Shown here: positions 1 to 56,125 of the stretch, piece after piece | Numbering within the stretch: position 1 is the stretch's first letter | How the letters are laid out: each line of letters opens with the position of its first letter | Notes under the pieces: model-generated | What the model saw: only the letters and a program-made list of their open reading frames with translations | What the model was told of the DNA's origin: nothing | Databases searched by the model: none | NCBI GenBank assembly: GCA_015069625.1 | Contig: SVIE01000002.1 | Coordinates: forward strand, 1-56,125 | From: Clostridiales bacterium | GTDB lineage: Bacteria; Bacillota; Clostridia; Christensenellales; Borkfalkiaceae | Reading direction: 5' to 3' | Length of the DNA stretch: 56,125 nt | Position numbers and translations under genes: made by a program

Positions 1-99
1 TCCTTTACTACATTTGTTTGTTTTCTTTTTTCGGTAGCATTTGTAATAACGAAGAACTTCACCATTTCTAGCAGTTCCTGTTTCAGCGTTCATACTTTT
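1..99 (-). pseudogene. Fragment of a large serine recombinase (zinc beta-ribbon region), cut by the window edge
   Basis: Reverse complement of 1-93 reads MNAETGTARNGEVLRYYKCYRKKKTNKCSKG, resembling the recombinase zinc beta-ribbon; similarity stops just upstream (KISKS instead of a CGxxM start). Confidence 0.5.
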
Positions 100-126
100 T
101 GATATTTTAAAAGAGTTGGTGTAATT

Positions 127-222
127 GTGAAAAAAGGATATTTTGATAACGCAGCAACAACATTGGTAAAACCAAATGGAATGTATCAATATGTTGCAGA
201 TTACATTTACATTCATCAATAA
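127..222 (+). pseudogene. N-terminal remnant of a class V aminotransferase / cysteine desulfurase-like gene
   Basis: GTG at 127 reads VKKGYFDNAATTLVKPNGMYQYVADYIYIHQ*; the YFDNAATT.xKP motif is typical of NifS/IscS-like N-termini; stops at 220-222. Confidence 0.6.
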
Positions 223-1268
223 GATCGGGGAAAGTTTGGTATGATACGGAAGGAAAGCGTATTCATGCGCATGGTGGCTCGATTATTTTTGCTAATGAAA
301 CTTTTTGGTGGTATGGCGAAAACAAGGAAGGCATAACAGGCACGGCAACGGGTGAAAAGTGTAAAAACTGGCACCACGGGGTACGTTGTTATTCGTCAAA
401 GGACTTATATAATTGGAAAGACGAAGGGTTAATCGTTCCTGAAAGTGATGATGAAAACAATCCTTTTTATCCTGAAAACATCATGGATAGACCACATATT
501 TTATACAACGAAAAGACTAAAAAATACGTTCTTTGGGCAAAAACCACACAAAAAGGACAGAACTTTGAAACGGCTAAATTTGCTTTGTGCGTTGGCGACT
601 CGTTATTTTCGTTAAAGTTTGTTAAAATGATAGATTCTAATCCGCATTTTTGTGGGGATTTTGATTTGTTTAAGTACGAAAACAAAGCATATGCAATATT
701 TGAATATCCGCATAGTGAGATGATAGTTAGAGAATTAAATGACGAATATACGGGCTTTACAGATAAGTGGTCTTCGCACTTGCAATTTCCGTGCCCACCA
801 CTTGTTCGTGAAGCACCTGCGGTTTTTGAACGAAATGGCAAGTTGTTCGTATTGACTTCGGGAACGACTAGTTATTTCCCAAACCCAACGATAGCGTATG
901 ATATAACTAATCTTCACGGAGAGTGGAAGGATTTAGGCAAAACTTGTGTAAACGATAAAAATAATAATTCCTTTCATTGTCAGTTTTCATCAGTTTTTAA
1001 GCACCCCTACGTCAACGACCTTTATATTGCGCTTGGCGATCGTTGGCTTATTGATCTTCCAGAAGATTTGCCTAATATGGAAGAATTATTTTACGACGCC
1101 TTTTCGGGGAAATTTGAAAGATTTTCAGAGTGGCAAAAGTTAGGGGAGTTCACAGATGAAAATACAGAAGAAGCAACTTACGTATGGTTACCTATCTCGT
1201 TTGACGAGCAAGGAAACCCACGAATAAAATGGCTAACAACTTGGACAATTGAAGAATTTAATAAGTAA
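222..1268 (+). CDS. GH43-like glycoside hydrolase (start codon apparently lost; possible pseudogene)
   Basis: Frame open from 222: RSGKVWYDTEGKRIHAHGGSIIFANETFWWYGENKEG...YSSKDLYNWKDEG...MDRPHILYNEKTKKYVLW; resembles beta-propeller GH43 proteins. The ORF-caller ATG at 483 is internal. Confidence 0.6.
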   Translation, partial: RSGKVWYDTEGKRIHAHGGSIIFANETFWWYGENKEGITGTATGEKCKNWHHGVRCYSSKDLYNWKDEGLIVPESDDENNPFYPENIMDRPHILYNEKTKKYVLWAKTTQKGQNFETAKFALCVGDSLFSLKFVKMIDSNPHFCGDFDLFKYENKAYAIFEYPHSEMIVRELNDEYTGFTDKWSSHLQFPCPPLVREAPAVFERNGKLFVLTSGTTSYFPNPTIAYDITNLHGEWKDLGKTCVNDKNNNSFHCQFSSVFKHPYVNDLYIALGDRWLIDLPEDLPNMEELFYDAFSGKFERFSEWQKLGEFTDENTEEATYVWLPISFDEQGNPRIKWLTTWTIEEFNK

Positions 1269-1333
1269 AGCATTTTATAAATTCATTTTCTCATGGAAAA
1301 ATTTTGAAATTTGATTTGGTGATTTGGCAAGTG

Positions 1334-1362
1334 AAAAAGCCCACGAGTATCGTGGGCTTTTT
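1334..1362. terminator. Bidirectional intrinsic terminator between convergent genes
   Basis: AAAAAGCCCACG-agtat-CGTGGGCTTTTT. Confidence 0.85.
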
Positions 1363-1369
1363 CATGTTA

Positions 1370-2239
1370 TTAAACCATTGACTTAATTAAATCAAATGCT
1401 TGTTGTTGCAACTGATTTAATTTTTTATTTTTGTGAATAACAAGGTAGTTAGTTCTTGTGGAAGAAATATCTTTAATCTCAATTTCCTTAAACTTACCCC
1501 TTGCAATATGCCCGCCTGCATAACTTTCAGGGAGAAAGGAAACGCCAAGCGAAGAATAAACCGCAGCAATCAACGCCTGATTATTAGAAGAATCCATTTT
1601 CGTTCTAATTTGTATCCCTTTGCCGATAGCAATCTTTTCAATAAAATCTCTTGACGAACTTCCACGTTCACGAAGTAAAAGGGGATATTTAACGAGTTCT
1701 TCAAAGGTTAGCGTTTTCGGGATATCGTAATCGGCAAGCGCAACCGCCACAAATCTATCGTTAGATAAGGGAATGGTGTTTAGGTATGGAGATAACACGT
1801 CGCCACCGATAACGGCAAAATCTAAATTGCCCTGTTCAAGTTCTACTTCAAGGGCATTTGACGGACGAACTACTACTTGCGGTTGAATTGATAAATTATT
1901 TTTTTCAACAAGTTGCAAATAACGTGGAATTAGCGTTTGTCCGAGCGTGAGTGATGCTCCGATTTTAACTATTGAAGTTTGTTCGTGAAAGGTTGCAAGC
2001 GATTCAAAATCTTCAAATCCTGATAAAATTTCCTTTGCTTTAACAAGCAAATCTTTGCCGATATCAGTCAAAACAAGCCTTTGGTTTATTCTGTCGAACA
2101 GTTTTACGTTGTAATATTCTTCAAGTTCAAGTATGCTGTGTGAAATAGTTGGTTGAACGATATATAATGCTTTTGATGCCTTTGTAGTGCTTCCGTATTC
2201 GCACACCGCAACGAAGATTTTCAAATGTCGTAACGTCAT
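1370..2239 (-). CDS. LysR-family transcriptional regulator
   Basis: N-terminal HTH MTLRHLKIFVAVCEYGSTTKASKALYIVQPTISHSILELEEYYNVKLFDR and LysR substrate-binding domain. Confidence 0.93.
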   Translation of the reverse strand: MTLRHLKIFVAVCEYGSTTKASKALYIVQPTISHSILELEEYYNVKLFDRINQRLVLTDIGKDLLVKAKEILSGFEDFESLATFHEQTSIVKIGASLTLGQTLIPRYLQLVEKNNLSIQPQVVVRPSNALEVELEQGNLDFAVIGGDVLSPYLNTIPLSNDRFVAVALADYDIPKTLTFEELVKYPLLLRERGSSSRDFIEKIAIGKGIQIRTKMDSSNNQALIAAVYSSLGVSFLPESYAGGHIARGKFKEIEIKDISSTRTNYLVIHKNKKLNQLQQQAFDLIKSMV

Positions 2240-2408
2240 AATATACCTATATAAAAATCTTATAAACTTTATAATATTATACTATTTACAATATAATGTG
2301 TCAAGGGGGTTTTATGCTTTACTTAAATATTTTAGAGTGGTATAATGCATGTGCGGATAATATAAAAATATAGAATACAAATACTATAATAGTTTATAGA
2401 GGTGTTAG

Positions 2409-3764
2409 ATGAAAATTCTTATAATCGGTATGGGCGCAATAGGGAGAACCGTATTGGCAAATCTTGTAAACGAAGATCATACGATAACGATTATTGACGA
2501 GAACAAAGAAAAGGTAGAAAGCCTTATTGAACGATATGACGTTATGGGCGTCGTTGGTAACGGTGCTTGCTTAGACGTGCAACTTGAAGCGGGTGTTGAT
2601 ACTGCGGATACGGTTATCGTTGTTACGCAAAGTGATGAAGTTAATATTCTTGCTTGTTTGGTTGCAAAAAAGGCGGGCGCAGGCAGTACTATTGCAAGGG
2701 TAAGAAACCCTGAATATCGTAAACAAGCAGAGCAAATGAAAGAAGAGTTAGGACTTTCGTTAGTAGTTAATCCAGAACTTGAAACTGCGGACGAAATTTT
2801 TAACCTTATAAGTTTGCCATCTGTTTCTAACGTTGAACATTTTGCAAAAAGCAGAGTTGCCCTTGTTGAAGTGGAAGCGGAAAAAGGGTGTGCGCTTATC
2901 GGTGAAACGCTTATTTCCGCAGGCAAGAAGTTTGACACGCAAGCACTTATTTGCGCAATTCAAAGGGACGGCAAGGTTATAATTCCGTCAGGTTCTTTTG
3001 AAATTAAAGAAGGGGATAAAATAAGTTTTACCGCCGACACCAAAGCATTAGGTGATTTTTTAGAAGAAATCAACATGGTAGAAAAGCCGTTTAAGAACGT
3101 TATGATAGTCGGTGGCGGACGTGTTGGGTATTATCTCGCAGAAGCGCTTTCAGAAAAAAGATATAAAGTAAAGGTCATTGAAAACAACAAGGCGCAGGCG
3201 GAAGAAATGGCGGAACTTTTGCCAAAAGTTAACGTGGTATATGGAAACGGAACTAGTCATTCCGTTCTAATAGAAGAAGGCATAGAGGCGATGGACGTAT
3301 TCGTTGCACTTACGGGTAACGACGAAGCGAATATAATTGTTTCAATGTTTGCAAATGAAGTTAACGTTAGAAAGGCGATAACGCAGGTTATGAGCGGTGA
3401 ACTTATAAAAATGCTCGGGGGCAAGCAACTTGAACATAGTGTTTCACCAAAGCATATTGCTGCAAGTAAAATTATAAGTTACGTGCGTTCTATTGCAAAT
3501 AAACGTGGTAGCAACGTTTTAACCCTATCACGACTTGTTAACGACCAAGTTGAAGCACTTGAATTTTTAGCAAAGTCTGACGAAAAATTCTATAATATTC
3601 CGTTAAAGAAATTAAAGATGAAAGAAAATTGTTTAATCGCCTGCATTATTCGTGATAATCAGGTTATTATCCCAAGGGGCGGAGATTTTATTCAAAAGGG
3701 CGACACGGTTGTGGTTGTAACCACGCACAAAAACTTTGATGATCTTACCGATCTTATAGGCTAG
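2409..3764 (+). CDS. trkA: Trk-type K+ uptake regulatory subunit TrkA
   Basis: Two tandem RCK domains (GMGAIGRTVLANL..., GGGRVGYYLAEAL...), 451 aa, followed by trkH. Confidence 0.93.
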   Translation: MKILIIGMGAIGRTVLANLVNEDHTITIIDENKEKVESLIERYDVMGVVGNGACLDVQLEAGVDTADTVIVVTQSDEVNILACLVAKKAGAGSTIARVRNPEYRKQAEQMKEELGLSLVVNPELETADEIFNLISLPSVSNVEHFAKSRVALVEVEAEKGCALIGETLISAGKKFDTQALICAIQRDGKVIIPSGSFEIKEGDKISFTADTKALGDFLEEINMVEKPFKNVMIVGGGRVGYYLAEALSEKRYKVKVIENNKAQAEEMAELLPKVNVVYGNGTSHSVLIEEGIEAMDVFVALTGNDEANIIVSMFANEVNVRKAITQVMSGELIKMLGGKQLEHSVSPKHIAASKIISYVRSIANKRGSNVLTLSRLVNDQVEALEFLAKSDEKFYNIPLKKLKMKENCLIACIIRDNQVIIPRGGDFIQKGDTVVVVTTHKNFDDLTDLIG

Positions 3765-3775
3765 ACAGGTGATTT

Positions 3776-5311
3776 ATGAACTATAAAAAGTTAGGTAAAA
3801 TTTTAGGCAAGATTATGATATTTGAAGGCCTACTTATGCTTGCGCCGTTAATCGTTGCGCTAGTTTATAGTGAGCCGTTTAATAATATTCTTGCTTTTAT
3901 CGTTCCGATAGTTGCGCTTGTCGGCATAGGGTTTTTGTTGCAAATTCCTAAGGCTAGTAGAGAAACCTTATATCAAAAAGAAGGATTTGCGTTGGTGGCG
4001 GTGGTTTGGATAATAATGGCGTTATTTGGCGCAATTCCGTTTGTTATAAATGGTGATATTCCAAATTATATTGACGCCTTATTTGAAATCATGTCTGGAT
4101 TTACTACCACAGGGGCAAGCATAATAAGCGATATAACGGTTATTTCACATTCATTATTGTTCTGGCGCAGTTTTTCGCATTGGATAGGGGGGATGGGAAT
4201 CCTTGTGTTCATCCTTATCTTTATTCCTGAAAGTAACGAAGGCTCGTCAATGCACCTACTTCGTGCAGAAAGCCCTGGACCGCAAGTCGGAAAAATCGTA
4301 TCAAAGATGAGAGTTACAACTAGAATATTGTATCTTATCTATCTAGGATTGACGCTTTTAGAATTTATACTATTAGTATGTGATAAGCCGATTGCAGGAT
4401 ATGAAAATGACAAAGTGTTCATTAGCATGCTCACTGCGTTTGGTAGTGCAGGCACGGGTGGATTTGGAGTTATCCCTGGCGGAATACAGATGTTTAGCGC
4501 ATATTCGCAGTACGTAATTGCAATATTCTTAATTATGTTTGGTTGCAACTTTGCCCTTTACTATTTGCTATTAATAGGTAAGATACGACATATTCTGAAA
4601 AGTGAAGAATTGAGAACGTATTTTATAATTGTGTTCGTTGCAGTGGCGATTATCTTCATAAGTTTAATAACCCAAATTAGCAAAATTGACTACACGACCG
4701 AAGAAGCGTTTAGGCATTCGCTTTTCCAAGTTGCGTCGATTATCACCACCACGGGATATACCACAACCGACTATAACGTGTGGCCGGTAATGTCGCAAAC
4801 CGTATTGTTATTATTAATGTTCATGGGCGGTATGGCAGGTTCAACGGCAGGCGGTATAAAAACTTCACGTATCGTTATTGCAATTAAAGGTGCGGTAACA
4901 AGCGTTCGCAAACTTATTAATCCTAGATACGTGCCAAAAATGAAGTTTGAAGGTAAAACGTTAGAAGAAAAAACGGTGAACGACGTTTCATCTTTTATAG
5001 TGCTTTATTTAGTTATAATTTTATTAGTAACGTTGCTTTTATCCTTCGACCCGATTAACGGACAAACGATAACGATTATTTCAGATGCGGGAGAGTATCA
5101 AGTAGAGCACGGATTGTTCGCTAACTTTTCGTCGTCGCTTGCATGTATTTCAAACGTAGGACCTGGGGTCGGGGCTGTAGGCCCGTATTCATGCTTTGCG
5201 GGATACAATGCATTTTCTAAAATAATATTAACGTTTACAATGCTATTAGGACGTTTAGAAATTTTACCGATATTAATTTTATTCAGCCCAAAAACGTATA
5301 AAAGAACTTAA
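3776..5311 (+). CDS. trkH: Trk-type K+ transporter membrane subunit TrkH
   Basis: Pore-loop motifs TTTGAS, GSAGTGGFG, TTTGYTTTD and SNVGPGVG; adjacent to trkA. Confidence 0.93.
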   Translation: MNYKKLGKILGKIMIFEGLLMLAPLIVALVYSEPFNNILAFIVPIVALVGIGFLLQIPKASRETLYQKEGFALVAVVWIIMALFGAIPFVINGDIPNYIDALFEIMSGFTTTGASIISDITVISHSLLFWRSFSHWIGGMGILVFILIFIPESNEGSSMHLLRAESPGPQVGKIVSKMRVTTRILYLIYLGLTLLEFILLVCDKPIAGYENDKVFISMLTAFGSAGTGGFGVIPGGIQMFSAYSQYVIAIFLIMFGCNFALYYLLLIGKIRHILKSEELRTYFIIVFVAVAIIFISLITQISKIDYTTEEAFRHSLFQVASIITTTGYTTTDYNVWPVMSQTVLLLLMFMGGMAGSTAGGIKTSRIVIAIKGAVTSVRKLINPRYVPKMKFEGKTLEEKTVNDVSSFIVLYLVIILLVTLLLSFDPINGQTITIISDAGEYQVEHGLFANFSSSLACISNVGPGVGAVGPYSCFAGYNAFSKIILTFTMLLGRLEILPILILFSPKTYKRT

Positions 5312-5315
5312 AAGG

Positions 5316-5352
5316 AAAAAGTCAGCAAAGAGGATTCTTTTGCTGGCTTTTT
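5316..5352 (+). terminator. Intrinsic terminator downstream of trkH
   Basis: AAAAAGTCAGCAAA...TTTTGCTGGCTTTTT. Confidence 0.8.
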
Positions 5353-5530
5353 AAAAACAGAAACGTAAAAGCCTATGTAAAAGTTAACATTTTTTATTAT
5401 TTTAATAAAAAACAAGTGAAAATCAAGCGATTTTAACGAAAAATAGAGCAATTCAACAAATTGTTGAGCGCAAAAGCATCAATTTTTTGTTGAGAAGGGT
5501 GTACAATAGAAGAAAAAAAGGAGACGTGCC

Positions 5531-6361
5531 ATGATTGGTGAAAAAATCAAAAAGTTAAGATTAGAAAATTCTTTAACTCAAAAAGATTTGGCGGAAAAAC
5601 TTTACGTGACAGCACAAGCGGTATCTAGATGGGAAAATAATGAAGTTGAGCCGTCAATAACAACAATCGCCGAAATCGCAAAAGTATTTAATATATCAAT
5701 GAGCGAACTTTTAGGCGAAGAACAACAACCTGTTAAAGTTGTTAAGGAAACGGAGTACGTTTATAAAGAACAAAAACCCATACTTGCCGTTTGCGAACAA
5801 TGTAACAAGCCCATATATGATGGAAACGAAATCGTAAGACTAACAGATTATGATTATATGGGGAACACGACCACGAAAATTTTATGCAAAACGTGTGATG
5901 ACAAAAACAAAAAGCAAGCGCATGAAACTGCAGTATATCAAGGAATTCAACGCAGAAAGAAGTCTTTCTTGTGGGGAAGTATATTCACGGTGTTAATCGT
6001 TATTGTTGCGCTTGTTGCAACGCTTATCGCAAAAGCATCTACGGGAATAGTCGTCGGCGCAACGGTTGGTAGTTTATTATTCTTTCCGTTTTTATCATGC
6101 TTGTATTTAGATAACAACTTTATTTGGGATATGGTGGAAACGGTTGCTTCTTGGTCGATTCGTTTACCAGGGCTTATTTTCGAACTTAGTTTAGATGGTA
6201 TTATATGGTTATTAACCGTAAAACTTTTATTCTGGATTTTAGGTGGTTTAGTGTCGATTTTATGCTTCATATTAGCAATTATTTTAGGGCTTGCAATAAG
6301 TATATTCGTTTATCCGTTTGCCCTTTCAAAAAACCTAAAACACCCTGAACTAGAAGATTAA
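5531..6361 (+). CDS. XRE-family HTH regulator with C-terminal transmembrane segments
   Basis: MIGEKIKKLRLENSLTQKDLAEKLYVTAQAVSRWENN; hydrophobic C-terminal half; CxxC pairs in the middle. Confidence 0.85.
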   Translation: MIGEKIKKLRLENSLTQKDLAEKLYVTAQAVSRWENNEVEPSITTIAEIAKVFNISMSELLGEEQQPVKVVKETEYVYKEQKPILAVCEQCNKPIYDGNEIVRLTDYDYMGNTTTKILCKTCDDKNKKQAHETAVYQGIQRRKKSFLWGSIFTVLIVIVALVATLIAKASTGIVVGATVGSLLFFPFLSCLYLDNNFIWDMVETVASWSIRLPGLIFELSLDGIIWLLTVKLLFWILGGLVSILCFILAIILGLAISIFVYPFALSKNLKHPELED

Positions 6362-6376
6362 CAACAAACAACAAAA

Positions 6377-6404
6377 AAAGCGGGCAGAATTATCTGCCCG
6401 CTTT
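6377..6404. terminator. Intrinsic terminator
   Basis: AAAGCGGGCAGA-atta-TCTGCCCGCTTT. Confidence 0.8.
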
Positions 6405-6428
6405 CTATTTGCGTAATATCTAAAAATT

Positions 6429-6905
6429 TTAATATTTAAAGTCTATGTTTTTAAGAGAATTTAACGTTTTAAGATATAAAGCACACTCTTTTTTTGCTAA
6501 ATCTAACGATAAGCATTTGTAATTGCCACATTCTTTTCTTGTGCCACCAAAAATTTCACCGTCGAAATCCACGGTTTTTTGAAGTGCAAGTTTAACTTCA
6601 CTTAGCACAACGTTGTTGTCTGCATTTCTAACAAGTAAGTAAAAACCCGTTCTGCAACCCATAGGCCCAAAATATATCACGTCGCTCCCGATAGCAGAAT
6701 TTCTTAAAAAGGTAGCGAGCATATGTTCAACAGAGTGCATAGTAACGTCATCAATATAATCGCCTGAATTTGGAACACGTGTGCGCAAATCGTACGTTGT
6801 AATATCCCCGTCTATGCGTGAAACGTAAATTCCAACCCCTATTTTGTCGTGGTCAACAGAAAAACTTGCAATACGTTTTGGTGATTTATCGTGAAGATTA
6901 TCCAT
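6429..6905 (-). CDS. luxS: S-ribosylhomocysteine lyase LuxS
   Basis: HSVEH, GPMGCRTGFYL and ECGNY motifs matching LuxS metal site and active site; likely start at 6905 (MDNLHDK), not 6959. Confidence 0.9.
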   Translation of the reverse strand: MDNLHDKSPKRIASFSVDHDKIGVGIYVSRIDGDITTYDLRTRVPNSGDYIDDVTMHSVEHMLATFLRNSAIGSDVIYFGPMGCRTGFYLLVRNADNNVVLSEVKLALQKTVDFDGEIFGGTRKECGNYKCLSLDLAKKECALYLKTLNSLKNIDFKY

Positions 6906-7077
6906 AAAAAAGTCCTTAAAGTTTTTTCTAATTATAGCACAGAGAAAAAGATTATTCAAGTAAGCGTGGACGTGCTGATAAAAAAAGCAACAAAAAACAC
7001 GATATTTCCTTATTGAAATATGGTTAAATATGTGTTAAAATATATAAATAAAAATCTTGCGAAAAGGAAGGTCAAAT

Positions 7078-9069
7078 ATGTCTTATCAAATTTTTAAAAT
7101 TGATCCGTATCTTGCTCCGTATAAGCAAGATATCGTTCGTCGTATGGAAAATTATAAAAGAAAGAAAAAAGAACTCATTCCCGACAACGGACGATTGATA
7201 GATTTTGCAAACGGACACGAATATTTCGGTTTTCACCAAACCGAAGACGGTTGGGTGTATAGAGAGTGGGCACCGTCTGCCGAAGAAGTTTATTTAACGG
7301 GGGACATGGTTGACTGGCGTTGGCTTGACTTAAAACTTACGCCTATCGGAAACGGTGTGTTTGAAATATTTATTAAAGGGAAAGACACCCTTTATGACGG
7401 TTGCCACGTGAAAACTATCGTTCGCCACAATGGTCAACTTTTGGAAAGAATTCCGCTCTATATCCGTAGAGTTGAGCAGGATAAAACCACTTTTGCTTGG
7501 TCGGGCGTTATCACTAACGAGCCTGAATATAAATGGAAGCACTTAAAATTTAAACCGAGAAAAAACCTTTACATTTACGAGTGTCATATCGGTATGGCGC
7601 AGGAAAAAGAAGGAATCGGCACGTATAAAGAATTTATCAAAAACGTTCTGCCAAGAATTAAGGATTTAGGATATAACACTATTCAAATTATGGCGATAAT
7701 GGAACACCCGTATTACGGGTCGTTCGGGTATCAAGTTTCTTCGTTTTTTGCGTCGTCATCAAAGTACGGCACGCCTAACGAACTTAAAGAACTTATTGAC
7801 ACGGCACACGGATTAGGGATTGCGGTGCTACTTGACGTGGTGCATTCGCATGCGGTAAAAAACACGGTCGAAGGCATTAACGAGTTTGACGGCACAACCT
7901 ATCAATTCTTCCATGAAGGTGGGCGTGGCGATCATCCTGCTTGGGGGACAAAACTTTTCAATTACGATAATAACGGGGTTATACATTTCCTTTTATCCAA
8001 CCTTAAATATTGGCTTGATGAATTCAAGTTTGACGGGTTTAGATTTGACGGTGTAACGTCTATGATTTACCATGATCACGGTTTAGGAACGGCGTTTACC
8101 GATTACGGAAAATATTTTTCGCTAAATACCGATTTAGAAGCAATCACCTATCTTCAACTTGCAAACGAACTTATTCGTGAAATCAATCCGAACGCTATCA
8201 CGATAGCAGAAGATATGTCTGCAATGCCTGGTATGTGTTTGCCGATAGAATATGGCGGGGTTGGGTTCGATTATAGGCTTGCTATGGGGCAACCCGACCT
8301 TTGGATTAAACTACTTAAAGAGTGCCCCGACGAATATTGGGATATGTGGTGGATATGGTCGGAAGTGACAGGTAAGCGACCCAAGGAGAAATATATAGGG
8401 TATTCTGAGTCGCACGATCAGGCACTTGTAGGGGATAAGACCATCATGTTCCGCTTGTGCGATAGCAAGATGTACACGGATATGAATAAGGATAGCAACG
8501 ATATGGTTATCGACCGTGGAATTGCACTTCATAAAATGATAAGGTTTATCACTATGTCGGCAGGTGGCGAAGGATATCTAAACTTTATGGGTAACGAATT
8601 TGGGCACCCTGAGTGGATAGATTTTCCAAGGGAAGGTAACGGTTGGAGTTATTTCTATTGCCGTCGTCAATGGCATTTGGCGGATGACGAAAACTTAAAG
8701 TACGGGTATTTGCAAGCCTTCGATAAAGGGATGGTAAATTTCACAAAACGAAAGAGATTGTTTTCTTCGCTTCCCAAGAGTTTATATATTGATAACGAAA
8801 ACAAGGTGTTATCTTATAAGCGTATGGGGCTTACGTTTGCGCTTAATTTTAATCCTACGAACAGTTTTGAAGGGTATTATTTGACCGTTCCGAAGAAGGG
8901 TAAATATAAGGTTGCTTTTTCAAGTGATGATGCTGAATTCGGTGGGTATAATCGCATTTCAAAAGAATACGTTTACACGGCAAAAAAGGCAAAAGACGGG
9001 CTATATAAAATCCAAATTTATATCCCTTGTCGCACGGCATTCTGTTTAGAACGCTTAAAAGACGAATAG
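7078..9069 (+). CDS. glgB: 1,4-alpha-glucan branching enzyme, eukaryote-like GH13_8 type
   Basis: GH13 motifs DVVHSH, DGFRFDGVTSM, AEDMSAMP; PREGNGWSYFYCRRQWHL resembles eukaryotic-type branching enzymes. SD aaggaag precedes ATG 7078. Confidence 0.85.
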   Translation: MSYQIFKIDPYLAPYKQDIVRRMENYKRKKKELIPDNGRLIDFANGHEYFGFHQTEDGWVYREWAPSAEEVYLTGDMVDWRWLDLKLTPIGNGVFEIFIKGKDTLYDGCHVKTIVRHNGQLLERIPLYIRRVEQDKTTFAWSGVITNEPEYKWKHLKFKPRKNLYIYECHIGMAQEKEGIGTYKEFIKNVLPRIKDLGYNTIQIMAIMEHPYYGSFGYQVSSFFASSSKYGTPNELKELIDTAHGLGIAVLLDVVHSHAVKNTVEGINEFDGTTYQFFHEGGRGDHPAWGTKLFNYDNNGVIHFLLSNLKYWLDEFKFDGFRFDGVTSMIYHDHGLGTAFTDYGKYFSLNTDLEAITYLQLANELIREINPNAITIAEDMSAMPGMCLPIEYGGVGFDYRLAMGQPDLWIKLLKECPDEYWDMWWIWSEVTGKRPKEKYIGYSESHDQALVGDKTIMFRLCDSKMYTDMNKDSNDMVIDRGIALHKMIRFITMSAGGEGYLNFMGNEFGHPEWIDFPREGNGWSYFYCRRQWHLADDENLKYGYLQAFDKGMVNFTKRKRLFSSLPKSLYIDNENKVLSYKRMGLTFALNFNPTNSFEGYYLTVPKKGKYKVAFSSDDAEFGGYNRISKEYVYTAKKAKDGLYKIQIYIPCRTAFCLERLKDE

Positions 9070-9080
9070 AATTAAGAAAG

Positions 9081-9114
9081 AAAGCTTGACTTAATATATT
9101 TAAGTCAGGCTTTT
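9081..9114 (+). terminator. Intrinsic terminator downstream of glgB
   Basis: AAAGCTTGACTTAA..TTAAGTCAGGCTTTT. Confidence 0.8.
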
Positions 9115-9122
9115 ATTTTTAG

Positions 9123-9151
9123 TTGCGTTTAACTTTTTATTGTGTTACAAT
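9123..9151 (+). promoter_or_regulatory. Sigma-A-type promoter for the structured leader
   Basis: TTGCGT (9123-9128), 17 nt spacer, TACAAT (9146-9151). Confidence 0.7.
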
Positions 9152-9155
9152 AAAC

Positions 9156-9323
9156 GTGCGACCAAACTTCATATTCTTTAAGATAAGGTGCTCTTATCTG
9201 GTAGAAGTGCAACTTTTCGCATTACATAACTTTATTTTAAAGAATATAGTTGTAAGTTTGTGTCGCAACAAAGCGGAACGTGCATTTTTACGAGTGTCGT
9301 TTCGTAAGGAGCGACACTTTTTG
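9156..9323 (+). ncRNA. Structured 5' leader with terminator (candidate attenuator/riboswitch-like element)
   Basis: P1 TGCGAC(9157-9162)/GTCGCA(9262-9267) and AAACTT(9164-9169)/AAGTTT(9254-9259); P2 TATTCTTTAA(9172-9181)/TTAAAGAATA(9237-9246); P3 AGATAAG/CTTATCT(9181-9199); terminator AGTGTCGTTTC-GTAA-GGAGCGACACT + U tract (9293-9322). Confidence 0.65.
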
Positions 9324-9341
9324 TTTAAGGAGAAAGGTTAA

Positions 9342-19153: not shown

Positions 19154-19188
19154 AAAAGCGTTCGTCTTAACAGGCGAACGCTTTTTTT
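19154..19188 (+). terminator. Intrinsic terminator
   Basis: AAAAGCGTTCG-tcttaacagg-CGAACGCTTTTTTT. Confidence 0.85.
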
Positions 19189-19271
19189 ATAAAAATTTTT
19201 AAATATGACAGATGTTGTCATAAACGTGAATTATAATAAAGCAAATAAAAAATAAAGAGAGAAGAATTAAC

Positions 19272-19595
19272 GTGGATAAAGAAAAATTACAACAAATATT
19301 AGAATTAAAGAACGCACAAGCAATTGATAGAGAAATTGTTCACGCAGGCTTTTTTGATATGGCAAAGCATCCTACTTTGAAAAAGATTAGCCTTGTACCG
19401 ATTATTCAGAGCGAAAACCTTGTAATGTTAGACAGTATTGAAACGGATAAATTTATATTTACCATGGCAAAAAATGACAATGTTGAAAAATATCCTAAGC
19501 ATGAATTCATTTGGATTCAAGTAGATAAATTTAATAAGCGCAAGGGGATTTGGTTTCCGCACATTTTAAAAATGTATGCAAAGGAGAAAAAGTAA
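19272..19595 (+). CDS. Hypothetical protein, 107 aa
   Basis: ORF with agagagaag SD upstream; no recognised domain. Confidence 0.6.
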   Translation: MDKEKLQQILELKNAQAIDREIVHAGFFDMAKHPTLKKISLVPIIQSENLVMLDSIETDKFIFTMAKNDNVEKYPKHEFIWIQVDKFNKRKGIWFPHILKMYAKEKK

Positions 19596-19596
19596 A

Positions 19597-19701
19597 ATGG
19601 AAAATTGGTGGGAAATTTGCCCTATCTGTCAAGGGTGTGAAGAATTAGAAGATTGCGAAGAACCGTGTGTTATTGCCATGATGTTTTTAATTGGCAATTA
19701 A
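19597..19701 (+). CDS. Cys-rich microprotein, 34 aa (below the ORF-track cutoff)
   Basis: MENWWEICPICQGCEELEDCEEPCVIAMMFLIGN*; SD AAGGAG at 19581-19586, one nt after the preceding stop. Confidence 0.55.
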   Translation: MENWWEICPICQGCEELEDCEEPCVIAMMFLIGN

Positions 19702-19780
19702 AATGGAAAACACAAAAAAACAATAATAAATAAAAACACCCCCTTGCAACCGCAAGGGGGTGTAGCATTTTTAAAACTTA

Positions 19781-21886
19781 TTAAAGTGTTGAAAAGAAGT
19801 TTACGATAATTTCCCAAAGTGGAGTTACTTGTATGAAAACAGGAACAAGGATAAGAGATATTATCGACATAAGCTTGATTAAAATATTCATTGCGGGGCC
19901 AGCCGTATCTTTAAGCGGGTCGCCAACGGTGTCGCCTGTGATTGCCGCTTTATGAGTGCTACTACCTTTGCCACCGAATTCGCCTGATTCAATATATTTT
20001 TTAGCGTTATCCCAAGCCCCGCCTGAGTTTGCCATAAATATTGCAAGCATAATTGCAGAAACAAGACCGCCGATTAGTAATCCGCCAAGCCCTGCTGTGC
20101 CTAAAATAAATCCTGCTGCGATAGGGGCTAGAATTGCTAATAATCCTGGGGCAATCATTTCTCTAAGTGATGCTTTTGTGGATATATCTATGCAACGGTT
20201 ATAATCGGGAACGCTTTTGCCTTCTAAAATGTTAGGATCTTTTTCAAACTGTGATCTAACTTCTTTAACCATCTTATTTGCCGCTCTACCAACGGAAGCA
20301 ATGGTCATAGCAGAGAAAGCGTAGGGGAGCATAGCACCTATAAGTATACCGATAAGAACGCATGGATCTAAAAGGCTAATTTGAACGTTTGCCGCTTGAA
20401 TAAATGATAAAACAAAGGCAAGGGAAGTAAGGGTTGCAGAGCCGATAGAAAAGCCTTTGCCGATTGCAGCGGTGGTGTTTCCAACCGAATCAAGTTTATC
20501 GGTGATGCCACGAACTTCTTCGGGAAGTCCTGCCATTTGAGCAATACCGCCTGCGTTATCTGCAATAGGACCGTATCCGTCAACGGAAACGGTTATACCA
20601 ACTGTGCAAAGCATACCAACGGCTGCAAGAGAAATACCGTAACCGCCCGCTTCAAGCCCACCGCCAAAGAAGTATGCAAGTGCGATTGCGATTGCAAGGC
20701 AAACGATTGTAAGCCAAGTAGATTTCATACCAACGCCAAGCCCTGAGATAATGTTGGTGGCGTGGCCTGTTTGTGATTCTTTTGCGATTTGCTTAACAGA
20801 TTTATATTTATCAGATGTGTAAAGTTCTGCAACAAAGCCGATAACGATACCTGCCGCAAGCCCTGAAATTACGCAAAGTAAATATTTCCATTCACCAAGG
20901 AAGAATATGGATAAAAGAACAGACGCCACAACGACTATGCCCGTTGCTATATAGGTTGCAACGTTAAGTGCTTTGTGTGGGTCTTTCCAGTTTCTTGAAC
21001 GCACAATGATTGCAGAGATAACTGATGCTAAAATTCCAATACCGCAAATGAGAAGGGGGAATAGTAAGAATTTATAACTGTTGAAAACTGAGCCAAACGA
21101 GAATAAAGCCATTGTAAGACATGAAATAATTGACCCAACGTAAGATTCGGTAAGGTCAGAACCCATGCCTGCAACGTCGCCAACGTTATCGCCAACGTTA
21201 TCTGCAATAGTTGCGGGGTTTCTTGCGTCATCTTCGGGAATTCCTGCTTCAAGTTTACCAACAAGGTCTGCGCCAACGTCGGCAGCCTTTGTGTAAATAC
21301 CACCGCCAACACGTGCAAAGAGAGCGATTAGCGAACAGCCAAGGCTGTATCCTGTAAGTATTTGAACGGGGAAAGAAACGTCACCACTAATAAAGTAAGC
21401 GGCTAAGAAAATAGCAACTAGTCCAAAAAGACCAAAGCCTGCAACTGCAAGGCCGAGAACTGCGCCACCGCCAAATGCCGTTTTAAGCGCACCCGACATG
21501 CCTTCTTCTTGTGCTTTAATAGCCGTTCTTGCGTTTGCCTTGGTGGCGATAGACATACCTATCCATCCTGCCGTAGCAGAAAAAAGTGCGCCTATAACAA
21601 AACAGATAGCGGCTTGCCAACCTATTCCGTCTGCACCTTCAAAAGCAGGGATAAAACCTAAAATCGCTAAAAGAGCCCCTACACCTAAAACGAAAGGTAT
21701 AATCAACTTGTATTCACGAACAAGAAAGGTCATTGCCCCACCGTGAATATATTGTTGGAGTTCTTCGACTTTTTTGTTGCCAAGTTTTAAGCGGGCAACT
21801 TTACGGAACAGAACGAACACGTAACCTAAAGTAATCACCGCTGCAAAGGCAACAAGAGCCAAGCATACATAGATTGTTGTTTCCAT
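19781..21886 (-). CDS. hppA: Membrane-bound ion-translocating pyrophosphatase
   Basis: [35 protein letters not shown] motif; [11 protein letters not shown] (Ala at the position associated with K+-dependent members). Confidence 0.95.
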
Positions 21887-22081
21887 GTGTGTATCTCCTT
21901 TTGTCTTTTGTTTTATATAAAACAGTATATTTTAGTTAGTATAACATAAAATAATCAAACTTGCAAACCAAAAATTTTCAAAAACGCTAAAAAATACCAT
22001 ATAACGCAAAAACGCACCCATTTCGAGTGCGTTTTTGCAATAAAAAAGGTTACAGATGTTCCTATCTGTGACCTTTAATTT

Positions 22082-23266
22082 TTAATATTCTGTGGTGTAG
22101 TTATCGAAGTAACCTTGAATCCAAATGATAGGCGTTCCTTTGTCTCCAGAGCCTGACGTTAAGTCGCAAAGTGAACCGATAAGGTCGGTAAGTCTTCTTG
22201 GGGTTGTTCCCATTTGACCAACTGCCGTGCTATCTTTTTTAGCGATTTCGTTTTTAATGGCTTCTTTTAATTCGTCGCCTTTTAAGTCTTTGAAATCGTT
22301 GTCTGCAAGGTATTTCAATTTAAGTTCGTTGGGCGTACCTTCCAAACCTTTGGTGTAAGCGGGGGAAACAACAGGGTCTGCAAGTTCCCAAATCTTACCA
22401 ACGGGGTCTTTGAACGCACCGTCGCCATAAACCATAACTTCAACCTTTTTACCAGTAGCCTTGAAGATGTTTTCTTGTATAGCGTCAACGATAGGCTGAC
22501 AATCACGAGGGAAGAGTTTAATGCTTTCTTCGGTGGATTTGTTAGAGCCTAAAAGTCCGTAATTTTCATTGTATCCACTACCGTTAACGGGTGCGTTTAA
22601 TACTTCGTCTAACCCGATAACGTTTGCGCCTGCGCTTCTAAGTAAACGTTTGGTGCGTGCTCTTGTATGAATATCACAACAAAGAACGTTTGTTGCATAA
22701 GGAAGAATAGCCTTTGCGTTGTTGGCGAAGATGATTTCGCATTCAGCGCCGTTTTCTTGAATTAAGTTTTTATAATATTCAACGTAATCAACACCTGTGA
22801 AAGTGTGTTTTGCATAGCCGAAAAGTTCACGATATTTTTCTTCGGTAAGAACGTCGGTATAAGGATTAACTCCTTTTTCATCTAATTCATCTAAACTAAT
22901 TAAATGGTTACCAACTTCGTCTGAAGGATAAGAGAGCATAAGTACGATTTTCTTTGCCCCCCTAGCAATACCTTTAAGACAAACGGAAAAACGGTTACGT
23001 GAAAGAATAGGGAAAATAACGCCGATAGTTTCACCACCGAGTTTATTTTTAACGTCTAAAGCAATATCGTCAGCAGAAGCATAGTTGCCTTGCGCTCTTG
23101 CAACGATTGCTTCGGTCATAGCCACAACGTCACGGTTGTGAAATTCTACACCTTCGCCCTTAGCTGCAAGTAAAATTGAATCGGTTACGATTTTAACAAT
23201 ATCGTCTCCATTTTTAATAATCGGTGCTCTAACACCCCTTGAAATAGTGCCGAAATAACGTTCCAC
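22082..23266 (-). CDS. CofE-like (coenzyme F420-0:L-glutamate ligase-type) protein
   Basis: N-terminal VRAPIIKNGDDIVKIVTDSI, DVVAMTEAIVARAQGNY, FPILSRNRFSVCLKGIARG; C-terminal GKIWELADPVVSPAYTKGLEGTPNELKLKYLAD. Confidence 0.7.
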   Translation of the reverse strand: MERYFGTISRGVRAPIIKNGDDIVKIVTDSILLAAKGEGVEFHNRDVVAMTEAIVARAQGNYASADDIALDVKNKLGGETIGVIFPILSRNRFSVCLKGIARGAKKIVLMLSYPSDEVGNHLISLDELDEKGVNPYTDVLTEEKYRELFGYAKHTFTGVDYVEYYKNLIQENGAECEIIFANNAKAILPYATNVLCCDIHTRARTKRLLRSAGANVIGLDEVLNAPVNGSGYNENYGLLGSNKSTEESIKLFPRDCQPIVDAIQENIFKATGKKVEVMVYGDGAFKDPVGKIWELADPVVSPAYTKGLEGTPNELKLKYLADNDFKDLKGDELKEAIKNEIAKKDSTAVGQMGTTPRRLTDLIGSLCDLTSGSGDKGTPIIWIQGYFDNYTTEY

Positions 23267-23450
23267 GATAATAACTCCTTTTGTTAAAACGATTATTTTA
23301 TTTTAACAATATATATTATAAACTAGTTTTGCAATTTTTTCTATTATTTTTTTTCATTTTGCTATTAGAATTTCTTATACCCTGACGTTAATAAAATCGC
23401 ACAATAAAAAAGTTTATCAGTTTTTATCTTTTTGTCGAAAAATGCAAAAT

Positions 23451-23479
23451 AAAAAGCCATCTTTTTTTGATGGCTTTTA
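23451..23479. terminator. Intrinsic terminator
   Basis: AAAAAGCCATC-ttttttt-GATGGCTTTTA. Confidence 0.8.
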
Positions 23480-23494
23480 TTGAAAAATAAAAGA

Positions 23495-24601
23495 TTATTT
23501 TGAAAGTTCTGCTTTTACGGTATCAAGTGCGGCTCTAACAACTTTATCCATATCATAATATTTATACGTTCCAAGACGTCCGCCGAAAATTACGTTTTTA
23601 TCTTGTTTTGAACGTTCTAAATATTTTTGATATAATTCGTTATTCTTATCGTTGTTGATAGGATAGTAGGGGTCGTCGCCAAGTTTCCATTCACTACTAT
23701 ATTCTTTGCTGATGATGGTTTTTGGGCTAACAGAATTTTCAAAGTGTTTGTGTTCGATAATTCTTGTAAATGGTGTTTCTGCGTCGGTGTAGTTCATTAC
23801 TGCAACACCTTGATAGTTTTCTTCATCAAGCGTTTCGTTTTCAAATCTAACCGCTCTCCATTCTAACGGACCGAATTCATAGTTATAGAATTTATCAATT
23901 TCGCCCGTGAATACGATTTTTTCTGCAATATCAGCGTTATCTTTGATAAAATCAAAATAGTCGGTAGAAAGTTTAACGTCGCTACCTTCTAACATTTTTT
24001 CAATAATAGCGGTGTAGCCACCGATAGGAATGCCTTGATATCTATCGTTGAAATAGTTGTTATCGTAAGTAAAACGAAGTGGCAATCTTTTTATGATAAA
24101 TGCGGGTAATTCGGTGCAAGGTCTACCCCATTGTTTTTGTGTGTAGCCTTTAATGAGTTTTTCATAAATGTCCTTGCCGACCAAACTTAAACCTTGTTCT
24201 TCTAAATTTTTAGGTTCAGAAATATTAAGTTCTGCTTTTTGGCTTTCAATTATTGCTTTTGCTTCAGCAGGGGTTTGAATATTCCACATTTTGCTGAACG
24301 TGTTCATGTTGAAAGGCAGGTTGTAAAGTTCGCCCTTGTAGTTTGCGATAGGACTGTTAATATAGTTGTTAAATTCACAGAATTGATTCATATAATCCCA
24401 AACTTCTTTATCCGAAGTATGGAAGATGTGAGCCCCGTATTTATGAACGTTAATGTTTTCTTGTTTTTCAGTATAGATATTACCTGCAACGTTAGGTCTT
24501 TTGTCTATAACTAAACACTTTTTGCCCATTTTTGTTGCTTCACGTGCGAAAACTGCACCGAAAAGCCCTGCGCCAACAATTAAATAATCGTAGTTTTTCA
24601 T
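23495..24601 (-). CDS. glf: UDP-galactopyranose mutase
   Basis: MKNYDYLIVGAGLFGAVFAREATKMGKKCLVIDKRPNVAGNIYTE...HKYGAHIFHTSDKEVWDYMNQF; likely start 24601. Confidence 0.95.
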   Translation of the reverse strand: MKNYDYLIVGAGLFGAVFAREATKMGKKCLVIDKRPNVAGNIYTEKQENINVHKYGAHIFHTSDKEVWDYMNQFCEFNNYINSPIANYKGELYNLPFNMNTFSKMWNIQTPAEAKAIIESQKAELNISEPKNLEEQGLSLVGKDIYEKLIKGYTQKQWGRPCTELPAFIIKRLPLRFTYDNNYFNDRYQGIPIGGYTAIIEKMLEGSDVKLSTDYFDFIKDNADIAEKIVFTGEIDKFYNYEFGPLEWRAVRFENETLDEENYQGVAVMNYTDAETPFTRIIEHKHFENSVSPKTIISKEYSSEWKLGDDPYYPINNDKNNELYQKYLERSKQDKNVIFGGRLGTYKYYDMDKVVRAALDTVKAELSK

Positions 24602-24736
24602 AACCGTTTCCCTTTGTAAAATGCTTAATAGATAATATAGCACAACAAAAATATTATGTCAACCAGATTAAAGTTTATGCATAATTTTATAGCACTAATA
24701 TAATATTAAAGTAATTAAGAATTAAAAATAAAAGGG

Positions 24737-24765
24737 TTGACTTAAAAAGTGCTTCATGCTATAAT
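24737..24765 (+). promoter_or_regulatory. Sigma-A promoter for the polysaccharide operon
   Basis: TTGACT (24737-24742), 17 nt spacer, TATAAT (24760-24765); followed by palindrome GTTCTtttgAGAAC at 24784-24797. Confidence 0.8.
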
Positions 24766-24843
24766 ACTAAAATCAAATGGTATGTTCTTTTGAGAACAAA
24801 TTTGTTTAATACCCTAAATAGCGTCTTGACGGAGGGCTTAAAA

Positions 24844-27600
24844 ATGATAAATGATAAAGAAAAAAGCGACGTAGGTTTAGTTGGTTATTGGTACGCCACC
24901 AATTATGGTAGCGTTATAACTTACTATGCGCTTAGCAAAGCAATAAATGAATTAGGATATTCAACGGTAATTATCGATTGTCCCGAAAAGGAAAAAGATC
25001 CAGAAGGCGAAGACGTTTTTCCACGTAAATTTTTCAAAACGCACGGCAAGGTTTCCGAAAGCGTTAGATGGAATGAACTTGAAAAACTCAACGACGTTTG
25101 CGATAATTTCGTTATCGGGTCAGACCAAGTTTGGACGGCGAATGCAACAAGATGGATGAGATATATGTTCTTTTTGCCTTTCGTTAAAGGGGAAAGAAGA
25201 AAAATCGCTTACGCTCCGTCGTTTGGACATAATGCGCTTGAACTTACGCCTGAAGAATTTGAACAAGTTGGCGCATGCTTAAAAACATTTAATAAAATTT
25301 CCGTTCGTGAAGACGTGGGTATTGATTTAATTAAAAAGCAATTCGGATTAAAGGCGGATAGAGTGTTAGACCCCGTATTCTTAATGGATTTACACGAATA
25401 CAATAGCCTTGCATACGAATCAGAACTTAATCTTCCAGAAGAATATTTGTTAGTTTATTTATTAGACCCAACGCCAGACAAGGAAGTTGCTATTAAAAAG
25501 GTGGCAGACGAAAAGGGACTAAAAGTACAAATTATTTTAGACGGCAGAAAGAATACTTTTGAAAAGAACTTGGCAAAACTTACAATTTTTAAAAGAGAAG
25601 ACGTGCTTGCAAACGTTGATGCTTGCGATTGGGTGAAGGCTTTTGAAAAAGCCACTTACGTTGTAACCGATTCACATCACGGACTTGCAATGGCGATAAT
25701 CTATAATAAGCCGTTTATCTGCTATGCAAATCACGGCCGTGGTTATGCAAGATTTACTTCGCTATTAAACGTACTTGGACTTCTTGATAGAATGGTTCAA
25801 AAGAGTGATGAAATTAACGTTAAGATGATTAATGCATCTGAAAACTATGCGAAAGTAAACAAGATACTTAAAAAAGAAAAGGATGCGTCGCTTGAATGGT
25901 TAAAAGATGCCCTAACAAGCAAAAAGAAGGTAGAACAAGTTCCTATCGAAAACCCTGCTCTTGACGCACTTTATTCAAATTTTGATTTTAAGAAAATTCA
26001 ACTTGTTGCAACGTTGCTTCGTGATTATGGCGTTAAGCATATAGTCTTATCACCTGGTGGAAGGGACGTTCCGATTATAAGAATGTTTGAATATAATGAA
26101 GGAAGTTTCACTCTGCACCGTGTTACTGACGAAAGAAGTGCTGGTTATTATGGATTAGGGATTGCAACACAGTTAAGACAGCCTGTTGCTTGTATTTGCA
26201 CAAGTGGAACGGCGGCAAGTAATTATTTACCAGCGGTTACAGAAGCCTATTTTACAGGTGTTCCACTCATCATGGTAACGGCAGATAGATATGAAGTATA
26301 TCACGGACATGGTGAAGATCAAACTATTCCGCAAAAGCATATCTTCCACGGTGTTGTTAAAAAGGAAATCTCATTACCTGAAAGCGGTGGATACTTAAAC
26401 GAATATCAAGCAAGACGTGATATTTCCGATTGCATTTTGGAATCTACGCATAACGGGTTTGGGCCCGTTCATATCAACGTGCCTATTCAAGATATCATGG
26501 TAGGTGCTAAGTTTGATAGATTCTATTGGAGACTGCCTTCTAAAATCTTCCCACATATTTTAAGGGTCGGCTTTAATGATGGTGATAAGGAAATGTATAA
26601 GTGGGTAGATTCGCTTAAAAAGTCCCCCAAAATCTTGGTTGTTTACGGACAAAACGGCCCGCTTTCTAAAGAAGAAAAAGATGATATAAATCTTTTTGCT
26701 TCTAAATATAATTGCGCAATCGTAACCGATACGATTTCTAATTATTCGTCAGAATATACCATTAGTTCTTACAACTTGTTAAACGCTATGACGCAAGACG
26801 AGTTTAATAGAGAATTAGCCCCCGATATTTTAATAACCGTTGGCGGAAAAAGATTAATGAATGATCCGTTAACGTATAAAATTAGGGGAAATAAAAACGT
26901 TAGACATTGGCACGTTGCACCAGACGGAAAGATAAGAGATTTTTATTTCTCGTTGACGTCAGTTATAGAATCGACGCAAAAGCAATTCTTTAAGTGGTTT
27001 GCAAATAAGGCAGGGGAAATTTCTAACAATAGAACTTATCTTAACAAATGGAAGAAGTTTGAAAAGGAAAGACTTGCAAGACCGATTGGTGGATTTAATT
27101 CTATCACTATTCAAAAGAAATTTATTCCTTCAATACCTGCAAATTCAATGTTGCATTTAGGTGTTGGTCAAACGTTTATAGAAGTTAGAAGATTCAACGT
27201 TGACCCTTCTGTTGAAGTTTATTGTAATATGGGTACTAACGGTATCGACGGTTGCACTTCAACGTTTATGGGTCAATGCGCCGTGCTTAAAAATAAACTT
27301 TGCTTCTTGCTTGTTGGGGATTTAAGTTTCTTCTACGATATGAATTCTATTTGGAATAAGCCCTTGCAACCAAATATGAGAATTTTACTCGTTAACAATA
27401 ACGGCACGGGGTTGCTTAAAGGACATGGGTTAAAAGCGGTTACTTCCGTTCATAATACAACGGCGGAAGGCTGGGTGCGTTCAACAGGCTTTGAATATAT
27501 TAGTGCTAAATCGGAACAGGAATTTGAAGAAAAATTAAAATACTTCTTAAATCCAGAAGTTAAAAAACCGTTATTCTTTGAAGTTTTGTGTGATAGATAA
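24844..27600 (+). CDS. Bifunctional: polysaccharide pyruvyltransferase-like domain fused to MenD-like ThDP-dependent enzyme
   Basis: N-term GYWYATNYGSVITYYALSKAI...VIGSDQVW...TDSHHGLAMAIIYNKPF; C-term SPGGRDVPI...DERSAGYYGLGIA...CTSGTAASNYLPAVTEA...RILLVNNNGTG. SD ggaggg upstream of ATG 24844. Confidence 0.85.
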   Translation: MINDKEKSDVGLVGYWYATNYGSVITYYALSKAINELGYSTVIIDCPEKEKDPEGEDVFPRKFFKTHGKVSESVRWNELEKLNDVCDNFVIGSDQVWTANATRWMRYMFFLPFVKGERRKIAYAPSFGHNALELTPEEFEQVGACLKTFNKISVREDVGIDLIKKQFGLKADRVLDPVFLMDLHEYNSLAYESELNLPEEYLLVYLLDPTPDKEVAIKKVADEKGLKVQIILDGRKNTFEKNLAKLTIFKREDVLANVDACDWVKAFEKATYVVTDSHHGLAMAIIYNKPFICYANHGRGYARFTSLLNVLGLLDRMVQKSDEINVKMINASENYAKVNKILKKEKDASLEWLKDALTSKKKVEQVPIENPALDALYSNFDFKKIQLVATLLRDYGVKHIVLSPGGRDVPIIRMFEYNEGSFTLHRVTDERSAGYYGLGIATQLRQPVACICTSGTAASNYLPAVTEAYFTGVPLIMVTADRYEVYHGHGEDQTIPQKHIFHGVVKKEISLPESGGYLNEYQARRDISDCILESTHNGFGPVHINVPIQDIMVGAKFDRFYWRLPSKIFPHILRVGFNDGDKEMYKWVDSLKKSPKILVVYGQNGPLSKEEKDDINLFASKYNCAIVTDTISNYSSEYTISSYNLLNAMTQDEFNRELAPDILITVGGKRLMNDPLTYKIRGNKNVRHWHVAPDGKIRDFYFSLTSVIESTQKQFFKWFANKAGEISNNRTYLNKWKKFEKERLARPIGGFNSITIQKKFIPSIPANSMLHLGVGQTFIEVRRFNVDPSVEVYCNMGTNGIDGCTSTFMGQCAVLKNKLCFLLVGDLSFFYDMNSIWNKPLQPNMRILLVNNNGTGLLKGHGLKAVTSVHNTTAEGWVRSTGFEYISAKSEQEFEEKLKYFLNPEVKKPLFFEVLCDR

Positions 27601-27605
27601 TAGGT

Positions 27606-28400
27606 ATGGAAAACATAAAGTTAAGACCGCATAATATTATTGTAATCGGTGGCGGAAGTGGTATAGGCAAGGCAATAACGCAAAGACTATTAGATAACGG
27701 TGCAACAAACATTGTAATCGCTTCAAGAAATTTAGACAAATTAAAAGAAGCGCAAAAATCGTTTAATCTTAAAGAAGGACAGAACGTTTATTCTGTGGCG
27801 TTCGATATAACCAAAGTAAATTCGCACTTAGAAATGATAAATAACGCCCAAAAGGTTATAGGAATAGAGAACAAACTCGACGGGCTTGTGATTTCTGCTG
27901 GTGTAAATTTCGATGGTTCTAATTGGAAAGGGTTTAACGTATCCGAAGCCGATTGGGACAGGGTTATGAACACCAACTTAAAAGGCACCTTCTTCATTTT
28001 AAGAAATTTTGCTAATTATTTGAGCGAAAAACAAACGAAAGGCAATATCTGTGTGATTTCATCAATTAGTGCTCACAGAGATATGTTATCGCCCTATCAA
28101 ATAGCAAAGCACAGTTTATCAAGAATAGTGCAAGCGTATGGCAAGCATTTGTGTGAAAGGGGTGTAGTTCTAAACTGTGTAGAACCAGGACCTATTTACA
28201 CGGATATGATGAAACATTTAGAAAAATATACGGACGGGATTAGAGAAGGCGCACCATGGAATGATGCGTCGATAAGAAGACTTGTTCGTCCGGAAGAAAT
28301 AGCAGACGTGGTGTGCTATTTAATGTCAAACTTAGGCGAAGTTTTGTCGGGAAGTTGCATTGTTGCGGCAGGTGGAACTAAATCTATTTTCCCGTCATAG
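27606..28400 (+). CDS. SDR-family oxidoreductase
   Basis: GGGSGIGKAITQRLLDNG; VISSISAHRDMLSPYQIAKHSL. Confidence 0.92.
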   Translation: MENIKLRPHNIIVIGGGSGIGKAITQRLLDNGATNIVIASRNLDKLKEAQKSFNLKEGQNVYSVAFDITKVNSHLEMINNAQKVIGIENKLDGLVISAGVNFDGSNWKGFNVSEADWDRVMNTNLKGTFFILRNFANYLSEKQTKGNICVISSISAHRDMLSPYQIAKHSLSRIVQAYGKHLCERGVVLNCVEPGPIYTDMMKHLEKYTDGIREGAPWNDASIRRLVRPEEIADVVCYLMSNLGEVLSGSCIVAAGGTKSIFPS

Positions 28401-28424
28401 AGAGATACATACAAGGAGAAAATT

Positions 28425-29477
28425 ATGGCAAAGGTAAGTATTGTCGTTCCCGTTTATAACGTGGAAAAATATTTAAAAGAATGTTTAGACAGTATTGTAA
28501 AACAGAAGTTGAAAGACATAGAAATTATCTGTGTTGACGATGGTTCTAAAGACGGCTCGATGGATATTCTCAGAGCGTATGAAAAAAAGGACAAGCGTGT
28601 TAAGGTTATAACAAAACCGAACGCAGGTTACGGCAACACCATGAACTTAGGTATGGCTGCGGCAACGGGTGAATATATCGGTATCGTTGAATCTGACGAC
28701 TGGGTTGAAAAAACCATGTTCTACGATCTTTACAACACGGCTAAAAAGTATAACGCTCAGATTGTAAAATCCGATTATTTTGAATTTTCAACCACGGGTG
28801 GAAAGAAGGAAACGTATATTCAAACGCCCACCAACCCACGTTATTATAACAAGGTTATTTCTGCATACGACGTTGAAGAAATTTATCACTTCGCAATGAA
28901 TACTTGGACGGGTATTTACAAGACGGATTTTTTAAGAGAATTTAATATCCGCCACAACGAAACGCCTGGTGCTTCCTATCAAGATAACGGTTTCTGGTTT
29001 AAGACGCTATCGCTAGCCGGCAGAGTTGTTTACGTTGACAAAGCATACTATCATTACCGTCAAGACAACCCCAATTCTAGTATCAATAGCAAGGGTAAAG
29101 TTTTCTGCATGTGTGATGAATATGCGTTCATTAGAGAGTTTATTGAAAAGAATCCTAGGGTTAAAAGGATGCACTTGCCAACTTATATGGCTAAGAAATA
29201 TTATAACTATTTCTACACTTATAAGAGAGTTGCGCCTGAATATAAGATTGCCTTCTTAGAAAGATTTGCAAAAGAATTCAAAGAATCATTTAAGCTTAAA
29301 GAAATTGATAAAACTTTCTTGCCTGCGCATGAAATGTCTATCCTAGAACGTATTATGAAAAATCCTAAAAAGTTCTATTATGACGATACCGTTTGGGCGC
29401 TTAATAGCGAATACTTGGCACTTGCAGACGTGAAGGGTGCAATTTTAAGTAAAATGGAGAAGAACAATGGAAAATAA
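28425..29477 (+). CDS. Glycosyltransferase family 2
   Basis: KVSIVVPVYNVEKYLKECLDSIVKQ...CVDDGSKDGS; ESDDWVE. Confidence 0.93.
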   Translation: MAKVSIVVPVYNVEKYLKECLDSIVKQKLKDIEIICVDDGSKDGSMDILRAYEKKDKRVKVITKPNAGYGNTMNLGMAAATGEYIGIVESDDWVEKTMFYDLYNTAKKYNAQIVKSDYFEFSTTGGKKETYIQTPTNPRYYNKVISAYDVEEIYHFAMNTWTGIYKTDFLREFNIRHNETPGASYQDNGFWFKTLSLAGRVVYVDKAYYHYRQDNPNSSINSKGKVFCMCDEYAFIREFIEKNPRVKRMHLPTYMAKKYYNYFYTYKRVAPEYKIAFLERFAKEFKESFKLKEIDKTFLPAHEMSILERIMKNPKKFYYDDTVWALNSEYLALADVKGAILSKMEKNNGK

Positions 29478-30633
29478 AATTAAAATTTCGGTTATTATTC
29501 CCGTTTATAATACGGTAGATTTTTTAGATACTTGTTTAGACAGTTTATTCTTGCAAAAGTATAAAAACGTTGAATACGTTATCGTTGACGACGGTTCAAC
29601 CGACGGTTCTTTAGAACTTTGTCAAAAATATGCGGCAAAAGATGAAAGATTCGTTGTTTTCTCTAAGGAAAACGGTGGACCATCTAGCGCAAGAAATTTG
29701 GCGCTTGAAAAGGCAAGGGGCGAATACATAACGTTCGTTGACTCTGACGACTTTATCGCTACCGACGCTTATGAAAAAATTGATGCGCTTTTAACTAAAC
29801 ACGGCAATCCCGACGTGCTTGTTTTCGGTGCTAACTTAGTGCCGGAATATGCAAAACAAGGCATGTACGATTTAGTCGCAACGAGAGACGTTGTTTATGA
29901 AAGTTTCACCCCAGATGCACTCTTAAAAGAAGTTGGGGCAAGACCGTTTTTGTGGTTGCAAGTTGTTAAACGTGATTTAATCGTTAAAAATGACATCAAA
30001 ATGGATGAAACCATTGACTTAGGCGAAGATCAGTTGTTCCAAATGGAATTCTTCCCGTTTGCAAATAAGATTGTTTTCGTTTCGGATAAATTCTATTATT
30101 ATCGTTGGTTGCGTGATAATTCGCTTATGAAAAAATATGGCGAAAACGCAACGAAAAAGTTGCTAGCGCACGTTAATTTAATAGATAAAGTTTTCTGTGC
30201 AATTTTCACGGACAAATATTCTGAAGAATTGAAAAATAGAATTTTATCGTGGTCAATTTTCTTTATGTGGGGCGATTTAATTGAAATGCTTGAAGCAAAT
30301 CAAGTTAAAATTGCAAGCGCATTAGTTAAAGTTTGGGAAAAACACAACTGCAATTCTCAATACGACAATTTAGACGTTTGGGGCAAGTTGAGATACAACC
30401 AAATTACTTTAATGGGTATTGAAGATAAAGACAAAAAGATTGAAGAATATAAAAAAGAAATTGCTAAAATTAAAGAAGAAGTAGAAGCGTTAAAGAAGAA
30501 ACCAGAATATAAGAAGATTCTTAAACAGCAAAGAAAGGAAAATAAACTTTGTCATAAGGGTTGGGAATATTTGAAAACGCACGGATTAATTAGAACGCTT
30601 AAAAAAGTTAAAAACAAGTTAAAGTACAAATAA
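29467..30633 (+). CDS. Glycosyltransferase family 2
   Basis: KISVIIPVYNTVDFLDTCLDSLF...IVDDGSTDGSLELC; FVDSDDFI; overlaps previous stop. Confidence 0.93.
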   Translation: MENKIKISVIIPVYNTVDFLDTCLDSLFLQKYKNVEYVIVDDGSTDGSLELCQKYAAKDERFVVFSKENGGPSSARNLALEKARGEYITFVDSDDFIATDAYEKIDALLTKHGNPDVLVFGANLVPEYAKQGMYDLVATRDVVYESFTPDALLKEVGARPFLWLQVVKRDLIVKNDIKMDETIDLGEDQLFQMEFFPFANKIVFVSDKFYYYRWLRDNSLMKKYGENATKKLLAHVNLIDKVFCAIFTDKYSEELKNRILSWSIFFMWGDLIEMLEANQVKIASALVKVWEKHNCNSQYDNLDVWGKLRYNQITLMGIEDKDKKIEEYKKEIAKIKEEVEALKKKPEYKKILKQQRKENKLCHKGWEYLKTHGLIRTLKKVKNKLKYK

Positions 30634-30654
30634 GATAGAGAAAATTATCCTATT

Positions 30655-30690
30655 AAAACAGCACTCACCAAACGTGGGTGTTGTTTTATT
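30655..30690 (+). terminator. Intrinsic terminator
   Basis: AAAACAGCACTCACC-aaac-GTGGGTGTTGTTTTATTTT (with mismatches). Confidence 0.65.
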
Positions 30691-30780
30691 TTATCCTAGA
30701 TTGTAAAGTAAAAAAATATTCATTGACAAACGAAGTTTGTACATACTATAATAGACGTATCAGTTAAGATAGGTAAAAAA

Positions 30781-32178
30781 ATGATTTTAACACAAAAATA
30801 TCCTTTTATAAACGCAATAAGAAGTGCATTAGAGAGCATCTATCTAGTTCCGATTATGTTTTTAATCGGTTCTATTTGTTGGTGGTTTTCTTTGTCGTTA
30901 GTGTCGGTTGCGGTTTTTGCAGGTGTTGCCGTGTTAATCTTTTTATTCTGCAAAAACGTTAATAACTTTTTTGCGCTTCTATTTTACGTGTCCTTTTTTA
31001 TTAAAAATATTTATGTTGGGAATACCAACTGGATAGGTTATATAGTTAGTATCGCTATTGCAGTTGTCTTTATTTTTGCGTTTGCAATCAAGATGATAAT
31101 AGTCGAAAAAATCAGCCTTAAAGATAGCAAAATGGCTATCGCAATCATTTTGTCGTCGGTGGCGTTTTTGCTTGGCGGGGTTATCGGTAGATTTGATATT
31201 TTAGTGTTTGCTATCACGCTTGGGCTTAGTTTGGCAACCTTTGTTATATACTTAATCGCAAGGCATAGAACGTGCGAATTAACAAAATATTTTGCTAAAC
31301 TTTTCATGATAGGTGGCGTATTTTTGATAATTAACATTTTAGCGCACAGACTATCGTTAACAGGTTCTATCTTTATAGGTAAGCCACAGGGCGAGTTGTT
31401 TTTCTTTTCTTCGCAAACGCTAAACACCGCTGCAATTTATATAATGCTTGCAATTGGTGGCTGTTACTTTTTTGGTGCGGGAAAGAAGTGGGACGTGTTA
31501 TGGTTTTTACTTTCCGTTTTCTTTTACGGGGCGGTAATATTAACTTCTTGTAGAGCGGCGATATTAGTTGCTTCGCTAGTTATAATAGCAATCTTCGTGT
31601 TATTTATAGTGCAGTCTAAACGTAGACTTAATTTTCTTTGGTTAACGCTTGCTTTGGCGTTATGCTTGGGCGTTGTGCTAATAGTATTTAGGGGGCAAGT
31701 GGGCAAACTTATTGCTATGATAGGCGAGAAGTTAAACAGCGGACTAAACGGCAGAGATGAACTGTGGCCGTGGTGTATTGAAATGTTCAAAAAATACCCT
31801 GTATTTGGTTTTGGGTTTGTTGCAGACGAGCCCGTTCCGTCGTTAAGCCACAACACAACGGTTGCACTTGCGCATAACACTCCGTTACAATGGTTAACGT
31901 CGCTTGGGATAATCGGAACGCTCGTTATGTGTTATTTCTATTTTGTAAAGTACAAAATAGTTTTCAAGGGCGCATCACTAAATAAGTGTTTTTTGATAAT
32001 TTCCATTTTAGCGATAGAGTTAATAGGTATGTTTGACCAAACGCCGTCTATGGATATCTTTATGTATATTCTAGCCGTGGTTCTAATTGCTTGTTGCGAA
32101 AGACCAAAAAAACAATATAAAATGGTAAAAACGTATAAAAAAGCGGTTTGGAAAACCCCTTTGCATATGCATAAGTAA
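30781..32178 (+). CDS. O-antigen ligase/polymerase-like (Wzy-like) membrane protein
   Basis: Polytopic; large loop GLNGRDELWPWCIEMFKKYPVFGFGF...LSHNTTVALAHNTPLQWLTSLGIIG typical of the O-antigen ligase family. Confidence 0.8.
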   Translation: MILTQKYPFINAIRSALESIYLVPIMFLIGSICWWFSLSLVSVAVFAGVAVLIFLFCKNVNNFFALLFYVSFFIKNIYVGNTNWIGYIVSIAIAVVFIFAFAIKMIIVEKISLKDSKMAIAIILSSVAFLLGGVIGRFDILVFAITLGLSLATFVIYLIARHRTCELTKYFAKLFMIGGVFLIINILAHRLSLTGSIFIGKPQGELFFFSSQTLNTAAIYIMLAIGGCYFFGAGKKWDVLWFLLSVFFYGAVILTSCRAAILVASLVIIAIFVLFIVQSKRRLNFLWLTLALALCLGVVLIVFRGQVGKLIAMIGEKLNSGLNGRDELWPWCIEMFKKYPVFGFGFVADEPVPSLSHNTTVALAHNTPLQWLTSLGIIGTLVMCYFYFVKYKIVFKGASLNKCFLIISILAIELIGMFDQTPSMDIFMYILAVVLIACCERPKKQYKMVKTYKKAVWKTPLHMHK

Positions 32179-32180
32179 TA

Positions 32181-32210
32181 AAAAGTCAGCAATAAAAGTT
32201 GCTGGCTTTT
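32181..32210 (+). terminator. Intrinsic terminator
   Basis: AAAAGTCAGCAataaaagtTGCTGGCTTTT. Confidence 0.75.
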
Positions 32211-32333
32211 AGTTTTTATTCAAAATATAATCCTAATAATTTTTTTAATTGATAAATTGTGTGAAATATCGCTTGATTTATGCACATACTACGTATGCGA
32301 AAGGTGCTAATGGCGGAAAATGTCGAAAAACAG

Positions 32334-32362
32334 TTGTTTTTACGAATTGTGTATGCTATAAT
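32334..32362 (+). promoter_or_regulatory. Sigma-A promoter upstream of the sugar transferase
   Basis: TTGTTT (32334-32339), 17 nt, TATAAT (32357-32362); 5' UTR palindrome CTATGCacgtgtacGCATAG at 32392-32411. Confidence 0.7.
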
Positions 32363-32456
32363 ATAAAATACCTTTAATATATAATGGTGTACTATGCACG
32401 TGTACGCATAGTGGAAAAAACTAGAAATTTTGTAGATTTTACTTGGTAGAAGAATT

Positions 32457-33143
32457 ATGGAAGTACAGAACAATAAGGGGCTTATAATAGATTATATTCC
32501 AAAGAAACGGGGCGGAAAAGTCTATGCTTTTTTCAAAAGGCTTTTTGATATTTGTGCGTCCTTTTTGGGATTAGTCGTTTTATCTCCTGTTTTGCTTATA
32601 ATATTTATTGCCGCAGTTATTGCAACCGGTGGGCATGGTACGTATATAGACAAGCGTATCGGTAAAAACGGCAAAGAAATAGGCGTGTTGAAATTCCGCA
32701 CAATGATTAAAGGCGCAAACGAACACCCCGAAGCATATTTGAATTTAGAACAACAAAGAGAATATGAAGAAGAACGCAGGGTAGAAGACGATCCTAGGGT
32801 TACAAAGTTTGGTAAGTTTTTAAGAAAAACGGCTATTGACGAACTTCCTCAATTATTTAATATCCTTATCGGACAAATGAGTTTTGTTGGACCTAGAGCG
32901 GTAACAATGGGGGAAGTTGAAAAGAACTTTTCACCAGAACAAGCCAAATTATTACTTTCCGTTAGACCTGGGTTAACAAGCAGTTGGCGTGCATACGGTA
33001 AGCATAGTGCTTATTACACGAACGGTGGCCGTCAACGTTTAGAACTTGAATATTTAGAACGCAGAAGTTTTAGTAGGGATTTGAAAATTATATTTTCCAC
33101 CTTTTCTAGTGTATTAACAGATAAGGATGCTAAAAGAAGATAA
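32457..33143 (+). CDS. Polyprenyl-phosphate hexose-1-phosphate transferase (bacterial sugar transferase)
   Basis: KRLFDICASFLGLVVLSPVLLI...KFRTMI...LRKTAIDELPQLFNILIGQMSFVGPRA. Confidence 0.93.
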   Translation: MEVQNNKGLIIDYIPKKRGGKVYAFFKRLFDICASFLGLVVLSPVLLIIFIAAVIATGGHGTYIDKRIGKNGKEIGVLKFRTMIKGANEHPEAYLNLEQQREYEEERRVEDDPRVTKFGKFLRKTAIDELPQLFNILIGQMSFVGPRAVTMGEVEKNFSPEQAKLLLSVRPGLTSSWRAYGKHSAYYTNGGRQRLELEYLERRSFSRDLKIIFSTFSSVLTDKDAKRR

Positions 33144-33148
33144 ATAAA

Positions 33149-35221
33149 ATGGAACGAATAGCGGTAGTTTTAGGCAAAATGAATAGCGGTGGGATTGAAA
33201 GCGTGGTTATGGATTACTACGCTAATCTCGACTATTCTCGTTATCAATTTGATTTTTTCGTTCAAGAAGATTCGGATAATATCGCCTATTCTATGATAAC
33301 CGCTCGTGGTGGCAGGGTGTTTTTGCTACCGTCGTTAAAAAAGATTTGCAAGTTCAATAAGGTGCTTAAAAAATATCTTATTGACGGTGAATATAAAATA
33401 ATGCACGTTCACCAAAACACTCTTTCGGTTTTTGCTTTAAGGGTGGGCAAAAAAGCGGGCGTGCCTATAAGAATAAGTCATAATCATTCCACTTCAAATA
33501 AAAAAGAAGTGGTAAGACACTTAACAAAAGTTATTTTACGTCCTTTTGCAAACAAGTTTGCAACCGAGCGTTGTGCGTGTAGTGAACACGCTGGCAAATG
33601 GCTGTTCGGTAATAAACAATTCAAAAAAGGCAACGTTAAAATTATTAATAATGCTATTGACGTTGATAAATTTAAGTTTAATCAAACCGCTCGTGATGAA
33701 ATTAGAAATGAGTGGGGGTATAGCAACGAATTAGTTATCGGAAACGTTGGTAGATTTATGCCACAGAAAAACCAAAAGTTTTTAATCGACGTGTTTAAGG
33801 AATGCGAAAAGATAAATAGTGACACTCGGTTGGTTTTAGTGGGGGATGGAAAACTAAAAAACAAATTAGTCAAAAGAGTTAAAAAGTATAATCTTACCGA
33901 TAAAGTTAAGTTTGTAAACCCACGTGTCGACGTGGAAAAATTATATAGTGCGTTTGATTGTTTGGCGTTGCCTAGTATTTATGAAGGGCTTGGAAGGGTG
34001 GCTATTGAAGCGCAAGCGTGCGGGCTTAACTGCTTGTGTTCAACGCACGTTCCTAGGTGTGTTAAAGTAACGTCTTTGGTGGACTTCTTGCCGATAAAGA
34101 ACAAGAAAGCATGGGCGGTACGTTTGCTAACGGCAAGTTCTAACAGGAATAAAGATTACGCTAACGCAATTAAAGACGGCGGATATGAAATAAAAGACCA
34201 AGCAAATCAACTTGCTTTGTGGTATGATGAAATATTCGCAAAACACGGCATAGAAAAGCAAACTGAAAGTGTGGAACAAAAACCGCTTATTAGCATATTA
34301 GTTGCTGTTTATAACGTTGAAAAGTATCTTGTTCAATGTCTAAATAGTGCGTTAAATCAAACTTATCCTAATATCCAAGTTGTGATAATTGATGATGGTT
34401 CAGTTGATAAAAGTCAAGAGATTTGCAACCGTTATTCGCTAGATAAAAGGGTAAAACTTATTAGACAAGAAAACCAAGGACTTGCGGAAGTGCGAAACGT
34501 GGCGATTAAAAACGCTGACGGCAAATACGTTGCTTTTCTTGATGGTGATGATTTTATTTCACCATATTACGTTGAAAACTTATATAACGCACTTATTAAA
34601 ACGGGTGCAAGTATATCTAGTTGCAACTTCGTTAAGTTTTATAATGGAGATAATTTGCCAAGTTATCAAAAAGCGGTAGAGTATCGTGTTCTTGATAAGA
34701 AAGATTATCTTGGCGAAACGTTACTACAAAAAACCGAGTGGGGCGCATGGGGTAAACTTTATCTTAAAGAAACGGCTGAAAAATTACATTACCCCACGGG
34801 AAATAACTATGAAGATTTGGCTGTGTTTCCAACGCTTTTATCCGAAATCGATAACGTGTGTATGATTTCGGAAAAAGACTACGTATATAGGCAAAACGAC
34901 CAAAGCATTTTGCATAAACCGTTCAAGGAAAAGGATAAGGTTTACGTAGAGTTTATTAAAAATCTTGCTAAATACGTTGAAGAATATTATCCCGAGCATA
35001 AAAGCAAGACGGTATGTAGGGAATTTTCCGTTTATTGTCATTTGTTTTTGAGAATAAACAAAAAAGAAAATCCTAATGAATATAACGATTATTGGGGCAA
35101 GATAAAAGAATATAGACGGGTAGTGTTAAAAGAAAAGCATGCCCGCAAAAAGAATAAGATTGCATGTTTCGTGTCATATTTTGGAAAGTGGATTTTCAAA
35201 ACGGCATTTAAGTTGATTTAG
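33149..35221 (+). CDS. Two-domain glycosyltransferase (GT4-like N-terminus fused to GT2-like C-terminus)
   Basis: GT4-like: MNSGGIESVVMDYY...LPSIYEGLGRVAIEAQACG; GT2-like from ~aa 378: LISILVAVYNVEKYLVQCLNSAL...IDDGSVDKSQEI. Confidence 0.9.
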   Translation: MERIAVVLGKMNSGGIESVVMDYYANLDYSRYQFDFFVQEDSDNIAYSMITARGGRVFLLPSLKKICKFNKVLKKYLIDGEYKIMHVHQNTLSVFALRVGKKAGVPIRISHNHSTSNKKEVVRHLTKVILRPFANKFATERCACSEHAGKWLFGNKQFKKGNVKIINNAIDVDKFKFNQTARDEIRNEWGYSNELVIGNVGRFMPQKNQKFLIDVFKECEKINSDTRLVLVGDGKLKNKLVKRVKKYNLTDKVKFVNPRVDVEKLYSAFDCLALPSIYEGLGRVAIEAQACGLNCLCSTHVPRCVKVTSLVDFLPIKNKKAWAVRLLTASSNRNKDYANAIKDGGYEIKDQANQLALWYDEIFAKHGIEKQTESVEQKPLISILVAVYNVEKYLVQCLNSALNQTYPNIQVVIIDDGSVDKSQEICNRYSLDKRVKLIRQENQGLAEVRNVAIKNADGKYVAFLDGDDFISPYYVENLYNALIKTGASISSCNFVKFYNGDNLPSYQKAVEYRVLDKKDYLGETLLQKTEWGAWGKLYLKETAEKLHYPTGNNYEDLAVFPTLLSEIDNVCMISEKDYVYRQNDQSILHKPFKEKDKVYVEFIKNLAKYVEEYYPEHKSKTVCREFSVYCHLFLRINKKENPNEYNDYWGKIKEYRRVVLKEKHARKKNKIACFVSYFGKWIFKTAFKLI

Positions 35222-35272
35222 GCGATTAATCAATCATTATAAAGACTAGATGAAAAATAGAGGGATTGCATA

Positions 35273-36082
35273 ATGAAAAAATACAATGCTGACAAAATGC
35301 CATTAGCGCAGTACTGGTACGTATTAGAGTTAAACGTTAAAAAGAGCATTAAACAGCAATATAGAAATTCAACGCTCGGCGTAATTTGGACGGTGTTAAA
35401 CCCCCTTCTTAATATGCTTGTTATGGCGTTCGTTTTCTCTACGATATTTGGTCGTGGCAATATAAATATGGATTACGCTTGCTATCTTTTAGCAGGTAAT
35501 ATGATATTTGGTTTCATGAGGGGCGCAACAACAATGTCGCTCACTTGCGTGGTTGAAAATAGAGATTTGATGACTAAAACGAGAGTGCCTATTTCCACCT
35601 TTACTATGGCTAAGACGGTAACCGCATTAACGAATTTCGGCTTTTCTATGATTGCACTTATCTTGGTTATGGTTGTACAATATTGTAGGGGACAAGCGGT
35701 TGTGTTCGGGGTTAGTATGTTACTTGCGGTGCTTGTAGTTCCTGCATTGTTTATGTTCTCGTTAGGATTAGGATTTTTCCTTTCTACGATTTACGTTAGG
35801 TTCCGTGACGTTAAACACTTATACAGCGTATTTTTAACGCTTTGGATGTATGCAACGCCTATTTTTTATTCGTTGGATTTTATAAAGGACGATATTGTTA
35901 AAAAGGTTATAGGTATTAATCCTATGACGATTTACGTGGATATTTTCCGTAACGTATTTATTGCCGGCGGTGCTATGGATTGGATGCAACTATTAATAGG
36001 TTTTGCTTGGGGAATAGGTATGCTTTTAATTGGTTTGCTTGTTTTCCACAAGAGCAAAAATTCATTTGTTTTGCATATTTAA
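35273..36082 (+). CDS. Polysaccharide ABC transporter permease (Wzm/TagG-like)
   Basis: LELNVKKSIKQQYRNSTLGVIWTVLNPLLNMLVMAFVFSTIFGRG; ABC-2 type topology. Confidence 0.9.
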   Translation: MKKYNADKMPLAQYWYVLELNVKKSIKQQYRNSTLGVIWTVLNPLLNMLVMAFVFSTIFGRGNINMDYACYLLAGNMIFGFMRGATTMSLTCVVENRDLMTKTRVPISTFTMAKTVTALTNFGFSMIALILVMVVQYCRGQAVVFGVSMLLAVLVVPALFMFSLGLGFFLSTIYVRFRDVKHLYSVFLTLWMYATPIFYSLDFIKDDIVKKVIGINPMTIYVDIFRNVFIAGGAMDWMQLLIGFAWGIGMLLIGLLVFHKSKNSFVLHI

Positions 36083-36092
36083 GGAGAAGAAG

Positions 36093-37001
36093 ATGGCAGA
36101 TAAGGACAATAAAAATCTTAACACCGAACCTTCAAAGGCTCCGAAAAAGCATAGGTTAATTAAAGATTTGCAAGTGCAAACCGTTGCGCATATTGAAAAA
36201 ACGGCAGACGAAACCGTAAAGAATGGAAATATAGAAGTTGACGGGGATAATTTTACCAACAACCTTAACGTTTTAGTTTCGGTAAATAACGTTTCAATGC
36301 GCTTTAAGTTGCCAAGCGAAAGAGTGGATAACTTTAAAGAAGCGTTCATTAAAAAGATTAGCGGAAAACTCAAATACAAAGAATTTTGGGTTTTAAAAGA
36401 TGTTAATTTAATCCTTCGCCGTGGCGAATCGCTTGCGATTATCGGCAGAAACGGTGCGGGGAAAAGTACGCTATTAAGCCTTATTTCTGGCATCTATTAT
36501 CCTACGAAAGGAAATATTCAAGTCCGTGGTAAAATCGTGCCTTTGCTCCGTTTAGGTGCGGGCTTTGATTTGAATGCTACAGGGAAAGAAAACGTCTTTT
36601 TGAACGGTGCTATTTTAGGGTTTAACAAGAAACTTCTTGAAGAAAAATACAATGAAATAGTTGAGTTCTCTGAACTTAAAGATTTTATGAACGTGCCTAT
36701 TAAGAATTATTCGTCGGGTATGCTTGCCCGTTTGGGGTTTGCAATAGCCGTTTCCGTGCATCCCGATATTATGATTGTGGATGAAATTTTATCCGTCGGT
36801 GATGCGCCTTTCCAAAAGAAATGTGCTGACAAGATTGCCGAACTTCAAAAGGCGGGAACAACCTTCTTGCTCGTATCTCACAACATGACAAGAGTTAAGG
36901 CGTTGTGTCAACGGGCTATATGGATAAAGGACGGCGGGGTCGTGATGCAAGGCACGGCTAACGAAGTTGCGGATGCTTACTCAAAAGAATATTCAAAATA
37001 G
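36093..37001 (+). CDS. Polysaccharide ABC transporter ATPase (Wzt/TagH-like)
   Basis: Walker A GRNGAGKSTLL, signature NYSSGMLARL, Walker B IMIVDEIL; ATG 36093 after aaggagaag. Confidence 0.92.
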   Translation: MADKDNKNLNTEPSKAPKKHRLIKDLQVQTVAHIEKTADETVKNGNIEVDGDNFTNNLNVLVSVNNVSMRFKLPSERVDNFKEAFIKKISGKLKYKEFWVLKDVNLILRRGESLAIIGRNGAGKSTLLSLISGIYYPTKGNIQVRGKIVPLLRLGAGFDLNATGKENVFLNGAILGFNKKLLEEKYNEIVEFSELKDFMNVPIKNYSSGMLARLGFAIAVSVHPDIMIVDEILSVGDAPFQKKCADKIAELQKAGTTFLLVSHNMTRVKALCQRAIWIKDGGVVMQGTANEVADAYSKEYSK

Positions 37002-37089
37002 TTGGTGTTTTGAATTTATAAACTATACTTAAAAAACTCGTTGCTAATTCTTAGTGGTATAACAACTTTAAGAATTATAAGGAGAATAG

Positions 37090-38961
37090 ATGACGGAAAA
37101 ACTTTTTTCTATAACGTTATACACTGAGGGCGTATCTGCGCCCTCTAATATGTATTATAGGGTATGTGAGGGAGATGCTTGGTTTAACGACGGGCGTATT
37201 GCCTTCAAGAAGGGTGCAAGCGTTTGCTTTGACACCTTCTTTAATTGTTTTTCTTTTTCTAAATATAAGGCGTATACGGACGTTAAAGGGTTAGAAGTAG
37301 AACTTGAAGTTGAAGGCGAATTTCAAGTGGACGTATGCGTGCGCAGATTAAAAGCGCATTTTGAAAAAAAGTATAAATTAGGCGATTCGTTTGATGAAAC
37401 TCCGCTTGATTTTGATAAATATGCTACCGACGAGTTTTTATATAGCACGAAAGTTAAAGGGGATGGAAAAACAAGTTCAACGCTCCCGCTAGATATTGAA
37501 AGGCTAGAAGGAGATGGACTTATTTATTTTACGCTTACTTGTTCAAGCGAAAAGGGTGCGCTTATCGGCGGAAGATATAACGCTAAAACCGAGCCGATAA
37601 ATGAGCCGAAAATTGCTATTGGGATATGCACGTATAAGCGTGAAACGTTTGTTTTAAGCACACTTGCTAGAATAAAAAAGTTTTTAGAAGATAACGCCGA
37701 ATATAAAGATGCTTTCCGTGTGTTCGTTGTAGATAACGGCAAAACGCTTGGTAGTCTTGATGAATTTAACTTTGCAAGATTAATAGAGAATAAAAATCTT
37801 GGCGGTTCGGGTGGATTTGCTCGTGCAATAATGGAAATTAAAAAAAGTGGAGAGTTTTCGCACTTTTTATTAATGGACGACGATATTGTGCTAAATCCCG
37901 TCGCACTAGAAAAGGTGTACGGACTAATTGCTTATGCTAGCGACGTGAATAAACTAGCGATAGGCGGGGGAATGATGTTCCTTGAAAAAGCGAACTGTCA
38001 ATACGAATTCGGTGGCAGATGGGCAGGGTTAAACCTTGAACTTTTCAATAGGAACTATAACCTTAGTGATAAAACGTTCGTTGCGCTTAACGAGTGGCAA
38101 AACACCGCCGATTACAATGCGTGGTATTTTGCGTGCATGCCTATTTCTATAACGGAAAAGGGGTTACCACTCCCGCTTTTTATTAAATGCGACGACGTGG
38201 ATTATGGTTTTCGATGGGAAGGGGACTTCTTGACAATGAACGGTATTTCCGTTTGGCATGAAGATTTCGACCTTAAATATAGTGGTGAATTAGAATATTA
38301 CTTAAAAAGAAACGAAGTGATTATAAATGCGTTGTGGCGGTCTGATTTGGGCGGTTTTTTCCATGCGAAGAAACTTATACGTGCAATCGCTGCACAAATT
38401 GTTTCGCAAAGATATGAAGTGTGCGATTTAGTTTTTAAGGCGTTTAACGATTTTCTTAAAGGTCCAGACTTTTTATTAAGCACTAATGCGGAAGCGTTGC
38501 ATGCAGAACTAAGAAAGATGGCGCCAGAGCAGTATTCAGGCAAACAACTTCAAGCCATGGGGTATGACGTTGATAGGGAATACTGGCAAGCACCGAAAAA
38601 AGATAAAACTATTCGCAGAGTGTTAACTCTTAACGGATATTTAATCCCCAACTGTTTTTACGACAAGGACGAAGTGAAAAGGGGTAGGCTTATAAGACTT
38701 ACCAGAGTTAAGCCACGGTACTATTATAAGTCGGTGCTTACAATTCAGTACAATCGTGAAGTTGACAAGGGGCTTGTAACTGAACAAAAAAGGGGTAAAC
38801 TTTTTACCGTTGGATTTAAACTTCTTGGCATGTGTATTAAAATACTTTTCAAGTATAAAAAAGCAAGAAAACAATTCCAAGTAAAACGAGAAGAACTTAC
38901 AAGCTGGGCAACGTGGGAAAGGCTGTTGGAATTAGACAGTTCTAATAACGAAAAAGAATAG
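37090..38961 (+). CDS. Galactofuranosyltransferase GlfT2-like glycosyltransferase
   Basis: N-terminal beta-rich region then GICTYKRETFVLSTLARIKKFL...NLGGSGGFARAIME...HFLLMDDDIVLNP...FIKCDDVDYGFR; consistent with glf nearby. Confidence 0.85.
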   Translation: MTEKLFSITLYTEGVSAPSNMYYRVCEGDAWFNDGRIAFKKGASVCFDTFFNCFSFSKYKAYTDVKGLEVELEVEGEFQVDVCVRRLKAHFEKKYKLGDSFDETPLDFDKYATDEFLYSTKVKGDGKTSSTLPLDIERLEGDGLIYFTLTCSSEKGALIGGRYNAKTEPINEPKIAIGICTYKRETFVLSTLARIKKFLEDNAEYKDAFRVFVVDNGKTLGSLDEFNFARLIENKNLGGSGGFARAIMEIKKSGEFSHFLLMDDDIVLNPVALEKVYGLIAYASDVNKLAIGGGMMFLEKANCQYEFGGRWAGLNLELFNRNYNLSDKTFVALNEWQNTADYNAWYFACMPISITEKGLPLPLFIKCDDVDYGFRWEGDFLTMNGISVWHEDFDLKYSGELEYYLKRNEVIINALWRSDLGGFFHAKKLIRAIAAQIVSQRYEVCDLVFKAFNDFLKGPDFLLSTNAEALHAELRKMAPEQYSGKQLQAMGYDVDREYWQAPKKDKTIRRVLTLNGYLIPNCFYDKDEVKRGRLIRLTRVKPRYYYKSVLTIQYNREVDKGLVTEQKRGKLFTVGFKLLGMCIKILFKYKKARKQFQVKREELTSWATWERLLELDSSNNEKE

Positions 38962-38967
38962 AAAAAG

Positions 38968-38997
38968 AAAAGATGCAATTAAAATTGCATCTTTTTT
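38968..38997 (+). terminator. Intrinsic terminator
   Basis: AAAAGATGCAATT-aaa-ATTGCATCTTTTTT. Confidence 0.85.
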
Positions 38998-38999
38998 GT

Positions 39000-39126
39000 T
39001 GGTGCCGCTTCGTCGAAACACGCCACGGGGTAAACAAATTGCTTATGAGCAATTTGTAAACTTTTAAGGCGGTTTCTCCTCTTTCCAAAAAGTTCTGCGA
39101 TACTTTTTGGGAGCCCTAATAAAAAT
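39000..39126. repeat. Hairpin-rich noncoding element bounded by an orphan tRNA-Leu 3'-end copy
   Basis: TGGTGCCGCT at 39000-39009 repeats the tRNA-Leu 3' end at 39201-39210; hairpins ACAAATTGCTtatgAGCAATTTGT and CCAAAAAGTtctgcgatACTTTTTGG. Confidence 0.55.
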
Positions 39127-39200
39127 CCGTCCAACAGATAAACAAAAAAACGCAACGGGTGTTGCGTTAATTTGTTGCGATTTGATAAGTCGCCAAAGCA

Positions 39201-39287
39201 TGGTGCCGCTGGCCGGAGTCGAACCGGCACGGTATCACTACCACAGGATTTTGAGTCCAGCGCGTCTGCCAATTTCACCACAGCGGC
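39201..39287 (-). tRNA. tRNA-Leu (CAA)
   Basis: Reverse complement GCCGCTGTGGTGAAATTGGCAGACGCGCTGGACTCAAAATCCTGTGG...GGTTCGACTCCGGCCAGCGGCACCA; long variable arm. Confidence 0.92.
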
Positions 39288-39421
39288 GTAAATTTTTGTA
39301 AACCCTTGCAAATTATCTGTAATTTTGCTAAAATTATTATTAGTGTAAAATTACTCAATCGATATTGCTTAAAGATAATAGCACAAAAAATCAATTATGG
39401 CAAGCAATATAAGGAATTTTT

Positions 39422-41992
39422 ATGGAAAAATTAGTGTTAATCGACGGAAACAGTTTAATCAACCGTGCTTTTTATGCAATGCCACTTTTGGTAACTAAAG
39501 ACGGTATTCCAACTAATGCGGTATATGGATTTATGAATATGTTTTTCAGGATGCTTTCTGCAGAAAAACCCACTTACGTGGCGGTTGCTTTTGACCTTAA
39601 AGCACCCACTTTCCGTCATAAGATGTATGCTGAATATAAAGGCACAAGAAAACCTATGCCCGAAGAACTTCGCCCGCAAATTCCACTTCTTAAAGAAGTG
39701 CTTAACATTATGGGGGTTTGCACAATAGAAAAAGAAGGTTCGGAAGCAGATGATATTATCGGAACGATAGCAAAAGCGACAAATATTCAAACGGTTATCA
39801 TAACGGGAGACAAGGACTCTTTCCAACTTGTTGATGAAGAAACTTGCGTTCATTTTACCAAACGTGGAATTACCGATACAGACGTTTACGATTTGACAAA
39901 CTTTACTGAAAAAACAGGAATCACGCCTGCGCAAGTTGTTGAACTTAAAGCACTTATGGGGGATTCTTCGGATAATATCCCTGGCGTTTCGGGGGTTGGA
40001 GAAAAAACTGCCCTTTCGCTCATTCAGACGTACGGTGGATTAGATAATATTTACGCTAGCATAGATGAGATTAAAGGTAAACTAAAAGAAAGGCTAATTT
40101 CAAATAAGGAAATTGCATATCTTTCACGCACGCTTGCAACTATTGATACCGATTGTGGTGTGGATACTGACGTGAACAAAATGACGGTTAAAACGCCTTT
40201 CTCTGATGCGGTAAAAAGAAAGTTTATCGAACTAGAATTTAAGTCGCTTGCAAACCGTGAAGATTTGTTTGAATCGGCAGAAGAAACGGCTATTGAGAAT
40301 GTAAAGGAATCGGAAGTTTTACCCGAAAAGATTACAATTTCTAGCCTTGAAGAATTTAATGTTTTTGACGATAAAAAAGAGATTTGTTTAGCGGTTACCG
40401 AAGACGGAATAAGTATGTATGCAGGCGGAGAAAAGGAATACTTTGCGCCATTAAAGAAACTTTTGATTGACGACGGTTTTTTTGAAACGGAAGGTATAAA
40501 AGGTATAGCAAAATTCTTTTCAAAGGGGTACGTATTGACTGTTTTCGGCAAAAAAGACCTTATGCATAAGGTTAAAAATATAATCGGAAACGTGCCGACT
40601 TGCGACTTTTGTGACGTTGCGCTTATGAAATACTTAGTGGATTTTGGGGGCGGAGAAGAAAGACTTTCAGAAGTTATTTTATCTTACGGCTATCCTGAAA
40701 ATCTACCGGCTTATTCGCTTTATAAGATTTGCGAAAAATTGCGAAAAGAAATGCAGAGTCAAGGCGTAGAAAGCCTTTATAACGACGTTGAGTTGCCGCT
40801 CTCTGACGTGCTTTTTGAAATGGAAGAAGCGGGGTTTAAGGTGGACGTGGAAGCCTTAAAAGAAGCGGGCAAAAAGTATGGCGAAATCCTTGCTGATTTG
40901 AACGCAAAAATTCGTGAACTTGCGGGGGATGAAACGCTTAACGTTAACTCTCCTAAGCAACTTGGAGAATTACTATTTGTTAAACTGAAAATAGGCAAGG
41001 GAAAGAAAACTAAGAGCGGATATTCAACAAATGCGGAAGTGTTAGAAGGTTTAGAAGAAGCGCATCCGATTGTTCCGCTTATCTTAGCGTACAGACGAAT
41101 ACAAAAATTAAATTCAACGTACGTGGAAGGGTTTAAGCCTTTGATTGATGAAAGAACGGGGCTTATTCACACGTCGTTTAATCAAACGGTTACGGCGACG
41201 GGTAGGCTTTCAAGTAAAGAACCAAACCTTCAAAATATTCCCGTGCGTGACGACGAAGGTAGGGAACTTCGCAAGTTCTTCGTTCCGAGAAGCGAAGATA
41301 GAATTTTAATAGGCGCAGACTATTCTCAGATAGAACTTAGGCTTCTTGCAAGTTTTTCTGGCTGTACAGGGTTAATAGAAGCGTTTAGAAGCGGAAAGGA
41401 CGTTCACAAGGATACCGCATCAAAGGTGTTTAACGTAAAACTAGAAGACGTTACGGCTCAAATGCGTAGGAACGCAAAAGCGGTAAACTTTGGTATTATA
41501 TATGGTATTAGCGAATACGGGTTAGCAAAAAACATAAAAACCACTCCGTTTGAAGCCCGTGCGTACATCAACGCATATTTTGACACCTATCCCGAAGTTA
41601 AAAAGTATATGGATGATAACGTTGCGTTTGCAAAAGAAACGGGGTACGCTAAAACGTATCTTGGAAGACGCAGATATATTAGGGAGTTGGGCTCGTCAAA
41701 TTATAATCTTCGTCAATTTGGCGAACGTGTCGCAATGAATATGCCACTTCAAGGAAGTAGTGCAGATATTATTAAAATTGCAATGATTAACGTTAGCAAA
41801 AGGTTAAAAGAAGAAGGTCTGAAATCCGAACTCATATTGCAAGTGCACGACGAACTCATTATTGATGCTTTTAAGTCGGAAGCAGAAAAAGTTAAAAAGA
41901 TTTTACAAGAAGAAATGGAGGGCGCAGCCAAGTTGAGCGTAGAACTTACCGTTGACGTAGGCGAAGGCGAAACTTGGTTTGATGCAAAATAA
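39422..41992 (+). CDS. polA: DNA polymerase I
   Basis: 5' nuclease domain VLIDGNSLINRAFYA...GDKDSFQLV; polymerase motifs DYSQIELRLLAS, RRNAKAVNFGIIYGIS, QVHDELI. Confidence 0.96.
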   Translation: MEKLVLIDGNSLINRAFYAMPLLVTKDGIPTNAVYGFMNMFFRMLSAEKPTYVAVAFDLKAPTFRHKMYAEYKGTRKPMPEELRPQIPLLKEVLNIMGVCTIEKEGSEADDIIGTIAKATNIQTVIITGDKDSFQLVDEETCVHFTKRGITDTDVYDLTNFTEKTGITPAQVVELKALMGDSSDNIPGVSGVGEKTALSLIQTYGGLDNIYASIDEIKGKLKERLISNKEIAYLSRTLATIDTDCGVDTDVNKMTVKTPFSDAVKRKFIELEFKSLANREDLFESAEETAIENVKESEVLPEKITISSLEEFNVFDDKKEICLAVTEDGISMYAGGEKEYFAPLKKLLIDDGFFETEGIKGIAKFFSKGYVLTVFGKKDLMHKVKNIIGNVPTCDFCDVALMKYLVDFGGGEERLSEVILSYGYPENLPAYSLYKICEKLRKEMQSQGVESLYNDVELPLSDVLFEMEEAGFKVDVEALKEAGKKYGEILADLNAKIRELAGDETLNVNSPKQLGELLFVKLKIGKGKKTKSGYSTNAEVLEGLEEAHPIVPLILAYRRIQKLNSTYVEGFKPLIDERTGLIHTSFNQTVTATGRLSSKEPNLQNIPVRDDEGRELRKFFVPRSEDRILIGADYSQIELRLLASFSGCTGLIEAFRSGKDVHKDTASKVFNVKLEDVTAQMRRNAKAVNFGIIYGISEYGLAKNIKTTPFEARAYINAYFDTYPEVKKYMDDNVAFAKETGYAKTYLGRRRYIRELGSSNYNLRQFGERVAMNMPLQGSSADIIKIAMINVSKRLKEEGLKSELILQVHDELIIDAFKSEAEKVKKILQEEMEGAAKLSVELTVDVGEGETWFDAK

Positions 41993-41993
41993 A

Positions 41994-42581
41994 ATGGCAA
42001 AGATGAAAGTTGCAATAACAGGTGGAATCGGCTCGGGAAAAAGCACGGTGGTAGAAATACTATTAGGGCTTGGTTTTGAAGTAACTTCTTGCGACGAAAT
42101 CACCAAACAACTTTATAAAAAACGCTCGGTGTTAAAAGGGCTTAAAAAGATATTTCCTGACGCTATAAGTGGGATTATAAAACTAAAAGCGGATAAAAAG
42201 AAAATAGCGCACGCCGTATTTAACAGCGTGGCTAAGAAAGACCAACTAGAATCTTATTTGCACCCCCTTATAATGAAACAGGTATTCATAGCACTTGATA
42301 GGGCAAGGGGGGATATGGCGTTTGCCGAAGTGCCACTTCTTTTTGAAAGTGGGCTAGAAACACAATTTGACAAGGTGCTTATTATCACACGTGATAGAAA
42401 AGCACGAATAGAAAGCGTTATGGCTCGTTCTAATTTAAGCGAGCAAGAAGTTATTGATAGAATAAACAGCCAAGTTGATTACGATTTGCTAGATAAAACG
42501 GCTTACTATGTCGTTGAAAATAACGGGACGAAAGAACAATTAGAAAAACTTCTAAAAGTAGCGATATCTAACTTTAAGTAA
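41994..42581 (+). CDS. coaE: Dephospho-CoA kinase
   Basis: KVAITGGIGSGKSTVVEIL...CDEITKQLY...EVPLLFESGLETQFDKVLIITRDRKARIESVMAR; likely start at 41994 or 42003. Confidence 0.92.
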   Translation: MAKMKVAITGGIGSGKSTVVEILLGLGFEVTSCDEITKQLYKKRSVLKGLKKIFPDAISGIIKLKADKKKIAHAVFNSVAKKDQLESYLHPLIMKQVFIALDRARGDMAFAEVPLLFESGLETQFDKVLIITRDRKARIESVMARSNLSEQEVIDRINSQVDYDLLDKTAYYVVENNGTKEQLEKLLKVAISNFK

Positions 42582-42583
42582 CG

Positions 42584-43411
42584 TTATTGTTCGCTTTCCT
42601 TTTCAACGAAAACGTAACCAAAAGCGTTTGGTCCCCAATGGCAAGCAACGGCGGGGTCGATATTGTCAAACTCGGTCATTATTTTAACGTATTCTGACGG
42701 AGTTCTAGAAATAAGTTCTTTTAGGTTTGCCGTGTCATATGTGTAAGAAGGGATAATAGGGTAGTCTGTATCACAGTTATCAAGCGCAGATGATAAAAAT
42801 CTCATTGCGCTTTTTAATCCGATAACTTTTCCTGCGACTGAAACGGAATTTTTAAGCATAAGCACGGGTTTGATTTTTAAGATTGTTCCTATTGCATAAC
42901 CTGCCATGCTAAGCCTTCCGCCACGATGTAAATATTCAAGCGTTTCGGGAACGGCAAGAGCGGTAATTCTTGGGGCGAGTGCATTTAACTTGTCGCATAT
43001 GAAATCTAACGGCTTATCTAAATATTTTTGCGCTTCTCTAACAAGTATTTTCATTCCGCCAACGGCAGAACGTGAATCTATAACTCGCACGTGCGGGTTA
43101 TCCTTAAATAACATATTAAAGGCATTGTTTGTACCTGAAATTTTTGAAGAAATGGTTATTATAATAACGTCAAATCCATCTTCAACCGCTTTAAGAACAC
43201 GTGTTTCGGTGTCTTCAAGCGAAGGGAGTGAAGTTTTTGGGAATTGATGGTCTTCAATTAAGGCTTTATAAAAAGTGTCCATTGTCAAGTTAATGCCGTC
43301 TGAATATTCAACGTCCTTAATAAGTATTTTAAGTGGTAAAATTTCAACGTTATATATGTGAGTTTCATCTTGTCTGATGCTACTACCTGAGTCAACGAAA
43401 ATCTTAATCAT
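42584..43411 (-). CDS. DegV-family protein
   Basis: MIKIFVDSGSSIRQDE...ILPLKILIKDVEYSDG...FPKTSLPS...ISGTNNAF...VIDSRSAVGG. Confidence 0.93.
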   Translation of the reverse strand: MIKIFVDSGSSIRQDETHIYNVEILPLKILIKDVEYSDGINLTMDTFYKALIEDHQFPKTSLPSLEDTETRVLKAVEDGFDVIIITISSKISGTNNAFNMLFKDNPHVRVIDSRSAVGGMKILVREAQKYLDKPLDFICDKLNALAPRITALAVPETLEYLHRGGRLSMAGYAIGTILKIKPVLMLKNSVSVAGKVIGLKSAMRFLSSALDNCDTDYPIIPSYTYDTANLKELISRTPSEYVKIMTEFDNIDPAVACHWGPNAFGYVFVEKESEQ

Positions 43412-43645
43412 AAGATGCTCCTTTCGTTTTTTTGCTAACGGAAATCATTATACATGAAAACGGCTAAAAAGCATCCTATTATTAAAGAAATGAATTATAC
43501 AGTTATAACCGCTGTCAGTAGAGAAGCAAAAACGAACTCTACCAACGGTAGAAAATAGCGTTTTTTGACGTAAAAAGACAAAAAACATACAATTTTGCTC
43601 TATTTGGGCAAAAAATCTTAATAACGAAAAAGGGGGGATACGAAT

Positions 43646-44257
43646 ATGAAATGCATATATTTTGACGTTAACGAATTAAATATCGGTGATAATTTTAGAA
43701 TAGCATACAACAGTTGTCCGTGGATGAACCCCCTAGAAAAAATTGATAGGCTTAAATGTTTAGATGATAAATTGTTAAGTTTAGGCGTAAATTTATTACT
43801 TGCGTATGCGTTTAGAGAAAAAGGGGTTGATTATATTCGGTTAAGATACGAAGAAGGCTGTAAGCCTTTTTTAAGGGGAAGACAAGACTTTTATTTTAAC
43901 TGTTCGCATAGCGGAAATTTGGCGGTTATTGCATATGCCGATAGTTCTCTTGGGGTGGACGTGGAAAAAATAAGACCTGTTAACAAAAAGGTTGCAACCC
44001 GTTTGTTTACAAAAAAGGAACAAGGATTAGTTGTTGATGATGAAAGTTTTATGCGTCTTTGGACTAAAAAAGAAAGTTACGTTAAAAATACGGGGCGTGG
44101 CAGAATTCAAATGAGTGAAGTTGAAGTTTTGCCGTCATCACCAGATATGCAAGGATTAACCTTTTCAGAAAAAGTGGTTGATAATCACATTATAACCGTC
44201 TGTCATGCAGAAACAGAAAAGGCAGAGTGGAAACAAGTTTATTTTAATGAATTATAA
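43646..44257 (+). CDS. 4'-phosphopantetheinyl transferase (Sfp-like)
   Basis: NCSHSGNLAVIAYADSSLGVDVEKIRP...FMRLWTKKESYVK. Confidence 0.92.
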   Translation: MKCIYFDVNELNIGDNFRIAYNSCPWMNPLEKIDRLKCLDDKLLSLGVNLLLAYAFREKGVDYIRLRYEEGCKPFLRGRQDFYFNCSHSGNLAVIAYADSSLGVDVEKIRPVNKKVATRLFTKKEQGLVVDDESFMRLWTKKESYVKNTGRGRIQMSEVEVLPSSPDMQGLTFSEKVVDNHIITVCHAETEKAEWKQVYFNEL

Positions 44258-44261
44258 GTAG

Positions 44262-44289
44262 AAAAAGGATAGGCAAACCTATCCTTTTT
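44262..44289. terminator. Intrinsic terminator
   Basis: AAAAAGGATAGG-caaa-CCTATCCTTTTT. Confidence 0.85.
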
Positions 44290-44321
44290 ATTGTGGATTT
44301 AACGAAAAATTAACCACGACT

Positions 44322-44534
44322 TCAAGTGATGGCTTTGATTATGTCTGAAAAGAAATCGTCAAATGAAATATTAAAGTATTGTACAAGTGAAATAATATAA
44401 CTAGCCTTTGGTTCGTTAACGTTCCTTTCCCAATAATCAATTGCTTTTTGGCTAACGCCTATCATTTTTGCTAATTGAGTTTGCGATAAATTTTCGCCTA
44501 AACGCAATTCTTTTATTCTTTCGCCTATTGTCAT
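44322..44534 (-). CDS. Small XRE-family HTH regulator
   Basis: MTIGERIKELRLGENLSQTQLAKMIGVSQKAIDYWERN, 70 aa. Confidence 0.9.
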   Translation of the reverse strand: MTIGERIKELRLGENLSQTQLAKMIGVSQKAIDYWERNVNEPKASYIISLVQYFNISFDDFFSDIIKAIT

Positions 44535-44547
44535 ACTATTATTATAG

Positions 44548-44596
44548 AAGAAGTCTTCTTAAAATAATTGACAAAGAAGAAATCTTCTTGTATAAT
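44548..44596 (+). promoter_or_regulatory. Divergent operator/promoter: consensus sigma-A promoter with palindromic operator in the spacer
   Basis: TTGACA (44568-44573) and TATAAT (44591-44596), 17-nt spacer containing AAGAAGA-aa-TCTTCTT (44574-44589); second palindrome AAGAAG-t-CTTCTT (44548-44560). Confidence 0.8.
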
Positions 44597-44629
44597 ATTG
44601 CTAATTAAATATAAAGGAGAGATTTATAT

Positions 44630-44839
44630 ATGTCTTATTACGATTGGAATGACTATGAAAGAGATGACTACGAAGAAGAAACGAGCAAAGATTACTTGGT
44701 GGTATATATTAATCCTATTCTAGAGCGAGAAGATAGTATGGTAGTTGAAGTAGAAAGTGCAAGAGAAGCAATTCGTGTAGTTTATAAAAGGTACAAAGGA
44801 TATGTTGTTACAATTTTAAACGTGCAAGAATTAGATTAA
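44630..44839 (+). CDS. Hypothetical small acidic protein, 69 aa
   Basis: MSYYDWNDYERDDYEEETSKDYLVVYI...; SD aaaggagag upstream. Confidence 0.75.
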   Translation: MSYYDWNDYERDDYEEETSKDYLVVYINPILEREDSMVVEVESAREAIRVVYKRYKGYVVTILNVQELD

Positions 44840-45165
44840 ATTAAAAAACGGTGTAAAAGTCTACCGTTTTTTAGTTGTTTCTTTTTACGTTTAATTATAA
44901 ATAGTGCAATGCACAAAACAAGAAGGCACTAAGAAAAAAAGAATAGTTTATAAAGCTGGTTGAGTGTAAATTGAATAGAAAATAAAAATTCCATAATGAA
45001 ATAGTCTTAACCTATCCTTTTTTAGTTTGAGTTTTATTATTCGTCTTTAATATTGCCGATTTTAACCTTTTCTAAAATTATACCTAACTAATACTTGCCG
45101 ATAAACTTTGAAACAGGTTGAAATTTTTTAGCCGCTATGTTAATATAAAAGCAAGGAGATAAATT

Positions 45166-45462
45166 ATGGTTAAGCATTATATTATTTGGAAAATGAAAGA
45201 CGAAGTGGAAAATAAAAGCGCAAGGGCAAACGAAATTAAACTTGCACTTGAAGGATTAGTAGGCAAGATAGAAGGACTTGTTGAAATGAAAATTTTAACG
45301 GAGAAATTTGATTGTTCTTCTGGAGACGTGATGATGGATTCAACGTTTAAGAATTTTGATTCGCTATCTGCTTATCAAAAACATCCTTTGCACGTTGAAA
45401 TAGCATCAGGGCTTGTTCGCCCGTCAATGATTCAAAGGCTTTCGTTTGACTGCGAAGTGTAA
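45166..45462 (+). CDS. Dabb (stress-responsive alpha/beta barrel) domain protein
   Basis: MVKHYIIWKMKDEVENKSARANEIKLALEGLVGKIEGL...TFKNFDSLSAYQKHPLHVEIA. Confidence 0.85.
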   Translation: MVKHYIIWKMKDEVENKSARANEIKLALEGLVGKIEGLVEMKILTEKFDCSSGDVMMDSTFKNFDSLSAYQKHPLHVEIASGLVRPSMIQRLSFDCEV

Positions 45463-45583
45463 AATAGAAAAAGCAAAAATAAAGGGTGCGGAAATATGCG
45501 CGACACTCTTAGGGATTTAAATTAAATAGTTCAGAAACTCGACTTTTAATAAGTCGAGTTTTCTTTTATCTACGAAAAACTGC

Positions 45584-45612
45584 TTGATAAAACTTTTTAT
45601 AAGTGTTATAAT
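45584..45612 (+). promoter_or_regulatory. Sigma-A promoter for the second structured leader
   Basis: TTGATA (45584-45589), 17 nt spacer, TATAAT (45607-45612). Confidence 0.85.
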
Positions 45613-45617
45613 GAATA

Positions 45618-45830
45618 TGCCAAACAATCTGAATACTCGTAGCCATAGGTGTTTTTTCTTTTATAGGAATATTATACCTTTTTTTGGCAATACCATTAAG
45701 AAAACCAAATTTGTAAAAATGCGGCTCCTTCTTAATGGTAAGGTTTCACCTATACTACGATGGATTGTTTGGCGACAATTGGAGTCTGCGTTTTTGTGCG
45801 ACGACTTCGGTTGTCGCACTTTTTATTTTT
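45618..45830 (+). ncRNA. Structured 5' leader with terminator (candidate attenuator/riboswitch-like element)
   Basis: P1 GCCAAACAATC(45619-45629)/GATTGTTTGGC(45763-45773); P2 CGTAG(45638-45642)/CTACG(45755-45759) and ATAGGTG(45645-45651)/CACCTAT(45747-45753); P3 TACCATTAAGAA(45691-45702)/TTCTTAATGGTA(45729-45740); terminator GTGCGACGAC-TTCG-GTTGTCGCAC + U tract. Confidence 0.75.
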
Positions 45831-45850
45831 ACAAAAAAGGAGAATGTATT

Positions 45851-47800
45851 ATGCAAAAGAAGATGTTGCTTGTTTTATTAAGTGTTGTTATGATTTTTTC
45901 AATGTTATTTGGTATTAGTGCTTGTTCTATCAATAACACAGTAAAATATATTTACACGAACAGTCAAGGTGAAACAAGTTGTTTTGAAATTGATTTTGAT
46001 AAGAAAGAATATACATATAGTGGTAACGCGTGTTATAGGGAAGGTTGGGGCTATATGTTGATTCCGAACACACGCTTTGAAGTATCAGGCAATATAAGAT
46101 TAGATTATAAAATTAATGGCTATACTGTCTATAAGTTTTCGAATCACCCATGGAATTATCAATATCCTATGGGTATAACAAGTGATGGTAATATCTTGCG
46201 AGTGCAGTGGACGCCATTTAATAGTTATGATTTTATAAAAGAAGGATATTTGCAAGATGAAAATTCTGGTAATAACTCTAATAATAACGACGAAAATTCT
46301 AACAACAACTCTAATAATAACGACGAAAACTCTAACAACAACTCTGAACAACAAGAAACAACTCAAACAAGTTACTCAATAGAATATTTTGTCAACGATA
46401 ATAATTTTGGGAGCGTTACAGGAGAATTAAACCAAACCGTAAAAAGTTATCAAAACGGAACGAACGTTACGGCGGTGGCTAAAGACGGCTATCGTTTTAT
46501 CGGTTGGTCTGATGGTGTCACCACAGCAACAAGACAAGAAAAAAACGTAACCAAAAATATTTCAGTTACAGCATATTTTGAAATAATACCAACATACACC
46601 ATTGAATACCACACAGGTGGAAATGGTAGTATAGATGGAGAAACAAACCAACTTGTAAAAGAAGGCGAAAATTCAAGTTCAGTGACTGCCGTACCAGATG
46701 AAGGATATAGATTTGCAGGTTGGTCAGACGGCGTAAAAGATGCAACAAGGCAAGATTTTAACGTTGTATCAGACGTAAATGTTAGCGCAACTTTTGAATT
46801 GATTGAATATACTTATACTTATAAAGTTCAAGTTAGTGGTGGAACGTCAATGGGAACGCTAAACGGTGATAGAGAAACTGTCGTAGAAATGAAAGGTTCG
46901 ATTTTAAACGACTACCAAGGAGAATTAGTAACTGTTTACCCTTCGCAGGGATATTATAGATTTATTGGTTGGTCAGACGGAGAAACAGAAATTACCAGAC
47001 AAGATAAGATAGAAAGCGATAAAGAAGTTATTGCACAATTCGAGTTGTTTTACAAATTCAACTTTGTGGCAGGAGATGGTGGTACTATTCAGGGCGAAAC
47101 CTATCAAGAAGTAGGCGCTGGTAATTATACGACAGCCGTTACAGCAGTGGCAAACGAAGGATATAAGTTTTGGGGCTGGCAGTACCAACAATACCATAGC
47201 GACTATTATTTGTGGAGCGAAACGATTTCCCTTTCAACGCAAGACATGCTTTTTAGCAATACATACACTGCTATTTTTAAAAAAATAGAATACACGGCGA
47301 AATATACTAGTACTTACGGTGGCACGATTAAATATGAATATACGCCATTTGATCAAAATGCAAATAATTACAATTCAAATGGTGTAAGTAGCGTTACGTT
47401 TACTATTTCGATAGACAATCAATTCAATGCACCACAAGTGACGGCGACGCCCGACGAAAATTACCGTTTTGTGAAATGGAGCGATGGAAATACGTCCCCC
47501 ACAAGGCAAGATTTAAATCTTAACGGGAATTTAGAAGTTAAAGCGGAATTTGTTAGGGTTTATAAATTTACTTTTGTAGCAGGAGAAGGCGGTACTATTC
47601 AGGGCGAAACCTATCAAGAAGTTGACGCTGGTAATTATACGACAGCCGTTACAGCAGTGGCAAACGAAGGATATGAATTTTGGGGCTGGCAGTATCAACA
47701 ATATCATAGCGATTATTATTTGTGGAGCGAAACTATAACGGTTTCTTCAAATGATTGGACGTTTGGGGATTGTTATACCGCAATATTTAAAAAAGTATAG
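45851..47800 (+). CDS. Lipoprotein with multiple InlB-like (Listeria-Bacteroides) repeats
   Basis: MQKKMLLVLLSVVMIFSMLFGISAC lipobox; Asn-rich linker; repeated AVAKDGYRFIGWSDGVTTATRQ-type units. Start 45851, not 45584. Confidence 0.85.
   Translation: MQKKMLLVLLSVVMIFSMLFGISACSINNTVKYIYTNSQGETSCFEIDFDKKEYTYSGNACYREGWGYMLIPNTRFEVSGNIRLDYKINGYTVYKFSNHPWNYQYPMGITSDGNILRVQWTPFNSYDFIKEGYLQDENSGNNSNNNDENSNNNSNNNDENSNNNSEQQETTQTSYSIEYFVNDNNFGSVTGELNQTVKSYQNGTNVTAVAKDGYRFIGWSDGVTTATRQEKNVTKNISVTAYFEIIPTYTIEYHTGGNGSIDGETNQLVKEGENSSSVTAVPDEGYRFAGWSDGVKDATRQDFNVVSDVNVSATFELIEYTYTYKVQVSGGTSMGTLNGDRETVVEMKGSILNDYQGELVTVYPSQGYYRFIGWSDGETEITRQDKIESDKEVIAQFELFYKFNFVAGDGGTIQGETYQEVGAGNYTTAVTAVANEGYKFWGWQYQQYHSDYYLWSETISLSTQDMLFSNTYTAIFKKIEYTAKYTSTYGGTIKYEYTPFDQNANNYNSNGVSSVTFTISIDNQFNAPQVTATPDENYRFVKWSDGNTSPTRQDLNLNGNLEVKAEFVRVYKFTFVAGEGGTIQGETYQEVDAGNYTTAVTAVANEGYEFWGWQYQQYHSDYYLWSETITVSSNDWTFGDCYTAIFKKV
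46274..46339 (+). repeat. 33-bp tandem repeat x2 encoding (N/S/D/E)-rich linker
   Basis: AACTCTAATAATAACGACGAAAA[T/C]TCTAACAAC twice. Confidence 0.9.
47069..47225 (+). repeat. ~157 bp intragenic duplication, copy 1
   Basis: Near-identical to 47579-47735 (GGTIQGETYQEV.AGNYTTAVTAVANEGY.FWGWQYQQYHSDYYLWSET). Confidence 0.9.
47579..47735 (+). repeat. ~157 bp intragenic duplication, copy 2
   Basis: See 47069-47225. Confidence 0.9.
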
Positions 47801-47849
47801 CACACTATACTTTCAAATGAAAGTCGTGTATTTTGCAAGGCAAAAAAGT

Positions 47850-47877
47850 AAAGAGTAGCAAAATTTTGCTACTCTTT
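47850..47877. terminator. Intrinsic terminator
   Basis: AAAGAGTAGCAAAATTTTGCTACTCTTT. Confidence 0.8.
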
Positions 47878-47940
47878 TATAATGTCCTTAAAAATCCCTA
47901 CGTGAACCGCCTATAATCCACACCGTTTGATTTTAAAAAA

Positions 47941-48774
47941 TTATTTATTTAGTAATTTTAACAAGTAAGGTATTGCCGTTTCAAATTTAACGCCGTACCA
48001 ATGTGAACTATCCCCGATAGTATTTTTTATGCATTGAAGGGTATAATCTGCGCCGATTTTTGCAGAGTCAAAAACGGAAAAGCCGTTCATAAGCGCACCT
48101 GTAAAAGCAGAAGCATAAACGTCCCCCGTGCCGTGACAACCTTTGGAAATTTTTTCGTGTTCGTAATATTCAATTTTACCATTTTCATAAACGGCAACAC
48201 CTGTTGTTTCTGGGGTGTAACTAACGCCTGTTAAAACAATTGTTTTTGCACCTAAATCGACAAGTTTATTAAACAGCGACTTAACGTATTCTTCATCATA
48301 AGTTTCTTTATACTCTGCTCCGGATAAAAAGCAGGCTTCGGACACGTTAGGAATTAAAACGTCTGAAGAAGGAATAAGCGTCTTCATGGCATCAACGTAT
48401 TCGTCGTTAAATATCGAATAAAGTTTACCGTTGTCTGCAAAGGCGGGGTCAATAATTTTAACGCTATCATCTGTTCCCATTGTATCTAAAATATTTTTAA
48501 CGTAAGCAACCTGTTTAATGCTACCAAGATACCCTGTGTAAATGCCGTCAAACTTAATTCCTTCACTAATCCAATGGTTTTGAATTGAGGGCATATCGTC
48601 GGTTAAATCTCTAAACGTGAACCCCTTAAACCCGCCCGTGTGCGTGGATAATATAGCGGACGGAAGTATGCAGGTTTCCACACCGCAAGCGGAAATGATA
48701 GGTAATGCTACCGTAAGCGAGCATTGTCCGACGCATGAAACATCTTGAATTGTTAGAACTTTTTTGTAGTCCAT
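47941..48774 (-). CDS. Pyridoxal/pyridoxamine kinase-like (PfkB/ribokinase fold)
   Basis: MDYKKVLTIQDVSCVGQCSLTVALPIISACGVETCILPSAILSTHTGGF...DGIYTGYLGS...GCHGTGDVYASAFTGAL. Confidence 0.88.
   Translation of the reverse strand: MDYKKVLTIQDVSCVGQCSLTVALPIISACGVETCILPSAILSTHTGGFKGFTFRDLTDDMPSIQNHWISEGIKFDGIYTGYLGSIKQVAYVKNILDTMGTDDSVKIIDPAFADNGKLYSIFNDEYVDAMKTLIPSSDVLIPNVSEACFLSGAEYKETYDEEYVKSLFNKLVDLGAKTIVLTGVSYTPETTGVAVYENGKIEYYEHEKISKGCHGTGDVYASAFTGALMNGFSVFDSAKIGADYTLQCIKNTIGDSSHWYGVKFETAIPYLLKLLNK

Positions 48775-56125: not shown

Follow-up and report, generated by a model that had tools for sequence, protein, structure and literature searches.

In the glycan cluster described here, a polysaccharide pyruvyl transferase (PSPT) domain is fused to a MenD-like ThDP enzyme. 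Our results indicate that this module is not MenD and that it likely forms a C–C bond on a glycan substituent, the enzymatic activity being inferred. An earlier sequence-only reading had proposed that an unusual carboligated glycan substituent is built; this is supported, with the activity itself again an inference. Added here are the loss of the MenD donor pocket and the wide family to which the enzyme belongs. The window, i.e. the whole stretch of 56,125 nucleotides that was analysed, comes from contig 8 of a MAG of 1.22 Mb that is 77% complete.

The fusion gene occupies positions 24844–27600 of the window as a single intact ORF of 918 aa without internal stops. It starts with an ATG at 24844, with a Shine-Dalgarno-like GGAGGG upstream, and the stop is at 27600. 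The mechanical ORF call begins further upstream, with a TTG at 24790. The two domains are as follows:

24844..25968, + strand: N-terminal PSPT-like domain (GT-B fold), residues 1–375, PF04230
25981..27597, + strand: C-terminal MenD-like ThDP domain, residues 380–918, assigned by TIGR00173, PDB MenD matches and the residue table

In Pfam, PS_pyruv_trans (PF04230) matches residues 20–297 (E 3.4e-32, 112.9 bits versus a gathering score of 25.3) and TPP_enzyme_N matches residues 386–497 (E 1.1e-18). The NCBIfam equivalog model for menD, TIGR00173, matches residues 386–811 with 256.5 bits, the cut-off being 244.2. The best PDB matches of the ThDP domain, by sequence as well as by structure, are MenD structures (2x7j, 3lq1, 7tin), and MenD structures also rank first when the AlphaFold model of the whole protein is searched. 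It is important to note that the pTM of this full-length model is only 0.54 and that its rmsd to MenD is high; active-site geometry was not read from it. The ORF joins a polysaccharide pyruvyl transferase domain to a MenD-like ThDP domain of full length. One continuous ORF of this kind with an SDR gene directly after it had been claimed before; this held, and the three motifs quoted at the time are all present.

The fusion is real and old, as shown by its recurrence in about 27 other genomes and by a single clade. Scanning of 85,488 species genomes gave 80 loci, and the PSPT–ThDP fusion is carried by L091–L115 and L122. It is found without internal stops, at 61–75% identity, in independent assemblies of other organisms. 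In L004/L072, which belong to another family of the same order (66% identity in the ThDP part), the same fusion has an SDR gene behind it. When 94 sequences were placed in a tree, the fused ThDP domains, 28 in all, grouped as a single clade (SH-aLRT support of 100). We considered a frame or assembly error as the origin of the fusion and rejected it, since the fusion is intact in independent assemblies and its carriers fall into this one clade. The fused clade spans phyla: the carriers include MAGs labelled Christensenella, Ruminococcus, Blautia, Prevotella, Mollicutes and Melainabacteria, and the isolates Enterococcus sp. BWB1-3, Lactococcus insecticola (L103) and Pseudoruminococcus massiliensis. 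Such scattered taxonomy suggests horizontal transfer of the glycan loci. The fusion gene is absent from two congeners.

Other domain arrangements were also found. L007 is a second, independent PSPT–ThDP fusion, the ThDP enzyme of L033 is fused to an aldo/keto reductase (AKR), and in L092 an FrhB-like ferredoxin domain precedes PSPT–ThDP. Unfused members of the wider family lie in glycan clusters of Clostridia, bifidobacteria and others. Viral contigs scanned with the fusion gave no match. A plasmid search revealed a PSPT–flippase–ThDP–NAD epimerase cluster on pRUMAL01 of Ruminococcus albus 7; relatives from Gemmobacter and Paracoccus match the PSPT only, and the remaining matches are MenD-type or partial.

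Fusion and SDR gene head an apparent four-gene operon (fusion, SDR, GT2, GT2). This operon is inferred from sequence alone, and its promoter and terminator are consensus matches. The features of the putative operon and of the surrounding glycan cluster are listed below:

24737..24765, + strand: sigma-70-like promoter, TTGACT-17-TATAAT with extended TG, 11/12 consensus matches (consensus scan only)
27606..28400, + strand: SDR gene, PF13561/PF00106, GxxxGxG and S...YxxxK motifs
28425..29477, + strand: GT2 glycosyltransferase, gene 3 of the putative operon, PF00535 (E 9.5e-36)
29467..30633, + strand: GT2 glycosyltransferase, gene 4 of the putative operon, PF00535 (E 3.4e-33)
30654..30688, + strand: terminator-like hairpin at the end of the fusion–SDR–GT2–GT2 unit, 15-bp stem and T tract (consensus match only)
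23495..24643, − strand: UDP-galactopyranose mutase (glf), divergent neighbour, TIGR00031 (422 bits)
30781..32178, + strand: Wzy/O-antigen-ligase-like polymerase of the same glycan cluster, PF04932
32457..33143, + strand: priming phosphoglycosyltransferase (Bac_transf), PF02397 (E 6.5e-53)
33149..35221, + strand: GT4–GT2 double glycosyltransferase, PF00534 and PF00535
35273..37001, + strand: ABC polysaccharide exporter, Wzm-like permease (35273–36082) and Wzt-like ATPase (36030–37001), PF01061 and PF00005
37090..38961, + strand: galactofuranosyltransferase-2-like GT, PF17994 (Glft2_N) and GT2

The SDR gene starts 5 bp after the fusion stop, and a motif check found its GxxxGxG cofactor motif and its S-Y-K catalytic residues intact. 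A GT2 gene in third place is an order kept in locus L091. The ABC exporter of the cluster is TagH- and galactan-exporter-like in NCBIfam.

One alternative is that the protein is a true MenD (SEPHCHC synthase) of menaquinone biosynthesis, the fusion being incidental. The passed menD cut-off and the MenD fold speak for it. Nevertheless, this explanation can be practically ruled out by the donor residues, the tree position and the genome content, and also the neighbours are glycan genes and not men genes. Regarding genome content, menA, menB and isochorismate synthase (menF) gave no matches in the 77% complete window genome or in 12 congeners, with positive controls. In addition, menB is absent from several carrier isolates; the Aeromonadales MAG L122 does have menB. 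The claim that no other menaquinone gene is nearby held throughout the window, where no other men gene is present. A men pathway without menD elsewhere in the genome would have refuted the sequence-only reading; it was looked for and not found. In the tree, 67 glycan-cluster ThDP enzymes, with the fusions nested inside, are separate from 23 true MenD (SH-aLRT 90; 99 with 66 rows), which is the outcome of the phylogeny against MenD that had been suggested as a check. The tree was built quickly, SH-aLRT is its only measure of support, and no YerE sequence was included. The protein is not MenD despite passing the NCBI menD model, although the absence of SEPHCHC activity is judged from the sequence and the genome content.

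MenD of S. aureus engages intermediate I, i.e. ThDP carrying decarboxylated 2-oxoglutarate, through Arg394 and Arg411; Ser33 and Arg34 make up the decarboxylation pocket, and Arg108 and residue 119 contact intermediate II (PMC9835592). MenD residues S390, R394 and R411 are replaced by G775, I779 and M796 in the window protein. Read as a string, positions Ser33-Arg34-Arg108-Ser390-Arg394-Arg411 are SRRSRR in 23/23 true MenD and GRRGIM in the window. The basal fusions L113, L114, L115 and L122 still have Ser-Arg-Arg at 390/394/411. In the remaining 24 fusions, themselves a supported clade, these positions are occupied by Gly (Ala in one), a residue other than Arg (hydrophobic in 23, Asn in one) and Met. 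Among the unfused members sampled, Arg394 and Arg411 are kept in 12 of 37. The block equivalent to MenD Ile470/Phe471/Leu474 was left out of the residue comparison. At the positions equivalent to MenD 390 and 394, acetolactate synthases (pyruvate users) have Gly and Met/Ile/Val. The simplest reading is a donor switch away from 2-oxoglutarate, most likely to pyruvate, with the acceptor side unchanged; it should be noted that this is inferred from the lost residues only.

By sequence, the ThDP head is otherwise complete. Missing ThDP catalytic residues would have been a second refutation of the sequence-only reading, but the catalytic Glu (E430), the GD...N motif (G825-D826...N834) and N851-N852 were all found, and these motif residues hardly vary within the family. 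The ThDP head also keeps R407, R482 and Q493, and Arg34, Arg108 and Gln119 (MenD numbering) are kept in the fused clade with a single exception at Arg108. The enzyme thus resembles MenD in its full-length fold, catalytic Glu (Glu56), Mg/diphosphate motif and the Arg34/Arg108/Gln119 positions. It differs from MenD in having Gly/Ile/Met for Ser390/Arg394/Arg411, in the PSPT fusion, in the glycan-cluster context and in the lack of a menaquinone pathway. One could suppose that the ThDP head is a mere decarboxylase and that the SDR reduces the freed aldehyde, no C–C bond being formed. Decarboxylation is the half-reaction common to the superfamily, and a reductase partner would suit an aldehyde. However, the retained acceptor-side residues Arg34, Arg108 (bar the one exception) and Gln119 argue against this explanation, which also leaves the frequent PSPT partner unaccounted for, and we find it unlikely.

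The neighbourhood of the fusion plus a reductase, a search for which had also been suggested, is conserved in glycan clusters. PSPT is fused or at most three genes away in 70/84 family loci and in 0/10 true MenD loci. A reductase (SDR, MDR, AKR or extended SDR) lies at most three genes away in 56/84 family loci and again in none of the ten MenD loci, where the neighbours are men genes. In 28 of the 84 family loci no recognised reductase is present within three genes; some of the 84 are near-duplicates (L077/L119, L135/L138). A promiscuous neighbour cluster, in which multidomain proteins bring GT2 and PSPT together, was left out. PSPT adjoins the ThDP gene in 25/57 unfused loci, as compared to 62/475 other cluster genes (OR 5.2, p 1.4e-7), and an SDR does so in 23/57 versus 21/475 (OR 14.6, p 2e-13). 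The type of reductase varies between SDR, zinc-type MDR (L102, L110, L113, L122 and others), extended SDR (L101, L103) and AKR. That reductases are swapped while the ThDP enzyme stays the same speaks for a carbonyl product in need of reduction. GlfT2-like transferases occur in 10/27 fused loci versus 0/61 unfused ones (p 1.9e-6), and a Glf or GlfT2-like gene in 15/27 versus 9/61. Given this enrichment, the fused type may plausibly act on galactofuranose as acceptor.

Pairs of a ThDP carboligase and a ketoreductase in glycan pathways are also known from YerE/YerF. YerE itself falls into the acetolactate-synthase branch, and its substrates are CDP-4-keto sugars. We cannot exclude the possibility of YerE-type branching in our case. 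In that case the ThDP head would attach acetyl by 1,2-addition at the carbonyl of a keto-sugar nucleotide, the SDR would turn the acetyl branch into hydroxyethyl, and the PSPT head would independently add a pyruvate ketal to the same sugar. C4-branched octoses are known to be made by such pairs of a ThDP enzyme and a ketoreductase (PMC4753412), the donor-pocket residues are like those of acetolactate synthases, and an RmlB dehydratase is encoded elsewhere in the same genome. However, an RmlB-like 4,6-dehydratase is found in 0/27 fused loci and not in the window cluster, the tree places the enzyme on the MenD side (1,4-addition) and not in the acetolactate-synthase branch, and fusion to a PEP-using enzyme would remain unexplained. 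The module differs from YerE/YerF in its MenD ancestry, in loci without dehydratase and in its PSPT partner. YerE-type branching had been mentioned in the sequence-only reading; we judge MenD-type 1,4-addition to be the better fit.

According to another explanation, the product of the ThDP head is a small soluble acid or acyloin, e.g. from pyruvate and another 2-oxo acid, which is reduced by the SDR and transferred in activated form to the glycan by the GT-B head. The pairing of the ThDP gene with a reductase agrees with this, and PF04230 domains are GT-B folds that are not all proven pyruvyl transferases. Against it, no activating gene (CoA ligase, acyl carrier, nucleotidyltransferase) is conserved beside the module, and there is little to recommend this route.

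The assignment of the PSPT head deserves separate consideration. Residues important for PEP binding have been described in CsaB (PMC10435577), and motifs common to WbbZ as well (PMC10629545). In the PSPT head N20-x-G22, R155, H279 and R299/R303 are conserved in all 16 domains aligned. The set of PEP-site residues is present, i.e. NxG, an Arg (CsaB R148), a His (CsaB H308) and a basic residue near CsaB K328. Equivalence to CsaB was judged by motif, without structure alignment. The head is like the ketal pyruvyltransferases CsaB, Pvg1p and WbbZ in its PF04230 match, NxG, R148-equivalent Arg and H308-equivalent His. It is unlike CsaB in being fused to a ThDP enzyme and in having TDSxH instead of R306-x-H308, Ser277 standing where the R306 equivalent is missing. 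The PSPT model is a confident GT-B fold (pLDDT 90.6) and Foldseek gives generic GT-B matches. Pvg1p and WbbZ are not among the first 50 of these matches, so pyruvyl transfer by the PSPT head rests on sequence.

Returning to the preferred reading, we propose that a two-headed glycan-modifying enzyme acts together with the downstream SDR. With PEP as donor, the PSPT head would place an enolpyruvyl group on a sugar hydroxyl of the glycan (R-OH -> R-O-C(=CH2)-COOH); the sugar may be galactofuranose. The ThDP head would then decarboxylate pyruvate, and the acetyl carbanion would attack the CH2= of the enolpyruvyl ether, an alpha,beta-unsaturated carboxylate, in a 1,4-addition of the MenD (Stetter) type, giving R-O-CH(COOH)-CH2-CO-CH3. 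Finally, the SDR with NAD(P)H would reduce the ketone to R-O-CH(COOH)-CH2-CH(OH)-CH3, the predicted end product being an ether-linked 2,4-dihydroxypentanoic acid. What sets MenD apart from its superfamily is the target of the carbanion, the beta-carbon of an alpha,beta-unsaturated carboxylate. Enolpyruvyl ethers derived from PEP are carboxylates of this type, and in this way PSPT, MenD-like enzyme and reductase fit one line. MurB shows that the beta-carbon of an enolpyruvyl ether accepts a nucleophile (hydride).

The exact three-step route and its product are less secure than the formation of a C–C bond. There are no biochemical data, the release of a free enolpyruvyl ether by PSPT and the use of pyruvate as donor are both inferences, and on balance we would not yet bet on this precise scheme. 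Known PF04230 enzymes make cyclic pyruvate ketals, and a released enolpyruvyl ether is not established for the family. Ser277 in place of CsaB Arg306, the generic GT-B matches and the 28 of 84 loci without a recognised reductase also speak against the route.

Ether-linked 2,4-dihydroxypentanoic acids are known in O-antigens, and 2-ethers are present in Providencia alcalifaciens O31 (PMC10609480). The O31 substituent is the same as the product predicted from PEP, pyruvate and NAD(P)H via the module. Such a product had been derived from enzyme logic before the O31 substituent came to our notice. The link is an analogy resting on chemical logic only, without genetic evidence. Gammaproteobacterial members were sought as a bridge to Providencia: among 387 genomes sampled from the class of L122, the sole glycan-type member is L122 itself, two others being true MenD with men genes. 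In the literature searched, which leaves out most subscription papers, no biosynthetic genes for a 2,4-dihydroxypentanoic acid ether were found. Neither did the literature searched contain a description of a PSPT plus ThDP (or acetolactate synthase) module in glycan clusters.

A bolder reading is that the MenD-derived enzyme carries out a Stetter-type 1,4-addition to a glycan-borne enolpyruvyl ether, so that PSPT, ThDP ligase and reductase make up a three-step assembly line for C–C-extended acid substituents with two donor classes. The first would be of 2-oxoglutarate type, with Arg394/Arg411 kept (L113, L114, L115, L122 and the 12 of 37 unfused members sampled). The second would be of pyruvate type, with both residues lost (the 24-member clade of the window). 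This generalisation remains tentative, and the evidence falls a little short of favouring it.

The menD annotation model is passed by a MenD-like family that is widespread in the surface-glycan clusters of gut Clostridia and other bacteria, and in consequence menaquinone can be attributed to genomes that do not have it. If the proposed route is true, it would provide a first genetic handle on ether-linked 2,4-dihydroxypentanoic acid, i.e. genes for an orphan O-antigen substituent, and further C–C-extended acid decorations would be predicted. The signature of PSPT, MenD-like enzyme and reductase would then find such decorations, and the donor residues would predict the donor. To judge from the literature searched, the proposed assembly line would be new to glycan chemistry.

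The residues that serve 2-oxoglutarate in MenD (equivalents of S. aureus 390/394/411) are retained in the basal fusions of the polysaccharide pyruvyl transferase (PSPT) and ThDP domains at loci L113, L114, L115 and L122, and several of these have zinc-type (MDR) dehydrogenases as partners. Retained residues and MDR partners together suggest, from sequence alone, that the fused family contains a second donor class, represented by these four loci.

The MenD-like enzyme is also found in other domain fusions. L092:7715-11614 is a single 1299-aa ORF, a triple fusion of an FrhB-like ferredoxin/F420-dehydrogenase beta domain, PSPT and the MenD-like ThDP domain, and it is followed by an SDR gene. At L077:4225-7365 (L077 and L119 are one contig) the ThDP domain is joined to an aldo/keto reductase with a 4Fe-4S domain, and an 828-aa PSPT protein adjoins this fusion. 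In the Enterococcus (L101) and Lactococcus (L103) loci the extended-SDR partner has an additional C-terminal region, and a stand-alone PSPT of the same subtype as the fused one lies immediately upstream of the fusion:

L101:7324-8517, second PSPT
L103:7025-8449, second PSPT

Immediately downstream of the fusion on one MAG contig are Cas9-like and Cas1-like genes (L096:4741-9728).

Relatives of the ThDP enzyme were also seen in two human faecal sequence records that are labelled 'Bacteriophage sp.' and carry no annotation:

MT835934.1 5346-8107 (H17), matches the ThDP enzyme and part of the PSPT domain
MT836153.1 4687-6252 (H18), matches the ThDP enzyme

These could be phage cargo or bacterial DNA under a wrong label; either is possible.

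Elsewhere in the window, a 1098-aa lipoprotein-like protein (9342-12638) is an unusual chimera in which an extracellular solute-binding protein domain is found alongside Big_2, InlB-type and BspA leucine-rich repeats. Another lipoprotein-like protein (45584-47800) carries five divergent InlB B-repeat domains.

The window fusion (24844-27600) exceeds the cut-off of TIGR00173, the NCBIfam menD model, despite having neither the MenD donor residues nor a men pathway. Glycan-type members may thus be misannotated as menD.

Follow-up and report, generated by a model that had tools for sequence, protein, structure and literature searches.

Upstream of a gene for an InlB-repeat lipoprotein, in the window studied here (the whole stretch of DNA that was analysed, 56,125 nucleotides), lies an intergenic segment that carries a promoter, long helices and an intrinsic terminator ahead of the start codon. 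What such an RNA does, and whether it stands alone, are the questions raised by this locus. A preliminary description had read it as an attenuator-like leader. On the evidence set out below we consider it likely that the leader is a cis-acting transcription attenuator of a widespread family outside Rfam, working as a strand-exchange switch whose default is OFF. The preliminary description contained neither the pseudoknot that vies for the antiterminator strand, nor the extent of the family, nor the cassette in which the leader lies. The coordinates of the features are collected in Table 1.

Table 1. Positions of the leaders, their genes and the cassette ends in the window
Feature	Position	Strand	Basis or remark
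Left inverted end GACACTCTTAGGGATTT	45502..45518	+	
Left-end terminator CTCGACTTTTAATAAGTCGAG	45534..45562	+	common to cassettes with other cargo
Promoter TTGATA-17-TATAAT	45584-45589 and 45607-45612	+	consensus scan; -10 ends 6 nt 5' of the P1 G
P1, 5' strand GCCAAACAATCTG	45619..45631	+	fold and covarying helix
P1, 3' strand TGGATTGTTTGGC	45761..45773	+	fold and covarying helix
P2, 5' strand, 5+7 bp	45638-45642 and 45645-45651, with 45755-45759 and 45747-45753	+	sequence
P3, 5' strand, 12 bp	45691..45702, with 45729-45740	+	sequence, fold
Pseudoknot strand AAAAATGCGGCTCC	45715..45728	+	complementary to 45781-45795
Switch strand GGAGTCTGCGTTTTT	45781..45795	+	partner: pseudoknot strand or (5' part) terminator
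Antiterminator, 5' strand GACAATTGGAGTC	45774..45786, with 45803-45815	+	MFE fold of the leader; family pair counts
Intrinsic terminator GTGCGACGAC-TTCG-GTTGTCGCAC-TTTTT	45796..45824	+	scan and family covariation
Downstream gene: 649-aa lipoprotein, InlB B-repeats, lipobox ISAC	45851..47800	+	PF18998, E = 7.4e-46
Right end: palindrome AAAGTATAGCACACTATACTTT, terminator, inverted end AAAATCCCTACGTGAACCGC	47791..47926	+	
Second, shorter leader of the same RNA family	9157..9320	+	R2 match 44.6 bits, E = 2.9e-7
Pseudoknot of the second leader	about 9202-9221 with 9272-9290	+	duplex -17.5 kcal/mol; 0/1000 shuffles as good
Terminator of the second leader	9293-9318	+	
Gene behind the second leader: 1098-aa lipoprotein	9342..12638	+	Ig-like, InlB-like, LRR_5 and solute-binding-like parts

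Architecture of the leader

The promoter, the helices of 11, 5+7 and 12 bp and the UUCG terminator with its Us, all pointed out in the preliminary description, are present in the sequence. The promoter matches 11 of the 12 consensus bases, and P1 comprises 11 Watson-Crick pairs, or 13 when two G-U pairs are counted. For the inner 7 bp of P2 the predicted fold of the window copy prefers an alternative local hairpin; relatives read by eye have a P2-like helix too, and a P3 whose letters differ from copy to copy with the pairing kept. P4, the hairpin around the pseudoknot strand, is weak in this copy. The terminator arms (45796-45805 and 45810-45819) enclose the UUCG loop and are followed by the U-tract, and 26 nt separate the terminator end from the ATG of the lipoprotein gene. 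GCGACAA (45772-45778) is indeed complementary to TTGTCGC (45811-45817), and the antiterminator to which both belong proved longer than had been noted, with 13 bp (GACAAUUGGAGUC:GACUUCGGUUGUC). GCGACAA had been placed at the end of P1; it adjoins this helix but overlaps it by only two bases, P1 and the antiterminator being nearly compatible. A third pairing, AAAAAUGCGGCUCC:GGAGUCUGCGUUUUU with one bulged U, connects the pseudoknot and switch strands; taking the window copy by itself, 9 out of 1000 shuffles reached its energy.

The minimum free energy of positions 45612-45835 was -73.3 kcal/mol, compared to -42.7 ± 3.8 kcal/mol for dinucleotide shuffles (z = -8.0, none of 200 as good), which bears out the earlier remark that such helices are unlikely by chance. 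The AT-rich surroundings and the unrelated terminator just upstream (45534-45562) could suggest chance hairpins or the ordinary terminator of the upstream gene, but a z-score of this size, about 150 covarying homologues and a promoter of its own leave this reading practically no credence, and the comparative data already refute it.

A large RNA family absent from Rfam

A covariance scan, proposed in the preliminary description, gave two kinds of answer: Rfam 15 returned no family match for the window leader or for divergent members, at gathering as at relaxed thresholds, whereas covariance models built from the family's own leaders (R1 from 26, R2 from 104) found homologues. R1, applied to 397 genomes of the order, detected the leader RNA in 74; R2, applied to 392 of the class, detected it in 87, about a fifth of those sampled, often in multiple copies. 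Up to six candidates per genome were scored with R2, and several of the class genomes carry at least six copies. Within the taxonomic family, the core pattern GGCGACN{2,14}TGCGTTTTTNTGCG occurred at 35 sites in 24 of 301 genomes, and the reversed control pattern at about one. Of 399 genomes taken from the phylum as a whole, the window's own was the only one to score, and the phage, plasmid and viral collections contained no match to the leader. By a pattern scan of genome contigs L066, from an uncultured Ruminococcus, was recognised as a true distant member, and L065 and L067 as chance matches. A DNA search of the window's own assembly yielded three more copies, two of which precede genes for zinc-ribbon proteins and one a gene for an uncharacterised 77-aa protein. 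A literature search confined to the papers themselves found no earlier description, and the family may figure without a name in a long list of candidates (e.g. PMC8040213). Judged by sequence and predicted structure, the leader is a member of a large RNA family absent from Rfam.

The preliminary description had numbered this leader as the second of two, each before an InlB-type lipoprotein gene. The segment at 9157-9320, a member of the same RNA family by its R2 match, is evidently the first. For the 1098-aa lipoprotein encoded behind it, LRR_5 was assigned by match and the other domain names were given by eye.

A TATAAT-like box lies upstream of 143 of 152 members, and in 94 it ends 6 nt before the start of the model; this usual spacing between the -10 box and P1 makes P1 the probable 5' end of the transcript. 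Members fall into two length classes, one of about 205 nt with 130 members and one of about 160 nt with 22. P1 reads GCCAAA.../...UUUGGC in most members, with compensated variants such as GCAACACAG/CUGUGUUGC in L070. After P1, the 152 members have a junction rich in A (often AAUA), then P2, then a small hairpin and finally the long P3/P4 hairpin. The architecture of this P1-P4 domain is conserved, with few invariant unpaired letters. Tandem leaders, two or three in a row and each with its own promoter and terminator, occur in L070, L098, L203 and L205, the last of which repeats the leader plus the gene start. In both tandem leaders of L206 (G830:C22) the first terminator is succeeded by an extra copy of linker and terminator, which looks like a duplication of just the expression platform.

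Covariation and energies of the competing pairings

By computation we established that the elements are present and conserved and that all three pairings covary. Across 26 leaders, P1 was paired in 98.7% (three pairs changed on both sides) and the terminator in 98.4% (five such pairs). The antiterminator, (A)UCGGAG with CUUCGGU, was paired in 95.6% of cells with four pairs changed on both sides, and the pseudoknot between the apical AAAAUGCARAUUC and the linker GAGUYUGCGUUUU in 99.4%; slid controls gave 22-55%. Within the pseudoknot, a linker C is matched by an apical G, and a linker U by an apical A or G (AU 15, GC 9, GU 2). Eight of its 13 pairs are invariant in alignment A2, and the support for these comes from distant members. 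The third unit of L070 pairs GGGCAAUACGUUUU with AAAAGCGUAUGCCC, retaining the pseudoknot with wholly different letters, and L207 and L208 retain it with yet others. These distant members are the most telling evidence for the pseudoknot. When the partners of 69 distinct linkers were re-dealt, cognate pairing was stronger both for the pseudoknot (-16.8 versus -13.9 kcal/mol) and for the antiterminator (-15.3 versus -12.1 kcal/mol), and for neither did any of 5000 shuffles do as well, a significance that is overstated because the shuffles ignore kinship and the members share ancestry.

The linker can pair with only one partner, and an antiterminator, once formed, leaves no room for the terminator. 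Folding of 112 long members with either state forced gave a mean of -73.0 kcal/mol for the terminator state versus -66.8 kcal/mol for the antiterminator state, the terminator being better in 112 of 112. Adding the pseudoknot, whose energy was summed from the duplex and a pseudoknot-free fold, enlarged this advantage. Because the terminator folds are predicted to be more stable, the default state would be OFF. The unconstrained minimum of the window copy is the antiterminator fold, which includes pairs forbidden in the forced antiterminator calculation, and therefore the balance between the states is close there.

An AUG within the pseudoknot strand of 113 of 146 leaders, often opening a frame MQIP..., raises the question of ribosome-mediated attenuation, in which stalling on a short leader ORF would select the antiterminator. 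We rejected this mechanism as highly improbable, as a Shine-Dalgarno-like sequence precedes only 2 of the 113 AUGs, the frames range from 1 to 200 codons and contain no conserved regulatory codons, and the AUG is missing from distant members.

Genes behind the leaders

An ORF with a ribosome-binding-site-like sequence starts within 350 nt of 147 of 154 members, and none was found for the other 7; the median distance from terminator to gene start is 24 nt. The downstream genes are diverse and, by their predicted domains, rich in exported proteins (BspA-type LRR, InlB, SLH). Among 113 downstream proteins we counted 18 with BspA-type LRR_5, 4 with List-Bact repeats, 4 with copper-amine-oxidase N-domains and 2 with SLH; zinc ribbons, EcoRI-type methylases, bPH, DUF4236, SPFH and LytTR were also encountered. 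A lipobox-like start is present in 45 of 147. With LRR_5 in 16% of the downstream proteins and only a handful of matching ORFs in the window's own genome, this looks like a clear enrichment. A family of 77-aa proteins (MKKKVTNEEVGE...) recurs behind the leader in different genomes (L007, L012, L013, L014, L020, L070, L087), and the one member scanned had no Pfam match. In L008 and L031 the leader is followed by proteins of about 70 aa made of degenerate repeats (VDYKHEADYKVFF / VKYEYQADYKVFF).

The same arrangement bears on whether the leader is mainly a small-RNA gene, whose terminated transcript of about 205 nt would act in trans with readthrough as a secondary event. Each copy has its own promoter and a strong terminator, several stand in tandem (L070, L098, L203, L205) and the terminator state is the predicted default, as expected for such a gene; yet a start codon lies on the same strand shortly 3' of nearly every copy, and a free-standing small RNA would have no evident need of a conserved antiterminator, so that we regard this role as rather improbable.

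As the downstream genes share no pathway, they suggest no ligand. A mixed regulon with no common metabolite, together with the few conserved unpaired letters, would also suit a protein instead of a small molecule bound to P1-P4, such as an RNA-binding antiterminator or a processive antitermination factor, with the attenuator otherwise unchanged. However, the gene families behind the leaders include no linked candidate for a regulator, and a protein ligand seems to us somewhat unlikely.

Proposed mechanism

The reading as an attenuator-like leader before the InlB-repeat lipoprotein gene gained support from the promoter spacing, from covarying P1, terminator and antiterminator helices, from the start codon about 24 nt further on and from some 150 relatives. 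At the level of sequence the leaders show the mutually exclusive terminator and antiterminator structures upstream of a gene that are expected of an attenuator. The leader RNA thus described probably cuts transcription short unless a signal intervenes. We infer that the pairings serve as a switch in the direction given here, driven by a ligand or factor on the P1-P4 domain. Transcription would start at P1 or beside it. The domain enclosed by P1 would fold first, its apical hairpin presenting the strand that reads AAAAUGCARAUUC in most relatives. The segment between P1 and the terminator, on emerging, could then pair either with this apical strand (a pseudoknot of 13-15 bp) or with the terminator, at its loop and 3' arm (the antiterminator). 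If the pseudoknot formed, the terminator would fold and transcription would stop after about 205 nt, the default OFF state. A signal occupying the apical strand would free the segment, and the antiterminator would allow RNA polymerase to reach the gene (ON).

Such a switch would place one regulatory design over unrelated, often surface-exposed accessory genes, and its trigger, if found, would tell what these bacteria sense before altering their surface. From the three pairings in the aligned members, compensatory mutants can be designed exactly, and the constancy of the promoter spacing suits single-round transcription.

Comparison with known regulatory RNAs

The best present label for the family is that of a candidate orphan riboswitch. 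Like transcriptional riboswitches, its members combine a 5' leader, a domain closed by P1, exclusive terminator and antiterminator structures and a gene directly behind; unlike them, the family has no known ligand, aptamer consensus or Rfam match, a long pseudoknot joins its switching strand to the apical hairpin, and its promoter is tied to P1. T-box leaders are likewise long 5' leaders with alternative terminator and antiterminator, but the family has no Rfam T-box match and the downstream genes are not amino-acid genes. In Clostridia, c-di-GMP and c-di-AMP riboswitches often control surface and envelope proteins; the leader has no Rfam match to either and differs in structure. The ribosomal protein L20 leader (RF00558), also an attenuator with long-range pairing, gave a weak match (16.3 bits, E = 1.2), but the score is far below the gathering threshold of 58.7 and no ribosomal protein gene lies downstream of the leaders. 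Type III toxin-antitoxin loci (ToxIN) share the order of promoter, structured RNA, terminator and gene. In contrast to these, the leader RNA is not an array of short repeats, and the genes behind the leaders are mutually unrelated and not ToxN-like; no endoribonuclease toxin gene was found among them.

A cassette with inverted ends

In the window the leader lies in a mobile-looking unit bounded by inverted ends (45502-47926), at the left end of this unit, and the left terminator and the right element of this unit are common to units with other genes. The right inverted end reads AAAATCCCTA... near 47900, and the right end as a whole is 94.5% identical to that of L042, where it stands behind another gene; the right element was found at dozens of places in the genus. 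The window unit and L038-L042, L048-L064 and L099 are cassettes with inverted ends (GTCRCTCTTAGGGATTT), varied cargo, a common left terminator and a right palindromic element. Outside the unit ends in L040, L042 and L099, the flanking sequences form complementary arms with U-runs after them. At the site behind tsf where G081 carries a unit, the terminator is intact in most of 25 relatives. The units therefore appear to enter Rho-independent terminators, splitting the stem. For the window unit, synteny revealed no clean empty site; in the nearest relative the Dabb gene ends in an intact terminator and has a different neighbour. No transposase was identified in the cassettes, and unlike integron cassettes the window unit has inverted ends rather than attC-like sites. 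The leader RNA is not simply part of the cassette, because many leaders lie outside such units.

We tentatively extend the attenuator reading to an orphan riboswitch class that would couple an intracellular signal to the exported-protein repertoire of a mostly uncultured class of bacteria by exchange between pseudoknot, antiterminator and terminator, and that would have spread partly as the regulated left end of mobile cassettes; this wider picture is possible but still doubtful.

Four cassettes (L054, L055, L058 and L060) have the same ends without the leader and carry another 5' start, CTCRCCGATAAATAAGAATTT, between promoter and gene; the start of L052 is similar. Upstream of the window unit, at 44330-44840, lies a divergent pair made of a small helix-turn-helix-like frame on the minus strand and a small acidic ORF, the latter preceded by a perfect TTGACA-17-TATAAT promoter (44568-44596) flanked by AGAAGTCTTCT-type palindromes.
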